DNA of 64,000 nt. Origin: Posidoniimonas polymericola (GTDB lineage Bacteria; Planctomycetota; Planctomycetia; Pirellulales; Lacipirellulaceae). The position numbers were made by a program, and so were the translations under genes. The stretch is taken from the NCBI RefSeq assembly GCF_007859935.1, contig NZ_SJPO01000009.1, positions 186,001-250,000 on the forward strand. The letters run 5' to 3'. Below are positions 1-64,000 of this stretch, piece by piece (the first letter of the stretch is position 1; every line of letters starts with the position of its first letter). A model generated the notes under the pieces. The model was not told the origin of the DNA. It saw nothing but the letters and a program-made list of their open reading frames with translations, and did not search any database.

Positions 1-1
1 C

Positions 2-82
2 CAAACGGTCCCCGAACCGGGTGTTGCGATGCTGCTCGCTCTGGTGGCGCTGCTGACGAGCCGGCGCAAGCCCGCCCGTTAG
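2..82 (+). CDS. C-terminal tail of a PEP-CTERM protein (5' truncated by window)
   Basis: Only the last 26 codons are in the window. They read as a PEP-CTERM sorting signal: the motif VPEPG, a hydrophobic stretch (VAMLLALVALLTS) and a basic tail (RRKPAR), followed by TAG at 80-82. Such signals are recognised by an exosortase and direct the protein to the cell envelope or exopolysaccharide matrix. Nothing can be said about the rest of the protein. It is the first of a series of PEP-CTERM-type proteins within the first 23 kb. Confidence 0.75.
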   Translation, partial: QTVPEPGVAMLLALVALLTSRRKPAR

Positions 83-328
83 TCGGCCGAGGTAGATGCG
101 GCCTCACAACTCTTCGTAGTGCACCGAAACTGGTCACGGGCAATTCGCCGCGACCAGATACAGAAAGATGAGATCCATGTGGGGTGCTCCCCGTTGCGTA
201 AGACCGCATGCAATGGAATAATTAATGCGCGTCTGTGGAATCTCTTGCGACTGCCCGGGTCTGGCGCAACCTCGCCGGAGCGAAACGCATCGGCAACCAC
301 ACGCCGGTAAACATCCTGGAGTCTGAGT

Positions 329-1930
329 ATGGCGGCCCAAATCTCGCTCGCGTTGTTGCTAGCGATTTCGTTTGCACAAGTCTCTTCCGCATTTCCCGTA
401 CGCACGGTCGCCCTGACCGGCGCTCAAGCGCCCGGAGCCCTTGAGGGTTGGCGCTACTCGAATATGTCTCAACCGGCTATCAACGCCGTCGGCGAGGTGG
501 CCTTCTCCGGGTTCGCACGTTCACCCGGAGCGAATCCAACCTTTCGTTCCGGCAAGTGGAGCGAAGGTGGGGGCAGTCTCCACAAGATATTCCTGGAAGG
601 CGATCCGGCCCCAGGAGTCTCGCCGCCGGATCGATTTGAACTCGGGTCCGCGACCAGAATCAATCTCGCTGGACAGTCCGCGCTATCTGTCGGTCTGTCC
701 GACTCGAACGCTTTGTACTTGGAAGAGAACGGAACTCTAACCCTTCTCGTCCGTACGGGACAGGCCGCCCACGGCTTGGCCCCTGACGTCAGCTACTCTC
801 GGGTAGGGCAGAGTCCCGTCGTCGATGATCGCGGGCATGTCACCTTCGCGATGCTCCTGGACGTGCCCGGACTTTTCAATGCCGCCGGCATTTGGAGCAA
901 CCGCAGCGGGGAGATCGCTCCAGTAGTCGTGGGCTACACTCTACCTTCGCCGCCGCCAACCGCGATCAGCGGCGTCGACTCGTTCCGGATGAACGGCTCG
1001 GGGGAGCTCGCTTACCTCGTGCAATACGGCAATGGACAGGTCACCGGCGTCAGGGCCGAAGGCGACGGCGTTACCTTTGAGATCGCTCAAACCGGACTCC
1101 CGGCGGCGGGCTTCCCAGACGGGTATTCTTACGCGAGGCTCGACGGTCCCACGATCAATGACGCGGGTCACGTGGCGTTCACCGGCGGGCTGACCGGGCC
1201 CAGCATCGACCCTTCTAACGACAAGGCCATCTGGGAGGGAGGCCCCGATGGACTGCGGGTCGTGAGTCAACTCGGCGCCCAAGCGCCGGGCGCCGACTCA
1301 GCCGCAAACTTCTCCAGGTTCTACTGGACAAACCTCAACGGCGAAGGGGGAGTTACATTCGTAGCAAGCCTCACCGGGCCGAGTGTGACAGAGAACGACG
1401 ATGTCGGGCTCTGGTCGGAAGTCGACTCTGAACTAAAGCTGATCGTCCGAGAAGGTGAGCCTGCGCCCGGCGCTCCCCTCGGCGCCACATTTGGTTCGCT
1501 CTCTCCCAATTTCTTGAGCAACTTCGTTCCCCACTCCAACGCACGAGGTCAGGTTGCCTTTACCGCCCCGCTCACGGGAGCGGACATCACACCCGAGAAC
1601 GACCAGGGCTTATGGGTGACCAACCTCGCTGGCGAGCCCCAGCTCGTTGTCTGCGAAGGCGATCTCTTCGATGTAAACGACGACCCGCTCATCAACGATT
1701 TTCGCACCATCTCACGAGTCGCTATCAACAACATCACCAGCAGCGGCGGTGAAGACGGCTTGGGGTCGGCGCTGAATGCCTCGGGCCAGCTTACCATGTA
1801 CCTGAGTTTCACCGACTTCTCAGCGGGAATCTTCGTCGTTGAAACGTTGGTCCCAGAGCCTTCCTCGGCCGCGACGTCGATCCTGACGTTGGCGCTACTG
1901 GCCGCGGTCCGCCGTCGACAGCCAGCCTAG
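329..1930 (+). CDS. PEP-CTERM protein with NxxGxxAF tandem repeats (choice-of-anchor family)
   Basis: This 533-aa protein is exported and probably surface anchored. It has a signal peptide at residues 1-21 ending in VSSA, and a C-terminal VPEPSS motif, hydrophobic segment and RRRQPA tail. In between are at least five imperfect repeats containing an NxxGxVAF core, for example INAVGEVAFSG, INDAGHVAFTGG and NARGQVAFTA. Each is followed by a phrase like LTGPSIDPSNDKAIWEG, which matches the choice-of-anchor tandem repeat NxxGxxAF family; the molecular role is unknown. The ATG has a GGAG site 7 bases upstream (318-321). It stands alone between short intergenic stretches. Confidence 0.88.
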   Translation: MAAQISLALLLAISFAQVSSAFPVRTVALTGAQAPGALEGWRYSNMSQPAINAVGEVAFSGFARSPGANPTFRSGKWSEGGGSLHKIFLEGDPAPGVSPPDRFELGSATRINLAGQSALSVGLSDSNALYLEENGTLTLLVRTGQAAHGLAPDVSYSRVGQSPVVDDRGHVTFAMLLDVPGLFNAAGIWSNRSGEIAPVVVGYTLPSPPPTAISGVDSFRMNGSGELAYLVQYGNGQVTGVRAEGDGVTFEIAQTGLPAAGFPDGYSYARLDGPTINDAGHVAFTGGLTGPSIDPSNDKAIWEGGPDGLRVVSQLGAQAPGADSAANFSRFYWTNLNGEGGVTFVASLTGPSVTENDDVGLWSEVDSELKLIVREGEPAPGAPLGATFGSLSPNFLSNFVPHSNARGQVAFTAPLTGADITPENDQGLWVTNLAGEPQLVVCEGDLFDVNDDPLINDFRTISRVAINNITSSGGEDGLGSALNASGQLTMYLSFTDFSAGIFVVETLVPEPSSAATSILTLALLAAVRRRQPA

Positions 1931-2098
1931 CCTCTGCGCTACGTACTTGGTGATGCTTGATGGTCGGCTGCCTGGGCGGGCGGACGAGCGCGACCGCCGC
2001 GTTAGCAGGGTTGGGGGTTGTCCTCCTCCCACCGCTTGCTGCAGACTAATTGGTACGGCGCAAGGGCGCTGTATTTCGCCCCCAGAGCTTTAACGCCT

Positions 2099-2353
2099 AT
2101 GGACCCCTCGGCTACCCCACTCCGCGACACGCTAGCTGTCGAGCGGACCCGCCTGGCCAACGAGCGGACGCTGCTCGCCTACGTGCGGACCGCCATCATG
2201 CTGGCCGCCACCGGCGCGACGCTGGTCACGCTGTACGACGACATGCCGACCCGCGTTGTCACCGGCTGGACGCTGATACTCGCGGGGGCGGTGGTTGGCG
2301 GGGTCGGCTTTGGGCGGTTCCGCCGCGTCGGTCGGCGGCTGGCCGGATCGTAG
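2099..2353 (+). CDS. DUF202 / YidH-like small membrane protein
   Basis: This 84-aa protein has the DUF202 signature near its start: LAVERTRLANERTLLAYVRTA, running into a first membrane helix (about 34-50), then a second helix (about 56-73) and a basic tail. The family is widespread and of unknown function. I chose the ATG at 2099 because it gives the standard DUF202 length. An in-frame TTG at 2018 would add 27 residues that do not look like the family. A strong hairpin terminator follows at 2470-2502. Confidence 0.75.
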   Translation: MDPSATPLRDTLAVERTRLANERTLLAYVRTAIMLAATGATLVTLYDDMPTRVVTGWTLILAGAVVGGVGFGRFRRVGRRLAGS

Positions 2354-2469
2354 CCGCTTACCCCCGCCCGCGCCGGCGCCGACAGAGCGGTTCGTTCAAC
2401 CGCTGTCGCAACCGGCCAGCGGAGGTCCTGCTAGGTCCGGCATTAATGTCAGCCTAGGAATAGAAGAAA

Positions 2470-2502
2470 GGCGGCGCTCCAACGAAGAAAACGCCGCTTT
2501 TT
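2470..2502 (+). terminator. Rho-independent terminator after the DUF202 gene
   Basis: GGCGGCG and CGCCGC arms separated by about 15 bases are followed directly by TTTTT (2498-2502). It closes the DUF202 transcript and lies just before the convergent PEP-CTERM gene. Confidence 0.75.
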
Positions 2503-2543
2503 AATTTCCGCTGAGAGCGGTCGCCCCCGCACCTCTGCCCCGT

Positions 2544-3779
2544 CTAGCAGCCAACCGTCCGGCGGCGGCGGGCGGCCAGGCCGGCGGCCGCGGTTAGCAG
2601 GACCAGGGCGCCCGGTTCGGGGGCCGCGATCGACGCCGCGGCGACTCCGTAGTCCGTGCCGTAGTTATCCTTCCAGAGCTGCAGGTCCTTGGCGTCGACG
2701 CCGTCGAGGCCATCGCCGTTGAAACCGATGGCGGTCTCGTCGGCGTCGCCGGAGTTGTCACGCCACAGCGTGTAGTCGGCCGCGTCGACCAGACCATCGG
2801 CGTTGAAGTCGCCGGCGGCGCTAGGCGCGACATCCGGCTCGAGAGCCAGCAGCCCGTCGAACACCTGCAGGTTGTCGAAGATGCTGAACGAGAAGTTCGG
2901 GTCGACCGTGACCGACGACGACAGGTCCGACATCAGCAGCGCGATCTGGTTCCCCAGTGGGATGGGGGCAACCTCCGGGTTGGCGTTGTTGCTGTTGTCG
3001 ACGGTCCCAATCGCCAGCACCCTGCCAGAGGAGGCGCTCTTCATCGAGAACCTCGCGAAGCCGACGTCGGACGTCAGGCCGGCCGGGCCGATCGAATCCG
3101 TATCGACCTCGATGTTGACAGTCATCCACTGGAAACCGGCCGCGCCGGCCTGGTTGACGCCGGTCGACCCCTGCGTTGGGACGGCGGTCGCGATATCAAT
3201 CTCCGGGAACGCCTCGAGGATGAGCGGGTTGGTGTGGTTGCGAGACCCGGCGGTCGTGCCGAGGTCGTACCCGCCGTCCTCGGACTGCAGCTCGACCTCG
3301 TTCTGGTACAGCCGGTAGTCCAGCGAGGAGTCGGCGTCGGACGAGTACATGAACGACGCCCCGAACGGTCCGGACAAGAGCGCGTCGTGCCCCACCGACG
3401 CGCCAACAAACTCCGTGGTGCCCTGCCCGATCGTGCCGTTGTCGGGCGCCCAGTTCGCCCAGATGTCGACACGCACCGTGTACTCGGTCGGCAGCGAGGC
3501 GACCGACGTGAACACGCCGATGGTCTCGGAACCGGGAGAGGCGTCGCCGTTGTTGACCTCGAGCTTCAGACCGATCGAGTCGCTGCCGTTCGGGGCGAGG
3601 GGGAGTCCCTTAGTGGAGTAGTCGAAGCCAAAGGCGAACGACGCGTCGTTTGTTTGCTTGGTGGTCCAGTTGGCGCCGCTGCTGAGGCTGTCCGTGTAGA
3701 TTTGAGCGGAGGCTGCCGAGGCGAAGCAACCGGCGACGACGAGGGCAGGAACGCCAATCAGAAGTCGGCAAATGCGCAT
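2544..3779 (-). CDS. PEP-CTERM protein with a dockerin-like repeat pair
   Basis: This 411-aa secreted protein has a signal peptide at 1-25 (cleavage near ASAASA), a beta-rich middle of about 300 residues that I do not recognise, and a dockerin-type pair at about 323-373 (GDFNADGLVDAADYTLWRD and FNGDGLDGVDAKDLQLWKD). It ends in a PEP-CTERM tail (APEPG at 386-390, hydrophobic stretch, RRRR). The dockerin-like pair has the Ca-binding DxNxDGxVDxxDY pattern. An AGGA site precedes the ATG. In planctomycetes this pairing of dockerin-like repeat and PEP-CTERM tail is common in exported proteins; no cellulosome is implied. Confidence 0.87.
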   Translation of the reverse strand: MRICRLLIGVPALVVAGCFASAASAQIYTDSLSSGANWTTKQTNDASFAFGFDYSTKGLPLAPNGSDSIGLKLEVNNGDASPGSETIGVFTSVASLPTEYTVRVDIWANWAPDNGTIGQGTTEFVGASVGHDALLSGPFGASFMYSSDADSSLDYRLYQNEVELQSEDGGYDLGTTAGSRNHTNPLILEAFPEIDIATAVPTQGSTGVNQAGAAGFQWMTVNIEVDTDSIGPAGLTSDVGFARFSMKSASSGRVLAIGTVDNSNNANPEVAPIPLGNQIALLMSDLSSSVTVDPNFSFSIFDNLQVFDGLLALEPDVAPSAAGDFNADGLVDAADYTLWRDNSGDADETAIGFNGDGLDGVDAKDLQLWKDNYGTDYGVAAASIAAPEPGALVLLTAAAGLAARRRRTVGC

Positions 3780-4178
3780 AGTGATCCTGGGCTGACTGAT
3801 GTAGGTGGTCTGATTCGCGTGCGGCGTAGGCCGCGGGACGCACTACATTCGGGGGAGGGAATCGCCTGAATCCGTCGAGTGCTCTGCATGATAGACGGAC
3901 ATCCGAGCGGGCCCGCTCCCCCTGCGGCTAGAAAAGAATCTTCTGCGCAATCGAGCGTCCGGAATCGCTCCTCGCCCCCGGGGAAGTCGGCTTAGCACGG
4001 CCCGCCACGGACTAGACAGCCCTTGCGCAGCCAACATGCGGCCGACCGCGTTCGCTGATTGCGTCGCACATCCTGGGCCCGGGCGTGGGACGTCTGATTG
4101 ACGCCGATCCGGCTGCAGGAGTACACTCCCGGCGCTTTCCAAGATCTACTAGATCCTCCTCCTCCCCGAGTTGTCCTC
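3780..4178. other. Divergent intergenic region without a recognised gene
   Basis: About 400 bp lie between two divergently transcribed PEP-CTERM-type genes. Both promoters must lie here, but I see no convincing -35/-10 pair. The open frames present are short, GC-driven and lack start context. Confidence 0.5.
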
Positions 4179-4844
4179 ATGAAGCCGTCGCTTGCCGCTG
4201 GGGTTTGCTTTGTTCTTTCAATGACGCTCGGAAGTGGACCTGCGAGTGCAGCCCCGATCGCCTGGACCGACTGGGTGTTCTCGAATTTTCCCGTCTCGGC
4301 AACCGGGCAGATCACGGTCGGGGCCGAGGTGGTCCAGGTCACCTACACCGACGGCGCCGGCGGCGCGTCGTTCATCCAGACCGGCCCGGGGACCGATTTC
4401 TGGCTGCCCGACGCGCCGTACCTGTCGACCCAAGTCGACAACGCGCCGGTTGGCCCCGACATTGTCGCCCTATTCTTTGGCGGCACGGTTTCGGTTAACT
4501 TCTCCAAGCCGGTCGTCGACCCGCTGATTGCCTTGGTGAGCTGGAACAACAACGTGGTCGAGTTTGGTGAGCCGATCGAGGTCCTCAGCTCTGGGCCAGG
4601 CTACTGGGGCAACGGCTCATTCTCGGTGAACGGCGGTGGCACCGGCTTCACCGGCGTCGGCGAGCTGCACGGCGTGATCCGCCTGCCGGGCGTGCACAGT
4701 TCGTTCAGCTTCACCCATACCACCGAAGACTGGCACGGCTTCACGGTCGGCGCGGTCGATATTGTGCCGGCGCCTGGTGCGGCGTTGCTATCGCTTGTCC
4801 CGCTAGCGATGCTTTTACGGAGGCAAGCAGGCCGCTCCGCCTAG
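4179..4844 (+). CDS. Secreted protein with a PEP-CTERM-like tail
   Basis: This 221-aa protein starts with a clear signal peptide (residues 1-24, ending ASAAP). The body is rich in Gly, Thr and aromatic residues, as in small beta-sandwich exported proteins. It ends with VPAPGAALLSLVPLAMLLRR, which is the PEP-CTERM layout with PAP in place of PEP. I chose the ATG at 4179 because the signal peptide begins there; an in-frame start at 4098 would put 27 residues in front of it. No good SD is visible. Its stop overlaps the stop of the convergent YdcF gene in the sequence CTAG. Confidence 0.78.
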   Translation: MKPSLAAGVCFVLSMTLGSGPASAAPIAWTDWVFSNFPVSATGQITVGAEVVQVTYTDGAGGASFIQTGPGTDFWLPDAPYLSTQVDNAPVGPDIVALFFGGTVSVNFSKPVVDPLIALVSWNNNVVEFGEPIEVLSSGPGYWGNGSFSVNGGGTGFTGVGELHGVIRLPGVHSSFSFTHTTEDWHGFTVGAVDIVPAPGAALLSLVPLAMLLRRQAGRSA

Positions 4845-5485
4845 TCTGCAGGCCGCTGCATGAGGTGATTGGTAAAACCAGCCGCGACCAGCGACCGCCA
4901 CGCGGTCGTGATCGCATCCGGGAACACGTGCGGCGCCTGGTAGCCCCGCGCAGGGTACTCGACGATCCGCTCGTAGTCGCCGACCATCTCGTCGATCGTG
5001 CCCAGCACGCCGACAATCTGCGACGCGTCGGCCGGAAAGTGCAGCGGCGGGGAGTCGACAAACGCCGTGACGGCCGGCCACTGCGCCTGAGCCGTCAGCC
5101 GCACCCGCAGCACCGAGTTCGGCTTGGTGATCAACGTCACGCGCCGCAGCTCGGGCAGCAGTCGCTTGGCGAACGTGATGTTCTCGCCAAAGTTGGTCGC
5201 CTCGCGTTCCAGACGAATGCATTGGGGATCGATGCCGTTCTCGATTGCCTGGTCGCGGAACACGTCGGCCTCCGGCCTCGACCACAGGTGCCTGGTCCAG
5301 TTGCCGGTGTTCCCCGACAGCACCAATAGCGGCGCCAAGCCGTCGTTGATGAGCCCGCACGCGTAGTCGCAGACCCGCAGGTCGTACGAGCAGCAGACCA
5401 CCACGGCGTCGCACGGGCCGCGAGAGCGGCCGGCGGCGTAGTAGTTCCAGAGCTGCTGAGCGGCGGTAATGACCCGAGAGTTCAC
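4841..5485 (-). CDS. YdcF family protein (DUF218)
   Basis: This 214-aa protein resembles the YdcF/DUF218 family: CDAVVVCCSYDLRV early, then PLLVLSGNTGNWTR, a conserved ERE-ATNFGENITFAK stretch and VTLITKPNSVLRVR. E. coli YdcF binds S-adenosylmethionine, and other members are linked to envelope polysaccharide metabolism; the reaction is unknown. I set the start at GTG 5485 because the residues encoded upstream are family-foreign and would overlap the divergent gene at 5607. No signal peptide or membrane helix is evident. The stop shares a CTAG with the convergent gene. Confidence 0.75.
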   Translation of the reverse strand: MNSRVITAAQQLWNYYAAGRSRGPCDAVVVCCSYDLRVCDYACGLINDGLAPLLVLSGNTGNWTRHLWSRPEADVFRDQAIENGIDPQCIRLEREATNFGENITFAKRLLPELRRVTLITKPNSVLRVRLTAQAQWPAVTAFVDSPPLHFPADASQIVGVLGTIDEMVGDYERIVEYPARGYQAPHVFPDAITTAWRSLVAAGFTNHLMQRPAD

Positions 5486-5606
5486 GCGACAACTTGGTGC
5501 TTGGCAAAGTCGTATGCGACTATGATGGGGCGAACGGGGGTCAAGCGTAGCGTCTCCACCAAGGCCGACGCTACCGCAGTTCGAGCGATTAGAGAGCGAA
5601 CCGCCA

Positions 5607-6521
5607 ATGCGTGACGAAACACTGACGCTCGAACAACGGCGCCGGCTCGGCTCAGCCGAGCGGCTCAAGCTCGACCGGCTGCCGTGGTGGGTGCACGCCG
5701 TGGGGCTCGGGGCGCCGCTGCTGGTGCTGCTGTTCTTCGTGGGCGTGTTCCTCGCCTACCGTGATGTGCCGGTGTGGGACAACTGGCGGCCGGCCGGGGA
5801 ACTCGACAACCCGCAGTACAACGAGCGGATCTACCGCGACAGCGTCGTCCGCACGCGGATGAACACCTGGTCGAACGTCGGCTACCTAGGGTTCGGCTGC
5901 TACGCCATCGCCTTGGCGATCCACGACTGGCAGACGCGGCGGCCGCTCGAGCGGGGCTACCTGGCGCACGCCCCGGTGCAGAGCCTGTTGTTCGGCGTGG
6001 CGGGCGTGTACCTCGGACTCGGCAGCGGGTTCTTCCACGCCTCGCTGACGCGGTGCGGGCAGCAGTGCGACGTCGGCGGCATGTACGCCACGATGATCTG
6101 CATGGCCGGCATCGCGCTGGGGAGCTGGCTGCCGCGGCTGGAAGAACCGTGGGGCCGCCGCTGGCTGCCGACCTGGCCCGTGCTCGCCGTGGCGATCGTG
6201 TACGGCTCGGCGTACTTCACCTACTACAAGTGGGACTACTCGTTCGGCAAGATCTCGACCTACCTCGGAGCGGTGCTGTGGGCGTTCGCCGCAGTCAGCC
6301 TGCTGCAGCCGGGCAAGCGCCTGCAGCTCCGCTGGTTCGTCGCCGCGTTCGCCGCAATCGTTATCGGCTCGGAGATCCGCGACCTCGACATCGAGGGCCG
6401 CTTCAGCAGCCCCGACTCAATCTTCCAGGGCCACGCCGTGTGGCACCTGGTGTCGTGCTTGTTGTACGTGTTTATGTTCTGCTACTTCCGGTCGGAAGAA
6501 CGGGCGAGCTCAACCACATAG
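5607..6521 (+). CDS. Ceramidase-like CREST-superfamily membrane hydrolase
   Basis: This 304-aa protein has about seven predicted membrane helices and the hallmarks of the alkaline ceramidase/CREST superfamily. These are an N-terminal TWSNVGYLGFG segment, a GSGFFHASLT motif (Ser and first His), a downstream Asp in CDVGGMYATM, and a C-terminal HAVWH pair. In the superfamily Ser, Asp and the His residues form a zinc-dependent amide hydrolase site. The likely substrate is an amide-linked lipid, but this is inference. It is divergent from the ydcF-like gene and not in an obvious operon. Confidence 0.72.
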   Translation: MRDETLTLEQRRRLGSAERLKLDRLPWWVHAVGLGAPLLVLLFFVGVFLAYRDVPVWDNWRPAGELDNPQYNERIYRDSVVRTRMNTWSNVGYLGFGCYAIALAIHDWQTRRPLERGYLAHAPVQSLLFGVAGVYLGLGSGFFHASLTRCGQQCDVGGMYATMICMAGIALGSWLPRLEEPWGRRWLPTWPVLAVAIVYGSAYFTYYKWDYSFGKISTYLGAVLWAFAAVSLLQPGKRLQLRWFVAAFAAIVIGSEIRDLDIEGRFSSPDSIFQGHAVWHLVSCLLYVFMFCYFRSEERASSTT

Positions 6522-6626
6522 CGTGGGCCGCCAGGGCTGCTGACGATGCACAACTTCAGCAACACTATTGACAGTCCCAGCGCCTAGCAACCTCGTAGCC
6601 ATCAATGTCCTGAATCAGTTCGAACC

Positions 6627-7046
6627 ATGACAGACTTCCCGAGAGACCGCTATTGCCCGGAAGCCTTCGTGTCGGCGTTCGAAAGCAGCGCCGCCATCAC
6701 AAACGCGGATCCGCCCTACTACTCCTTTGCCATTGGTGACGAGATCATTGAGGTGCACTTTCCAGAGCGATTCATGGAAGATCTTACTCCCAAGGATCTG
6801 TCTATGGCACGCAGCGCGCTACAAAATGTGCGGGCGATGGACAATCTCGTTCAAGAGACCTGCGAGCGTGACTTCAATCGGTCGGAATACGACGTAAGCC
6901 AATTCTTGTTTCGCATCGCGTACTTCGAGATACGCGGTGGCGGGACTGCATTATGCTACTGGGGAACCGCGGTGAATACTGAGTGGGAAGCTACTTTCGC
7001 ACCTACCAGCACGGGAGTATGGCGGCCGATCGGCAACTGGTGTTGA
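6627..7046 (+). CDS. Hypothetical protein, possibly immunity-type
   Basis: This 139-aa protein has no signal peptide, and I do not recognise it by motif. It has low Arg and high aromatic/acidic content, and is encoded with visibly lower GC than its neighbours, suggesting an accessory gene. The C-terminal stretch (ALCYWGTAVNTEWEATF) recalls the VN-E-F pattern seen in several small immunity-type families. That comparison is from memory and weak. It lies next to a SUKH protein, which fits an accessory pocket. The ATG at 6627 is the first sensible start; no SD is visible. Confidence 0.55.
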   Translation: MTDFPRDRYCPEAFVSAFESSAAITNADPPYYSFAIGDEIIEVHFPERFMEDLTPKDLSMARSALQNVRAMDNLVQETCERDFNRSEYDVSQFLFRIAYFEIRGGGTALCYWGTAVNTEWEATFAPTSTGVWRPIGNWC

Positions 7047-7126
7047 ATCACAAGAACGAGCGTGGGCCGCTAGGCCCGACCTGCTCCCAACCCACTATCA
7101 CCCATCCGACATCCCTTCCGCTGGAA

Positions 7127-7615
7127 TCACTCGTCTCTCAACAGCCCAAGAAACGCACCAAAGCTCGGGGCGACAAACTTGATGCAATCGTCTCGCATCC
7201 GCTCCCAGGCACGCCGCGACACGCCCGGCAGAGCATTGATATCCTTGTAGAGCACCTGACCGGCCTCTGGTCCTCGCAGCCGCAGCAGGAGCACGTCATC
7301 GCGGCAGCAACGGCCAATGATCAGCGTGTCTTCCGGCAACAGGCCGCGGAACTTGAACGCAGAGAATGCCAGACTCTGGTAGTCGGAAAACTCCGCGGGC
7401 TCTGCCACCCGCTCGTCGATCCAGCAGAACCAATCTACCCAAAATTCCGGATCCTCGCCGATCGAGAACATGTTGCTCGCCGGTCGACCCCCGTTGTGTG
7501 TTTGAAGGAACTCCCTGTAGTCGCTCGGCAGCTTGGCGCTCAACTGCTGCTCAAGTTCCCCGAGCTCGGCTTCGGACATGCCCGGTCGGCTGGCTTCGAT
7601 TTCTGGATTGTCCAT
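7127..7615 (-). CDS. SMI1/KNR4 (SUKH) family protein
   Basis: This 162-aa cytoplasmic protein shows the SUKH layout: helix LGELEQQLSAKLPSDYREFL, then THNGGRPASNMF, an aromatic block around EFWVDWFCWID, and ALPGVSRRAWERM towards the end. SUKH proteins are frequent immunity proteins of polymorphic toxin systems but also occur alone. No toxin with a recognisable delivery region is found nearby. Codon use is less GC-rich than that of the flanking genes. It converges with the hypothetical gene at 6627. Confidence 0.75.
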   Translation of the reverse strand: MDNPEIEASRPGMSEAELGELEQQLSAKLPSDYREFLQTHNGGRPASNMFSIGEDPEFWVDWFCWIDERVAEPAEFSDYQSLAFSAFKFRGLLPEDTLIIGRCCRDDVLLLRLRGPEAGQVLYKDINALPGVSRRAWERMRDDCIKFVAPSFGAFLGLLRDE

Positions 7616-7669
7616 GGCTCTCTAGCCCGGCGTCCGTAGGCCGCCGGCTGTTGGGACTCGATTCAGCCG

Positions 7670-9028
7670 TTAACCCATCACGCTGGCCGCTTCATCAGCG
7701 ACCTGCTTGGCCTCCTCGGCGGTCGCGGCTTCGCAGAAGATTCGCACGATTGGCTCGGTGTTGCTGGCGCGGACCAGGAGCCACTTCTTTTCGTCCTGCC
7801 AATCGAGCCGCAGGCCGTCGGTGCGGTCGGCGGCGGCGTCGGTGAAGTGGGCCGCGAGCGCGTCGAGGGCGGCGGGGATCTTGTCCCGCGTGACGGTGAC
7901 CTTCGCCTTGTGGATGGCGTAACGGGGGAGCTCGTCGATCAGCTTGCTCAGCGGCTCGTCGCGCGTGGCCAGCGCCTCGAGCGTCAGGGCCATACCGATG
8001 AAGCTGTCGCGGACCGGGCCGATGCGGGGGTCGATCACGCCGCCGTTCCCCTCGCCGCCGATGATCGCCTGGACCTCGTTCATCTTGTTCACGACGTTCG
8101 CCTCGCCGACGGCCGAGTGGTGGAACGCGACCGCGTGCCGCTCGGCGATGTCCTGCGTCATGCGGCTGGTCGAGCAGTTGGTCACCACCGGGCCGGGGTC
8201 CCTGCTCAAGAGGTGCTCGACGCAGAGGGCGAGCGTGTACTCCTCGCCGACGTAGCGGCCGGTCTCGTCAATCAAGGCCAGCCGGTCGGCGTCGGGGTCC
8301 TGGCAGAAGCCGACCGCGGCGCCGAGCTCGGTCACCTTCGGCAACACACTCGACAGGTTCTCGGCGGTCGGCTCGGGCGTGTGGGCGAACTGGCCGTCGG
8401 GCTCGGCGCCGAGCACGGTCACCTCGCAGCCGAGCACCTCCAGCAGCGGCCGCCCGAGCACGGCGCCGGCGCCGTGGTTGGCGTCGAGCAGCACGCGGAA
8501 CCGCTTCGAGCGGATCAGGTCGACGTCGACCGCGTCCTCGATCGCCATCAGGTGGGCGGTGACGGTGTTGTGGAGCGTTTCGACGGTAGCTGGCTCCTCG
8601 CCGATTCCTGGCCCACGGGGCGCGGCTGGGGCCTCGCCGGCCAGGTACCGCTGGCGGACTGCCTCGCCGGCCTCGGCGGGGATCACGCGGCCCTCGGCGC
8701 TGAACAGCTTGATGCCGTTGTACTCGGGCGGGTTGTGGCTGGCCGAGATCTGGAAGCCGCCGACGCACTGCTCGGCGCGGACCAGGATGCCGGTGGTCGG
8801 CGTGGCGGCCGGGCCGGCGTCGAGCACCGGGCGGCCGGCCGCGGTCAGCGCGGCGGCGATCGCCTCGGCCAGCATCGGCCCGTGGCTGCGGCCGTCGCGC
8901 GTGATGACGATCGGCCCGGGGGGCAGGGCGCCAGCAAACGCCAACGCGTAGCGGGCGGCGACCTCGGCGGTGAGCGACTGGCCGACAATGCCGCGGAGAC
9001 CGGAAACGCTGATGATCAACTCGTCCAT
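7670..9028 (-). CDS. glmM: Phosphoglucosamine mutase
   Basis: This 452-aa alpha-D-phosphohexomutase most likely interconverts glucosamine-6-phosphate and glucosamine-1-phosphate for peptidoglycan/UDP-GlcNAc synthesis. The phosphoserine loop is ISASHNP (Ser97), the metal site is DPDADRLALID, the sugar loop is GGEGNGG, and the phosphate-binding loop is RASNTEPIVRI. Length is normal. The GEGNGG loop differs from GEQSGH of most bacterial GlmM and resembles archaeal-type enzymes, so a broader phosphohexomutase specificity cannot be excluded. I chose the start at 9028 (MDELIISVSGLRG); 24 upstream codons in frame are not family-like. Confidence 0.85.
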   Translation of the reverse strand: MDELIISVSGLRGIVGQSLTAEVAARYALAFAGALPPGPIVITRDGRSHGPMLAEAIAAALTAAGRPVLDAGPAATPTTGILVRAEQCVGGFQISASHNPPEYNGIKLFSAEGRVIPAEAGEAVRQRYLAGEAPAAPRGPGIGEEPATVETLHNTVTAHLMAIEDAVDVDLIRSKRFRVLLDANHGAGAVLGRPLLEVLGCEVTVLGAEPDGQFAHTPEPTAENLSSVLPKVTELGAAVGFCQDPDADRLALIDETGRYVGEEYTLALCVEHLLSRDPGPVVTNCSTSRMTQDIAERHAVAFHHSAVGEANVVNKMNEVQAIIGGEGNGGVIDPRIGPVRDSFIGMALTLEALATRDEPLSKLIDELPRYAIHKAKVTVTRDKIPAALDALAAHFTDAAADRTDGLRLDWQDEKKWLLVRASNTEPIVRIFCEAATAEEAKQVADEAASVMG

Positions 9029-9338
9029 TGAGGTCCTGTTCGGGTTGCGGAAGCTAGGCAAGCGAGGCCTGATTGTCGCCCGGCAGGGCCGATGGTTCAA
9101 TCGTGCCCCACCGCCGCCCGCGACGGCGCGAGCGGGGCCGAACAGCCGTGGCTTCTACGCACGTGTCACGACACGGCGAGCCGTCTTTACACCGCGGATT
9201 GGTAACTTCTTCGCCGCCGTGGAAACAATTACATGCCCGCCTGCCCGCAAGGTTTGCCCAGCCGCGCCGGTCAGATTCAGATTGCAGTGCGAAAAGTTTT
9301 TTGGCGCGTTTGGCGCCCCGTTCGCAATAGTGCCTGTC
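9029..9338. other. Intergenic region with a small inverted-repeat structure
   Basis: There is no recognised gene. Around 9286-9322 a nested inverted repeat is visible: GCGAA...TTCGC enclosing GGCGC GTTTG GCGCC. It sits just before a possible small ORF on the plus strand. The role is unknown. Confidence 0.3.
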
Positions 9339-9485
9339 ATGACCTCAGGAGGAGGTCGCCAACAACGCCAACGAGCGCGTGCCCTTAATCGACAAGGACG
9401 GAACCAAATGATGGACGCAGGAATCCTTAGCTGCCTTTCAATGCTCGCCTTCTTGCTGGTAGACACCTACCGCAACGGCGCCTAA
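9339..9485 (+). CDS. Possible small membrane protein (48 aa, or 25 aa from 9408)
   Basis: The open frame ends in SCLSMLAFLLVDTYRNGA, a single hydrophobic segment with a short polar tail. Two starts compete: ATG 9339 (48 aa, Arg/Gln-rich N-terminus) and ATG 9408. The latter has an AAGGACGGA SD-like run just upstream and gives a 25-aa peptide. The second is better supported by spacing. No homolog is recognised; the case rests on the SD and the hydrophobic segment only. Confidence 0.3.
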   Translation: MTSGGGRQQRQRARALNRQGRNQMMDAGILSCLSMLAFLLVDTYRNGA

Positions 9486-9555
9486 TACACCGCTATTCGC
9501 TCTCCACCCCAACTCCGCTTCAGGCTCCCACTCGCTACGCTTCATCGCTTTCCTT

Positions 9556-9600
9556 CGCGCACGCGGCCCCGTCCCAGTTGGCGGGGCCTGTGCGTGCGCG
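9556..9600 (-). terminator. Strong stem-loop downstream of the minus-strand PEP-CTERM pair
   Basis: The arm GCGCACGC-GGCCCCG pairs with CGGGGCC-(TGT bulge)-GCGTGCGC around a 10-base loop. It lies just downstream of the stop of the minus-strand gene ending at 9626. There is no U-run, so termination is inferred from position and stability only. Confidence 0.45.
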
Positions 9601-9625
9601 GGCGGAAAAACGGGGCGCCACTTCT

Positions 9626-10477
9626 CTATAGCTCTCTACAGCCGCCGTTGCGAGGTCGTCGGGACGCCGCTATGACTACGGCCCACGCTAGCAGGCCGAA
9701 CGCCACCGGCTCGGGCGCCGCGGCAGCGACTGCCGCCGCGACCGGCGTCTGGTGGTCACGCCACAGCGTGTAGTCGCCCACATCGACGAGCCGGTCGCCG
9801 TTGCCATCGGCGGCCAGTGAATCGCCCCCGGCGCCGTACTGCTCACTCCACACCGCGTAGTCCAGTGCGTCGACGACGCCATCGTTGTTGTAGTCACCCG
9901 GCAGCGGCGGGGTTGCCAGGAACGCAAAGGTCACCTCGGCCGCGGTGTAGTCCGGCACTGGCTCGCCCGTGGCGTCGTAGCCGATGTACATGCGGTAGCT
10001 AGCGAACAGCTCTGACTCGCGCGGGCGCTCGATAGCGTAGAGGTTGTGCATCATCACGCCGCTCCACCGCCATCGCGGCGACGAGCCGTCCGTGCCGAAG
10101 ATCGGCTTGCCAGTGTCCTGCTCGTACGCCCGAAGCCCGGGGGACGCGTCGAGTTGCTCGATCCAGAACCACGCGCCGACCGGCGGGTACGCGTCGACGC
10201 GGCTGAAGTTCCAGCCGTACTGTGAGTTGTACTGGCTGCCGTTAAGCATCCCCCACGTGCCCGCCGGGTCGAACTCGTCCGGCTCATTAAGCGCCCTCAA
10301 CAGCGGGACCGGAACCGACTCGTCAATACGCACAGATAGCGTTGAACCATAGTAGGTGGTGTCGGCGTGCTTCATCGGCGCGGTGACCTGGGCCCCGCCG
10401 CGGAACGGCTGCACGTAGGACGCGGCGGCCGAGCCGGCGACCAACGTCAGCAACGACGCCGCTACGATTTTCTGCAT
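9626..10477 (-). CDS. PEP-CTERM protein with dockerin-like repeats (paralog of upstream gene)
   Basis: This 283-aa protein has a signal peptide at 1-19 (MQKIVAASLL...AAAS). A domain of about 150 residues is shared with the gene just upstream (NSQYGW, a Trp-rich middle, MMHNLYAI, YRMYIGYDATGEPVPDYTAA). This is followed by two dockerin-like units (GDYNNDGVVDALDYAVW and DGNGDRLVDVGDYTLWRD) and an APEPVA PEP-CTERM tail. The ATG at 10477 has a GAGGAGG SD. Its start overlaps the stop of the upstream paralog by 16 bp, so the two are probably translationally coupled. Confidence 0.82.
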   Translation of the reverse strand: MQKIVAASLLTLVAGSAAASYVQPFRGGAQVTAPMKHADTTYYGSTLSVRIDESVPVPLLRALNEPDEFDPAGTWGMLNGSQYNSQYGWNFSRVDAYPPVGAWFWIEQLDASPGLRAYEQDTGKPIFGTDGSSPRWRWSGVMMHNLYAIERPRESELFASYRMYIGYDATGEPVPDYTAAEVTFAFLATPPLPGDYNNDGVVDALDYAVWSEQYGAGGDSLAADGNGDRLVDVGDYTLWRDHQTPVAAAVAAAAPEPVAFGLLAWAVVIAASRRPRNGGCREL

Positions 10478-11172
10478 GTCGTCCTCCTCTCGAGACAATC
10501 GGGCCCGCGGCGCCACGCCGCGACCGGTAGCAGGCCGCACAGCAGTAGCCCCGCCGCGGCAGGCTCCGGCGCAGGCACGACGAACGAAAAGGTTGTGGTC
10601 GCCGGCGTGATTCCCGCGAGCGGATCGCCGGTCGTGGCGTCGCCGAGGTAGACCTCGAACGACACGCTGTACGCGCCCGGCAGGTCGGCCACGTAGAGGT
10701 CGTGCTGCATGAACCGGTCCCACAGCCAGATGGCGCCGTCGGCGGCGTAGATCTCATTCATGGTCCAGCTCGCCATTGCGTTGCCCATGCCGCCTTCGTA
10801 AACGTGCAGCTCGGCGCCGGCAGGCGTGGTCGCGCCGGTACGCTTGATCCACACCTCGGCGCCTGCGGGAGGAACCAGCACGCCGTCGGGCAGCCAGCCG
10901 TGCTGGCTGTTGAAGTGCTTCCCCTCGAGCACATCGAACAACGCGTCGTAAGACTTCCCCACGCCCGAAGTCATCGTGACCGGCGACGCCGGCGGGGCGT
11001 CGAGGTGCACCGAGAGTGCGTCGCCCGCGTAGGCGACCAGGGCGTGCTTCATGCCGTTGTTGGCGAGGTTTGCGTCGCCGTTGGTCATAGGTGGCAACGG
11101 CGGCAGCTGGGCCGACGCGGCGGCCGCCCATAGCGTCGCCGCAAGGCAGACAAAATCCGTAGCAATCTTCAT
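10462..11172 (-). CDS. PEP-CTERM protein, first of a tandem paralog pair
   Basis: This 236-aa exported protein has a signal peptide ending AAASAQ at about residue 22, no dockerin, and an APEPAAAG hydrophobic/Arg tail followed by an unusual Cys-containing extension (RTTCRKS). Its central domain matches the next gene in FNSQHGW, PPAGAEVWIKR, MQHDLYVADLPG and FEVYLGDATTGDPLAG. The function is unknown; the ligand-like pattern H-LYV...Y-V-F-VYLGDA is the shared core. It has a GAAGG SD. It lies between a DUF1559 pseudopilin-type gene (11220) and its own paralog, all on the minus strand with short spacing, so a common operon is likely. Confidence 0.8.
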   Translation of the reverse strand: MKIATDFVCLAATLWAAAASAQLPPLPPMTNGDANLANNGMKHALVAYAGDALSVHLDAPPASPVTMTSGVGKSYDALFDVLEGKHFNSQHGWLPDGVLVPPAGAEVWIKRTGATTPAGAELHVYEGGMGNAMASWTMNEIYAADGAIWLWDRFMQHDLYVADLPGAYSVSFEVYLGDATTGDPLAGITPATTTFSFVVPAPEPAAAGLLLCGLLPVAAWRRGPDCLERRTTCRKS

Positions 11173-11219
11173 AGCAGCAGCCTTCTTAGATGTTTCTCGG
11201 ATCGCTGAGCCGTGTGCGC

Positions 11220-11915
11220 CTACGGCAGGGCCGCGGCGCCGGGGTCCCAGCGGTCGAGCTGTTGGTCAATGGAAAACGTCTCTTCGAGCGCGTGGGGCGA
11301 CACGTGCGCGTCGACCCACAGGAAGTTGCTCACGCTCTGGTGGCGGTCGGCGGCGACCTCCGGCTCTCCTCCGGTCAACCAGAAGTGGGCCATGATGTGG
11401 TCCGCCGTGCTGCCGGTGTCGAGCTCGCCCACCAGCACCGTGCGGCTGGTGGACGGGATGCTCCGCAGCTTGTGGTAGGTCGGCCCCTCGGCGGCCCCGT
11501 GGGCCGCGCCGCTCTCGCTCTTGGTCAGCTCGAGCCAGGCGTTCTTGCCGTAGCTCCACAGCCGGGCGTCGCCCCGCGTGTCCTCGGGACAGCGGTACGG
11601 GCCGAGCATCAGGGCGTCGGGCAACGCCCCCATCGCCGGTTCGTAGCTCGGCTCCAGGTACGGCCCAATCCGGGCGCCCCAGGTCAGCTCGCGGTGCGCG
11701 AACGCCGAGTGCGAGCTGCGTGGGAACCGGCCCTCGTTGGCCTCCAGGTACAGGTGGAACGCCAGGCCGATCTGCCTCTGGTTGTTGGCGCACGAGGTGC
11801 GCCGCGCGGCGGCGCGGGCCGCCTGGACCGCTGGCAGCAGGAGCGCAATCAACACGCCGATGATCGCGACCACCACCAGCAGCTCCACCAGGGTGAAGCC
11901 GCGTCGAGCTGTCAT
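11220..11915 (-). CDS. DUF1559-type pseudopilin-like protein (short)
   Basis: This 231-aa protein begins [19 protein letters not shown], a type IV prepilin cleavage site (after Gly, with E at +5) and hydrophobic helix. After it come [13 protein letters not shown]-like sequence, [15 protein letters not shown] and a C-terminal [12 protein letters not shown] segment where the family usually has H-x-DG. At 231 aa it is shorter than typical planctomycete DUF1559 proteins (about 300-400 aa), such as the one at 32596. The family is thought to be exported by a type II/IV pilus-like system; its role is unknown. It lies 47 bp upstream of the tandem PEP-CTERM genes. Confidence 0.82.
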
Positions 11916-12009
11916 CGTAGGGTTCCCCTAGCGCGCACGGGCGCAGCCGAGTCGGCGCGGACCGTGGGCCCAATCGAGCAAACGGAGAGCAAGCGGAGGG
12001 TGAGGGGCC

Positions 12010-12624
12010 TCAGCTCGCGGCGTCCGGCGGCGGGGTCGCCGGGGGGAAGGAGCAGCCGTCAAACAACGGCGCCGCTGCCAGCCGCGTCGCGACAGCGCGG
12101 GGCAGGGCGGGGGACTCGTCCTCGGCGGGCGGCAACGCGACGCTCAGCGACACCCACAGCGACAGCACGCCGTTGCACGTCAGCGAACGCCAGCCCTGCG
12201 AGCCATCGCTTGAGTCCTGCTCACGATCGCTCTGCCCGTTGGGCGTAGGCGCCGACTTCTTCGCGCAGCAACAGCACGCCTTCTTCTTCGGCTCGGCCGC
12301 CTCTGCAACCAGCGTTACTGGCGACGCGGTCGGGATCCAGCGGCTCACGTCGTGCCCGGCGCACTGCGCCTTGCTCAGCACGTGCTGCGGCGGCCGGATG
12401 TCCTCGCGGGCGGCCCAGGCGAGCCGCTCGCTCAGCGAATTGCAGCAGCAGTTGGTCCAGCAGACCTCGGCCGAGCCGCAGCCGCAGCCGCAGTCCTCGC
12501 ACGGGAAACGCTCGGCCGCCGCCCGCGGGGGGGCCGGGCCGCGCAGCGGCAGCCCGGTCGCCGCGGCCGCGTAGGCGGCCAGCAGCAACGACGCGAGCAG
12601 ACGGCGGCAGCGGGGCGTGAACAA
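12010..12624 (-). CDS. Cys-rich secreted protein (planctomycete type), function unknown
   Basis: This 204-aa protein has a signal-like N-terminus (RRLLASLLLAAYAAAATG) and an unusual Cys cluster at about 42-62: CEDCGCGCG, then VCWTNCCCNS and LAWAAREDIRPP. A second cluster (KKKACCCCAKK) follows near 117, and there are further isolated Cys residues, about 16 in total. Cys clusters of this kind suggest metal binding (inference). I recall similar CGC...CW-CCC proteins from other planctomycetes, but have no database confirmation. The start is probably TTG 12624; no SD is visible. It is 94 bp upstream of the DUF1559 gene and on the same strand, so it may head that operon. Confidence 0.62.
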   Translation of the reverse strand: MFTPRCRRLLASLLLAAYAAAATGLPLRGPAPPRAAAERFPCEDCGCGCGSAEVCWTNCCCNSLSERLAWAAREDIRPPQHVLSKAQCAGHDVSRWIPTASPVTLVAEAAEPKKKACCCCAKKSAPTPNGQSDREQDSSDGSQGWRSLTCNGVLSLWVSLSVALPPAEDESPALPRAVATRLAAAPLFDGCSFPPATPPPDAAS

Positions 12625-12769
12625 GCGATCAACCGCGGGAGGCGTGACAGGGCGGATCCGCCATTGTGGCCGATCGCGGCGCCAGAATCGAGGTCGTCCG
12701 ACGCGTCAGATTGTCACGCCTGCCGAGCTGCCGATGGCGACCGCGAACGGCTCACTGACTGGCGCCCCG

Positions 12770-14041
12770 TTACTTGTCGGGTTCGCCCTTGATGGCCTGC
12801 GCCCGGACGCCGCCGGTGAAGTGGCCGAACATCGCGCCGCCGACCGCCCACAGGCCGCCGCCCGGCACAATCGCGCCGATGTCGCCGCCGATCTCGGCGC
12901 CGAGCCGCGGCTCGAGCACCCGCCGGGCCTCCTTCCGCGCGTCGATGTCGCCGTTGGCGTCAACGTACTCGTAGACGTCGTCCCGCTTGCGGCTCTCGTG
13001 CAGCAGACCGACAAACGGCAGCGCGTGCGCCGACGCGTAGACGCTCGGCGTCTCGCGACTGCGGACCTCGTGCGCGTAGGCCGCCTGCTCCAGCGCGACC
13101 GCCGGGATGTCCGAGTACAGGTGCACGCTGTTGGTGAACGGGTTGTACCAGTCGCCCCCGAACAGCCTACCCGGCGCAAGCGTGTAGCCGAGCGTGTACA
13201 GGCTGCCGACCGTGTACCGCCAGGGGGCCGCGTGCGCATCGTTCTCGCGGAGCCGACGCCACTCGCCCAGCGGGTCGTACTGGTTGACCCGCACGAGCAC
13301 GTCGTCGACCTGGTGCGACGCGAGGAACTCGACCGCCTGCGACTCGGTCTCCGGCGAGACCGCGTGGTTGTCGGCCCGGCGGTCCCAGAACACCAGCTTC
13401 GCCGGGATGCCGAGCGTCCAGCCGACGCCGTCGATGAAGGGCCGCGGCCGGCCGCGCTCAATCGCGATCCCCGCCGCGGCGTCGCCGGGCGTGACCGCGG
13501 CGGCGGCGGGGGACCCGTCGGCGTCTGTCGGTTCTGTCGCTTGCGGCGGAAGGTCCAAGTCGAGCGACGCGTACGGGTTCACCGGCCGGGTCGGGGCCTC
13601 GTTGGCCCGCTGCGGGCCCGCCAGGGTGGGGCCGGCCGGGGCGGCGGTCGGCTCTTCCGGGTCGCTGAGGTACGTGGTCGGCTGCGCCGGTCCCGCGGCT
13701 GCCGGTCGCATCAGGTCGGGGCAGGGCATCGCCGAGCTGTACCGGTTCTGACTTGCCTCGATCGCGTTGGTCCTGATCGCGTTGGTCCTAGTCACGCTGG
13801 TCTCAATCGCGTTGGCCTGCAGCGAATTGGCCTGCACTGAATTGGCCGGGGCCGGGCCGGCGTAGAGCGGAGTCGTCACGCCCCGGACCGGGGCCGCCAG
13901 CTCCAATCCGGAGCCAATCGAAACAGGCGCGATCGGCTCGGGCGCCGGGGGCATGCTGTAGTACGGCTGGTCGCCGAGCGCTAGCGGAGCAGGCGCCGCG
14001 GCCAGAACAAGCAGCAGGGAGCAAACAGACAGACGCTTCAT
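12770..14041 (-). CDS. Secreted planctomycete protein with pentapeptide-like repeats, function unknown
   Basis: This 423-aa protein has a signal peptide (1-23) and a Pro-rich linker. Residues about 67-96 form six consecutive five-residue units of the form N(S/A)(V/L/I)(Q/E/R)(A/T), e.g. NSVQA, NSLQA, NAIRT. After a disordered Pro/Ala stretch there is a well-structured domain of about 200 residues from GWTLGIPAKLVFWDRR. It carries FLASHQVDDVLVRVNQYDP, LGYTLAPGRLFGGDWYNPFTN and a VALEQAAYAHEV...LLHES region. I associate this domain with conserved planctomycete secreted proteins, but no reaction is known. A GGAGGGTG SD precedes the ATG at 14041. Confidence 0.72.
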   Translation of the reverse strand: MKRLSVCSLLLVLAAAPAPLALGDQPYYSMPPAPEPIAPVSIGSGLELAAPVRGVTTPLYAGPAPANSVQANSLQANAIETSVTRTNAIRTNAIEASQNRYSSAMPCPDLMRPAAAGPAQPTTYLSDPEEPTAAPAGPTLAGPQRANEAPTRPVNPYASLDLDLPPQATEPTDADGSPAAAAVTPGDAAAGIAIERGRPRPFIDGVGWTLGIPAKLVFWDRRADNHAVSPETESQAVEFLASHQVDDVLVRVNQYDPLGEWRRLRENDAHAAPWRYTVGSLYTLGYTLAPGRLFGGDWYNPFTNSVHLYSDIPAVALEQAAYAHEVRSRETPSVYASAHALPFVGLLHESRKRDDVYEYVDANGDIDARKEARRVLEPRLGAEIGGDIGAIVPGGGLWAVGGAMFGHFTGGVRAQAIKGEPDK

Positions 14042-14640
14042 CGGTTCACCCTCCATAGTGAAGCAGGTGGGAAGGCAGACCCCGCCTGCGGGCGCAGGAC
14101 AAGGCCGGCGTCGATCTCGCGAGACGCTTGCATCGGTGGGGTTGTCGAGCCGCTGCGCGGACGCTGCTAGCAGACTCGGATGGGCAGGAAGTCGCCGCGG
14201 GCGTCGGCCGCCGTTGGCAAAGATCGTCACGGCTTATAACGGAGTCCGCTGGACGCGTCGACGCCAGTCGGACCCACGGCGCCGCGCAAGCGTTTTGTCC
14301 GAAAACACGACCGGAGGGGACAAAACCCCCGCCACAACTCCCCCTCGGCACTCGTTTCACGCTTGTTAGCAGCCTATTCTCAGTACCGAGCAACCATGGC
14401 CGCGTGGGTTTTGTCCCACCGCGCCGCCGACTGAGACAACCCCCAAACACCGCCGACGCTCGCTGCCGCAGATCCCCATCGACCGCGAGCTACCCAACCG
14501 CGCAGCAGCCGGCGCCGACCTGCGATACGAGCCTCGCCGCCGCGCCAAAGAACCGGGTGTCGGTATGCCGCCATTGGACCACACCGCGCGGCGCTTCTCT
14601 ACAAAGAAATGCCAGGCACTCCCTCGCATGCGGGGGACGT

Positions 14641-14671
14641 CGGGGGCGCTCCGCGCTAGCAGAAGCCCCCG
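14641..14671. repeat. REP-like palindrome, family A (single copy)
   Basis: CGGGGGCGCT...AGAAGCCCCCG is the same imperfect palindrome as at 18117-18147, and as the inverted pair at 19679-19767. The arms are GGGGG/CCCCC plus an inner CGCT/AGCR stem with a bulge, as is typical of REP sequences. Confidence 0.65.
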
Positions 14672-14756
14672 ATGACGAGCGGGCAATCAGCAGCGCGCAG
14701 CCAATCCAACTAGTACGCCTTCCCTGCAGTTAGTTCCTGTGCCTCCTCATGACGCG

Positions 14757-14790
14757 CGCACGAATCCCGCAGTTTGCGAAGGGTTCGTGC
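14757..14790. terminator. Hairpin downstream of the beta-propeller gene (possible terminator)
   Basis: Arms GCACGAATCCC and GGGTTCGTGC enclose a 13-base loop. It is positioned 70 bases beyond the stop of the minus-strand gene at 14861. No U-run follows, so the function is tentative. Confidence 0.3.
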
Positions 14791-14860
14791 GGGCCTACCG
14801 GTCACGCGGCAGAAATATTATTCGTGTCACCGGCACTAGCCGAAAACGTCGCCAGTCGAA

Positions 14861-16222
14861 CTAATCCTTCGACAGGTCCACACAAATAATCTCCGAGTCG
14901 TTCCGCAAGTAGGCGCAGCGGTTGGCCAGCGCCGGGTGCGACCAGACCACCTTGCGGCCGGGCATTGGATTGTCTGCTTCGATGACATGCGCCCGGCTCA
15001 GTTCCTCGTAACCTGTGGGCGTGAGCTTGGCGATAATCAGATCGCCTTTCTCATTCGCCAGGAAGAACCGGTCCTCGTGCGGGATCAAGAACACATTCGC
15101 CCAGCGATTGGATGAATCGCGAAGGTCGCCCGTCGACCCGCTGGCGGTTAGGTCCTCCCAACTCCGCTCGCCCGTTTCCAGGTCCAAACACCGCAGTTGG
15201 CCGTAGCTATCGACGCCATAGATGTGGCCATCCTGAATCACGGGCGTGCTCATCACCGAGTGAAGTTTGTCGGTGTTGCGTTCGCTGTGGCTATTTCCCC
15301 GCCACAGGAGATCGGGCCCGGCCTGGCCCTCTTTAAACTCAAGCATCATCGGCCCATCGTAGAAATTGGTTACGAACAGCCGCTGGCCAGCCTGGCGGGG
15401 CGTGGGGATCGTCATTCCTGCCCTGACGTCGAACGGCGTCGACCAGTAGACCTCGCCGGTTTCCGGATCGAGCCCGTTGATTGCCTGCGGATGCCAGATA
15501 ATGAGTTGCCGCTTCCCGCCGAGCTCAAGAATCACCGGCGGACAGTATCCCGGCTCGGCCGCTGAGAGAGATCGCCAGATTTCCTCGCCGCTGTCTTTGT
15601 CAAACGCCACCGCGACGCTCCCTTGGCCGCCAACCAGACAGATGAGACGCTTGCCGTCTACCAAGGGATGCCCGGAGAATCCCCACACCGGCGCCGGCAT
15701 GTCGTAGTCCTCCTTGAACTGCTTCGACCAAAGCGGTTCGCCAGTCTCCGCGTCGAGGCACACCAGGTCCCCCTCGGCGCCCACACTGTAGAGCTTGCCG
15801 CCCGTGACGACCGGCGTGGTCCGCGGGCCCGCTGCGTAGCTGATGGAGTACTCGCAGGGGTACTCGTGCGTCCACAGAATCTCGCCGCTTTCTGCATCGA
15901 GGCAGAGCACACGCTCGCTGCCTTGCGTGGGGGAACGATCAAATGCATTGGGAGAAATCCGCTGTCCCCCGGCCAACTGCCGATCGGTGACGAAGACCCG
16001 GTTCCCCACCACGGCCGGGCCCGAGTAACCGCCGCCGATTGGCGTACGCCACTTCACCGTCGGCCCCCCCTCGGGGAACTGCTCGATGATGCCGGACTCG
16101 CGCCACACCCCGTCGCGGTGCGGCCCCAACCATTGAGGCCAGTCATCGCCGTGGGCAAGCTGCGCGGCTGTCCCGAATATCAAGAAAAGACCAAGGATAT
16201 AGTGCGTCTGGCGCGTCGACAT
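14861..16222 (-). CDS. PQQ-type beta-propeller (BamB-like) secreted protein
   Basis: This 453-aa protein has a signal peptide (1-25, ending LAHG) and then DWPQWLGPHRDGVW, a common opening of planctomycete PQQ-like repeat proteins. Blade motifs recur along its length: LCLDAESGEILWTHEY, VCLDAETGEPLWSKQF, VAFDKDSGEEIWRS, LDPETGEVYWSTPF and LRCLDLETGERSWEDL, each fitting the A-x-D-x-x-TG-x-x-x-W blade signature. It is likely an eight-bladed periplasmic propeller with a binding or scaffold role. The residues needed for PQQ-dependent dehydrogenase activity cannot be identified, so an enzyme role is not claimed. Confidence 0.85.
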   Translation of the reverse strand: MSTRQTHYILGLFLIFGTAAQLAHGDDWPQWLGPHRDGVWRESGIIEQFPEGGPTVKWRTPIGGGYSGPAVVGNRVFVTDRQLAGGQRISPNAFDRSPTQGSERVLCLDAESGEILWTHEYPCEYSISYAAGPRTTPVVTGGKLYSVGAEGDLVCLDAETGEPLWSKQFKEDYDMPAPVWGFSGHPLVDGKRLICLVGGQGSVAVAFDKDSGEEIWRSLSAAEPGYCPPVILELGGKRQLIIWHPQAINGLDPETGEVYWSTPFDVRAGMTIPTPRQAGQRLFVTNFYDGPMMLEFKEGQAGPDLLWRGNSHSERNTDKLHSVMSTPVIQDGHIYGVDSYGQLRCLDLETGERSWEDLTASGSTGDLRDSSNRWANVFLIPHEDRFFLANEKGDLIIAKLTPTGYEELSRAHVIEADNPMPGRKVVWSHPALANRCAYLRNDSEIICVDLSKD

Positions 16223-16418
16223 GAGTTGTGTTCCGTCGCATGAATGAGGTAGGGGAGTCGCCGGTCAGACAGCGATTCTACTAGCTAGAGCTTCGCAATA
16301 CCTTGGCCCACAGCTGTCGAGCAGGTCGCTCCACGATCCGAAGGTCCTGCGCGAGGGTGAATTGACGGCTTTTTTCTCGACGAACTTGGCGAGAATCGCT
16401 TCCGAAATAGAGGCGTCG

Positions 16419-17678
16419 CTACAAAGCTTGGTCGAGAGCGGCGATCAACTGCTCGATTTCGTCCTGCGTTGTGTAGTGCAAGAATGAGAGCCGCAGGACG
16501 CCCGGGCTGAGGTCGACGCCCATTGCTTCCAGAACTCGACGGGCGTAGAAGCTGCCTAGCCCCGCCATGATCTTCTCCCGTTCCAAAACGGCGATCACCT
16601 CCCGAGCGTCCTTCTTGAGAGGCACAATCGCGACGGTAGGCGCCCGGTCGTCGACGCTGGTCGGTCCCAGGATTCGCAGGTCGTCGCGGTCAGTGAGCCA
16701 ATCTAACAGCGGCGCAAGTAATCGCCTTTCGTGCTCGCGGAACAGTTCATTCACCGCCTGTCCAGCCGACTGTCCAGCCGACGGGCCTTCTGCCGACGGG
16801 CCTTCTGCCGATTGTTCGAAGTGGTGCTGGAAGAGCCGGTGGTAGTATTCTGCGATGCCGCCCGCCGCGGCTTGCTGAGCATGATCGTGCCCGGCCGGGA
16901 CCATCCGTTTACTTGGGACCTCCGTGTTGAAATGATGGCACTGCGGCGGCAACCGACTTAGCAGATCTTGCTGGATGTACATGAGTCCCTGGTGGGGACC
17001 GTAGGTCTTGTACAACGAGAATAGGTAGATATCCACGCCAAGCGAGCGGATGTCTGGAAGTCCGTGTGGGGCGTAAGCCACGCCGTCGGCCACGACTAGA
17101 GCGCCGGCTGCGTGACACATCGCAGAGATCTCGGCGACAGGGTTGATCTCCGCGACCACATTTGAACAGTGCGGAAAAATTACGAGCTTCGTGCGATCAC
17201 TCAACAGCTCGTCCAGTTGAGCCACGTCTAGATGCCCCGTCTCCCGATCAATCCGCCACTCCTTCACCACGCACCCTTTGTCCGCCAAGCGGCGCCACAC
17301 TCCCGTGTTCGCCTCGTGATCTTGGTTGGTGACGACTACTTCGTCGCCGGGCTGAAGCATTTCACCGAACGCTTTTGCTAGCACGTAGGTGTTCTGCGAG
17401 GTGGAAGGGCCAAAGTGCAACTCTTGCCCGTCAACGTTCAGCAGCTCGGCGAATTGCCGGGTCGACTCGTCCATTAAGTCGCCGGCGACGCGTGACGCGG
17501 GATGCCAGCCATGGGGCTGCACCCGGGCCTCAGTGTAAAGCCGGAGCAGACGGTCGATGACAGGCTGGCAAGCGTACGAGCCGCCGGCGTTCTCGAAGAA
17601 TGCCCAACCCTGAAGTTCGGGTTCAGCAAACGCTGGAAACTGCTGGCGGACGAATGCCATATCAAGACCACGCGGCAT
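16419..17678 (-). CDS. Class V aminotransferase / cysteine desulfurase-like protein
   Basis: This 419-aa PLP enzyme has FENAGGSYACQPVID at the N-terminus, a phosphate-binding region near GPSTSQNTYVLAKAF, the cofactor Asp in ALVVADGVAYAPHG, and the Schiff-base lysine in LFSLYKTYGPHQG. It resembles NifS/CsdA-like and SufS-like family members; no obvious catalytic-loop Cys for desulfuration is apparent, so the substrate is open. At about 290-305 there is a low-complexity insert with tandem SAEGP/SAGQ units, matching an in-frame repeat at about 16758-16812. I prefer ATG 17678 because GTGGAG lies 6 bases upstream; that GTG is an alternative start 4 codons earlier. Confidence 0.78.
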   Translation of the reverse strand: MPRGLDMAFVRQQFPAFAEPELQGWAFFENAGGSYACQPVIDRLLRLYTEARVQPHGWHPASRVAGDLMDESTRQFAELLNVDGQELHFGPSTSQNTYVLAKAFGEMLQPGDEVVVTNQDHEANTGVWRRLADKGCVVKEWRIDRETGHLDVAQLDELLSDRTKLVIFPHCSNVVAEINPVAEISAMCHAAGALVVADGVAYAPHGLPDIRSLGVDIYLFSLYKTYGPHQGLMYIQQDLLSRLPPQCHHFNTEVPSKRMVPAGHDHAQQAAAGGIAEYYHRLFQHHFEQSAEGPSAEGPSAGQSAGQAVNELFREHERRLLAPLLDWLTDRDDLRILGPTSVDDRAPTVAIVPLKKDAREVIAVLEREKIMAGLGSFYARRVLEAMGVDLSPGVLRLSFLHYTTQDEIEQLIAALDQAL

Positions 17679-18173
17679 GTGTAGCTCCACGGGGGGCGAG
17701 GCGGGAACAAAGGCTCAAAGGTATCTTGCGACGGATCAACTTGGGAGTCCACCGACGGAGTGCTGCTGCGAACGCCAAGCCAATCCGTCAAGGACACGCG
17801 CAGAGATCCGGTTGGCCTTTAGAGCACGCGTTGGTCGCGGATTCTGGGACAGTCTGTCGAGGATCGCCAAGTATCGGATGAGCCCGCGATCGCGCTCAGT
17901 AGCCGCGGCAGGCTTCCCGGACATGACAACGCCTGAAGACCTTGGCCTCGCTGGTGCAGCCTTGTGGAATTCGAAGCGAGTCCGGTGGCATCGCCCGGTG
18001 TGGTCTCGCGATGGGCTTAACCTGCTTCGGTCGTCAGTGCCGCTGAAAAGGGAGCGGCTGAGTAGAAAGCCGGATGCAACCGCCAACGGTTTAACCGGCC
18101 GCGGGTTGCCAATCATCGGGGGCTTCCGCTATCGCCGAGCGCCCCCGGCGCCCCAAAGGACCTTGCGCCCGCG
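17679..18173. other. Intergenic region carrying a REP-like palindrome
   Basis: About 495 bp between the phosphofructokinase stop and the aminotransferase start. The only structured element is the REP-like repeat at 18117-18147. A minus-strand frame of 126 codons (17736-18116) is open but lacks SD, family features and codon bias, and is not called. Confidence 0.5.
18117..18147. repeat. REP-like palindrome, family A (single copy)
   Basis: CGGGGGCTTCCGCTATCGC and GAGCGCCCCCG are nearly identical to 19737-19767 (one mismatch), and inverted relative to 14641-14671. It lies 27 bp downstream of the stop of the minus-strand phosphofructokinase gene, so it may also act in 3' end formation. Confidence 0.7.
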
Positions 18174-19454
18174 TTACCACTTCTCCTGGCCGGTGGTCGC
18201 CAGCACGGCGGACCACAAATCGCGGGCGGGTTCCATCCGCTTCACCTGGCCGACCGACACCCGCAGCGGCACGTGCACCGGGCGGTTGTTCCAGAGGCCG
18301 ATGAACAGGTCGGTCTTGCCGGCCAGCGCGGCGTGGGCGGCGCAGCGGGCGAACATCTCGCACAGCAGGCTGTCGGCGGCGTTCGCCTGGACGCTGCGGA
18401 TGTAGTAGCTGGGGTCGAAGTACTTGACCGCGGCCGGCTTGCCGACCTCGTTGAAGTGGTCGGTGATCGCCTGCTTGAGGAACGGGCCGATGTCGCCCAG
18501 CTTGCGATTGCCCGACTTGTCGCGGCCTTGTTCGTGGTCGATCAGGTCCTGCCCGGCGCCCTCGGCGACGACAATCACCGCGTGGTCGCGCTTGTCGAGC
18601 CGCCGCCCAATTGCCGGCAGCAGCTCGTCCAGCGAGAACGGCGCCTCCGGGATCAGTGTGAAGTTGACCTCGCCGCTGGCGATCGTGGCCGCGGCCGCGA
18701 TGAAGCCCGCCTCGCGGCCCATCAGCTTCACCAGGCCGACGCCGCGGGGCGTGCTCTTGGCCTCGACGTGGGCGCGGTCGATGACCGTTTCGGCCTCGGA
18801 CACGGCCGACAGGTAGCCGAACGAGCGGTAGCAGAACTTGATGTCGTTGTCGATCGTCTTGGGGACGCCCACCACGGCGATCTTCAACCCGCGGCGCTCG
18901 ATTTCCTGGGCGATCAGGTGGGCGCCCTTCTGCGTGCCGTCGCCGCCGATCGGGAAGAACAGGTTCACACCGAGCGACTCGAGGTAGTCGACCATCACCC
19001 TCGCGTCCTGCGGCCCGCGCGACGTGCCAAGGATCGTGCCGCCCTGGTGGTGGATCTGCTCGACCACCGAGTCGGTCAGCGGGAACGGCTCGCGGCCGAG
19101 CTCTGGGTTCAGCCCGAGGTAGCCGTTGCGGATGCCGAGGATGGTCGGCACGCCGTAGTCGCCGTGCAGCTTGTAGTACAGGTTGCGGATGATGTTGTTC
19201 AGGCCGGGGCACAGCCCGCCGCAGGTGACGATCGCCGCGCGGCACTCGGCCGGGTCGAAGTACAGCTGCTCGCGGGGGCCGGCCTTCTCGAACCCCAGCG
19301 GGTTGACGATCTCGTCGCCGCAGTACTCGATGTGGTACATCACGCGGCGGTCGTCGGGAACGAACGAGCGGGGACCCTCCCGCAGGTGACGCAGCGGTGA
19401 GAGCAGCTTGCGGGGGCCGAGGGACGTGATCCGGAGGTCTTCTTGCGTCAGCAT
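18174..19454 (-). CDS. 6-phosphofructokinase (plant-type/group with GGDGT and PKTIDND)
   Basis: This 426-aa enzyme should phosphorylate fructose-6-phosphate in glycolysis. Visible motifs are VTCGGLCPGLNN (nucleotide loop), FPIGGDGTQKGA, VGVPKTIDNDI (catalytic Asp), LMGREAGFIAA and VAEGAGQDL. GGDGT has Gly at the position that favours ATP, while PKTIDND has the Lys typical of PPi-type and plant-type enzymes. By family knowledge this combination is usually ATP-dependent, but PPi use should be tested. The ATG at 19454 begins the family-like region; longer in-frame extensions are not conserved-looking. No SD is obvious. Confidence 0.83.
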   Translation of the reverse strand: MLTQEDLRITSLGPRKLLSPLRHLREGPRSFVPDDRRVMYHIEYCGDEIVNPLGFEKAGPREQLYFDPAECRAAIVTCGGLCPGLNNIIRNLYYKLHGDYGVPTILGIRNGYLGLNPELGREPFPLTDSVVEQIHHQGGTILGTSRGPQDARVMVDYLESLGVNLFFPIGGDGTQKGAHLIAQEIERRGLKIAVVGVPKTIDNDIKFCYRSFGYLSAVSEAETVIDRAHVEAKSTPRGVGLVKLMGREAGFIAAAATIASGEVNFTLIPEAPFSLDELLPAIGRRLDKRDHAVIVVAEGAGQDLIDHEQGRDKSGNRKLGDIGPFLKQAITDHFNEVGKPAAVKYFDPSYYIRSVQANAADSLLCEMFARCAAHAALAGKTDLFIGLWNNRPVHVPLRVSVGQVKRMEPARDLWSAVLATTGQEKW

Positions 19455-19850
19455 CGGGGTGGCCCGGGCAGGGCGGCTTCGGGGCGGGCGGGGCGCTTGG
19501 GGAGGGCCCCTGGGTAGGATGGCGGGGCCTGCTGCGCCTGCAGGATACCAGACCGCCGAGCAACCGTCACGCAGTGGCTGGGGCGAAATAGTCCTGCCGG
19601 TCGGCAGCGAATGAGCACGGCCGGTGTGGTATACCTGGGGCGCCCTGTTCGTCACGCAGCCAGTCGGCGTGAGGGTGCCGGGGGCGCTACCGCAGGGAAG
19701 CCCCCGACGATGTACCAACCGGCGCCCGCTGGCGGTCGGGGGCTTCCGCTATCGCGGAGCGCCCCCGGCACCCGGCGCTGTTCCGGAAGAACCAACCCGC
19801 AAGCGCCGGAATCGCGATGACGCTTGTTCCGGCCCACCTTGGAAGCTGAT
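19455..19850. other. Intergenic region containing a REPIN-like inverted pair
   Basis: The region separates divergent genes (phosphofructokinase minus, membrane protein plus). Apart from the repeat pair at 19673-19773 no gene or clear promoter is recognised. Confidence 0.5.
19673..19773. repeat. REPIN-like inverted pair of family A palindromes
   Basis: Two family A palindromes (19679-19706 and 19737-19767) face each other across about 30 bases. The outer arms extend the symmetry: GGGTGCCGGGGGCGCT on the left and AGCGCCCCCGGCACCC on the right. Total length of about 100 bp fits a REPIN. Single copies occur at 14641 and 18117. Confidence 0.75.
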
Positions 19851-20489
19851 ATGCAGTTCTCGCTGAAAGAGTTCCTGGCGATCGCCGGCGTGGTGTCGGT
19901 CGGCACGGCTTCGCTACTGTACGCCAGCAGCCTGGTCAGCGGGCTCTGGCTAGCGGTGGTCGGGGCTCTGTTGATGGGCGCCGCGATCCACTCGGCGTTG
20001 CTCGCAGGCGCCCGGCGTGCTTCTGCGGTTGGGTTCCTCGTCGCCGCTCTCGTTTACACGTCTGCCCTGCTCACTCAGAGCTACGATCGGAACGGCTATC
20101 CGGTCAACCGCGAGTTCGAACCGTGGGCTGGCCGATTCCCTACCACCATCGCGATGCAGCGGCCTTACCAGGGAGCGACTTTTTCCCGGTCCTACTACAC
20201 CGACGAGAACGGCAACCGCTACTCGCAAGTCCCGGCCGGCGCCACCGTCGACGACGGCTTCGGCGGAGGCGGATTCGCGTTCGGCGCCGCACCGCCCGCG
20301 CCGGGCGCGCTGAAGGTAAAGCAGGTGAGCGCCCCACCCATGCAGCAATTCATGGAGGTCGCCCACTGCCTGTGGACGCTGCTGTTCGGCTACGTCGGCG
20401 GCAAGTACGCCGTGTGGCTTTACACTGCCGCGACGCCGCCACGCAGTCGCCCGACGCCCGACCCCGCTGACCTGAACCAGGGAATCTGA
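19851..20489 (+). CDS. Membrane protein, first of a tandem paralog pair
   Basis: This 212-aa protein starts MQFSLKEFLAIAGVVSVGTASLLYAS, and has hydrophobic segments at about 9-28, 33-50 and 59-74 plus one near the C-terminus. It shares a long central polar loop with a FSRSYYTDENGNRYSQVPAG segment and a C-terminal MEVAHCLWTLLFGYVGGKYAVWLYT with the following gene. I do not recognise the family. ATG 19851 has GGAAG six bases upstream; an in-frame start at 19824 adds residues missing in the paralog. The stop TGA overlaps the next ATG (TGATG), so the pair is coupled. Confidence 0.7.
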   Translation: MQFSLKEFLAIAGVVSVGTASLLYASSLVSGLWLAVVGALLMGAAIHSALLAGARRASAVGFLVAALVYTSALLTQSYDRNGYPVNREFEPWAGRFPTTIAMQRPYQGATFSRSYYTDENGNRYSQVPAGATVDDGFGGGGFAFGAAPPAPGALKVKQVSAPPMQQFMEVAHCLWTLLFGYVGGKYAVWLYTAATPPRSRPTPDPADLNQGI

Positions 20490-21064
20490 TGCAGTTCTCG
20501 CTCAAAGAGTTCTTGCTGCTGGTCGGCTTCGCATCGGCCGGTATGGCGTCGCTGCTGTACGCATCGCCCGCGGTTGGCGCGGTGTGGCAGCTGCTGGTGG
20601 CGGCGCTGGTGTTCGCCGCCGCCGCCCGCGCCTGGCTGCTGCCGGGGCCACGCCGCGTCTACGCGGTCGGCTTCCTGGCGGTCGCGGTCGCCTACACCGC
20701 GGTGCTCTACTCCTACGGCAACGAGGTCAGCAACGGCTACCGCTCCAACTACGAGTACAACCCGGGCGGCGGCAAGATGCCGACGAACAAGCTGATGCAG
20801 CAGCCGCACACCTGGGTCGCCGCGAGCCGCTCGTACTTTGTGGACATCGACGGCAAACGCTACCCGCAGGTTCCGCCGGGGCACACAATTGGGGATATCT
20901 ACAACAACTCGACGGGCCAGAAGCTGGTGGCCTACCACGTCCTGCCGGAAGCCGAGTCGTTCATGACGGTCGCCCACTGCCTGTGGACACTGCTGCTGGG
21001 CTACGTTGGCGGCAAATATGCGGTGTGGGTCTACACGCGCAACAAGAACACAGCCCCAGAATAG
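20489..21064 (+). CDS. Membrane protein, second of a tandem paralog pair
   Basis: This 191-aa paralog of the preceding gene begins with the same MQFSLKEFL and ends with TVAHCLWTLLLGYVGGKYAVWVYT. The middle carries SRSYFVDIDGKRYPQVPPG in place of the related stretch in the first copy. The hydrophobic segments are at the same places. Its ATG overlaps the upstream stop (TGATG). The pair probably arose by duplication; both keep the C-terminal AHCLWTLL-GYVGGKYAVW block, which must matter for function. No enzymatic motif is seen. Confidence 0.7.
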   Translation: MQFSLKEFLLLVGFASAGMASLLYASPAVGAVWQLLVAALVFAAAARAWLLPGPRRVYAVGFLAVAVAYTAVLYSYGNEVSNGYRSNYEYNPGGGKMPTNKLMQQPHTWVAASRSYFVDIDGKRYPQVPPGHTIGDIYNNSTGQKLVAYHVLPEAESFMTVAHCLWTLLLGYVGGKYAVWVYTRNKNTAPE

Positions 21065-21085
21065 CTTTCGAGCAGAGCCGTGCTG

Positions 21086-22810
21086 CTACGAAGCGTCGCG
21101 GCTCCGCCGCGCTGCCAGACCAGCAACCACCGCCGCCAGCAGGCAAGCCGCGGCCGAGGGGCTCGGGGCCGCTACCGATCCCTGGGCCACCGGCGCCTGA
21201 GCGACCGCGCCGTAGTTGGCCTTCCAGATCGTCAGGTTCTGGGGGTCGCCGAGCGTGTCACGCCACACGGTGTAGTCGGCCGCGTCGACGACGCCGTCGA
21301 AGTTGAAGTCGCCGTCGAGCAGCGTGTTCTGGTCGACCGTCACGCTGAGCGACAGCGTGGTCGCGCCGTAGCTCAGGCCAAACTCGACCCCCTGCACGTT
21401 GGGGAACAGCGGCGGGACGAACTCGCCGCTGATGCCGCCGTCGGCCGTGATCAGGGGGATCGACTGGCTGACGCTGAGGTCGAACTCGGGGTCGAAGCTG
21501 AACGCCAGCTCGCCCCCCAGCGTGGCCGCGCCGGCGACCTCGATCTGGGCCGCGCCGTCCGAGGTCAGGCCGAGCGACAGCAGGCTGTTGGAGGTGAAGG
21601 TCAGGTCGGAGAGGAACAGGGCGTTGCCGCGGGCGAGCACGGTGGTGGCGCCGTTGTCGGTGTAGGCGTCGTTGAAGACGGCCACCGACTCGCTGGCGAC
21701 GACGACCGTGCCGTCGTTGGTGACCTCGCCGTGGATGTTGTTGACCCCGTCGGCCGAGGCGATCACGCCGGCGTTGGTGACGTCGTTGAGGAAGCGTACC
21801 GTGCCGTCCTCGAGCGTGTAGCGGCCGGCAGCCGCGTTGGTGTTGGTCGACAGCAGCCGGAGCTCGCCGCCGGTCACGGTGACCGCGCCGGCGTTGTTGA
21901 AGGCGCCCTCGAAGTCGAGCCGCTGGCCGGCGTTCACCTCGACGTCGCCCGTGGCGAGCACGTCGACCTGGCCGCGGACGACGCCGTCGCCGCCCAGGTA
22001 GCCGGCGACGTTGATGTCGCGGACGACCAGCTCGCCCTCGGACAGGTACAGGCGGCCGAGCGTGCCGACGGTCGCCTGGGCCAGGCTGTTGTTGTCGGCG
22101 TCGAAGTAGGCGCCGTTGGTGATGTGGAGCTCGCCGATGCCGGTCGCCCCGACGTTCAGGCTGCCCCGGGCGTAGAAGATGGTCGCCGCGCCGTCGACGA
22201 TCATCAGGCCCGATCCGCCCGCGGCGGCGCCGATCGTAATATCGCTGCCGGTGGTGGTGGTGCGCATCATCGCGCCGCCAGAGACCGTCAGCTTGCCGAC
22301 GCCCGCGTCGCCGACGACAAGGTCGTCGTACAGCGCGGCGTAGGTTCCGGCTCCGTCGACCAGCACCGTGCCCTTGGCTCCGGCCAGTTCGCCAATCACC
22401 ATGTCGCCGGTGGAGTTGAGCAGGTTGAGCGAGGCGCCCCCGGTCAGGTTGACGTAGCCGACGCCCGCCCGGCCGACGATCAGCGCGTCGCCGCTGCTGT
22501 CAAACTCGGCCGAGGCGCCGGGCCCGGTGACCGTCAGGTAGCCAAAGTAGCCGTCGTCGTCCCCGACATAGCCCTGGTCGTACTGCAGCGTGCTGCCGCC
22601 GTCGACCGTGACCGTGGCGAACGGGCTAACGTCGTCGGGGAAGCTGCCGTCGCCGATCTTGAGGTCGACCGAGAAGTGGTCGCCGACCGAGGGCTCGGGC
22701 GTCACCTCGCCGGTAGACGAGATCGCCGCCAGAGCGGTGCGCGGGCCGGCGGCCAACGCGAAAGCCAACACCACCAGCCCCAGACGGGCCGTCCACCAGC
22801 AGCCAAACAT
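21086..22810 (-). CDS. Exported beta-helix (autotransporter-passenger-like) protein with dockerin-like unit and PEP-CTERM-like tail
   Basis: This 574-aa protein has a signal peptide (about 1-28). From about 65 to 460 it is a repetitive, Gly/Val/Thr-rich chain with phrases such as DDLVVGDAGVGKLTVSGGA, ALIVGRAGVGYVNLTGGA and GSLNVGATGIGELHITNGA. These are typical of parallel beta-helix passenger domains. A single dockerin-like unit follows (GDFNFDGVVDAADYTVWRD), then APSPSAAACLLAAVVAGLAARR, a PEP-CTERM layout with PSP in place of PEP. No outer-membrane beta-barrel is present, so secretion would be by the PEP-CTERM route, not by autotransport. It lies next to UDP-glucose dehydrogenase on the same strand. 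Confidence 0.82.
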   Translation of the reverse strand: MFGCWWTARLGLVVLAFALAAGPRTALAAISSTGEVTPEPSVGDHFSVDLKIGDGSFPDDVSPFATVTVDGGSTLQYDQGYVGDDDGYFGYLTVTGPGASAEFDSSGDALIVGRAGVGYVNLTGGASLNLLNSTGDMVIGELAGAKGTVLVDGAGTYAALYDDLVVGDAGVGKLTVSGGAMMRTTTTGSDITIGAAAGGSGLMIVDGAATIFYARGSLNVGATGIGELHITNGAYFDADNNSLAQATVGTLGRLYLSEGELVVRDINVAGYLGGDGVVRGQVDVLATGDVEVNAGQRLDFEGAFNNAGAVTVTGGELRLLSTNTNAAAGRYTLEDGTVRFLNDVTNAGVIASADGVNNIHGEVTNDGTVVVASESVAVFNDAYTDNGATTVLARGNALFLSDLTFTSNSLLSLGLTSDGAAQIEVAGAATLGGELAFSFDPEFDLSVSQSIPLITADGGISGEFVPPLFPNVQGVEFGLSYGATTLSLSVTVDQNTLLDGDFNFDGVVDAADYTVWRDTLGDPQNLTIWKANYGAVAQAPVAQGSVAAPSPSAAACLLAAVVAGLAARRSRDAS

Positions 22811-22944
22811 ACGACATCTCCTCTTAGGCGATCAAACGGCGCGTACTCTCCCCCCGCTTCCTGCAGAAAGAAACGCACAGCCCTGATTGTAGCCTACATG
22901 TCGATTCCCGCACCAGCTTGGTTTCACGGCCTTGTGCAGCGCGG

Positions 22945-24267
22945 CTACTTCTTGCGGCCGTCCACCATCGGGCGGCCGATGCTGTGGTAGCAGTAGCCGC
23001 GGCGGGCCATCCGCTCGGGCTCAAACAGGTTGCGGCCGTCGAAGACCGACGGGTCGGCCATCAGCTGGTACATCTCGGCGAAGTCGGGCGAGTGGTAGTC
23101 CTTCCACTCGGTCATGATGCAGAGGGCGTCGGCGCCCTCCAGGCAGCTCATGCGGCGCTCGCTGTAGGTGATCTTGTCGCCGAGCTCGGCCCGCACGTTC
23201 TCGAGCGCCTCGGGGTCGTGGGCCACGACCTTGGCGCCCTTGGAGAGCAGCCAGTCGATCAGCACCAGCGCCGGGGCCTCGCGGATGTCGTCGGTGCGGG
23301 GCTTGAAGGCCAGGCCCCAGACGGCGATGGTCTTGCCGGACAGGTCGCCGCCGAAGTGCGCGTCGAGCTTGCCCGAGATGACGTGCTTCTGACGCTCGTT
23401 GACCTCGTCCACCGCGCGGAGCATCGACGGGGTGAGTTCCTTGTCGACGGTCATCGACTCCAGCGCCCGGACGTCCTTCGGGAAGCAGCTGCCGCCGTAG
23501 CCGACGCCGGGGAACAGGAAGGCGAAGCCGATGCGGCTGTCGTGGCCGATGCCGCGGCGGACGTCGTTGATGTCGCCGCCCATCTTCTCGCACAGGTTGG
23601 CCATCTCGTTGATGAAGCTGATCTTGGTTGCGAGCAGCGCGTTGGCGACGTACTTGGTCATCTCGGCGCTCTCGGGCGACATCACCAGGAACGGCTTCTC
23701 GGTCCGCAGGAACGGCTTGTAGAGCTGGTGCAGGGTGTCGCCGACCTCGGACCGCCGGACGCCCACTACCACTCGGTCGGGCTTCATGAAGTCGTCGATC
23801 GCGGCGCCCTCCTTGAGGAACTCCGGGTTGCTCGCGACGTCGCACTCGCGACCGGTGAACTCCTTGAGCATGCCGAAGATCTTGGCGTTGGTGCCGACCG
23901 GCACGGTGCTCTTGGTCACCACCACGGCGTCCTCGCGCAGGTGCGGCGCAATCGCCTTGACGACGCTCCACATGGCCGACAGGTCGGCCGAGCCGTCGTC
24001 GCCCTGCGGGGTGCCGACCGCCAGGTAGACCACCTCGGCTGGCGCGACCGCCGAGGCGGTTTCGGTCGTGAAGTGCAACCGCCCGGCCTCGGAATTGTGG
24101 ATCACTAGCTCCGAAAGGCCCGGCTCGTAAATCGGGATCTCGCCCCGCTTGAGGCCCTCGATCTTGGCCTCGTTGATATCGATGCAGGTGACGTCGTTGC
24201 CGCTATCGGCGAAGCAGGTGCCGGTAACCAGGCCAACGTAACCAGTGCCAATAACCGCGATTTTCAT
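22945..24267 (-). CDS. ugd: UDP-glucose 6-dehydrogenase
   Basis: This 440-aa enzyme oxidises UDP-glucose to UDP-glucuronate with two NAD+, feeding exopolysaccharide synthesis. The N-terminus has the Rossmann loop [10 protein letters not shown] and the acidic DIN after beta-2. The catalytic loop [12 protein letters not shown] contains the nucleophilic Cys, and the C-terminal domain has [20 protein letters not shown]. Length is standard. I chose ATG 24267 over in-frame upstream codons because [12 protein letters not shown] is the family N-terminus. Its neighbour is a PEP-CTERM-type protein, and such proteins often associate with exopolysaccharide. Confidence 0.93.
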
Positions 24268-24641
24268 AACGAGACTCGAAAGGCAAGGGAGCGGGGAGGG
24301 AGCGGGAAAGCCTCCAGTATTGCTAGCCGGGCGAGATCCGTCGAGAAGCGCGGCACGGATACCCCTTCCCCAGGCCCAGGAGCCGCCGCTGGACGCGGGA
24401 TGGCACGGTTTCGACGGTCCTGCCGGCAGAACCTGGGGACGGCAAACCACCGTCGCGGCAACCCCTCAGCCGTGTCCGGTAGATCGCAGCCCATGTTTCC
24501 GTGATGCCGGCAGCCGATTTTGCACGCCTCAGGAAACTTCCCGTGGGGCGACCTGCGGGGCAAACCGCCCCACGGCGCTCGCCGCACCGTTTTGAAGCTG
24601 ACCGAGCCCGACAACTCACCCGTTTAATAGGAGTCGATGCA
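24268..24641. other. Divergent intergenic region between ugd and the first chemoreceptor gene
   Basis: About 374 bp with no gene recognised. I found no convincing sigma-28 type or sigma-70 type promoter by eye. An in-frame upstream extension of the chemoreceptor frame (from 24501) lacks start context. Confidence 0.45.
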
Positions 24642-25973
24642 ATGTCGTCTACGCTGTTCAAGAGTCGCAACGAATCCCAGGCCCCGGCGGCGGTTGCCGA
24701 GGCCCCGCACAACGACGCCCAGGCTGTCCTCGACGCCCTTAGCCGCTCGCAGGCGGTTATCGAGTTCAAGCCGGACGGCACGATCATCACCGCCAACGAC
24801 AACTTCCTGGCCGTGCTGGGCTACAACCTCCGCGAGGTCGAGGGTAGCCACCACCGCATGTTCTGCGACGGCCAGTACACCAGCAGCCCCGAGTACAGCC
24901 AGTTCTGGCGCGACCTGGCCGCCGGCCGGCCGGCGGTGGGCGAGTACGAGCGGTTCACCAAGTCCGGTGAGAGCGTCTGGATCTCGGCCTCCTACAACCC
25001 GGTGCTCGACGCCAACGGCCAATGCTACAAGGTCGTGAAGATCGCCAGCGACATTACCGCCACCAAGCGGGAGAGCGCCGACTCGGCCCGGCTGGCCAAC
25101 ATGGTCGCCAACATGCCGATCAACGTGATGTTCGCCGACCGCGACCTGAACGTGCGGTACATGAACCCGGCCTCGCTCAAGACCCTCAAGCAGGTTGAGC
25201 ACCTGCTGCCGATCCCGGCCGACAAGATCCTCGGCTCAAACATCGACATCTTCCACAAGGACCCCTCCTACCAGCGCGGCGTGCTTGCCAAAGAGTCGAA
25301 CCTGCCGGTCCACACGCAAATTACGCTGGGCGAGGAGATCCTCGACCTGCTGGTGAGCGCGATCACCGACAAGGCCGGCAACTACATCGGCGCCATGGCC
25401 ACCTGGAGCATCGTCACCGAGCAGGTCCGCACCCGCGAAGAAGCGGCCAGCGTCGGCCAGACGGTCGCCGCCAGCACCACGGAGATGGCGGCGACGATCG
25501 AGGAGATCAGCAAGAGCGTCGGCCGGACCGCCTCGCTGGCGACCCAGACCGAGAACCACGTCCGCGACTCGTCGTCGGCCGCCGAGATGCTCCAGGAGAG
25601 CAGCAAGGCGATCGGCAAGGTCGTCGGCGTGATCCAGGAGCTGGCCGACCAGACCAACCTGCTGGCCCTCAACGCCACGATCGAGGCCGCCCGCGCAGGG
25701 GAGTCCGGCCGCAGCTTCGCGGTGGTCGCCAACGAGGTCAAGGAGCTCGCTCAGGAGACCGGCAACGCCACCCAGAGCATCGAGAAGAGCGTCGAGGAGA
25801 TGCGGCAGCGGATCGATCAGGTGACCGGCGCTACCCAGCAGATCACCGAGAGCATCGCCGAGGTCAGCAGCAACACCAACACGGTCGCCGCGGCCATCGA
25901 GGAGCAGTCCATCACCATGGCCGAGCTCAGCAAGACCGCCGAAGGCCTGGTCAAGCTGGCCAACAAGACCTAG
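24642..25973 (+). CDS. Cytoplasmic PAS-PAS methyl-accepting chemotaxis protein
   Basis: This 443-aa receptor has no membrane segment. The first PAS (about 33-140) begins AVIEFKPDGTIITANDNFLAV and ends in a DIT linker. The second PAS (about 150-270) is of another type (NVMFADRDLNVRYMNPAS...). Residues about 280-440 form the signalling hairpin, with the conserved tip LADQTNLLALNATIEAARAGE. The layout resembles BdlA/Aer-like soluble receptors that sense redox or small ligands and signal to CheA. No che genes are in the window. ATG 24642 has AGGAG 8 bases upstream. It shares a 335-bp identical block with the next receptor. Confidence 0.9.
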   Translation: MSSTLFKSRNESQAPAAVAEAPHNDAQAVLDALSRSQAVIEFKPDGTIITANDNFLAVLGYNLREVEGSHHRMFCDGQYTSSPEYSQFWRDLAAGRPAVGEYERFTKSGESVWISASYNPVLDANGQCYKVVKIASDITATKRESADSARLANMVANMPINVMFADRDLNVRYMNPASLKTLKQVEHLLPIPADKILGSNIDIFHKDPSYQRGVLAKESNLPVHTQITLGEEILDLLVSAITDKAGNYIGAMATWSIVTEQVRTREEAASVGQTVAASTTEMAATIEEISKSVGRTASLATQTENHVRDSSSAAEMLQESSKAIGKVVGVIQELADQTNLLALNATIEAARAGESGRSFAVVANEVKELAQETGNATQSIEKSVEEMRQRIDQVTGATQQITESIAEVSSNTNTVAAAIEEQSITMAELSKTAEGLVKLANKT

Positions 25974-26009
25974 GCCTGCTCCCAGCGGCGGACAATAATG
26001 GCGTCTACC

Positions 26010-26046
26010 AAGCCCCCCCGGCCAACTGGCCGGGGGGGCTTTTTTT
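26010..26046 (+). terminator. Rho-independent terminator after the first chemoreceptor
   Basis: AAGCCCCCCCGGCC pairs with GGCCGGGGGGGCTT around an AACT loop, followed by a run of T to 26046. The 307-bp gap between the two receptor genes otherwise shows nothing recognisable. Confidence 0.92.
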
Positions 26047-26280
26047 GCGCGACGCATCGGGCAACGGGTTGGGCGGCCTGCAGCGGATGCGCCGCCTGCA
26101 ACGTGCAAGCGTGTGGCAATCTGCCGAATTGAGGCCCCCGTCGTGCAAAAATCCACACCCACTGGTCGAGCGTGACCAATGTTTTCGCGATCTGTTGAGC
26201 GCACTGACTTGGTCTAGCCGTCTCGCAGACGAGGCAACATCCCACGCTAAACAGCGCCACAGTAATGTAGGAAGCCGTCT

Positions 26281-27618
26281 ATGCCCGCTACTTTGTTCAA
26301 GAATCGCCAGACCCCCGCCCCCACCGAGCCCGCAGCAACCACCAGCAAGGCTCAGGCGACACTCGACGCGTTCAGCCGCTCGCAGGCGGTCATCGAGTTC
26401 GAGCCGGACGGCACGATCATCACCGCCAACGATAACTTCCTGGCAGTGCTGGGCTACACCCTCGGCGAGATTACCGGCCGCCACCACCGCATGTTCGTCG
26501 AGCAGGGCGAGGCCGCCTCGTCTGAGTACCGCCAGTTCTGGGCCTCGCTCGCCACGGGCCGGCCGGCTGCGGGCGAGTTCAAGCGGGTCGCCAAGGACGG
26601 CAGCGAGATCTGGATCTCGGCCTCCTACAACCCGGTCCTCGACGACGAGGGAGTCGTGACCAAGGTGGTCAAGATCGCCAGCGACATCACCGACACCAAG
26701 CAGGCGGCGCTCGACCAGCTCGCCGTGCTCGACGCCCTCGGCCGCTCGCAGGCCGCCATCGAGTTCCATCCGGACGGCACGATCGTCACGGCCAACGACA
26801 ACTTCCTCAGCGCCCTCGGCTACAAGCTGAGCGAGATCCAGGGCAACCACCACCGCATCTTCTGCGACGGCGAGTACACCAGCAGCCAGGAGTACGTCCA
26901 GTTCTGGAACGACCTCCGGTCGGGCAAGTTCTCTGCCGGACGCTACATGCGGGTCACCCGCGACGGGCGTCAGATCTGGATTCAGGCGTCGTACAACCCG
27001 GTGCTGAATTCTGCCGGTCAGGTGGTGAAGGTAGTGAAGTACGCCACCGACATCACCGCCGAGGTCGAGTCCGAGATGCAGACCAGGTCCGACGCGGCCG
27101 ACGTCGGCCGCTCGGTGGCGTCGAGCGCCACGGAGATGGCGGCGACGATCGAGGAGATCAGCAAGAGCGTCGGTCGCACCGCCTCGCTCGCGACCCAGAC
27201 CGAGAGCCACGTCCGCGACTCGTCGTCGGCTGCCGAACTTCTGCAGGAGAGCAGCAAGGCGATCGGCAAGGTCGTCGGCGTGATCCAGGAGCTGGCCGAC
27301 CAGACCAACCTGCTGGCCCTCAACGCCACGATCGAGGCCGCCCGCGCAGGGGAGTCCGGCCGCAGCTTCGCGGTGGTCGCCAACGAGGTCAAGGAGCTCG
27401 CTCAGGAGACCGGCAACGCCACCCAGAGCATCGAGAAGAGCGTCGAGGAGATGCGGCAGCGGATCGATCAGGTGACCGGCGCTACCCAGCAGATCACCGA
27501 GAGCATCGCCGAGGTCAGCAGCAACACCAACACGGTCGCCGCGGCCATCGAGGAGCAGTCCATCACCATGGCCGAGCTTAGCAAGACCGCCGAGACGCTG
27601 GTGCGGATCTCCGGGTGA
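26281..27618 (+). CDS. Cytoplasmic PAS-PAS methyl-accepting chemotaxis protein (paralog)
   Basis: This 445-aa soluble receptor carries two PAS domains of the same type. The first opens AVIEFEPDGTIITANDNFLAV and the second AAIEFHPDGTIVTANDNFLSA; each is followed by HHR-F-GEYTSS-like and a YNPVL-D block. The signalling hairpin then begins at about residue 285 with the same tip as the previous gene (LADQTNLLALNATIEAARAGE). The first gene's second PAS differs, so the two receptors share the output and the first input. The separate terminator at 26010 suggests the genes are transcribed independently. The extreme C-terminus lacks a CheR-tether pentapeptide. Confidence 0.9.
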   Translation: MPATLFKNRQTPAPTEPAATTSKAQATLDAFSRSQAVIEFEPDGTIITANDNFLAVLGYTLGEITGRHHRMFVEQGEAASSEYRQFWASLATGRPAAGEFKRVAKDGSEIWISASYNPVLDDEGVVTKVVKIASDITDTKQAALDQLAVLDALGRSQAAIEFHPDGTIVTANDNFLSALGYKLSEIQGNHHRIFCDGEYTSSQEYVQFWNDLRSGKFSAGRYMRVTRDGRQIWIQASYNPVLNSAGQVVKVVKYATDITAEVESEMQTRSDAADVGRSVASSATEMAATIEEISKSVGRTASLATQTESHVRDSSSAAELLQESSKAIGKVVGVIQELADQTNLLALNATIEAARAGESGRSFAVVANEVKELAQETGNATQSIEKSVEEMRQRIDQVTGATQQITESIAEVSSNTNTVAAAIEEQSITMAELSKTAETLVRISG

Positions 27619-27668
27619 TCAAGCAGTACCGGCTCTGATTTAAGAATTCACGAGAGTGAGAGTTGTCG

Positions 27669-27707
27669 AGGCGTTCCCCATCTTCGGGTGGGGAACGCCT
27701 TTTTTTG
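27669..27707 (+). terminator. Rho-independent terminator after the second chemoreceptor
   Basis: AGGCGTTCCCCA pairs perfectly with TGGGGAACGCCT around TCTTCGGG, followed by a T-run to 27707. Confidence 0.93.
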
Positions 27708-27742
27708 TCGAGGGCGAGCCGCTCCGGCTGGGCCGCTAGAAC

Positions 27743-28954
27743 TCAGACCTTCAGGTAGAGCCTGCGGCGGTGCATCCACAGCAGCACCAGCCAGTAGGCC
27801 AGCATCACCAGCCCGCCCGACACCAGCGTGCGGTACGGCTCGCCAAACAGGGCGTCGTAATCCCGGCCGAGGTGCGTGCGGAGCATGTCGTCGACTAAGC
27901 CGTGCATCGTGTTGGCGATGACGTAGATCGCGATCGAGTTCATCCCGATCACCGTCAGCGGCCACGCCCAGCCACGCCAGCCGCGGATGTCGATCAGCCA
28001 GTACAGGGCGGCGAGCAGCAGGAAGCACCAACCGCCGCTCACCAGCACGAAGCTGGGGGTCCAGATCCGCTTGACCAGCGGGCAGACGCCGGCGTAGTGC
28101 GTCGCGTACCCGACCGCCAGGCAAACGGCGCCGAGCACGGCCAGCCGGCCGAGCAGGGCGCCGGTGCTGTTCTCCTTGGCCGCGGTGCGTTCGGCCAGCA
28201 GACCACCGGCAAGCAATCCTAGCACCATCGTCGTAAGCGTCGGCACGAACGACAGCGTCTGGTAGCCCCCCTCGTTGTCGACAAACGGCTCTTCTCGCGG
28301 TAACAGGTTCAGGAACCAGCGGTCGAACGCGGCGGACAGGTTGGTGTTCTTGTTCCAGTGCGACTCGAAGCCACTCAGCAGGTGGGGCCAGTCGGTGGGG
28401 ACGCCGACCGACGCGTAGTCGAAATCGGCCGGCGGGGCAGGGTACAGGGCAAACGCGGCCCAGCTGACGAGCAGGATCACCACCACCGCGGCCCACTGCT
28501 GGCGGCGCGGCCTAAGAGCGATCAGGAACAAGAACCCGTAGCCGAGGCCGATCTGCGTGAGCGTGTCCTCGAACGTGAAGTAGGTCTGCCCGCGGCCGAT
28601 CGAGCGGAGCCAGATGCCGAGCAGCACCAGCACCGCCGCGCGGTAGAACGCGTGCACGGCGAGCACCGCCATCGACTGCCCCCGCCGGCGGCGGCTGGCG
28701 ATCGAGAACGGCAGCGAGACCCCGACCAGGAATGTGAACGCCGGCTGGATCATGTCGTGCACGCTGAGCCCGACCCACGGCACGTGGCTCTGGTGGTGGC
28801 ACAGCCAGGCCCACAGGCGGCTCTCCGGGAAGTGCTCCGCGACGCCGCACAGGTGCAGCACCTCGGCGACCATCAGCAGCATGGCCAGGCCGCGGAACGC
28901 GTCGATCGATCCGAGCCGCGGGCTCTTGGCAGGCTCGGCGGTGGGGTCAGCCAT
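27743..28954 (-). CDS. Acyltransferase-like multipass membrane protein (DUF5009/HGSNAT type)
   Basis: This 403-aa protein has about ten to twelve hydrophobic segments. The N-terminus SIDAFRGLAMLLMVAEVLHL and the following HHQSHVPWVGLSVHDMIQPAFTFLVGVSLPFS are the signature of planctomycete DUF5009/heparan-alpha-glucosaminide N-acetyltransferase-like membrane acyltransferases. It may acetylate envelope sugars (inference). ATG 28954 overlaps the last 8 bases of the upstream symporter gene, so the pair is probably coupled. A longer in-frame start at 29020 would lie inside the symporter gene and lacks family similarity. Confidence 0.75.
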   Translation of the reverse strand: MADPTAEPAKSPRLGSIDAFRGLAMLLMVAEVLHLCGVAEHFPESRLWAWLCHHQSHVPWVGLSVHDMIQPAFTFLVGVSLPFSIASRRRRGQSMAVLAVHAFYRAAVLVLLGIWLRSIGRGQTYFTFEDTLTQIGLGYGFLFLIALRPRRQQWAAVVVILLVSWAAFALYPAPPADFDYASVGVPTDWPHLLSGFESHWNKNTNLSAAFDRWFLNLLPREEPFVDNEGGYQTLSFVPTLTTMVLGLLAGGLLAERTAAKENSTGALLGRLAVLGAVCLAVGYATHYAGVCPLVKRIWTPSFVLVSGGWCFLLLAALYWLIDIRGWRGWAWPLTVIGMNSIAIYVIANTMHGLVDDMLRTHLGRDYDALFGEPYRTLVSGGLVMLAYWLVLLWMHRRRLYLKV

Positions 28955-30344
28955 CGGTTGATTCGGGCGTCTCTTCGCCCTCGTCCCGCGGCGGGTAGTA
29001 GTCGTCCCAGTGCTTCTCATGCGGGGCGGTCAGCTTGCCGGCGCTCTTGGCGACCAGCATCGCGACCGTGGCGTCGCTCGTGACGTTGACGATTGTGCGG
29101 CACATGTCCAGCACGCGGTCGACCGGCAGGATCAGGGCGATCCCCTCCACCGGCACGTGGACCGCCCGCAGCACCGCCACCAGCATGACGATGCCGGCGC
29201 TCGGCACCGCCGCCGTGCCGACCGACGCCAGGATGGCGGTCAGGGCGACCGTGACCAGGTCGCCGAAGCTGAGGTCGACGCCGTACGCCTGGGCGATGAA
29301 CACCGCCGCGACCGCCTGGTACAGGCTGGTGCCGTCCATGTTGATGGTGGCCCCGATCGGCAGCACGAAGCTGGCGACCTCCTCGTCGACGCCCAGGTGC
29401 TCCTCCACGCGCTCCATTGTGACCGGCAGGGTCGCGGCGCTGGAGCTGGTCGAGAACGCCAGCAGCTGCGCCGGCGAAATCCCCTTGAAGAACGCCCCGT
29501 ACCCAACGCCCGTGAACGCCCGCACCAGCAGCGGGTAGAACAGCGTGACCATCGCCGCCAGCCCGAACAGCACGCACAGGCAGTAGCTCATCAGCGCCAG
29601 GAAGATCGACCAGCTCTGGGTCTCGGCGACCATGGCGGCCATCAGCGCCAGCACGCCGATCGGCGCGTACAGCATGATCAGGTCGATCAGCTTGAGGACC
29701 ACCTCGTTGACGCCGTCGAAGAAGTCCTTCACCGGCTTGGCCTTGTCGGGCGGCGAGAGCAGCAGGCCGACCGAGAAGAACAGCACGAACACAATCACCT
29801 GCAGCATGCTGCCGTTGTCGGCGGCGGCGGCCATCAGGTTCTGCGGCACCAGGTCGACCAGCGGCTGCAGCGGACCCATGCCGCTCTGCTCGGCGGCCAG
29901 CTTGAGCTTGCCCTCGACGTCCGCCTGCGTCGAAGCGGCCAGCGCCTCGCGGGTGTCGGCGTCGAGACCCCGCGCCGGGCCGACGAGGGTCGCCAGCGTG
30001 AGGCCGAGCACCACCGCTACGGCGGTAGTGATCAGGTACAGCACGATCGTGCGGCCCCCCATCGAGGAGAGCTTCGACAGGTCCTGCAGGTCCGTGACGC
30101 CCTTGATCAGCGACGCCACGATCAGCGGCACCGCCACGAGCTTGAGGCCGTTGATGAAGATCGTGCCGAACGGCTTGATCCAGTTAACGATCGCCAGGGC
30201 CCAGGTCCAGCCCTCGAGCTGCCCGTCGTCGTTAAGCTCCTGGCCATTGAGGCCGTTGGCGTCGAGCAGCACGGCCACGACCCCCATCGCCACGCCGATC
30301 AGCATGCCCAACAAGATCCGCCAGTGCAGGGGGACGTTCTTCAT
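28947..30344 (-). CDS. Dicarboxylate/amino-acid:cation symporter (SDF family)
   Basis: This 465-aa transporter should take up glutamate/aspartate or C4-dicarboxylates with Na+ or H+. Family marks are the N-terminal WRILLGMLIGVAMG, the serine-rich hairpin AFSTSSSAATLP, GATINMDGTSLYQAVAAVFIAQ (the NMDGT cation/substrate motif), and SAGIVMLVAVL near the last helix. There are about eight membrane helices plus two re-entrant hairpins. A charged extracytoplasmic loop of about 40 residues (around 130-175) is typical. Substrate cannot be fixed from sequence. It overlaps the acyltransferase-like gene downstream. Confidence 0.88.
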   Translation of the reverse strand: MKNVPLHWRILLGMLIGVAMGVVAVLLDANGLNGQELNDDGQLEGWTWALAIVNWIKPFGTIFINGLKLVAVPLIVASLIKGVTDLQDLSKLSSMGGRTIVLYLITTAVAVVLGLTLATLVGPARGLDADTREALAASTQADVEGKLKLAAEQSGMGPLQPLVDLVPQNLMAAAADNGSMLQVIVFVLFFSVGLLLSPPDKAKPVKDFFDGVNEVVLKLIDLIMLYAPIGVLALMAAMVAETQSWSIFLALMSYCLCVLFGLAAMVTLFYPLLVRAFTGVGYGAFFKGISPAQLLAFSTSSSAATLPVTMERVEEHLGVDEEVASFVLPIGATINMDGTSLYQAVAAVFIAQAYGVDLSFGDLVTVALTAILASVGTAAVPSAGIVMLVAVLRAVHVPVEGIALILPVDRVLDMCRTIVNVTSDATVAMLVAKSAGKLTAPHEKHWDDYYPPRDEGEETPESTDG

Positions 30345-30608
30345 GCGCTCGTACTCTCCAGTTGCGGAGGCCCCGGAACTCGGTGTCCGGGAGGGGGCGG
30401 GGAGGCTCCGTTTCAGAGACCCTTCGGAGACCCGGTGGCGCCAGCATAACCTGTCGCCGCCCGCGATTTACAGCCGCGGATCCCAGTCGCCCGACGAAGC
30501 TTCGCTATTTTCCCATTCCACCCAAGTTTCCCACTCAACCACGCCGATAGCACCAACTACACAACCAACTCCGCCTACCCACCTTGCCAACGCCGCCCGA
30601 CCGTCACT

Positions 30609-31880
30609 ATGCCGACCGACGACCAACCCTTCGAGCCGCCGACGATCCTGATGCCCGCCCCGGGCTTAGGCCCCTCGCCGTACGCACCAGGACCCGGGCT
30701 GCCCGAAGGGATGCCCGCCACGGTCTCGTTTGCGGGCGAGGAGGCGTTGTTTGAGCAGCGGATCACCGCCATCCTGTCGGGCACGACCCAGGGGCTGCGG
30801 TTCGACCTGGCCGACTTTTTTGTGCTGGACGACCGCACCGCCGAGCTGCGGACCGTCGCGTCGACCGGCAAGCAGCAGTCGAGCTCAAGGCCGATTGAGG
30901 ACGCCCCCGGCGACCTCACCGCGCTGGCGGGCGAGGCCGTAGTGCTAGAAGACGGCGAGCTGATGCGGCAGTTCGGTGTGCCGCGGCGGTGCGGCGCGGC
31001 GGTCTGCGTGCCGGTCTCGAGCGACTCGACCATCCACGGCACGCTGTGGCTGTACAGCCGCGTCGCGCGGCCGGTCTCGGACCCCGAGCTGCAGCTGATC
31101 GAGATCGTGGCGGGCCGCCTGGCGGTCGAGCTCGAGCGCCGCGAGCTGCTCAAACCAGCCCCCAACTCAACCAATGCCGTCGTGCAGAGCGAGGCGCCGA
31201 CCGAGCCCTCCGCGCTGCTGCTTCCCACCGACGCGCTGCAGCTCGACGAGCTCGAGGTCGCCGGCCTGACCGAAGCGACCCTCGCCCTGCACGACTGGCA
31301 TACCCTGAGCGACGGCCGGGTGCTGACCTACGCCGCGGCGTTTGTGGGGGCCCCCGGAACCCGCGACGACGAGTCGCAGCTCGCGCTGCAGGCGGCGCGC
31401 ATCGCGTTGCGCTCGCACGCCGAACACGCCGCCAACGCCGGCCGGCTGCTCAACCGCGTGGCGGACACCCTCTCCGAGGCGTGCCCCGGCGGGTCGGGCG
31501 TCTCGATCGCGGCGTCGCTGGTCGACCCGGGGTCGGGCGAGGGATCGTACGCGTTGGCGGGCGCGGCCATCGCGCTGCGGATCCGGGCGAGCCAGCAGCA
31601 CGCCGAGGCAACCGACGACCCGCCTGTTGGCTGGGACGCCGATCAACGCCACACCAACGTCCCGTTCGAGCTGGAGATCCGCGAGCGGCTGGTGCTGGCG
31701 GTGGGCGACCCGCGGAGCCTGGACGAGCGGCGCGCTAAGCGGGTGCTCAAGGCGTTCGCCCGCGTCACGGCCGACGAGCACCGGCAGATGGACGCCTGGC
31801 GGGCGCTCGAGCTCGCCGCCCGGCGAGCCGACTCCGCCGGCGGTCCGCTTGACGCCGCGGTGGCGTTGCGGCGGCGGTAG
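30609..31880 (+). CDS. GAF domain protein with a degenerate SpoIIE/PP2C-like domain
   Basis: In this 423-aa protein, residues about 45-180 form a GAF domain (FDLADFFVLDDRTAELRTVASTG, then GAAVCVPVSSDSTIHGTLWLYS). A second domain (about 220-395) follows the SpoIIE phosphatase outline, with HDWHTLSDGRVL, AARIALRSHAEHAANAGRLLNRVADTL, GSGVSIAASLVDPGSG and YALAGAAIALRIR. However, the metal-binding Asp pairs are missing: DGRVLTYAAAFVG replaces the usual GDVSGHG step. It is therefore probably a catalytically inactive partner-binding protein. A Pro-rich N-terminus precedes the GAF. It converges with smpB across a REPIN-like repeat. Confidence 0.65.
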   Translation: MPTDDQPFEPPTILMPAPGLGPSPYAPGPGLPEGMPATVSFAGEEALFEQRITAILSGTTQGLRFDLADFFVLDDRTAELRTVASTGKQQSSSRPIEDAPGDLTALAGEAVVLEDGELMRQFGVPRRCGAAVCVPVSSDSTIHGTLWLYSRVARPVSDPELQLIEIVAGRLAVELERRELLKPAPNSTNAVVQSEAPTEPSALLLPTDALQLDELEVAGLTEATLALHDWHTLSDGRVLTYAAAFVGAPGTRDDESQLALQAARIALRSHAEHAANAGRLLNRVADTLSEACPGGSGVSIAASLVDPGSGEGSYALAGAAIALRIRASQQHAEATDDPPVGWDADQRHTNVPFELEIRERLVLAVGDPRSLDERRAKRVLKAFARVTADEHRQMDAWRALELAARRADSAGGPLDAAVALRRR

Positions 31881-31888
31881 CAATAAAA

Positions 31889-32011
31889 CCTCCCTCCCCT
31901 TCTGGGGGAGGGCCGGGGTGGGGGTGAAGCGGGTGCCCGGGGCGCCCAAGGCAAGCCGAATCCGCAGGGCACCCCCACCCTAACCCTCCCCCTCCCCCAA
32001 GGGGGGAGGGA
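31889..32011. repeat. REPIN-like inverted pair, family B, between convergent genes
   Basis: Left arm 31889-31926 and right arm 31970-32011 are inverted versions of each other. Each contains its own CCCTCCCC / GGGGGAGGG hairpin followed by a GGGGTGGGGGT-type stretch. An inner GGGTGCCC / GGGCACCC pair is also present. It sits exactly between the stops of the GAF gene (31880) and smpB (32022), and so may serve both as a bidirectional terminator. Confidence 0.75.
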
Positions 32012-32021
32012 ACTACCTGGC

Positions 32022-32516
32022 CTAGCGGTCGCGGCGCATGGCGCGGTCGATGTCGCGCTGGGCGTCGTGTTTCTTGAGCGACTCGCGCTTGTCGAAGGTC
32101 TTCTTGCCGCGGCAGATGCCCATCAGCACCTTCGCTTTGCCCGATTTGAAGTACATCTTCAGCGGCACGAGGGTGAGGTTCTTCTCGTACGCGCGGTTGG
32201 CGAACTTGTCGATCTCGCGGCGGTGCATCAGCAGCTTGCGGCGGCGGCGCGGGTCGTGGGTCTGCTGGGAGTCGAAGGTGTACTCCTGGATGTCGCACTG
32301 CATGAGCCACACCTCGCCACGGTCGACGCGGCCGTAGGCCTCGTCGAGCGACATGCGCCCCTCGCGGAGGCTCTTCACCTCGCAGCCGGTCAGCACGATG
32401 CCGCACTCCAGGTGGTCGAGCACCTCGTACTCGTGCCGCGCCTTGCGGTTGTTGGCGATCAGCTTCTCGTTGGGGTCGTCCGTCTTGGACTTCGTGTTTT
32501 TGTTCTTCCCGGCCGT
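32022..32516 (-). CDS. smpB: SsrA-binding protein SmpB, probable ACG start
   Basis: SmpB binds tmRNA and brings it to stalled ribosomes for trans-translation. The core is clear: NNRKARHEYEVLDHLECGIVL, TGCEVKSLREGRMSL, FANRAYEKNLTLVPLKMYF and a basic C-terminal tail. The first standard start in frame (GTG 32423) would remove the conserved NNRKARHEYE strand. The frame is open upstream to a TAA. An ACG at 32516 continues as AGKNKNTKS, and lies 8 bases after a GGGAGGG SD (32525-32531). This gives 164 aa, a normal SmpB length. A weaker CTG at 32462 is the alternative. Confidence 0.85.
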   Translation of the reverse strand, partial: TAGKNKNTKSKTDDPNEKLIANNRKARHEYEVLDHLECGIVLTGCEVKSLREGRMSLDEAYGRVDRGEVWLMQCDIQEYTFDSQQTHDPRRRRKLLMHRREIDKFANRAYEKNLTLVPLKMYFKSGKAKVLMGICRGKKTFDKRESLKKHDAQRDIDRAMRRDR

Positions 32517-32540
32517 GGCTGGGGCCCTCCCTAATTAAAG

Positions 32541-32567
32541 CGGGCCGTGGGGAGGTCCCACGGCCCG
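32541..32567 (-). terminator. Hairpin between the DUF1559 gene and smpB
   Basis: An 11-bp perfect stem CGGGCCGTGGG / CCCACGGCCCG surrounds a 5-base loop. Read on the minus strand it is followed by CTTTAATT. It lies between the DUF1559 stop (32596) and the smpB SD, so it probably ends the upstream transcript. Confidence 0.6.
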
Positions 32568-32595
32568 GGGGGTGCTTTTTCCAACACTAGCAGCT

Positions 32596-33738
32596 CTAGT
32601 AGGTGCCATTTGCCAGAGGCGGCGCGCTCCGGTAATCGCTGATTGGCTGGTTGGAGTTATTGTGGTTGATCGGGTCGACAACCTTTCGGTTGTTTGGAGC
32701 CATCAGTTGCTGGTAAACAATGGGGTCCACAGACGGGTCGATTCCTTGCCCGTGACCATCTGCGAATATAACGTTGAAGGTACCACTCGGGTGGCCACTG
32801 GAAGGCCGCGCATAGGCCGGAGAATTGGGCGGAAAGTCGATGTCGACTTCTTCGCCTATCGGAGCTTGCCGGTTAATATTCGAACCATTTAGGTCACCCG
32901 TGGAGCGGGATATCAAATCGCTCAGCGGTAAATTCCCGTCGGCCGCCGTTATCCAGACGATGCCGAATACTGCTTCACCCATATCGGCGACGCGCCCATC
33001 GCTATCGGTCGCGCCCTGTGCAACTCCCGCCCAACAGTAGGTCGGGTTCTTCTGGACGTTCTCCGAGATCATGATCGTGGTTGAAGCTCCGTCAACGATG
33101 TCCGTGAGTCGTGTCTTTTCGCTTCCAAGCACGAGGTTATGGAACAAACCGTTGGCTTTCGTGTCGCCCCTTCCAGTTCCGGCTTGGAAGTTGCCCGAGT
33201 TGTCAAAATCCCACGCCCCAGTGTTGACCGCATAACTCAGCCCGGCGTTCTGTTGAATGGAAATCAGTTCCGCATCGGCAGGACACATATACACATCTAC
33301 CCTAGGGATTGGGAACGGGTTGTTAATTTCGGTCATGGCGTCCCACAAGTCCTGTCGCTCGATTCGCGGAGTAATCACTGCCGCCCAGCTAAACCGAGAC
33401 CCCAATTTGCGGTCTCTGACATCATCTGGTGACGGGGTGTTGCCCGCAGGCAGGCCATCCTTTAGCGAGGAGTTGGATAGTTGACCGGAGTTAATCCATG
33501 CGTACTGCTTGGCGGTTCGCTGCACAGGCTGCAGGTAGCCGGGATACTTCTGTTTGTCGGTCTCGTAACCCGCGACAGCCGTGCCCAACTGGCGGATGTT
33601 GTTCAAGCACTGGGAAGTGCGGGCCGAAGCGCGGGCCATCTGCACGGCAGGCAGCAGCAGGGCCACCAGCATGCCGATGATCGTGATCACGACCAGCAGC
33701 TCGACCAGGGTAAAGGCGTGACGGTTCGGGTTCTTCAT
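32596..33738 (-). CDS. DUF1559 domain protein with prepilin-type N-terminus
   Basis: This 380-aa protein begins [30 protein letters not shown], a type IV prepilin signal. It continues in the DUF1559 pattern: CLNNIRQLGTAVAGYE, WAAVITPRIERQDLWDAM, VYMCPAD, SGDG-like turns, DIVDGASTTIMISENV and the terminal FADGHGQGIDPSVDP (H-x-DG motif). Planctomycetes carry many such proteins; they are likely extracytoplasmic pseudopilins of unknown role. The sequence shows lower GC than its neighbours. Just upstream (33765-33790) is a short direct repeat of GTTGACCCAGTAG. Confidence 0.88.
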   Translation of the reverse strand: MKNPNRHAFTLVELLVVITIIGMLVALLLPAVQMARASARTSQCLNNIRQLGTAVAGYETDKQKYPGYLQPVQRTAKQYAWINSGQLSNSSLKDGLPAGNTPSPDDVRDRKLGSRFSWAAVITPRIERQDLWDAMTEINNPFPIPRVDVYMCPADAELISIQQNAGLSYAVNTGAWDFDNSGNFQAGTGRGDTKANGLFHNLVLGSEKTRLTDIVDGASTTIMISENVQKNPTYCWAGVAQGATDSDGRVADMGEAVFGIVWITAADGNLPLSDLISRSTGDLNGSNINRQAPIGEEVDIDFPPNSPAYARPSSGHPSGTFNVIFADGHGQGIDPSVDPIVYQQLMAPNNRKVVDPINHNNSNQPISDYRSAPPLANGTY

Positions 33739-33764
33739 GCCTCGAGACTCCAGGCAGGCCAGTA

Positions 33765-33790
33765 GTTGACCCAGTAGGTTGACCCAGTAG
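33765..33790. repeat. 13-bp tandem repeat upstream of the DUF1559 gene
   Basis: Two adjacent copies of GTTGACCCAGTAG, with a partial third before them, lie about 27 bases upstream of the DUF1559 start. They could be an operator or simple slippage; I cannot tell which. Confidence 0.45.
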
Positions 33791-34080
33791 TGGACTGAGT
33801 AGGGAAGCCGTCCGCGCGTCCGGCGACGCCGGCTGCGGGGGGCAAGGTGTTCCTGGGGCGGCCGCTACGCTCATTGCTTGCGCGAACGGGCCCTGGATAT
33901 CAGTATCGCCCAACCCTGCAGAAAAAGCCAGCAAGCCTCGCATCTTCCCGCCGCCGGGCGCGATCGCGTATTATCGGGGTTTCCCGAACTATTTCGCCGA
34001 ACCGGACCTCGGCTATTCCCGTCGGCGCCGCGTCTGGCGTCCGCCGGGCCCCATTTCCCCCCGCCGCCAGGCCTGCCGCG

Positions 34081-34872
34081 ATGCCCGAGCAACTCACCGC
34101 CCCCCGCTTTGCCGCCATGAAGGGGGGAGACCGCAAGATCTCTGTCCTGACGGCCTACGACTACACCATGGCCAAGCTGGTCGACAGCTGCGGGATCGAG
34201 GGGATCCTGGTGGGCGACAGCCTGTCGATGGTGGTCCAGGGGCACCAGAACACGCTGCCGGTCTCGATGGACGAGATGATCTACCACGCTGGCATGGTCG
34301 GCAGGGCGGTGGAAAACGCGTTGGTGATTGTCGACCTGCCGTTCCCCAGCTACCACCTCGGCCGCCACAAGGCGATCGAGAACGCCGGCCGGATCCTCAA
34401 GCAGACCCGCTGCCAGGCGGTCAAGCTCGAGGGGGGCGTCGAGCAGGCCGACACCATCGCGGCCCTGGTGCAGGCCGGCATCCCGGTGATGGCCCACGTC
34501 GGCCTGCGGCCGCAGAGCGTGCACCAATTGGGCGGCTACCGGGTCCAGCGCGACCGCCAGCAGCTGCTGGCCGACGCCCAGGCGGCCGAGCACGCGGGGG
34601 CCTTCGCGATGGTGCTGGAGTGCGTCCCCACGGCGATTGCCACGGAAATCACCCAGAAGGTGTCGATCCCGACCATCGGCATCGGCGCCGGCCCAGAGTG
34701 CGACGGCCAGGTGCTGGTCATCAACGACGTCGTCGGGCTGACCAGCGGCTACGTGCCTAAATTCGTCAAGGCGTACGCCGACCTCGGCAAGACCATCACC
34801 GAGGCCGTCACGGCCTACCGCGATGAGGTGCGATCTGGGGCATTCCCGACCAAGGAGCAGTCGTACGAGTAA
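34081..34872 (+). CDS. panB: 3-methyl-2-oxobutanoate hydroxymethyltransferase
   Basis: This 263-aa enzyme transfers a hydroxymethyl group from methylene-tetrahydrofolate to alpha-ketoisovalerate, the first committed step of pantothenate (CoA) synthesis. Family marks are KISVLTAYDYTMAKLVD, GILVGDSLSMVVQGH (metal Asp), DLPFPSYH, AVKLEGG, VMAHVGLRPQS, LECVP and TIGIGAGPECDGQVLV. The ATG at 34081 begins the family-like region; in-frame sequence back to 33847 is not conserved-looking. No SD is seen. Other pan genes are absent from the window. The left REPIN begins 20 bases after its stop. Confidence 0.93.
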   Translation: MPEQLTAPRFAAMKGGDRKISVLTAYDYTMAKLVDSCGIEGILVGDSLSMVVQGHQNTLPVSMDEMIYHAGMVGRAVENALVIVDLPFPSYHLGRHKAIENAGRILKQTRCQAVKLEGGVEQADTIAALVQAGIPVMAHVGLRPQSVHQLGGYRVQRDRQQLLADAQAAEHAGAFAMVLECVPTAIATEITQKVSIPTIGIGAGPECDGQVLVINDVVGLTSGYVPKFVKAYADLGKTITEAVTAYRDEVRSGAFPTKEQSYE

Positions 34873-34892
34873 CGGCGCGGCGCTGGTGTGCG

Positions 34893-34986
34893 GTCCCACC
34901 TCTTGCGAGGTGGGCTGCCCTGGTGCAGAGCCGCAAGCAAGAACCGAGCCGCAAATGATGGTAGCCCACCCCGCCAGGGGTGGGAC
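34893..34986. repeat. Left REPIN flanking the RAYT transposase gene (family C)
   Basis: Arm GTCCCACCTCTTGCGAGGTG plus GGCTGCC (34893-34919) is inverted relative to GGTAGCCCACCCC plus GCCAGGGGTGGGAC (34960-34986). Each arm folds on its own: CCCACCTC-TTGC-GAGGTGGG and CCCACCCC-GCCA-GGGGTGGG. The pair is 94 bp long and starts 20 bases after panB. Confidence 0.88.
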
Positions 34987-34991
34987 AACCC

Positions 34992-35489
34992 CTAGCGCGG
35001 GTCCCGCCAGCCAATCTCCTCGCGCCAGAACCAGCCGCTATGCTTCGGTAAGTAAGCGTTCACCAAGTGCTCGAAGTGCCGCCGCGACTCGACCTGCTGT
35101 CGGCTCGCACCGCGTGCGAACCACTTGTGGCCAACACAGTCGTGCTCGCGAGAAAGGTGAAGTGAGATCAGGTTCTTGATCCGGCCGCCGACCTGCTTCA
35201 TCGGCGCCTGGAAGTCCCGCCAACTCGCTAGCAGGTGAACGTGCGACGCTTCACTCGCCGCGGCGTGGGCGCGGTAGCCTTCTTCTTGGCAGATGGCCTG
35301 GAACCGTTCGATGATCGCTCGCTGCAGCTCGGAGTCGAACGAGACCTCGGGCTGCGTGAGCAGACCACGTTGAATGGTCGCGAGCTTCTTGTTGGTCGGG
35401 TGGATCCCGCGATTGCGCTCGACGTATCCCTGCGGCCGGTCGGGGAGCCAGCTGCCGTACGCGTGGTAGGTGAATAGCGCTACCGGCAT
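34992..35489 (-). CDS. REP-associated tyrosine transposase (RAYT, Y1_Tnp/IS200-like)
   Basis: This 165-aa HUH-superfamily protein has the metal-binding HUH motif as HVH (83-85, in ASHVHLLASW). A candidate nucleophile Tyr146 lies in HLVNAYLPKH, and there is an aromatic C-terminal HSGWFWREEIGW. The N-terminus (ALFTYHAYGSWLPDRPQGYVE) is usual for planctomycete members. RAYTs process REP hairpins in single-stranded DNA; here the gene is bracketed by two hairpin pairs of the same family (34893-34986 and 35561-35636). An AGGGG-type SD lies 9-10 bases before the ATG. The short size and paired flanks argue for a domesticated RAYT rather than a mobile IS200. Confidence 0.87.
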   Translation of the reverse strand: MPVALFTYHAYGSWLPDRPQGYVERNRGIHPTNKKLATIQRGLLTQPEVSFDSELQRAIIERFQAICQEEGYRAHAAASEASHVHLLASWRDFQAPMKQVGGRIKNLISLHLSREHDCVGHKWFARGASRQQVESRRHFEHLVNAYLPKHSGWFWREEIGWRDPR

Positions 35490-35560
35490 TGGAAGAGCCC
35501 CTGCGGTGAAAGTGTGCGCATGTACACATTAAGCAGCGGCGTCGCCATTGCAAGTAGATT

Positions 35561-35636
35561 GTCCCACCCCTGGCGGGGTGGGCTGCCCCAGGGCAAAGCC
35601 GCAAGCCTTGGTAGCCCACCCCGCCAGGGGTGGGAC
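35561..35636. repeat. Right REPIN flanking the RAYT transposase gene (family C)
   Basis: The left arm (35561-35587) starts GTCCCACCCCTGGCGGGGTG; the right arm starts GGTAGCCCACCCC (35610 on) and ends in TGGGAC at 35636. Both arms fold alone and with each other. The inner segment GCCGCAAGC is shared with the left REPIN. The gyrA promoter begins 15 bases later. Confidence 0.9.
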
Positions 35637-35651
35637 CGACCCCGCCGAGCA

Positions 35652-35680
35652 TTGTGAAACTGGGGCAAAAACCCTAAAAT
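35652..35680 (+). promoter_or_regulatory. Predicted sigma-70 promoter of gyrA
   Basis: TTGTGA (35652-35657) and TAAAAT (35675-35680) are separated by 17 bases, about 38 bases before the GTG start of gyrA and directly after the right REPIN. Confidence 0.55.
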
Positions 35681-35718
35681 ACAGGGCTTACTACCCACTC
35701 CCGCGAGGATGCTAGCGC

Positions 35719-38472
35719 GTGGCCAACGACGACGAAGGAAACCCCGGCGATCCCCAGAATCCAGCTCCGCGGGAGCCTGGGTTTGACCCGGCGGAGCAGG
35801 CGATCGCCCAACGGCTGATCGACCTGCCGATCGAGGACGAGCTGAAGGACAGCTACCTGACGTACGCCATGAGCGTGATCGTCAGCCGCGCGCTGCCCGA
35901 CGTCCGCGACGGCCTGAAGCCGTCGCAGCGCCGCATCCTGGTCGCGATGAACGACCTCAACCTCGGCCCCGGCTCGGCGCGGGTCAAGTGCGCCAAGATC
36001 TCTGGCGACACCAGCGGTAACTACCACCCGCACGGCGAGAGCGTCATCTACCCGACCCTCGTGCGCATGGCCCAGGAATGGAACATGCGCAACGTGCTCA
36101 TCGACAAGCAGGGGAACTTCGGCAGCATCGCCGGCCTGCCGCCGGCCGCCATGCGGTACACCGAAGCCCGCATGTCGCCGATGGCGTCGATGATGCTCGA
36201 GGACCTAAAGCTCGACACGGTCGACTTCATCCCGACCTACGACGAACGCCACCTCGAGCCGACGGTCCTGCCGTCGAAGTTCCCCAACCTGCTGGTGAAC
36301 GGCTCGGGCGGCATCGCGGTCGGCATGGCGACCAGCATCCCGCCGCACAACCTGGGCGAGGTCTGCCGCGGCGTGATCGCGCTGATCGACGACCCGGAGA
36401 TCACCATCCCGGAGCTGATGGAGCACATCCCCGGCCCCGACTTCCCGACCGGCGGCATCATCTGCGGCCGCTCGGGCATCCTCCGCGGCTACCAGACCGG
36501 CCGCAGCACGATGACCGTGCGCGCCCGCACCAGCATCGACGAGTCGGGCAAGCGGACCCGCATCCTGATCCACGAGATCCCGTACCTGCAGGCCCGCGAC
36601 CGGGTCGAGGAGCGGATCGCGGCGCTGGCCAACGAGGGCAAGATCGCCGGCATCGCCGACGTCCGCAACGAGTCGGACCTCAAGGAGCCGGTCCGCCTGA
36701 TCATCGACCTGAAGCGCGACGCCGATCCCGACATCGTGCTCAACCAGCTCTACAAGTTCTCGCCGCTGCAGGACACGTTCAGCCTGATCTTCCTGTCGCT
36801 GGTTGACGGCAAGCCGCGGGTGCTGAACTTGAGGGAGATGCTGCAGGAGTTCGTGCGGCATCGGGTGACCGTCATCCGCCGCCGGACACAATTCCTGCTC
36901 GCCAAGGCCCGCCGCCGCAAGCACACGGTGCAGGGCCTGCTGCTGGCGCACGCCAACATCGACGAGGTGATCCGCGTTATCCGCGCCAGCAAGACGCAGC
37001 CCGAGGCAAAGACCGCCCTGATGGCGATCAAGACGCCCGGCGCCATGCTGCAGCGGGCGCTCGGCGACGAGGGCTTCGCCCAGTTCCAGGAGGAGCGCGG
37101 CTTCGCCGAGGAGTACTCGCTGACGCCGGTCCAGGCCGACGCGATCCTCAAGATGACCCTCGGCCAGCTGGTGAACCTGGAGCAGGAGAAGCTGACCGAC
37201 GAGCACACGCAGCTGCTCATCGAGATCGCCGGCTACCTCGAGATCCTCGGCGACGAGGCGCGGATCTACGCCATCATCCGCGAGGACATGGAGGCGATCG
37301 CCAGCAGCAAGCACGCCGACGCCCGCCGCACCGAGATCAGCCACGCCGAGGTCGGCGACGTCGACATCGAGGACCTGATCGAGGAAGAGACCATGGTGGT
37401 CTCGATCAGCACGAACGGCTATATCAAGCGGACCCCGGCCAGCACCTACCGCGCCCAGCGGCGGGGCGGCAAGGGCATCCGCGGCGCGTCGGTCGCCGAC
37501 GACGACCCGATCGAGCACCTGTTTGTCACCAGCACGCACGACTACCTGCTGTTCTTCACCAACCTCGGCAAGGTGTACTGGCAGAAGGTCTACCAGCTGC
37601 CCGAGCTGGCCCGCGACTCCAAGGGCCGCGCGGTGGTGAACCTGCTGAACTTCTCCGAGGGCGAGCGGATCGCCGACTGCCGCGCCATCCGCGACTTCGA
37701 CCTGCCCGACCACTCGCTCTTCATGGCCACCCGCAAGGGCCTGGTGAAGAAGACCGAGCTGAAGGCCTACAGCCGCCCGATGAAGACCGGCATCATCGCC
37801 ATCAAGCTCAAGGAGGGCGACGAGCTGGTGGACGTCGTCGTGACCAAGCCGGGCGACGAGGTGCTGCTGGCCACCGCCAGCGGCATGGCGATCCGCTTCA
37901 ACGAGTCCGACGCCCGCTCCATGGGCCGCAACTCCAGCGGCGTGAAGGGCGTGAGGCTTGGCAAGAACGACTCGCTGGTTGGCATGGTCGTGGCCGACCC
38001 CGACGCCACGCTGCTGACCGCCACCGAGCACGGCTACGGCAAGCGGACGCCGTTCGGCCCCAACGCCGCTGAAGCCGGCGACGGACCCAGCGAAGGGGCC
38101 GACGAGGACGAGGCCTCGTCCTCGGCCAAGTACCGCACCCAGGGCCGCGGCGGCAAGGGCGTCCGCGACATTAAGACCACCGACCGCAACGGCCAGGTGA
38201 TCGGCATCACCCGCGTCATGGACGACGATGAATTGCTCATGATGACCGCCCGCGGCAAGATCCAGCGGATCAAGGCCTCGGACATCGGCGTCATCGGCCG
38301 CAACACGCAGGGCGTGCGGATCATGGGCCTGGACGACGGCGATTCGCTCACGGCGATTGTCCGCGTGCCGGCCGAAGAAACGGACGACGACGCAGCTGCC
38401 GACGCGGCCGGTGAGGCATCGGGCGGGGACGCCGCCGGCAACGACGCGGGCGGGGTAGAGGGCGCCGAATAG
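35719..38472 (+). CDS. gyrA: DNA gyrase subunit A
   Basis: This 917-aa gyrase subunit cleaves and religates DNA. The N-terminal domain has [20 protein letters not shown] and [10 protein letters not shown], the quinolone-region sequence [17 protein letters not shown], and the catalytic tyrosine (about Y147) in [10 protein letters not shown]. The C-terminal beta-pinwheel carries the GyrA box QRRGGKG at about 580, which identifies GyrA rather than ParC. A second degenerate box QGRGGKG follows later. An acidic insert ([13 protein letters not shown]) and a long Asp/Ala/Gly-rich tail are present. The start is GTG 35719, with GAGG ten bases upstream. gyrB is not in the window. Confidence 0.96.
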
Positions 38473-38503
38473 GCCGTCGGCCAAGCGAACCGGAGGCGCC
38501 CGA

Positions 38504-39016
38504 TTGGCTGTGCCCGCATTCCGAATCCGTCCCGAAGAAGCCAACGACCCGCCGGCGATCGACGCCGTCTTGCGGGGGGCGTTCCCCAGCCAGTGGGAAG
38601 CCCGGCTGGTCGAATCGCTCCGCGCCAACAACGAGCTGTCGGTGTCGCTGGTCGCCTTTTGCCGCGATCACTTGACCGGGCACATCGCCTTCAGTCCGCT
38701 GACGCTCGATGGCGAACCGACCTCGGGCGTCGGGCTCGCGCCGCTGGCGGTGCAACCGAGTTGGCAGGGGCGGGGGATCGGCGCCGCGCTGATCACGGTC
38801 GGCTTAGAAGCGTGCCTGGAGCAGGGTTTCGATTTCGCTATCGTGCTCGGCGAGCCCGGGTACTACCGCCGGTTCGGCTTCGAGCCGGCCACCCGCTGGG
38901 GCCTCGACAGCGTCTACCAGGCGGGCGACGCGTTCATGGCGAAGTCGCTACGGCCGGGCGGCCTCGAGGGCTTGGGCGGGCTGGTCCGCTACGCGAGCGC
39001 GTTCGAGTCGCTCTGA
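38504..39016 (+). CDS. GNAT family N-acetyltransferase (YhbS-like)
   Basis: This 170-aa protein has the GNAT fold: an N-terminal FRIRPEEANDPPAIDAVL, the central LAPLAVQPSWQGRGIGAALI with the acetyl-CoA loop (Q-x-x-G-x-G/A), and AIVLGEPGYYRRFGFEPAT. The last block (GEPxYYxRFGF) marks the YhbS subgroup. The acceptor is unknown. TTG 38504 is preferred because GGAGG lies 7 bases upstream; a GTG two codons later is possible. It starts 31 bases after gyrA and may be co-transcribed with it. Confidence 0.85.
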   Translation: MAVPAFRIRPEEANDPPAIDAVLRGAFPSQWEARLVESLRANNELSVSLVAFCRDHLTGHIAFSPLTLDGEPTSGVGLAPLAVQPSWQGRGIGAALITVGLEACLEQGFDFAIVLGEPGYYRRFGFEPATRWGLDSVYQAGDAFMAKSLRPGGLEGLGGLVRYASAFESL

Positions 39017-39044
39017 AACCCACTTCACGAATCTGTGGCACGGG

Positions 39045-39455
39045 TTAAACCGTCGCGACACCGCTGAGTGTGTCGGCGAAGACGGCCAGCGGGCCGCCAT
39101 TGGCGTCGACCTCGAAGTCACAGCCGAGCAGGAAGCAGCGGGCTCCAATCCGCTTGCAGTGCCTCACCCGCACCCTCAGCGTGCGGCCTTCGTGCAGGGT
39201 GACCACGCCCTGCTCGAGCGGCAGCGCGTGGCACGGCGAGTACACCGCGACCCCCGTCTGCGAGATGTCGCGGCAGGACACGCCCAGCAGACTCCCGGGG
39301 CGGCTGTCGAGCGTCAGCTGCGATCGGCAGGGGAACTCCTTGCGGGGCCGGCGGCGGAGGTCGTGCCCCCCCGAGGCGCCGGGCCGCGTCGCCGCGGAGC
39401 TGATCGCCCCCATGTCGACGGTCGCGACAACGGATTGCCATGGGTCGTTGGTCAT
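39045..39455 (-). CDS. PilZ domain protein
   Basis: This 136-aa protein shows a PilZ pattern: RRRPRKEFPCR (the RxxxR c-di-GMP motif), CRDISQTGVAVY (the D/NxSxxG motif) and GARCFLLGCDFEV. It should bind cyclic di-GMP. Its ATG overlaps the stop of the HD-GYP gene (ATGA), so receptor and putative phosphodiesterase are made from one transcript. The target of the PilZ output is unknown. Confidence 0.82.
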   Translation of the reverse strand: MTNDPWQSVVATVDMGAISSAATRPGASGGHDLRRRPRKEFPCRSQLTLDSRPGSLLGVSCRDISQTGVAVYSPCHALPLEQGVVTLHEGRTLRVRVRHCKRIGARCFLLGCDFEVDANGGPLAVFADTLSGVATV

Positions 39456-40453
39456 GCTCCCCCCATCAGCGTTGACCAGCAGTCGACCATCTCGGCGTCA
39501 AACTGCTTGCCGGCGTTCGCCTGCAGGTGCTTGAGCGCCGTCTCGGTGGTGCAGGGACGGCGGTACGGGCGGCGTCCGGTGAGCGCGTCGAACACGTCGA
39601 CCACCGCCAGCAGCCGGGACCAGGGGTGGAGCTCCGCGCCGACGAGCCCAACTGGGTAGCCGCCGCCGTCGATGCGTTCGTGGTGCTGGTAGATCATCAG
39701 CAGCTGGCGCAGGGTCAGCGTGCCGCTGTTGGCGAGGTCCTCGAAGCCGCGCTGCGGGTGCTGGCGGATCGTAGCCCACTCCTGGTCGGTAAGGCGGCCC
39801 TTCTTGCGGAGGACGCCGACCGGGATGTGCCGCTTGCCGGAGTCGTGCAGCAGGGCGCCGATCGCCAGCTCCTCGAGGTCGGCGCTGTCGTGGATCCCGA
39901 GCGCCGTGGCGAGGGTCAACGCGTAGCAGCAGACGTTCGTGATGTGCGAGAAGGTGTAGTGGTCGTGGCGGGCGATCGCGTAGACCTCGGCCGGCGCCAG
40001 GTCGCCGCTCTGCATCAGCTGGTTGAACGCCCGGCCCATCTGACGCGACACGCCGACGAACCGCGTCGGGTTGATGAGCCCGGCCGCGACCTCGACCTCA
40101 CCGGCGGCCGCGGTCTGCAGCATGACAAACCGGTCGGACTCGGGGATCGACTCGTCGCCCGCGAGCTCGTCCAGCCGCTCCAGCAGCTCAGACGACAGCC
40201 GCTGGAAGTCGTCGCTGCGGACGAGCACCGGCCCGTCCAGCGACGCGACCAGCGTCTCGATGCGTTGCCCTTCGACCTGCACGCCGGCTCCGCGGAGCAG
40301 CACCGGCTGCCCCCCTTTGGGGCCGGGGATGAACAGGTCGAGGTCCCATCGGCCCAGCCGCGCCAGCACCACCGATTCGATCGGCTCGAACCCGGGAATG
40401 GGCTGCGGCAGCGCGCTCCGGAGTCGGCTGGAGGGTGCGGAGGAGGTGGACAT
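39452..40453 (-). CDS. HD-GYP domain protein (putative c-di-GMP phosphodiesterase)
   Basis: This 333-aa protein has an N-terminal region of about 150 residues that is not recognised, followed by an HD-GYP domain. The domain contains HDHYTFSHITNVCCYALTLA, then LLHDSGKRHIP (HDxGK, 203-207), HHERIDGGGYP (257-267) and VVDVFDALTGRRPYR. All signature residues including the GYP triad are present, so phosphodiesterase activity on c-di-GMP is expected by family. ATG 40453 is preferred to the TTG five codons earlier. It is the upstream member of an overlapping pair with the PilZ gene. Confidence 0.88.
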   Translation of the reverse strand: MSTSSAPSSRLRSALPQPIPGFEPIESVVLARLGRWDLDLFIPGPKGGQPVLLRGAGVQVEGQRIETLVASLDGPVLVRSDDFQRLSSELLERLDELAGDESIPESDRFVMLQTAAAGEVEVAAGLINPTRFVGVSRQMGRAFNQLMQSGDLAPAEVYAIARHDHYTFSHITNVCCYALTLATALGIHDSADLEELAIGALLHDSGKRHIPVGVLRKKGRLTDQEWATIRQHPQRGFEDLANSGTLTLRQLLMIYQHHERIDGGGYPVGLVGAELHPWSRLLAVVDVFDALTGRRPYRRPCTTETALKHLQANAGKQFDAEMVDCWSTLMGGA

Positions 40454-40627
40454 GCAAACGCAAACCAAGGTCAGGCTGCCTCTCTAGCAGCCGAGAGGTG
40501 ACCTGCAAGTTTAGGTCACAACGGGCGGACACCCGCGGTGCTGCACCACTACCTTTCGTCAAAATCTACTCGGACTGTGACAATTGAACCCTGCAACCCA
40601 GTCAGCCTTCGGGAAATACCCCCCGGC

Positions 40628-41074
40628 CTACCGCTGGGCGGACAGCAACTGCCAGCAGACCCAGCCCAGCAGGCCCCCACGGGCGGTCCAGGCCGAGGTG
40701 CGGAGCCAGTTGGACGCCACCAGCAGATGGTGGGTTGCGGCTTCGTAGCCGCCGACCAGACGCCCGTGTGCGGGCGCCTGGAGCACGAAGGTCGACAGCC
40801 AGACGACGGCGAGCAGGCCCATCCCTGCCAGCGGGACCCACCGCGGCACGCCGTCGGGACGCCAGGCGAGCATCGCGGCGGCGGTCGCCAGCTCAACGAG
40901 CATCGGCGGGATCACCACGTAGCCGGTCAGCCGGCAGTGGGCCTGCTCATACTCGGCGAACTGCGGCTCACCCACCGCGCCCAGCAGCGGGTAGTGCACA
41001 AGCTGCACGAACCAGATCAGCCCGACCATGATCAGCGTCGCGGCGAGCTGCAGCACAAACAACAAGACTGGCAT
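40628..41074 (-). CDS. Small four-helix membrane protein, function unknown
   Basis: This 148-aa protein has hydrophobic segments at about 3-25, 51-70, 80-98 and 128-145. Its WFVQLVHYPLLGAVGEPQFAEYEQAH motif after the first helix recurs in conserved bacterial membrane proteins of unknown role (recollection, not searched). It is not in an evident operon. The ATG at 41074 gives a membrane segment immediately. Confidence 0.6.
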   Translation of the reverse strand: MPVLLFVLQLAATLIMVGLIWFVQLVHYPLLGAVGEPQFAEYEQAHCRLTGYVVIPPMLVELATAAAMLAWRPDGVPRWVPLAGMGLLAVVWLSTFVLQAPAHGRLVGGYEAATHHLLVASNWLRTSAWTARGGLLGWVCWQLLSAQR

Positions 41075-41183
41075 TGAGGCAACACGCGGGGTGAAGGAGC
41101 AACCAACCGTTTCTAGGCGCCCCGCCGCCCGATGACCAACGCCCCTTGGGCGGTTGTCGGCGCCGGCGTATCCGACAAGATCC

Positions 41184-42062
41184 TCACCGCTGGAACTGCT
41201 TGCGGTAGGCCCTGGGGGTCATGCCCGTCGAGTTGCGGAACGTGCGGTTGAAGCTGCTGATCGACTCGAAGCCCGCTCCGTAGGCGATGTCGATGATCGG
41301 CTGGTCGGTGGTGATCAACCTCCGCTGCACCTCGGCCACGCGGTGGCGGGCGATCTGCGTGTTGAGCGTCACGCCGAAGGTCTTACGGAAGGTAGTCGCC
41401 GCGTAGTCCGGGTGCAGGTCGACGCTCGACGCCACATCGGCGACGCGGATCGGCTTGGCGAAGTTGCGGGCGATAAAGCACGCCATCCGCTCGGCCTTCT
41501 CGAGAGTCGACCCCAGGGGCTTGGATCGCGTGTCCTCTGCGGCCGTGCTCTGCTTCGGAGTGGCGCGTTGCATCGACTGGCTCAGCCGCATCATGCGGGC
41601 CTGGATCTCGAGCAGCACGATCTCCCGCACCTCCTCGCTGGCGCCAATCAGGTCGTCGTGCCACCGCTGCAGCAGCATCGCGTCGATGGCGCCCTGCCGC
41701 GGGTCGTCGCAGGTCAGGGCGTCCCCCACCAGCAGCTGCGTGTGGAACGACTCGGGCAACCCCCACTGCAAGAACTGATCGAACGGGATGGTCACCACGA
41801 AGTAGGACGTCACCCCAGAGAAAGAAACAATCTGGTGTGGGAGCGCCGCCCAGAACAGCGTCAGCTGGCGAGCGCCAATCCGGATATGGTCCCCGCCCAG
41901 GATGTAGACCAGCGACCCCTCGTTGAGGAAGTTGATCTCGACCTCTTCGTGCCGATCGGGCCGCGGCATGCGGTGCGGCTCCCAAAGTTCGCACCGGAAC
42001 CCGTAGGGCGTGAAGTCCTTGCGATGAGAATTGAAGTGCTGCACGACCTCAGAATATGGCAA
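41184..42062 (-). CDS. AraC family transcriptional regulator (MelR-like)
   Basis: This 292-aa protein has an N-terminal cupin-like sensor domain (EVEINFLNEGSLVYILGGDHIRI, FWAALPHQIVS). The C-terminal part (about 190-290) carries two AraC-type helix-turn-helix units, with VADVASSVDLHPDYAATTFRKTFG and IIDIAYGAGFESISSFNRTFR. The sensor resembles MelR, the sugar-responsive activator of melibiose genes. It is divergent from 42177 and lies near the SDR/ABC/GH97 group, which may be its target (inference). The start is uncertain: TTG 42062 (weak SD) or GTG 42044. Confidence 0.85.
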   Translation of the reverse strand: MPYSEVVQHFNSHRKDFTPYGFRCELWEPHRMPRPDRHEEVEINFLNEGSLVYILGGDHIRIGARQLTLFWAALPHQIVSFSGVTSYFVVTIPFDQFLQWGLPESFHTQLLVGDALTCDDPRQGAIDAMLLQRWHDDLIGASEEVREIVLLEIQARMMRLSQSMQRATPKQSTAAEDTRSKPLGSTLEKAERMACFIARNFAKPIRVADVASSVDLHPDYAATTFRKTFGVTLNTQIARHRVAEVQRRLITTDQPIIDIAYGAGFESISSFNRTFRNSTGMTPRAYRKQFQR

Positions 42063-42176
42063 GTCCAGGAATATATCCAGGGAGAATGCCCATTAACCGA
42101 ACCGTACGATGACACTTAGCGCCCCTCACGAAGGCCTAGCCAGCCGGCGTAGGGACGAGTCGCACCAGCCCTTCCC

Positions 42177-42743
42177 ATGCTCTTGGTCGCAGGGGTGGTT
42201 TTGGCGCCGGTCTTATCAGCACACGCTTGGAGCCCCTCATCGATGCCCTCCAACGAAGCCTGCGCTCTCGCTCACGAACAGATCTTCACGGGCAGCTGCC
42301 CCTGGTGCGACGAGGAGGTCAGCATGTTTGACAACCTGCCGCAGATCGCGGTCGCGCGCACACGCAAGTGCCAGTGGAACGTCACGGCGATCGAGCGGGC
42401 ACTCGACAGCGGCGACGAGTCCGCCTGCGCGGCGACAGTCTCGAATCTAGTGGGCGCCGACGGGCCCGAACTCGAAATGGTTCTGCCGCTGCTTCAGAAG
42501 GCGCTGCAGGCCCCTTCGCCCGTGGTTCGGACGCACGCCGTGCGAGCCGCGGTCAAGATGGGAGAAACGCTTTCGGCAGAGGACGCCCGGTCCCTGATGC
42601 GGGGAATCTTCGAATCCCCCGCAGGGCTGTCGGTGAAGTCTCTGCTGGTCGCCAGTCGGCTGCTTTGCAACGACCTCGACTTCGGTGACTGCGTCGATCC
42701 GGACGGCGGGGACCGCGAGTGGATGGTTCGCGACCCCTTCTAG
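42177..42743 (+). CDS. Hypothetical protein with a CPWC motif
   Basis: This protein of 188 aa from ATG 42177, or 166 aa from ATG 42243, has IFTGSCPWCDEEVSMF near its start. The CPxC pattern is often seen as a zinc-ribbon or redox remnant at the start of planctomycete regulatory proteins. The remainder is helical (VNATA-like ALDSGDESACAATVSNLV, LPLLQKALQAPSPVVRTHAVRAAVKM), suggesting HEAT-like helices. No function is assigned. The upstream start adds a signal-like MLLVAGVVLAPVLSAHA and would make it an exported protein. I cannot decide between them. Confidence 0.5.
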   Translation: MLLVAGVVLAPVLSAHAWSPSSMPSNEACALAHEQIFTGSCPWCDEEVSMFDNLPQIAVARTRKCQWNVTAIERALDSGDESACAATVSNLVGADGPELEMVLPLLQKALQAPSPVVRTHAVRAAVKMGETLSAEDARSLMRGIFESPAGLSVKSLLVASRLLCNDLDFGDCVDPDGGDREWMVRDPF

Positions 42744-42770
42744 CGGCTAAGCATCCACGTGACGCGCCGG

Positions 42771-43583
<813 letters not shown>

Positions 43584-43759
43584 GTGCAACGCTCCAGGTA
43601 TGAGTGTCAGGCAAGAATATCGGGTCGAAGAGTCCGCCGGCCAACCGAGGCGCAATCCAGCGGGCAGGCCACCATTTTGCTAGGCTGGAGGTCCGGGGTC
43701 GACCCCCGCGAGTGCATTCTCCCTGCCCCCGCCATCCGCCGCAAACCCAGGGCCGTCTG

Positions 43760-44824
43760 TTGCCAACGCTCGAGCTCCGCCACCTGAGCAAGACCTACCC
43801 CAACGGCGCCGCTGCTGTGCGTGACGTTTCGCTCCAGCTGCCGGCCGGCGTGCTCGCCGTGATGGTCGGGCCAAGCGGCTCCGGCAAAAGCACCCTGCTG
43901 CGGCTGATCGCCGGGCTCGAGCGGGCGACCTCTGGCGAGGTGCTGTTCGACGGAACCGCGCTGTCGGGCGTGCCGCCCCACCGCCGCGACCTGGCGATGC
44001 TGTTCCAGCAGCCCGCTCTCTACCCGTACCTGTCGGTCCGCGGCAACCTGGCCCACGGTGTGAAGCCGCTCCGGCTGGGCCGCGGCGAGGCCGACCACCG
44101 CGTGGCCGAGGCGGCCCGGCTGCTGGGTCTCGAGCCGCTGCTCGACCGCCGACCGCAGGAGCTCTCCGGCGGCGAGGCCCAACGGGTCGCGCTCGGTCGG
44201 GCGCTCGCGCGGCGGCCCCGTCTGCTGCTGCTCGACGAGCCGCTCGCGAGCCTCGACGCGGCGCTCCGTGGCGAGCTGCGGGGCGAGCTCCGCCGGCTGC
44301 ACGCCGCGCTCGGCGGCACGATGCTGTGCGTCACCCACGACCAATCCGAGGCGCTCGCCCTCGCCGACCTGCTGGTGGTAATCAACGAGGGAACTCTGCA
44401 ACAAGTCGGACCGCCGCAGGAGCTGTACGAGCGGCCCGCCAACCGCTTTGTCGCAGGCTTCCTCGGCCAGCCCGGCATGAACCTGTGGAGCGGACGCGCA
44501 AGTGACCATCGGTTCGAAGCCGACGGCGGAGCCATCACGGCTCAGATTGCCGGCGTTCCTAAGGGCGACATGGTTCTCGGCGTACGGGCCGAGCGGCTCC
44601 GGCTGAACGACGAACAGGTCCCTCCATTGGGCCGCGGGCGGGTCACGCACGTCGAGCCGCAGGGGCCCGACGCCGTCGTGCACCTCGACGCAGGCGGCGC
44701 CCGCTGCGCGGCCCGGTCAGCGGCGCCGTGCTGCTTCCAAGTGGGCGACGACGTGACGCTCGGCGCCGTGGCCGACGACCTGCACTGGTTCGCCGCCGAC
44801 GCCGCGGGGCTCCGGCTGGCTTAG
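43760..44824 (+). CDS. ABC transporter ATP-binding protein (MalK/UgpC type)
   Basis: This 354-aa ATPase has Walker A GPSGSGKST, Q-loop FQQPALYP, signature LSGGEAQRVALGRAL, Walker B LLLLDEPLASLD and H-loop CVTHDQSEA. After these come a C-terminal OB-type regulatory domain of about 120 residues as in MalK/UgpC (LGVRAERLRL). It should energise a sugar importer, but no permease or binding protein is in the window. The start is a probable TTG at 43760 (LPTLELRHLSKTYPNG), with in-frame upstream codons rejected as non-family. Confidence 0.87.
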   Translation: MPTLELRHLSKTYPNGAAAVRDVSLQLPAGVLAVMVGPSGSGKSTLLRLIAGLERATSGEVLFDGTALSGVPPHRRDLAMLFQQPALYPYLSVRGNLAHGVKPLRLGRGEADHRVAEAARLLGLEPLLDRRPQELSGGEAQRVALGRALARRPRLLLLDEPLASLDAALRGELRGELRRLHAALGGTMLCVTHDQSEALALADLLVVINEGTLQQVGPPQELYERPANRFVAGFLGQPGMNLWSGRASDHRFEADGGAITAQIAGVPKGDMVLGVRAERLRLNDEQVPPLGRGRVTHVEPQGPDAVVHLDAGGARCAARSAAPCCFQVGDDVTLGAVADDLHWFAADAAGLRLA

Positions 44825-44938
44825 CGTTGGTTGGTTATCGACCAGCAGTCGATTGGTCGACATGCAAACGGCAGGTGACTCCGTTAAGCTATCGGCTGCT
44901 TGTCCCGTCCGACTCTCTTCTCCATCACGAGCTCCACT

Positions 44939-46921
44939 ATGCGTCCGCACCGCTGTCTTCGGTTGTCGCTGATTCTGTTGGCGTTTTCCGCCAAGCCGCT
45001 GCTGGCGCAGGAAGTCCGGATCGGCTCGCCCGATGGGCGCAACACGATCGTTCTCTCGGCCGGCGACAACCGCGGGCCGGTTCAGATCTCTGTGATTCGG
45101 GACGAGGCCGAGCTCATCGCGCCGTCGCCCTGCGGTCCCAGGCTCGTCGGCAGCGGCGTATTGGGGAAGCGAGTGGAACGGTTCGAGTCTAAGACCTGGC
45201 GGATCGATAGCGACTTCACGCTGCCGTGGGGCAAGACCAACATGGTCCGCAACCGCGCCGCGGCGGCGCTGGTCGACCTGTCCTGGCCCGGCACCCCTGA
45301 CTGGCAGATCGAGCTGTACGCGTCGGACGAGGGGGTCGCGTGGCGGCACCACCTGAAGTCGCCCGCCAAGATTGCCGACGAGGGGTCGGGCTTCCGCGTG
45401 AACGGCGGCCCGCTGGCGTTGTACGGCGAGCTCGCCAGCTCTACGACCTCGCACGAGATGCTCTACCGCTACGCACCGCTGGCCGAGATCCCGGACGGCG
45501 TGCTGCTCGAAATGCCGCTGCTGCTGACCTGGCCCGACGGGCCGGCCGCCGCGATCACCGAGGCCCGCGTCCGCGGCTTCCCTGGCATGTGCCTGCAAGG
45601 GACCGGCACGCCCGGCACGCTACGCTGCCGCCTGTCGCCGCTGCCCGACCAGCCAGGCGTGTGCGCCGTGGGCGACGCGCTCATCAGCCCGTGGCGGGTA
45701 GTGATGGTGGCCGACAGGGCAGGGGAACTGCTGGAGAGCAACCTGCTCACCTGCCTGAACGACCCGCCGGAGGGGAGCTTCGCGTGGGTCAAACCGGGCA
45801 AGACCACCATGCACTGGTGGAACGGCGAGTTTGAGCAGGACTTCAAGCTCCCGCCCGACAGCACCGAGTCGCTCGATCGGCACCGCCGGTACATCGACTT
45901 CTGCGCCGCCAACAACATCGCCTACCACATGGTCTCGGGCGACGGCCGCTCGTGGTACCGGCAGTCGTCGACCAACTACGGCAAGCCCAGCCCCGACGCC
46001 GACGTCACCGCGGCGCGGCCGGAGATCCGTCTGCCGGAGATCCTGGCCTACGCCAAAGAGAAGGGGGTCGGCATCCGGCTGTGGGTCCACTGGCGCCCGC
46101 TCAGCGAACAACTCGAAGAGGCGTTCGCGCTCTACGAGTCGTGGGGGGTCCGCGGGCTGATGGTCGACTTCCTCGACCGCGACGACCAAGCGATGAACGA
46201 GTTCACCGAGCGGATGCTCAGCTCCGCCGCCCGGCACAAGCTGCACATCCAGGTGCACGGCTCACCCAAGCCGAGCGGCGAGGAGCGGACCTTCCCCAAC
46301 CTACTGAACCGCGAGGGGGTGCTCAACCTCGAGCACCTCAAATGGAGCGACCACTGCACCCCCGACCACGACGTGAATGTCGCCTACGCCCGAGCGCTCG
46401 CCGGCCTGGTCGACTACCACCTCGGCGGGTTCCACGCCGTGCCGCCGGGTGAGTTCGAGCCGCACAGCCTTGAGCCGGACGTGCTCGGCAGCCGCTGCCA
46501 TCAGCTGGCCCTGTACGTGCTGTACGAGAACCCGATGCCGATGGTCGCCGACACGCCCGAGCGCTACGCGGGTGAGGCCGGTTTCGACTTCCTCACCGCC
46601 TGCCCCACGACCTGGGACGAGACCCGCTTTGTCGCCGGCGAGCCGGGCGAGTACCTCGTGCTGGCCCGCCGCCGCGGCGATGCCTGGTACCTGGGCGGGA
46701 TCACCAACCACCAGGGCCGCGCGGTCCCGCTGCCGCTCGACTTCCTGCCCGCCAGGGGCGCCGAAGCGCGGCTCTGGCTCGACGCATCGCTCGACGGCGG
46801 CCGGCCCAACACGCTCAAAGAGCAGCGGGTGAGGCTCGGCCCGACCAATGTCCCCACCATCCAGTTCGCGCCGGGCGGCGGGTTTGTGGGCGTGCTGCGG
46901 CCCAACCCGGACGACCGCTGA
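44939..46921 (+). CDS. GH97 family glycoside hydrolase
   Basis: This 660-aa secreted enzyme has a signal peptide (about 1-22, ending LLAQ). It has the GH97 architecture: an N-terminal beta-sandwich (RIGSPDGRNTIVLSAG...), a central barrel with GIRLWVHWRPL and GLMVDFLDRDDQ, then HGSPKPSGEERTFPN and NLEHLKWSDH, and a C-terminal beta domain. VDF Asp would be the nucleophile of retaining alpha-galactosidase-type members; inverting alpha-glucosidases differ there, but I cannot decide between them with certainty. The ATG at 44939 starts the signal peptide. It follows the ABC ATPase and may share its regulation. Confidence 0.85.
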   Translation: MRPHRCLRLSLILLAFSAKPLLAQEVRIGSPDGRNTIVLSAGDNRGPVQISVIRDEAELIAPSPCGPRLVGSGVLGKRVERFESKTWRIDSDFTLPWGKTNMVRNRAAAALVDLSWPGTPDWQIELYASDEGVAWRHHLKSPAKIADEGSGFRVNGGPLALYGELASSTTSHEMLYRYAPLAEIPDGVLLEMPLLLTWPDGPAAAITEARVRGFPGMCLQGTGTPGTLRCRLSPLPDQPGVCAVGDALISPWRVVMVADRAGELLESNLLTCLNDPPEGSFAWVKPGKTTMHWWNGEFEQDFKLPPDSTESLDRHRRYIDFCAANNIAYHMVSGDGRSWYRQSSTNYGKPSPDADVTAARPEIRLPEILAYAKEKGVGIRLWVHWRPLSEQLEEAFALYESWGVRGLMVDFLDRDDQAMNEFTERMLSSAARHKLHIQVHGSPKPSGEERTFPNLLNREGVLNLEHLKWSDHCTPDHDVNVAYARALAGLVDYHLGGFHAVPPGEFEPHSLEPDVLGSRCHQLALYVLYENPMPMVADTPERYAGEAGFDFLTACPTTWDETRFVAGEPGEYLVLARRRGDAWYLGGITNHQGRAVPLPLDFLPARGAEARLWLDASLDGGRPNTLKEQRVRLGPTNVPTIQFAPGGGFVGVLRPNPDDR

Positions 46922-47009
46922 CCACCGCATTGGCCCCGGCTCGCGGCCAGCCTACAATGGCCGGGCCGCTATTTGGCGGCGCGGAACACCGATTACCGGA
47001 GCAAGCACA

Positions 47010-47252
47010 ATGGCGTGGCTGTTTGAGCGTACTGTCGAGTTGGCGGCCTGGACCGCGATGTTTGTGGCCTGGATCTCGGCCGCCTGCATGCTGTACTGGG
47101 CCTACCTCTGGGTCGCGACGCTCAACTCCGAGCCGGACCACCAGCTGCTGGTGAACGTCAGCCAGTGGGCCGCGGCGTTCGTCGGGTTCTCGGTGGCGCT
47201 GGGTGCCCTGGCGTGCATCGACCGCTTCCTGTTCGACGCCGACGAGAAGTAG
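47010..47252 (+). CDS. Small two-helix membrane protein, function unknown
   Basis: This 80-aa protein has two hydrophobic segments (about 10-31 and 49-67) with a short polar linker. GGAG lies 8 bases before the ATG. It starts 88 bases after the GH97 gene on the same strand. No family is recognised. Confidence 0.6.
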   Translation: MAWLFERTVELAAWTAMFVAWISAACMLYWAYLWVATLNSEPDHQLLVNVSQWAAAFVGFSVALGALACIDRFLFDADEK

Positions 47253-47370
47253 CGGAGTATTGCCGAGCGGCGCCGCTTTCGACCTCCGTCGCGCCGGCGC
47301 AATGGGCTAGACTTGCGGGACGGTCCTCACGCCCGTGACCCATCGCAAGCCTCGCCTGGAAACCGCCTGA

Positions 47371-47991
47371 ATGCCTCCGCTGACCGAACATGACGTCGAA
47401 GCCTTCATGGGCCGCTTCAAGCTGCTGCTGATCGTGGGCGGCTTGCTGCTGGGCGCACTGATCTTGGGCGGCCTGCTGTACATGGACGCGCGGCTTGAAA
47501 CGGTCCGCGATGCGCTGCACTTCCGCAACCCTGAGAACGCCGCCCGCGAGTCGATCACGGTCGAGGCGCCGCAGTCCGCCATCAACGCGGTCGACGGGCA
47601 GACGGTGTACGTGCCGGCCTACTCGCATATCTACCACCAGGACGGCCGCTCCTACCTGCTGACGGTCACGCTGAGCGTCCGCAACACAGACCCCGAGCAC
47701 GAGATCGTCGTGACCTCGGTCCACTACTACAACACCGAGGGGAAGCTCGTGAAGGACCACCTCGATCAGCCCCGCCGGCTGGCGCCGCTCGCCACCGCCG
47801 AGTTCCTCGTCGAGCGCGACGACACGTCCGGCGGCAGCGGCGCCAATTTCCTGGTGGAGTGGGTCGCCGAGCAGCCGGTTACTGAGCCAATCGTCGAGAC
47901 CGTGATGATCGACACCCTCGGTCAGCAGGGGATCTCGTTCGCCCGGGTTGGCAAGCCGATCAAGAAGGTCACACCGGCCGAGGGTGAGTAG
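47371..47991 (+). CDS. DUF3124 domain protein
   Basis: This 206-aa protein has one N-terminal membrane helix (about 18-38). Its outside domain fits DUF3124: GQTVYVPAYSHIYHQDGRSY, LSVRNTDPEHEIVV, YYNTEGKLV, LATAEFLVERDDTSGGSGANFLVEW and PIVETVMIDTLGQQGISF. The role of the family is unknown. It converges with katG. Confidence 0.85.
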   Translation: MPPLTEHDVEAFMGRFKLLLIVGGLLLGALILGGLLYMDARLETVRDALHFRNPENAARESITVEAPQSAINAVDGQTVYVPAYSHIYHQDGRSYLLTVTLSVRNTDPEHEIVVTSVHYYNTEGKLVKDHLDQPRRLAPLATAEFLVERDDTSGGSGANFLVEWVAEQPVTEPIVETVMIDTLGQQGISFARVGKPIKKVTPAEGE

Positions 47992-48065
47992 CCGGCCCGG
48001 ATGACCTGGGGGAGGGTGATACGGCCGGTTCCCGCCGGCAGCCAGATAGAGATGGAAACCCAGCC

Positions 48066-48101
48066 AAAAAATGCCCCCTGACCGCGGGGCGGGCAGGGGG
48101 C
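48066..48101 (-). terminator. Rho-independent terminator of katG
   Basis: Read on the minus strand, GCCCCCTG pairs with CAGGGGGC around a 13-base loop, followed by ATTTTTT. It lies 34 bases beyond the katG stop. Confidence 0.85.
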
Positions 48102-48134
48102 GTGTGAACTCCGTTCTTGGTTGCCGAGCGGCTG

Positions 48135-50768
<2,634 letters not shown>

Positions 50769-50796
50769 TCACGACTCCCGGGGAGCCTTTCGCAGG

Positions 50797-53700
50797 CTAG
50801 GCCGCCGCCGGCGCCGCCGGCGGGTTTTCGGCGTCGCCGGGGCCCGCTTCTTGTAGCTCCTCGGGCGGCGGCTCGTAGCCCGCATCAATCAGCAGGTAGC
50901 CCGACCAAAAGAACGGGTGGTCGGCCGACGGCGGCTCGGCTCCGAGGTCGCGCAGCTTGAGCCGCGGCTCTTGGTACGGATCGAGCAACGCGGTGCGGGC
51001 GAGCGTCACGCTCCGCCGCCAGGCGTCGGTCGCGGGGGTGCGGGTCCAGTCGGTGACGAACTCTTGCACCAGCTGGCGGTGCACCGCGCCGCCGGTCTGC
51101 CAGCGGCTCATCAGCACCGTCTGAGCCCCCGACGCCATCAGGCCGCAGGCGGCGTGGAACACCTCTTGGCCGAGCGGGAGGGCGGCGACCTTGCCGCGGC
51201 GGCTGCGCCGGCCGCCGGCCGATTTCAGCCCGTTCTCCGCGGCGGTCCTAAGCCCGGCCAGCACGACGCGTTCCGGGCCCTCGTACGGCAGCCGCTCCCA
51301 GTCGGCGAGCGTCCCGCCAGTGGTGCGGTCGATCGGCAGCGGCGACCAGTCGTACGGCGGCTGCTCGGCGAGCACGCTGTCGGTCATCACGACCGCCGAC
51401 TCGAACGCCGAGATCAGCGTCGCCGAGGGCACCGGCGAGGGGGTCGGCAGCTTGGTCGGCCCCGCCAGGACGCCGCTCAGCCCGTCCCAGGTCATCTGCT
51501 GCATCTCGCGGGTCTCGTCGTCGCCGGAGGCGTGGGGCGTGACGATCGCCGTGTGCTGCACCAGCCGCGGCGGGTCCTGCTTGGCGAGCGCCAGGCCCAT
51601 GGTCGGGGCATAACGCGGCATGACGACGTCCGCGATCAGCTGCCGCTTGCTCGGCTCGCCGATGATCAGGGCCTCGAACGGCAGGTGCCAGAGCGGCCCG
51701 TCGGGGACGATGATCAGCCGCTTCGTCTGCGAGAGGTCGAGCCGCGACTCCTGCAGCAGTGCGTCGCCCAACGCGGTGGCGAGCTGCCGCCAGGCGTCGT
51801 CCTGCAGGTCCTCATCGGTGATGCCCTTGTTGTTGCTGTAGTTGCCGATGGCGTTGAGCAGCTCGGCGATCTTGCCGCGGACCACGCCGGCGTCGGGCAA
51901 ACGCCAGTAGTGCTCGCCCCCGGAGACCAGCACGAACCCGTGCAGCGTGTCGCCCATCTGGTGGAACACCAAGAGCGCGTCGCCCGGCTGCATCCGCTTG
52001 CGGATGTCCTCGGCCGAGCGGCGGGGCGGGAAGCTCAGCTCGGTCGGCAGCCGGTGCAGGGCGAGCTCGGTGAGCATCGCTTCTTGGAGGGCGGTCGCCT
52101 TGCTCAGCTGCGTGAACAACCGCTGGTCGCGCCGCGCGTCGTCCGAGAACAGCGTCTTGGCGTCGGCCAGCTCGCTGCGGGCCGCGGCGGCCTGCTCGGA
52201 CACCGGGCGGTAGCCCGGCGACCGGGCCGAGAAGACCTGGCGCTCGAGCCGCTGCGCCTTGTCGAGCTCGGCGTCGGGCGCCTCGAGCAGCGTCCGCAGC
52301 GTCAGCAGCCGGCCCCCGAGCGGCTGGTGGCTGAGGAACCGGCGGCGTTTGGCGAGGTCGGCCGCGTAGAGCGCCGGCAGGGTCTCCCGCCGCGCGAGCG
52401 ACGCCGTGATCCAGCGGTCGAAGGCCGGCTCGTGGTTGGTCCGCAGCAGGCACATCGCGTCCATCGTGTCGTAGGCCCAGTGCAGCGGCGCCGGGTCGGT
52501 GAGCATCTGCTTGTAGACGTCCACCGCGACCCGCGGCGAGAGCTCGCCGGCGTCGAACCGCTCGTTGGCCAGGGCGAGCTGGAAGTTCGAGAGCGACAGC
52601 TCCGAGTACCGCTGCAGCGACTTCTCGAGCGACTGCTGCCCGGCCTTCTGCTTGCCCGCCTGCAGCGCCGCCATCGCCGCGACGTAGTCGGCGTAGGCGC
52701 CCAGCCGGCCGTTCGCGACGTCGCTGCGGCGGGGCAGGGCCGACGCGACCAACGCGGCCGCCTCGTCGGTGTGGCGGGCGGCGGCGTGCTGCTCGGCCAG
52801 GATCAGCCGCGCCTGCGCGGCGATGTGGTTGAAGCGTTCCCGCTGCGCCCAGTTGGCGATGTCCGGCAGCGTTGGCTCGACGCCCTCGGCCGCCAACGAC
52901 TGGCGGTGCACGTGCTGCAGGCCGAGCGCGTCGGCGACCGTGTCCCAGTCCTCGTAGGCAAACGCGGCGAGGATCGCCTCGCTGGTGAGCCGCGGGACCT
53001 GCTTGTCCTCCTCGGTCCCCAGCGTGAGCATCGCCTGGGCCAGCAGCGCGGCGCCGGTCAGCTCGTGGTCGTAGCGGCCGCCGAGCAGCTCCGCCCGCAC
53101 CAGGCACGGCCCGGCCTCGAGCGGCTTGTAGACGCCCATCAACGCCAGGCCGGTGACGAGGTCGGCCCAGGACGACGACCAGTGGTTCGGCGGCGCCAGA
53201 TTCCCCCGCGAGAGCGTGTCCGCCAGGTCGCGTGACAGCGCGTCGTGCGGCCCCAGCGGGCCGAGCAGCGTGTTGCGGCGGCGGATCGCCAGCGCCGCGG
53301 TCCGCATCACCTCCGCGACGTCGATCTTCCAGAACTGCGGCATCTGCACCAACCCGCCCTGGCTGGCGGCCGCGTTGTTATTGAGGTTGCCGAATGCGAA
53401 CAGCATCGTGTCGGGCAGCCGACCGTAGGTCACATTGCGGGTGGGGCGTCCCCACGGCGCCAGCCGGCGGCCGTTCGGGTCGGGCCGCGGGTCCTGGGTG
53501 AACCGCACCCGCAGCATCCAGTTGTGGTTGGCCAGGAACAGCTCGCAGGCGCGGTTGAACTCGAGCAGCGCCTGCTGGTTCAGGCCCATCTGGTAGAGGG
53601 CCTCGCCCCGCATGGCGTAGAAACAGATGGAGTCGACCCAGCGGCTGGTGACCGTCTTGATGCTGCCGCGTTGCTCGCGGAGCAGATCCCTAGCCGCGTC

Positions 53701-53853
53701 CTGGTAGTCGCCCTCGTAGATCGATTCGACCGCCAGGTAGTAGCTGGGCCCCGGGACGGCGCCGGTTTGGGCGTCGGCACGTCGCGGCGCGAGCAGGGCG
53801 GCCGCCAGCACCAACATGGCGATCAACGCCTGGGCGGGCGAGGTCCTCTTCAT
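50797..53853 (-). CDS. Large secreted CHAT-domain protein without catalytic dyad
   Basis: This 1018-aa protein has a signal peptide (about 1-28, ending RADAQ). It has an alpha-helical, TPR-like N-terminal two-thirds (YEGDYQDAARDLLREQ, ALYQMGLNQQALLEFNRA). The C-terminal CHAT domain starts near 650 (GDALLVFHQMGDTLHGFVL, RLIIVPDGPLWHLPFEAL, RYAPTMGLAL). In active CHAT proteases the dyad lies in HG and SAC-TG motifs. Here the second motif reads ERVVLAGLRTAAENG with no Cys, and no His-Gly is seen in the preceding 60 residues. The partner segment VFHAACGLMASGAQTVLMSRW is normal. It is likely a scaffold. AGGGA lies 6-7 bases before ATG 53853. Confidence 0.8.
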   Translation of the reverse strand: MKRTSPAQALIAMLVLAAALLAPRRADAQTGAVPGPSYYLAVESIYEGDYQDAARDLLREQRGSIKTVTSRWVDSICFYAMRGEALYQMGLNQQALLEFNRACELFLANHNWMLRVRFTQDPRPDPNGRRLAPWGRPTRNVTYGRLPDTMLFAFGNLNNNAAASQGGLVQMPQFWKIDVAEVMRTAALAIRRRNTLLGPLGPHDALSRDLADTLSRGNLAPPNHWSSSWADLVTGLALMGVYKPLEAGPCLVRAELLGGRYDHELTGAALLAQAMLTLGTEEDKQVPRLTSEAILAAFAYEDWDTVADALGLQHVHRQSLAAEGVEPTLPDIANWAQRERFNHIAAQARLILAEQHAAARHTDEAAALVASALPRRSDVANGRLGAYADYVAAMAALQAGKQKAGQQSLEKSLQRYSELSLSNFQLALANERFDAGELSPRVAVDVYKQMLTDPAPLHWAYDTMDAMCLLRTNHEPAFDRWITASLARRETLPALYAADLAKRRRFLSHQPLGGRLLTLRTLLEAPDAELDKAQRLERQVFSARSPGYRPVSEQAAAARSELADAKTLFSDDARRDQRLFTQLSKATALQEAMLTELALHRLPTELSFPPRRSAEDIRKRMQPGDALLVFHQMGDTLHGFVLVSGGEHYWRLPDAGVVRGKIAELLNAIGNYSNNKGITDEDLQDDAWRQLATALGDALLQESRLDLSQTKRLIIVPDGPLWHLPFEALIIGEPSKRQLIADVVMPRYAPTMGLALAKQDPPRLVQHTAIVTPHASGDDETREMQQMTWDGLSGVLAGPTKLPTPSPVPSATLISAFESAVVMTDSVLAEQPPYDWSPLPIDRTTGGTLADWERLPYEGPERVVLAGLRTAAENGLKSAGGRRSRRGKVAALPLGQEVFHAACGLMASGAQTVLMSRWQTGGAVHRQLVQEFVTDWTRTPATDAWRRSVTLARTALLDPYQEPRLKLRDLGAEPPSADHPFFWSGYLLIDAGYEPPPEELQEAGPGDAENPPAAPAAA

Positions 53854-54037
53854 CGGATTCCCTAGGGAAAAGCGGCGGCGGACGGAGAGTCGGCGGCAGA
53901 ATTCAATCTTAGCACTCTGCCGCATATAGGACGAATCGATGGCCGCGCCCGCCGGGCGACCCCCCCAGCCGCGCCAGCCCCACCCGGGCGGAGGTCCGCA
54001 GCGGCGCCCTGCCGCTGCACGAAACCCGCCTCGAGGT

Positions 54038-54066
54038 TTGCTCTGACCGTTGGCGGCAAATATACT
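54038..54066 (+). promoter_or_regulatory. Predicted sigma-70 promoter for the gene at 54200
   Basis: TTGCTC (54038-54043), a 17-base spacer, and TATACT (54061-54066). The -35 box is weak and the -10 box is good. Confidence 0.4.
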
Positions 54067-54080
54067 GCAGAGACGGAACC

Positions 54081-54101
54081 GCAAGCCCCGCCAGGGCTTG
54101 C
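54081..54101. repeat. Perfect 8-bp hairpin with a CGCCA loop
   Basis: GCAAGCCC-CGCCA-GGGCTTGC. The core CCCGCCAGGG matches the core of the RAYT-linked repeats (CCCCGCCAGGGG), so it may be a diverged copy. Confidence 0.5.
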
Positions 54102-54199
54102 ACTTACTCGAACGGATTCGCTCGCACCGCCCCCGTGCCTGTGTCGGCCCCCTGGCCGCCGCTCGCCCGCGGGCCCCACCTCTGCCGTTCGACACCGCT

Positions 54200-55183
54200 A
54201 TGCCTCTTGTCTTGAACCATGTTGTGTCGCTGCGCGCCGCGTGGCTGATTGCGTTGGCCTGCCTGCTGACCTCGGCAAACGCCCGCGCCCAACAGGTCGA
54301 TCCCAGCCAGGCGCCGCGGAACTTCGCCCCCGGCGTGCTGACAACCGTTCCGCCCGAGATCCTGCCGGGCGAGACCGCCAGCGTGCACCCGCTGGTCGAG
54401 CTACGCAGCAACCAAAAGCTGGCCTGGCAGCCCGAGTACCTGGCCACCAGCCAGACGCTGTACGAAAAGGCCGCCCACGCCCGCTTCACACGGGACATCT
54501 GGTGCCTGGAGTTCTCCTACAAGCCACTGCGGCTAATCTGGGTCGACGTGCCGCAGGCCAACGGCCGGCTCGAGAAGAAGCTGCTGTGGTACCTGGTTTA
54601 CTCGGTCCGCAACACGGGCGAGGGCCTGGCGCCGGCCGCCGGCGAGGTCAACGAAGAGAAGGCCAAGCCGACCGAGATCGGCCCCGTAACCTTCGTCCCG
54701 CAGTTTGTCCTGCAGGGCCACGACCAGGAGAACGGCCGGCGGCAGTACCGGGCGTACCTCGACAAGTACGTGCCGTCGGCGATGGAAGCCATCCGCCGCC
54801 GCGAGGTCCGCGGCCGCAAGCTGCTCAGCCCCCCCCAGATGGCTGAAACCCCGCTGCCCCCCGCCCAAGACGGCGACGACGCCATGTGGGGCGTGGCAAT
54901 CTGGGAGGACGTCGACCCCGACCTCGACTTCTTCAGCGTGTACGTCCAGGGCCTGACCAACGCCTACCGCTGGGAAGACCCGGACGGTGGTTTTCAGGCC
55001 GGCGACCCGCCCGGAACCGGCCGGAAGCTGGTTTCTAAGACGTTGCAGCTCAATTTTTTCCGCCCCGGTGACCGATTTCTCCAGCACGAGACCGAGGTCC
55101 GCCAGGGCCCGGCCCCCGGCAAGGCCCAGCTGTACGGCGACGGCGTGACCGAAGGGCTTGTCTACCGCTGGACCTACCGCTAA
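54200..55183 (+). CDS. Secreted planctomycete-type conserved protein, function unknown
   Basis: This 327-aa protein has a signal peptide (about 1-29, ending NARAQ). The mature part is well conserved in style: FTRDIWCLEFSYKPLRLIWVD, KKLLWYLVYSVRNTG, TFVPQFVLQ, VPSAMEAIRRRE, WGVAIWEDVDPDLDFFSVYVQGLTNAYR and LQLNFFRPGDRF. I associate this with a family found in many planctomycetes, but know no function. The ATG at 54200 begins the signal peptide; the longer in-frame frame from 54050 is rejected. It is followed 144 bases later by rpmA. Confidence 0.78.
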   Translation: MPLVLNHVVSLRAAWLIALACLLTSANARAQQVDPSQAPRNFAPGVLTTVPPEILPGETASVHPLVELRSNQKLAWQPEYLATSQTLYEKAAHARFTRDIWCLEFSYKPLRLIWVDVPQANGRLEKKLLWYLVYSVRNTGEGLAPAAGEVNEEKAKPTEIGPVTFVPQFVLQGHDQENGRRQYRAYLDKYVPSAMEAIRRREVRGRKLLSPPQMAETPLPPAQDGDDAMWGVAIWEDVDPDLDFFSVYVQGLTNAYRWEDPDGGFQAGDPPGTGRKLVSKTLQLNFFRPGDRFLQHETEVRQGPAPGKAQLYGDGVTEGLVYRWTYR

Positions 55184-55327
55184 ACTGCGGGGCTCACGGA
55201 GGCTGTGCGAGGGGTCCAGGCGGACCCTCGCCGGCCCGCTGCATCAACTATCATCGCACCCAACACACGCTGCCCCCGCCGGCGAACCAGCCGGCCGCGA
55301 GGGGCAATTTGATCGGGAAACCCCACG

Positions 55328-55579
55328 ATGGCACACAAAAAAGGTCAGGGCTCTAGCCGCAACGGTCGCGACTCCAATGCCCAGCGCCGCGGCGTCAAGA
55401 AGTACGGTGGCGAGCGCGTCATCGCCGGCAACATCCTGGTCCGCCAGCTCGGCAACAAGTTCCATCCCGGCGCCGGCGTGGGCCAGGGCAAGGACTACAC
55501 CCTGTTCGCGCTGATCGACGGCCAGGTCATGTTCGACCGCGAAGGCCGCCGCATCAACGTCATGGCGGAAGCCAACTAG
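55328..55579 (+). CDS. rpmA: 50S ribosomal protein L27
   Basis: This 83-aa ribosomal protein reads [20 protein letters not shown], then [19 protein letters not shown] and [21 protein letters not shown]. It is a complete L27 that sits near the peptidyl-transferase centre. L21 is not next to it. rpmA is normally followed closely by obgE; here a vapBC pair and a transglutaminase-like gene stand between them. Confidence 0.96.
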
Positions 55580-55616
55580 AGCGGCGTCGCGAATTCGCGC
55601 CGCGGGAGGAGCAGTC

Positions 55617-55925
55617 ATCGAACCTCTGCAAGGCTCTCCGAACGGGCCCCTTCGCGAGCCCCTGCACGGCGAAGTCCACGGCTCGATCATCAAGCTCCAC
55701 ACCGATCCTGGCCTGCCCGATGGCCAGCAGGTGGAGGTCACGGTTCGCCCCGCCGCCTCCGAGCAGACTCCGGCAACCGATGACGCCGCGGCTCGCAACC
55801 GATTGCTCTCTTACAAGGGCGTCCCCGACTGGTCGGAGAAGGACGATCAGATTCTGGCGGAGATCGCCGCCAGCCGCCGCTCGGCAACTTGGCGAGAGTC
55901 TCCCGAGTCAGGCGACGCCGAGTGA
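55617..55925 (+). CDS. vapB: VapB-like antitoxin, probable ATC start
   Basis: This protein of 102 aa (if ATC 55617 starts) contains LHGEVHGSIIKLHTDPGLPDG and QQVEVTVRP, the AbrB-like swapped-hairpin N-terminal style of planctomycete antitoxins that begin with H-G-x-I-x-L. The tail WSEKDDQILAEIAASRRSATWRES is the toxin-binding part. No ATG, GTG or TTG occurs in frame before GTG 55731, which would delete the conserved HGSIIKL strand. ATC 55617 follows GGGAGGAG with optimal spacing. The last codons overlap the toxin start (GTGA). The function is inferred from the toxin partner. Confidence 0.7.
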   Translation: MEPLQGSPNGPLREPLHGEVHGSIIKLHTDPGLPDGQQVEVTVRPAASEQTPATDDAAARNRLLSYKGVPDWSEKDDQILAEIAASRRSATWRESPESGDAE

Positions 55926-56320
55926 ACTATCTGCTGGACACTAATGTCTGCTCGGCGTTTGTGAAGCGCCCGAGCAGCTTGTTCCACAAGTTTGTGCAGC
56001 ACTCGGGCCGCCTCGCCACCACCACGATCGTCTTGGGCGAGCTTTCGGCGTGGGCCTATCGTCGGCCCCATCCCGAGACACTACTCGAGCCGATCAACAA
56101 TGAACTTCTTAGCGAAGTCGCCTTGCTCGATTTCGATCGCCGGTGCGCGGACCGCTTCGGCCGGCTGCGAGCCGAGCTGCTTTCGCAAGGCCTTGGAGGC
56201 AATCCAGTTGACCTGATGATCGCCTCAGTCGCCCTCGAGCACGACCTGACGCTGGTTACTAACAACGTGCGGCACTTTGAACCGATCCGCGGGCTGCGGG
56301 TTGAAGACTGGCTGGCTTAA
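55922..56320 (+). CDS. vapC: VapC-like PIN domain toxin
   Basis: This 132-aa protein has a PIN-type ribonuclease fold. Acidic residues occupy the catalytic places: Asp6 in NYLLDTNVCS, Glu40 in VLGELSAW and Asp97 in GNPVDLMIASVALEHD, followed by TLVTNNVRHFEPI. It should cut a structured RNA such as tRNA. GTG 55922 overlaps the antitoxin stop TGA by 3 bases, the usual arrangement of translational coupling. The longer in-frame start at 55889 lies inside the antitoxin gene. Confidence 0.87.
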   Translation: MNYLLDTNVCSAFVKRPSSLFHKFVQHSGRLATTTIVLGELSAWAYRRPHPETLLEPINNELLSEVALLDFDRRCADRFGRLRAELLSQGLGGNPVDLMIASVALEHDLTLVTNNVRHFEPIRGLRVEDWLA

Positions 56321-56510
56321 CTGGTCGGGAAAACGATGGATACCATTGAGTTTCAGCGCTCGAAGGATGACTGCCGAGGCCTCAAGCAGTTGATTCTTCT
56401 CGGGCCGAGGCTCGAGGGGCTCGAGCTTTGAGCAGCGCCTCAGTCAAGCAGCAAGCCAGTCGACATTTCCAGACATCGACACATTCCTCACTAATACGCG
56501 GCGGCGTGTC

Positions 56511-57107
56511 ATGACGGACGACTCCACGGCATCGCTTGAACCATTCCTTGCCCCCGACGATCACATCGACTGGAAGACGCCTAGCGTCTTGAAGCGCGCC
56601 GAGGAGCTTAGCCGCGGCCGCAAGGATGCCACTGAAGTTGCCGCCGCCTGCTTCCGCTTCGTCCGTGACGAGGTCCAGCACAGCGGCGACCACGCGCGGG
56701 ACGAAGGCACCTGCCGGGCGTCCGACGTCCTGCGGCACGCCACGGGCTGGTGCTACGCCAAGAGCCACCTGCTGGCGGCGTTGCTGCGGGCCAACGGCGT
56801 CCCCTGCGGGCTCGGCTACCAGCGGCTGTCGGTCCACGACGACGGCGCCCCATACTGCCTGCACGGGCTCAACGCCATCTACCTCGACGGCGTGGGTTGG
56901 TATAGGGTGGATGCGCGGGGGAACAAACCCGGCGTCGAGGCCGAGTTCTGCCCCCCTGTCGAACAACTAGCCTATGCCGCGTCAGCAGCAGGCGAACAAG
57001 ACCTGGCCGGCGTTCACGCGACGCCCCACCCGGCTGTCTTGCGGCTGCTCTCTACCTGTAACAGCTGCCAAGAGGTTCTCGACAACCTGCCAGACGTTCA
57101 CCATTAG
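56511..57107 (+). CDS. Transglutaminase-like superfamily protein
   Basis: This 198-aa protein has all three catalytic positions visible: Cys81 in TGWCYAKSHLLAALLRANGV, His118 in YCLHGLNAIYLDG, and Asp134 in GWYRVDARGNK. Such proteins are often cysteine peptidases acting on peptides rather than cross-linking enzymes. There is no signal peptide, so it is cytoplasmic. It starts 190 bases after vapC and lies 44 bases before obgE. Confidence 0.85.
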   Translation: MTDDSTASLEPFLAPDDHIDWKTPSVLKRAEELSRGRKDATEVAAACFRFVRDEVQHSGDHARDEGTCRASDVLRHATGWCYAKSHLLAALLRANGVPCGLGYQRLSVHDDGAPYCLHGLNAIYLDGVGWYRVDARGNKPGVEAEFCPPVEQLAYAASAAGEQDLAGVHATPHPAVLRLLSTCNSCQEVLDNLPDVHH

Positions 57108-57151
57108 CTCTCCCGCTCTGCTCGTTCTCCCTTTCCTTGTAGTCACCTCAT

Positions 57152-58147
57152 ATGTTTGTCGACCGCGTCCAAATCGAAGTCCAAGCCGGCCGCGGCGGGG
57201 ATGGCTGCATGAGCTTCCGCCGGGAGAAGTACATCCCCCGCGGCGGGCCCGACGGCGGCGACGGCGGCAACGGCGGCAGCATCATCATCCGTGCCGAGGA
57301 CGGCATCGACAGCCTCAGCGCGCTGGTGCACAAGAAGCACTGGAAGGCCCGCTCCGGCGTGCACGGCTCCGGCAGCAACCGCCACGGGGCCAACGCCGAC
57401 GACCTCGAGATCCTGGTGCCCCCCGGCACGGTCGTCCGCGACGACAAGCACGACCTGCTGCTCAAGGACCTAGCCGAGCCGGGCGACTCGGTGGTCGCCG
57501 CCCACGGCGGCAAGGGGGGCAAGGGCAACAGCCGCTTCAAGAGCTCCACCAACCAGGCGCCGCGTGAGTTCACCCGCGGCGAGGAGGGCGAGCAACGGCT
57601 GCTGGTGTTCGAGCTGAAGGTGATCGCCGACATCGGCCTGCTGGGCAAGCCGAACGCCGGCAAGAGCACGCTGCTCTCCCGCGTCAGCCGCGCCCGGCCC
57701 GAAATCGCCGACTACCCGTTCACGACCAAGAAGCCGAATCTGGGGATCGTGCAGGTCGACATGGACCGCTCGTTCGTGATGGCCGACATCCCCGGCCTGA
57801 TCGAGGGCGCCGCGTCCGGCGCCGGCCTGGGCCACGAGTTCCTGCGCCACGTCGAGCGGACCCGCGTGCTGATCCACCTGGTCGAGCCGTCGCCGATGGA
57901 CGGCACCGACCCGATCGAAAACTACCGCGCCATCCGCCAGGAGGTCGAGCAGCACGCCTCGGACCTCGCCGCGCGGCCCGAGATTATCGCCGTCAGCAAG
58001 GCCGAACTCCCCGACGCCCCCGCCGTCCGCGACCTCTTGGCCGAAGAGACCGGCAAGGAGGCGATCCTGTTCTCCTCGGTCACCGGCCAGAACCTCGACA
58101 AGCTCCTGGCCCGCGCGTTCGCCGTGCTGGCGGAAGAGCGTGAGTAA
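57152..58147 (+). CDS. obgE: GTPase ObgE/CgtA
   Basis: This 331-aa ribosome-associated GTPase is involved in 50S maturation and stress control. The glycine-rich Obg domain (1-158) contains AGRGGDGCMSFRREKYIPRGG and GGDGGNGGS. The G domain has GKPNAGKST (P-loop), YPFTT (switch I), DIPGLIEGA (switch II) and AVSKAEL at G4, where SKAE replaces NKxD-like. There is no OCT domain, as in many bacteria. The start is ATG 57152. A second gene starts inside its last codons (58140). Confidence 0.95.
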   Translation: MFVDRVQIEVQAGRGGDGCMSFRREKYIPRGGPDGGDGGNGGSIIIRAEDGIDSLSALVHKKHWKARSGVHGSGSNRHGANADDLEILVPPGTVVRDDKHDLLLKDLAEPGDSVVAAHGGKGGKGNSRFKSSTNQAPREFTRGEEGEQRLLVFELKVIADIGLLGKPNAGKSTLLSRVSRARPEIADYPFTTKKPNLGIVQVDMDRSFVMADIPGLIEGAASGAGLGHEFLRHVERTRVLIHLVEPSPMDGTDPIENYRAIRQEVEQHASDLAARPEIIAVSKAELPDAPAVRDLLAEETGKEAILFSSVTGQNLDKLLARAFAVLAEERE

Positions 58148-58822
58148 TGGCAAGTTCGACCCACACGCGGGTTCCGGGGCCAGCGATTGGAACTCGCCGA
58201 ACCTGCGCGGGACGACGAAGTCGGTGCAGCTTAGAGATCAGCTTATCGAGACTCTCGAGTATCATATGGCGAGATGCCGGCGCTACGTCGGGCGCCGGAT
58301 TTGGGGCACCAACGGCAACGAGGATCTTCAGCTCGAAAAGTTGGATTGGAGGCTCATATCTCGAACGCTCCGAAAAAAGAAATCGCTACCACACTCGCTC
58401 GGTTTGCAGATACGCTCGGCTGGCCTGACCTTCGGGTTTTCCAACATAAAATCGATGACAGAGCCGTTTCACCGCAGCCGTTTATCACGACCTGGTACGA
58501 AAGCGGAACTAGCGAGGGAGGACGCAATGACTTCTTCCTGCAGATAAACGAGGTATCCGCTGGACTAGCCATGACATATACGGGGGCCGTTTATGCAATC
58601 CGATACCGGATATGCACAGGCTGGCATCCGTTCACGCTTCCTTCAGCGGACAATCAGGTAGCAGCTGACGCAGAGCGAATCGACTGTTGGCTGCACCGGC
58701 GTTGGTTTGACAGCCCGGCGATGCGTAGGCAGTTTCGAGCTGACCACCCGGAGTGTGCGGGCTACTCGTGGTCAAGAATCCGAAGTGATGGACCTCCGTA
58801 TTTGCAGTCAGGTGATGCATAG
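58140..58822 (+). pseudogene. Unknown gene in two overlapping frames joined at A AAA AAG (frameshift or programmed -1 frameshift)
   Basis: The first frame starts at GTG 58140, overlapping the obgE end by 8 bases, and reads MSNGKFDPHAG to RTLRKKK. The second frame continues sensibly from KKEIATTLARFAD to YLQSGDA at 58822. The join is the heptamer A AAA AAG (58373-58379) in the correct zero frame for a -1 slip. A continuous product would be about 227 aa. I do not recognise the protein; it has many aromatic residues (TTWYESGTSEGGRNDFFLQINEV, WHPFTLPSADNQ). GC is lower than in neighbours, suggesting acquisition. It could be real frameshifting, a broken gene or a homopolymer error. Confidence 0.55.
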
Positions 58823-58978
58823 CAGTATCTGGCAATTCATGCCCGCAACTATTTCCGAGGCTAGAGTCTGAGTGTTTCCGATCTGTAACTGCGTCAAACT
58901 CCTGAGCTACGATCTTGACGCCGTATGTAGTAGCAGCAGCGCCGTGCACCTTCGTTGACGCCTGCCACCCCGAATGGG

Positions 58979-60109
58979 CTACGGCCCCGGGTAAACCACC
59001 GGCCGGTCGGCGACCTTCACCCGGATCAGCCACTGCATATTGCTGAAGCGGCCCGACCACTCGGCCGGCCGGATGGCGTCCCCCTCGCGGCTGTCGGACG
59101 AGGCGACCGTTTGCTCGGGGTCGTCGCGGTAGCCGAGGTAAAGGCCCTTGTTGTTCTTCCCGTGGGCGTCGACGCTCACGTAGAACCTGCCCTGCACCTT
59201 GGTGGGGAGCGTCGGGATCGAGATCCAGTCCTTCCGCTGCGTCGCGACGCTGTAGGGGAAGGTGGTCCGGCTGAGGATGTTGCGGTCCTGGTCAAGGACG
59301 TAGACGTCGCCGCTGACGGCTTCGCTGTCGTGCTCACGGCCGAACTGCGAGGCGTAGATCTGCACCTGCCAGACGTACGCCTCGACGTTCTTGGGGGTCT
59401 CGTAACCGACCGTGTAGCAGGCGCCCTGGATGTTCATGTGGTCGTCGGTGGGGCCGTCGTCGTGCTTGAGCGTGAGGCTGCGGGCGTCGCCGAGCAGCTC
59501 GCGCTCGATTGACTGCTCGCGGTCGGCCTGCTGCTCAGTGCGCTGCTCGTTTGTCATCAGACGGCGGGCGGCGCCGGCGGTGTCGTCGGTCAGGTAGGCG
59601 CGGATCATCCACTCGCCGTCCAGCTTGTCGCCCGCGGCCGAGGGGTCGGAAGCCGTGCGGACAAACGAGTTCGCAGACGAGCCCTCGTCGATCCCGACGT
59701 AGACCCCCTTGGTTCGGGTCGGGTTGAAGAACACCGCGACATGGAACGCGCCGCTTACGGCGACCGGATCGAAGTTGATGCGGACCCACTTCTCGGGCCC
59801 ACGCTCGAAGAGCGAGTAGGGCTGCTTGATCTCGATCTGCTGCGAGTGGTCCTCATTCGTGACCAGGACGAGGAAGTCCTCATTGGGGGCCTGGCCGGCG
59901 CCGTACCGCGAGCCGTGGAGGCGGATCCCGGTGAGCCGCCACTCGCCCTCGGGGCACTCGAACCGCACGGAGTGCATGCCGCCGGTCATGCTCCGCTTAC
60001 CCTCCTGGCTGCCGTCGTCGTGCTTGAGGAGTTCGGTCTTGGCGGCGGCGGTGGTCGCAAAGACCGCCAAGGCGATAGTCACCATGCAGGTGCAGAGAGC
60101 GCGGGACAT
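58979..60109 (-). CDS. Secreted protein with a duplicated domain, function unknown
   Basis: This 376-aa protein has a signal peptide (1-22, ending TTAAA). It is made of two related halves. The first (about 25-175) has LLKHDDGSQEG, GEWRLTGIRLHGSRYGAG and WVRINFDPVAVSGAFHV. The second (about 212-370) has LTLKHDDGPTDDH, VWQVQIYASQFGRE, WISIPTLPTKVQGRFYV and WLIRVKVADR. Each ends near a W-IR motif. It is the last gene of the three-gene PadR operon, 24 bases after the membrane protein gene. I know no function for the family. Confidence 0.72.
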   Translation of the reverse strand: MSRALCTCMVTIALAVFATTAAAKTELLKHDDGSQEGKRSMTGGMHSVRFECPEGEWRLTGIRLHGSRYGAGQAPNEDFLVLVTNEDHSQQIEIKQPYSLFERGPEKWVRINFDPVAVSGAFHVAVFFNPTRTKGVYVGIDEGSSANSFVRTASDPSAAGDKLDGEWMIRAYLTDDTAGAARRLMTNEQRTEQQADREQSIERELLGDARSLTLKHDDGPTDDHMNIQGACYTVGYETPKNVEAYVWQVQIYASQFGREHDSEAVSGDVYVLDQDRNILSRTTFPYSVATQRKDWISIPTLPTKVQGRFYVSVDAHGKNNKGLYLGYRDDPEQTVASSDSREGDAIRPAEWSGRFSNMQWLIRVKVADRPVVYPGP

Positions 60110-60133
60110 GCGAGAAACCGTTCGAGTAAACGG

Positions 60134-60667
60134 CTAGGGGATCTCCGCGGCAAACTCGGTAGCAGGCAAGTCGAGGCGGCTCCAGTCGCTCCACGGCTGC
60201 GCGAGCGCCTGGGCCGGAGCCCAGCCCGCAGGCAGCGGCGTGTCGCCGGACGAGCCCCCCGCCGTCGACGACGCCCCCGCGGCCTGGAGCTGTTCGATCT
60301 GGGCGGTCAGGGCCTCGATCTGGGCGGCGCTGCTCGCGCGGAACTGCACGGCGGCTACGGCCTGGTAGACGACCACGCCGAGCAGCAGCGACAAGAGCGC
60401 GGCCTGGCCCAGTAGCAGCCAGCGGCGCGGCCCGAGGTCGACGCTGAGGCACGCACGGCGGCAGTCCTCAAAATCGCCAAAGCGGAGGCGCGCCTCACGC
60501 GCCGCGTCGTCCGCCGACATGCCGCGGCGCACGTTCTCCTCGGCCCGCATCTCCAGGTGGAACTTCAGCTCGTCGCGGATGTCGGCGTCGATGTCGGCGC
60601 GCGACCGGGCAGCGAGTGACTGGGAAGCGAGAGGAAACAGCCGGCCGATGGTTTGCTGAAGGAGCAT
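60134..60667 (-). CDS. Permease-prefix-domain protein with one membrane helix
   Basis: This 177-aa protein's N-terminal region (RADIDADIRDELKFHLEM and GMSADDAAREARLRFGDFE) is the permease prefix domain otherwise found at the front of MacB/FtsX-type permeases. Here it is followed by a single helix (about 83-105), a coiled-coil-like stretch (RASSAAQIEALTAQIEQLQA) and a Pro/Ser tail, but no permease. It starts 4 bases after the padR stop. A membrane-bound partner or sensor role is inferred. Confidence 0.78.
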   Translation of the reverse strand: MLLQQTIGRLFPLASQSLAARSRADIDADIRDELKFHLEMRAEENVRRGMSADDAAREARLRFGDFEDCRRACLSVDLGPRRWLLLGQAALLSLLLGVVVYQAVAAVQFRASSAAQIEALTAQIEQLQAAGASSTAGGSSGDTPLPAGWAPAQALAQPWSDWSRLDLPATEFAAEIP

Positions 60668-60671
60668 CGTA

Positions 60672-61028
60672 CTAGGCCTGCACGGCGGGCGGGTTCAGGA
60701 TCAGACCAATCGCTGCGGAGAAGCTGCTCCACCGCTCGGTGTCGGCCTTGAGCTGCTTGCGGCCCGCACCAGTGAGCTTGTAGTACTTGGCACGGCGGTT
60801 GGACTCGGAGAGCCCCCACTCGTGCTCGATCAGGCCGCGGCGGGCCATGCGGTGCAGGGCCGGGTAGAGCGAGCCCTCCTCGACCACCAGCGCGTCCTGG
60901 CTGGACTGCTGGATGCTGCGGGCGATGGCGTAGCCGTGCATCTGGCCCGCCGTGAGGGTCTTGAGGATGAGCATATCGAGCGTGCCCTGCAGAAGGTCGG
61001 CCCGGCGTTTTGTGTCTGGCTTCGCCAT
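60672..61028 (-). CDS. PadR family transcriptional regulator
   Basis: This 118-aa winged-helix repressor has [14 protein letters not shown] and [12 protein letters not shown] at the N-terminus, [23 protein letters not shown] as recognition helix and wing, and [12 protein letters not shown]. It heads an operon with a permease-prefix membrane protein and a secreted protein. ATG 61028 is preferred; GTG 61049 is a poorer choice. Its promoter overlaps a palindrome at 61062-61092, which fits autorepression. Confidence 0.9.
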
Positions 61029-61061
61029 AATCGGCAGCTCCGTCGGCACTCCCCTGGTTGT

Positions 61062-61092
61062 TCTAGGGGAATGGTACAGAGGCTTCCCTAGA
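61062..61092. promoter_or_regulatory. Candidate PadR operator
   Basis: TCTAGGGGAA (61062-61071) and TTCCCTAGA (61084-61092) are inverted half-sites separated by 12 bases. They overlap the -10 box and spacer of the padR promoter. Confidence 0.55.
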
Positions 61093-61099
61093 ATGTCAA
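61071..61099 (-). promoter_or_regulatory. Predicted sigma-70 promoter of the padR operon
   Basis: Read on the minus strand: TTGACA (61099-61094), a 17-base spacer, and TACCAT (61076-61071). The -35 box is perfect. It lies about 43 bases before the padR start. Confidence 0.7.
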
Positions 61100-61228
61100 G
61101 GGGAACGCCGGGAAGCGGCGCTGGCGGAAGGGCGGGAGTAGCGCGACCGTTGTCGTTGGCCGAAGGCCATACGCACCGTAGTAGGCCACAATGAGGTAGG
61201 CCGTTGGCCGACTTAACTCGACCGAAAG

Positions 61229-62491
61229 CTACTCAACCACCAGCACGGTCGCCACGGCCTGGCCCATCAGGTTGTAGTTGAGCTTCAGCACAGCGGGCTT
61301 GTCGAAGGGCGTCTGCTCGGCCGCGACGTTCACCGGGCAATTGGGGTCGGGCGTTTCGTAGTTGAGGGTCGGCGGGATGGCGCCGTGCTCGATGGCGGAG
61401 AGCGTGACCGCCATCTCGACCGAGCCGCCCGAGGCGCCGGTGTTGCCGAAGAACGACTTGGGCGCCGTGACCGGCGCGTCGCCGATCGTCGCGCGGAGGG
61501 CGGCGGCCTCGACCTCGTCCTGCTCGACCGAGCCGCACGCGTGGGCGCTGACAAACGCCAACTCGTCGGGCGTGACGCCGGCCTGCTCGAGGGCGGCGTT
61601 CACGGCGTTCACGATCGCGCGGCCTTGCTTGACGCTCTTCGGCGGCCGGCCCTCGTTGCGGACCGCGACCGAGGCGACCCGGGCGATGATGTTGGCCCCG
61701 CGGCGCTGCGCGTGGCGCTGGTTCTCGAGCACGATCACGCCGGCGCCCTCGCCGCAGACCGCGCCGGTGCGTGCACGGTCAAACGGGCGGCAGGCCTCGG
61801 CCGGGTCGACGCCTGCCTTCCAGGCCGCGGCGCCCTCGCGCCACAGCGGGTCGAGCTGGTTCAGGCGGCTGCTGCTGGCGCCGACAAACATGACGTCCGT
61901 CGCGCCGCGCTGGATCATGCTGGCGGCCTCGGACAGCGCCATCAGGCTCGAGGCGTCGCCGTGGGCGATGGTGTTGGTAGGGCCGCGGGCGTCGCGGCGG
62001 ATGCCGGTGTGGCAGGCCGACATGTTCGGCAGGTACTTGAGCATCCACAGCGGGAACAGCTCGCGCATGCCGACCGGGCCCCAGCTTTCGTAGTCGAACC
62101 GGCCGTCTTCGCTCAGGCAGGCCTGGTAGCTGGCTTCCAGCTCTTCGGGGGGGCAGTACATCAGACCGGCGCCGAACACCACGCCCATCCGCTCGGGGTC
62201 GACCGTAGCGTCCTCAAGGGCGGCGTGGTCCCACGCCTGCTCGCCGGCGGCGAATGCTAGCTGGATCTCCCGCGCCATGACCTTGAGGCTCTTGCGCGGC
62301 TTGACCCACTCCTTGGGATCAAAATCCTCGTCCCGGATGATGCCGCCAAACGGGATCGGCCAGTCGGTGCCGGCCATCCGCTCGTAGACGCGCACCCCAC
62401 TGCGGCGCTGCTCGATCGACGACCAGACCTGCTCGCGGCCAACGCCCAGCGGGCAGGCAATGCCGTATCCGGTGATGACTACGTTTTCCAA
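61229..62491 (-). CDS. Beta-ketoacyl synthase (KAS I/II-like) with Asn in place of the second His
   Basis: This 420-aa thiolase-fold enzyme resembles FabF. The nucleophile is Cys160 (NMSACHTG) and the first His is His317 (SAHACGS). The position of the second His is Asn350 ([12 protein letters not shown] rather than KS-GH-GAAG), giving a Cys-His-Asn set like KAS III. The [12 protein letters not shown] and [13 protein letters not shown] regions are normal. It should condense acyl and malonyl units, in ordinary or specialised lipid synthesis. The start is TTG 62491 with a weak AGG SD. It is divergent from a fatty acid desaturase, which suggests lipid modification. Confidence 0.8.
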
Positions 62492-62881
62492 AGCAAACGC
62501 CTAACGAGGTTCGAGGCGGTAACGAGGGGGTGTCCCGCAAAATCGGAATCGGTCGGTCGCGGCGGCGGCGGCATAACTCAGATCGGCTGCAATCAGCAGC
62601 GTCGCGGCGCCGACCAATCGTTACAGGGCTGCTAAGCCAATTACGCAGTTTAGCCAGCCCGCCCGGCCCGCTCCACCCGCCGGCCGGGACGCACGACCGG
62701 ATTGCTATCGGTCGCTACGGTCACCCCACCCAAGCCCGATCGCCGCGGCCCGCCCTGACAGCGGGCGGAGCCGGCGACCCTGCGGCCTGGCGCGGTTGCA
62801 CCGCCGCCGCCAGGTAGCCCCGCATTGGATCCAGCCTCCCCAATTGCACCGGCCCAAGGGCCGTGCGAACGAGTCGCCGCC
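62492..62881. other. Divergent promoter region between ketosynthase and desaturase
   Basis: About 390 bp without a gene. No clear promoter, operator or repeat was recognised. Confidence 0.4.
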
Positions 62882-64000
62882 ATGCTGCTCCCGCAAAACA
62901 CCGACGCCAATTCTGCCTGGGCCGACCAGCCCCTGGTGCTGGCCCCGCAGGACCCTGAACGGGCGCCGAAGCGGCCGGCCGCGGGGCAGCCGTCGCCGCC
63001 GGTCGCGGCCGCACGGCCGGAGTTCTCGCTCGCCCAAGCCCGGACGATTGTCGGCCAGCGGTTCAAACCGGACCCGATCGTGTACTGGGCCGACCTGCTG
63101 GTCAGCTGGACGACGGCGATGCTGGCGTACCAGCTGGTCTGCAGCCCCACGATCGGCTGGGGGTCGGCGGCGGTGACGCTTGGCTGGCCGGCGCGGATCG
63201 CCTGCTTCTTTCTTTCGAGCGCGCTGATCTACCGCTGCGGGCTGTTCATCCACGAGCTGACGCACATCCCGGAGCACGAGTTCCGCGTGTTCCGCAAGAC
63301 GTGGAACATGCTGTGCGGCGTGCCGTTTCTGATCCCCTCGTTCGTGTACCTGACGCACGTCGACCACCACCGGCGGCGGCACTACGGCACGCACCAGGAC
63401 GGCGAGTACCTGCCGCTGTCGCACCGCTCGCCGTGGTGCATCGTCGGCTATATGGCGCAGAGCCTGATCATCCCGGTGCTGGCGGTGGTCCGGTTCGGCG
63501 TGCTGACCCCGCTGACCTGGTTCAATGGGCCGCTGCGTCGGTGGGTGATGACGCACGCCTCGAGCATGGTGATCGACCCCACCTACCTGCGTCCCTACCC
63601 CACGGCCAAGGCGCTGCGGCTGATCCGTCGGCAGGAGGTGCTGACCTTCCTGTACATCGCGGCGGCCGCCGTGCTGCTGTACCGCGGCGCGTTCCACAAC
63701 GGGCTCGTGAGCCCCTGGGTGCTGCTGCAGGCGTACCTGACCGGCGTGCTGGTGGTGACCGTCAACGCGGCCCGGACGCTCGGCTCGCACCGCTGGCACA
63801 ACGACGAGCACAACCAGATGACCTTCGTCGAGCAGATGCTCGACAGCGTCAACTACGACAGCCCGCGGTCGCTTGCGTGGCTGTGGGCGCCGGTTGGCTC
63901 GCGCTACCACGCGTTGCACCACATCTTCCCGTCGATGCCGTACCACGCGATGGGCTCCGCGCACCGCCGGCTGATGGCCGAGCTGCCGGCCGACTCGCCC
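62882..64000 (+). CDS. Fatty acid desaturase (3' truncated by window)
   Basis: There are 373 codons with no stop before the window end. It is a membrane di-iron desaturase with its histidine boxes: HELTH (in LFIHELTHIPEHEF), HVDHH (in YLTHVDHHRRRHYGTH), and a C-terminal HALHHIFP box. About four membrane segments are visible. The N-terminal 60 residues are Pro/Ala-rich and probably disordered. It introduces a double bond in an acyl chain or acts on a related lipid. The start ATG 62882 lacks an SD. It is divergent from the ketosynthase gene. Confidence 0.88.
   Translation, partial: MLLPQNTDANSAWADQPLVLAPQDPERAPKRPAAGQPSPPVAAARPEFSLAQARTIVGQRFKPDPIVYWADLLVSWTTAMLAYQLVCSPTIGWGSAAVTLGWPARIACFFLSSALIYRCGLFIHELTHIPEHEFRVFRKTWNMLCGVPFLIPSFVYLTHVDHHRRRHYGTHQDGEYLPLSHRSPWCIVGYMAQSLIIPVLAVVRFGVLTPLTWFNGPLRRWVMTHASSMVIDPTYLRPYPTAKALRLIRRQEVLTFLYIAAAAVLLYRGAFHNGLVSPWVLLQAYLTGVLVVTVNAARTLGSHRWHNDEHNQMTFVEQMLDSVNYDSPRSLAWLWAPVGSRYHALHHIFPSMPYHAMGSAHRRLMAELPADSP

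What the first reader, a model, noticed from the sequence alone, without database searches (positions are those of the whole stretch)
34893..35636. RAYT transposase bracketed by two REPIN-like hairpin pairs between panB and gyrA
A complete HUH/Y1 transposase of the RAYT type (HVH 83-85, Tyr146) lies between two hairpin pairs of one family. Each pair is built of two opposite REP hairpins sharing the GTCCCACC / GGTGGGAC ends and the inner GCCGCAAGC. Gene and substrate repeats are thus together, as in known RAYT loci. Planctomycete RAYT/REPIN systems are little described in what I know, so this is a compact test case.
Basis: partly seen in the sequence, partly recalled or inferred. Interest (0 to 1): 0.75.

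Follow-up and report, generated by a model that had tools for sequence, protein, structure and literature searches.

The report
Divergent planctomycete REP-linked hairpin transposase
This is a small single-strand DNA transposase gene sitting between copies of its own hairpin repeat, which is scattered about 60 times between genes of this planctomycete; it belongs to an overlooked, catalytically unusual branch of a known kind of system (REP repeats with their RAYT enzymes) and shows that such systems are widespread in this phylum.

Summary
A 165-aa HUH/Tyr (Y1) protein (34992-35489, minus strand; HVH 83-85, Tyr146) lies between two pairs of inverted 25-nt hairpins. The hairpin (YAG + 8-bp stem + 4-nt loop + AC) recurs about 60 times elsewhere in the genome, all intergenic by my gene calls. 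Three paralogues (40-43% identical) in the same genome are each bracketed by a different, unrelated hairpin family with its own dispersed copies. In the only same-genus genome held, panB and gyrA are adjacent and the whole hairpins-gene-hairpins block (~744 bp) is absent. That genome has almost none of this hairpin, but keeps one paralogue with its matching hairpin. Related proteins carry related hairpins across the phylum. It is not a canonical RAYT: the protein falls below every family cut-off, forms a separate clade (99/100 support), and has an invariant Tyr+4 His (YLPxH) where known classes have Asn-Pro or Gln. I rate it a new variant of a known kind. Mobility and cleavage are inferred, not shown.

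The parts
34893..34919 (-). REP hairpin 1 (foot GCAG, stem CCCACCTC/GAGGTGGG)
   Evidence: compensatory variant of the consensus
34960..34986 (+). REP hairpin 2 (foot GTAG, stem CCCACCCC/GGGGTGGG)
   Evidence: with hairpin 1 forms an inverted dimer (tags facing inwards)
34992..35489 (-). RAYT-like Y1 (HUH) transposase, 165 aa; HVH 83-85, Tyr146, His150 (YLPKH)
35561..35587 (-). REP hairpin 3 (foot GCAG)
35610..35636 (+). REP hairpin 4 (foot GTAG)
   Evidence: forms the second inverted dimer with hairpin 3
34893..35636 (.). whole REPIN-gene-REPIN block, absent between panB and gyrA of same-genus genome G496
   Evidence: G496 panB alignment ends at window 34876, gyrA alignment restarts at 35641, about 20 nt apart in G496
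34081..34872 (+). panB (left neighbour, context only)
   Evidence: product named from its sequence as read, not profile-checked
35719..38472 (+). gyrA (right neighbour, context only)
   Evidence: product named from its sequence as read, not profile-checked

Best explanation
A REPtron-like locus of a divergent, planctomycete-centred clade of Y1 (HUH) single-strand transposases. The protein most likely binds its hairpin as single-stranded DNA, using the YAG foot plus stem. It would cut next to the hairpin with Tyr146, with a metal held by His83, His85 and (inferred) His150, forming a 5'-phosphotyrosine link and rejoining strands. That would copy or move the hairpins, as inverted dimers or singles, into intergenic single-stranded DNA, for instance at replication forks. 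Each paralogue serves only its own hairpin family. The block at panB-gyrA is an insertion/deletion unit whose ends coincide with the outer hairpins. Shown: gene, predicted fold, invariant residues, cognate dispersed hairpins, co-distribution, indel. Inferred: binding, cleavage, mobility, metal role of His150.
For: Y1 fold: AlphaFold pLDDT 96.4; Foldseek top hits are IS200/IS605 transposases plus TnpA_REP 4er8; Z up to 13.8, and 4er8 Z 10.4 over 119 residues at 3.0 A. H83, H85, Y146, H150 invariant in 32 members. 64 hairpins of this family including the window's: foot A 61/64, G 63/64, Y 62/64, base before it free, some stem changes compensated; 60 of 60 dispersed ones intergenic although about 80% of those loci is coding. 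Three paralogues each with another hairpin family, flanks, dispersed copies. Co-distribution: this hairpin 43 copies here, about 4 in the same-genus genome G496 that lacks the gene, background only in 145 others of the order; paralogue L004's hairpin 37 here, 29 in G496, which has a 64%-identical protein with that hairpin, 0 in 42 other family genomes. Family flanks: 3.1 hairpins per kb against 0.37 in control, TAG at the foot in 33/59 against 11/146 (p 3e-13). Related proteins carry related hairpins (Mantel r 0.33, p 0.002 without near-duplicates). Indel at panB-gyrA.
Against: No biochemical test. Polarity of the indel is not settled, because among the family genomes compared panB and gyrA lie together only in this genus. 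Several hairpin sites are shared, in mutated form, with G496, so much of the dispersal is old; no recent single-hairpin jump was demonstrated. Only 24 of 38 members showed a perfect stem of 8 bp or more within 250 nt. Copy number (tens) is below the hundreds of classic REPs. Co-variation of protein and hairpin could partly reflect shared ancestry.
Confidence: 0.85

Rival explanations
1. An autonomous IS200/IS605-type insertion sequence: the hairpins are simply its left and right ends, and dispersed hairpins are its internally deleted derivatives (MITE-like).
For: IS200/IS605 transposases are the best fold matches. At paralogue L004 the two hairpins flank the gene with tags outward, and many dispersed dimers have the same tags-outward layout (12 of 16 here). 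The block is present/absent between two genomes.
Against: One gene copy per hairpin family instead of near-identical multiple copies; four hairpins in mirrored dimers rather than two ends; most hairpin copies are single or dimers with no trace of the gene.
Confidence: 0.1
2. The hairpins are maintained for a host role (bidirectional terminators or mRNA 3' ends, gyrase or IHF-like sites) and the protein is a domesticated relic with no current mobility.
For: All sampled copies intergenic, 37 of 44 sites downstream of at least one gene (tandem or convergent); strong stems.
Against: Hairpin identity follows the cognate gene and not the host: two same-genus genomes share the neighbouring genes at about 90% identity but differ tenfold in this hairpin; four unrelated stems coexist in one genome; catalytic residues are invariant across the clade.
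Confidence: 0.05

Closest known systems
RAYT / TnpA_REP with REP-REPIN (REPtron), class 2 of Quentin et al. 2018 (PMC6006769); recognition studied in PMC8266576
   Same: Single small Y1 protein gene flanked by short palindromes dispersed between genes; each gene has its own hairpin family; 5' foot ending in AG next to the stem; perfect 8-bp stem with short loop like group 3 REPs; inverted dimers.
   Different: Y motif YLPxH instead of Y---NP; [ST]H-x-H instead of mostly [DN]H-x-H; foot is YAG with the preceding base free, not strict GT[AG]G; far below the NCBIfam REP_Tyr_transpos cut-off; separate clade from Y---NP proteins of the same phylum.
Class 3 TnpA_Y1 (Planctomycetes, Acidobacteria; PMC6006769)
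   Same: Nearest relatives in the tree and in profile searches (NHVH, YVxxEQ); same phylum; flanked by repeated hairpins.
   Different: Class 3 has Y----Q (Tyr+5) and hairpins reported with a CnGA foot; here Tyr+4 His and a YAG foot.
IS200/IS605 transposases (TnpA of IS608, ISDra2)
   Same: Same fold and HUH + Tyr centre; the class signature Y---Q puts a metal-site Gln (Gln131 in IS608) four residues after the Tyr, the position taken here by His150.
   Different: No multi-copy near-identical element; Tyr+4 is His, not Gln; extra hairpins.
GTAG-tagged palindromic repeats of prokaryotes incl. Rhodopirellula baltica (PMC3733652)
   Same: Tagged palindromes in a planctomycete, several families per genome, dimers of head-head and tail-tail type.
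   Different: The parts of the paper that I read do not describe this protein clade; whether R. baltica's REP-linked genes belong to it was not tested.

Membership tests
Y1 / HUH transposase superfamily | HUH motif and downstream catalytic Tyr in the Y1 fold | tested here: met
   H83, H85, Y146 invariant in 32 members; Y1 fold by Foldseek and VIA-align on the predicted model
Y1 / HUH transposase superfamily | profile score over curated cut-off | tested here: not met
   Pfam Y1_Tnp 20.3 bits against 23; but 15 of 32 members match at E<=0.01, best 1.9e-7. A cut-off is a curation choice, not a biological trait, so it lowers annotation confidence, not the fold assignment
Canonical RAYT (class 2 TnpA_REP) | Y---NP motif | tested here: not met
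   YLPxH in this protein and nearly all homologues; Y146 and H150 invariant
Canonical RAYT (class 2 TnpA_REP) | NCBIfam REP_Tyr_transpos cut-off (80 bits) | tested here: not met
   13.6 bits; canonical RAYT-type genes of the same genome reach 55-92 bits
RAYT/REP system in the functional sense (REPtron) | gene flanked by hairpins that are dispersed in many intergenic copies | tested here: met
RAYT/REP system in the functional sense (REPtron) | each gene has its own hairpin family | tested here: met
   four paralogues, four families
RAYT/REP system in the functional sense (REPtron) | GT[AG]G foot 5' of the stem | tested here: inconclusive
   foot is YAG with any base before it; GTAG/GCAG at the gene itself
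RAYT/REP system in the functional sense (REPtron) | protein binds and cuts its single-stranded REP | not testable with these tools
   needs purified protein
Class 3 TnpA_Y1 | Y----Q motif | tested here: not met
   His at Tyr+4, no conserved Gln at +5
Class 3 TnpA_Y1 | phylogenetic placement with class 3 | tested here: inconclusive
   clade lies beside class-3-like rows, weakly resolved backbone
IS200/IS605 insertion sequence | near-identical multi-copy element with the gene inside | tested here: not met
   one copy; next best in the genome 43% identical

The most novel reading that the evidence does not exclude
This clade is a fourth class of TnpA_Y1: a REP-mobilising enzyme with a three-histidine metal site (HUH plus His at Tyr+4) and a YAG foot code, widespread in Planctomycetota and missed by current family models, with several independent enzyme/hairpin pairs coexisting in one genome.
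Probability: 0.6. Interest if true: 0.6.

Novelty: new variant of a known kind. Interest (0 to 1): 0.52.

Why it matters
Whether RAYTs really mobilise REPs, and how enzyme and hairpin stay matched, are open questions studied mainly in Proteobacteria. Here one genome holds four enzyme/hairpin pairs of one clade with unrelated stems, and a same-genus genome in which only one such enzyme was found: a natural specificity and loss experiment in a distant phylum. The changed metal-site residue also offers a contrast for HUH chemistry. The family lies below current annotation cut-offs, so such loci are probably being overlooked.

Tried and rejected
Chance hairpins: rejected (controls 0). Repeats confined to this locus: rejected. 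Known RNA family: no Rfam match. Canonical RAYT: profile, motif and tree all say no. The canonical Y---NP-type genes of the same genome as the drivers of these hairpins: of the three checked, two have no hairpin of 8 bp or more within 500 nt, and the third has one terminator-like hairpin without the tag plus a copy of another paralogue's hairpin. Claiming recent jumps of single hairpins from empty sites in G496: I compared 12 sites; about 7 have a counterpart in G496, mostly mutated, and about 5 have none, but sites were picked for being intact here, so this is biased and polarity is open; I did not use it as proof. The PDB sequence search found IS608 only at E about 1.

Full report
WHAT IS THERE. 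The window lies in contig C9 of a 6.26-Mb planctomycete genome. Between panB and gyrA a 165-aa ORF runs on the minus strand (34992-35489). On each side lie two inverted copies of one hairpin: 34893-34919(-), 34960-34986(+), 35561-35587(-), 35610-35636(+). The hairpins fold better than shuffles, the second dimer by 7.8 standard deviations.

THE REPEAT IS GENOME-WIDE. The core occurs 46 times against 0 for the reversed control (three of the 46 are unlike the rest). In fetched loci plus the window, 64 hairpins align without gaps: Y-A-G, 8-bp stem, 4-nt loop, AC. Conservation stops sharply at the foot: the base before YAG is free. Some stem changes are compensated (C-G to T-A 4 times at one pair; for paralogue L004's hairpin C-G 29/T-A 13 and G-C 36/A-T 6). 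All 60 dispersed copies fall outside genes by a home-made codon-usage gene call, although about 80% of those loci is coding. Dispersed dimers are mostly tags-outward with about 14 nt between (12 of 16), whereas the two pairs at the gene are tags-inward. Read across the gene, the two inner hairpins are again tags-outward.

FOUR GENES, FOUR HAIRPINS. The genome has three more proteins of this kind, 40-43% identical. Each has its own flanking hairpins: GTAG-CTGCCGGCGGAAGCCGGCAG (L002), TAG-CCGGCGAGCTACG... (L003), TAG-CCGAYGGATTACATCCRTCGG (L004). These too are dispersed: 28, 49 and 41 hits respectively (palindromes can be hit on both strands, so the first two counts overstate sites).

THE CLADE. 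In 32 aligned members H83, H85, Y146 and H150 are invariant; the Y motif is YLPxH, the HUH motif mostly [ST]H-x-H. AlphaFold gives pLDDT 96 and the fold is Y1: IS200/IS605 enzymes Z up to 13.8, TnpA_REP 4er8 Z 10.4 with 119 residues aligned through residue 160. Curated models miss it. The tree places the clade on its own branch (99/100), beside NHVH/YVxxEQ proteins that match Quentin's class 3, and apart from Y---NP RAYTs of the same phylum. The published signatures put a metal-site residue four positions after the Tyr: Gln131 in IS608 (Y---Q), Asn119 with catalytic Tyr115 in E. coli TnpA_REP (Y---NP) (PMC6006769, PMC8266576). Here Tyr+4 is His, so I infer a third histidine ligand.

FLANKING HAIRPINS ARE A PROPERTY OF THE CLADE. 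Within 250 nt of the genes there are 3.1 hairpins per kb against 0.37 in 400 kb of control genome; 33 of 59 have TAG at the foot against 11 of 146 (p 3e-13). Of the canonical Y---NP-type genes of this same genome, three were checked: two have no flanking hairpin, the third has one without the tag.

ENZYME AND HAIRPIN TRAVEL TOGETHER. This hairpin: 43 copies here, about 4 in same-genus genome G496 (which lacks this protein), background elsewhere in 145 genomes of the order. L004's hairpin: 37 here, 29 in G496, which has a 64%-identical protein flanked by that hairpin, and 0 in 42 other genomes of the family. Across the phylum, closer proteins carry closer hairpins (Mantel r 0.33, p 0.002 without near-duplicates).

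THE INDEL. In G496 panB and gyrA are adjacent: the alignment stops at window 34876 and restarts at 35641 with about 20 nt between in G496. The missing block is the hairpins-gene-hairpins unit, within a few bases. Polarity is open: in the other family genomes compared, panB and gyrA lie far apart or on different contigs. Orthologous hairpins in G496 are often present but mutated. This suggests that the hairpin family is older than the split and decayed where the enzyme is gone, with the caveat that sites were chosen for being intact here.

HOW IT LIKELY WORKS. By analogy with TnpA_REP (PMC8266576): binding to the single-stranded hairpin, cutting at a dinucleotide picked by the last two bases of the foot (AG, nearly invariant here; CT expected), a Tyr-5'-phosphate intermediate, and strand transfer. 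These steps are inferred.

VERDICT. The protein is a RAYT-like member of a distinct Y1 clade, not a canonical RAYT. REP repeats in planctomycetes and class 3 proteins were known. I found no description of a YLPxH clade in the papers I could search, but many subscription papers and all supplements were out of reach.

Noticed in passing
L003, L004, L146 (G000:C1:519.6-522.7 kb; G496:C5:163.6 kb): Two of the four paralogues sit about 2.1 kb apart; in G496 a single protein related to L004 (64%), with L004's hairpins, sits at the locus that in G000 holds L003, as if one replaced the other at a shared site.
   Followed up: partly
L269 (G000:C3:191785-192246): A canonical RAYT-type gene has a copy of paralogue L003's hairpin about 130 nt downstream, the only tagged hairpin seen near it.
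   Followed up: partly
L277, L284 (G000:C6:91477, C4:484018): Canonical Y1 genes of 224-242 aa (NHWH, YVERN[PA]) with no flanking hairpins, like the REP-less class 2.1 in Quentin et al.
   Followed up: partly
L042 2501-4288 and L057: A clade member reads in frame without a stop into an aminotransferase-like protein (595 aa in all); probably a missing stop between adjacent genes, not a real fusion.
   Followed up: no
L062-L085 flanks: Class-3-like proteins (NHVH, YVxxEQ) also show some TAG-footed hairpins (4 of 11), unlike the published CnGA foot.
   Followed up: partly
L105 about 1110-1320 (G000:C3:575741-575815); G000:C4:293727 and 293977: Hairpins of different families cluster in the same regions (this one next to an L003-type copy; this one near an L002-type copy).
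   Followed up: no
G437, several contigs: Another planctomycete of the order has a family GTCCCACCGGACGCAGCCGGTGGG in about 12 copies, possibly another hairpin repeat.
   Followed up: no
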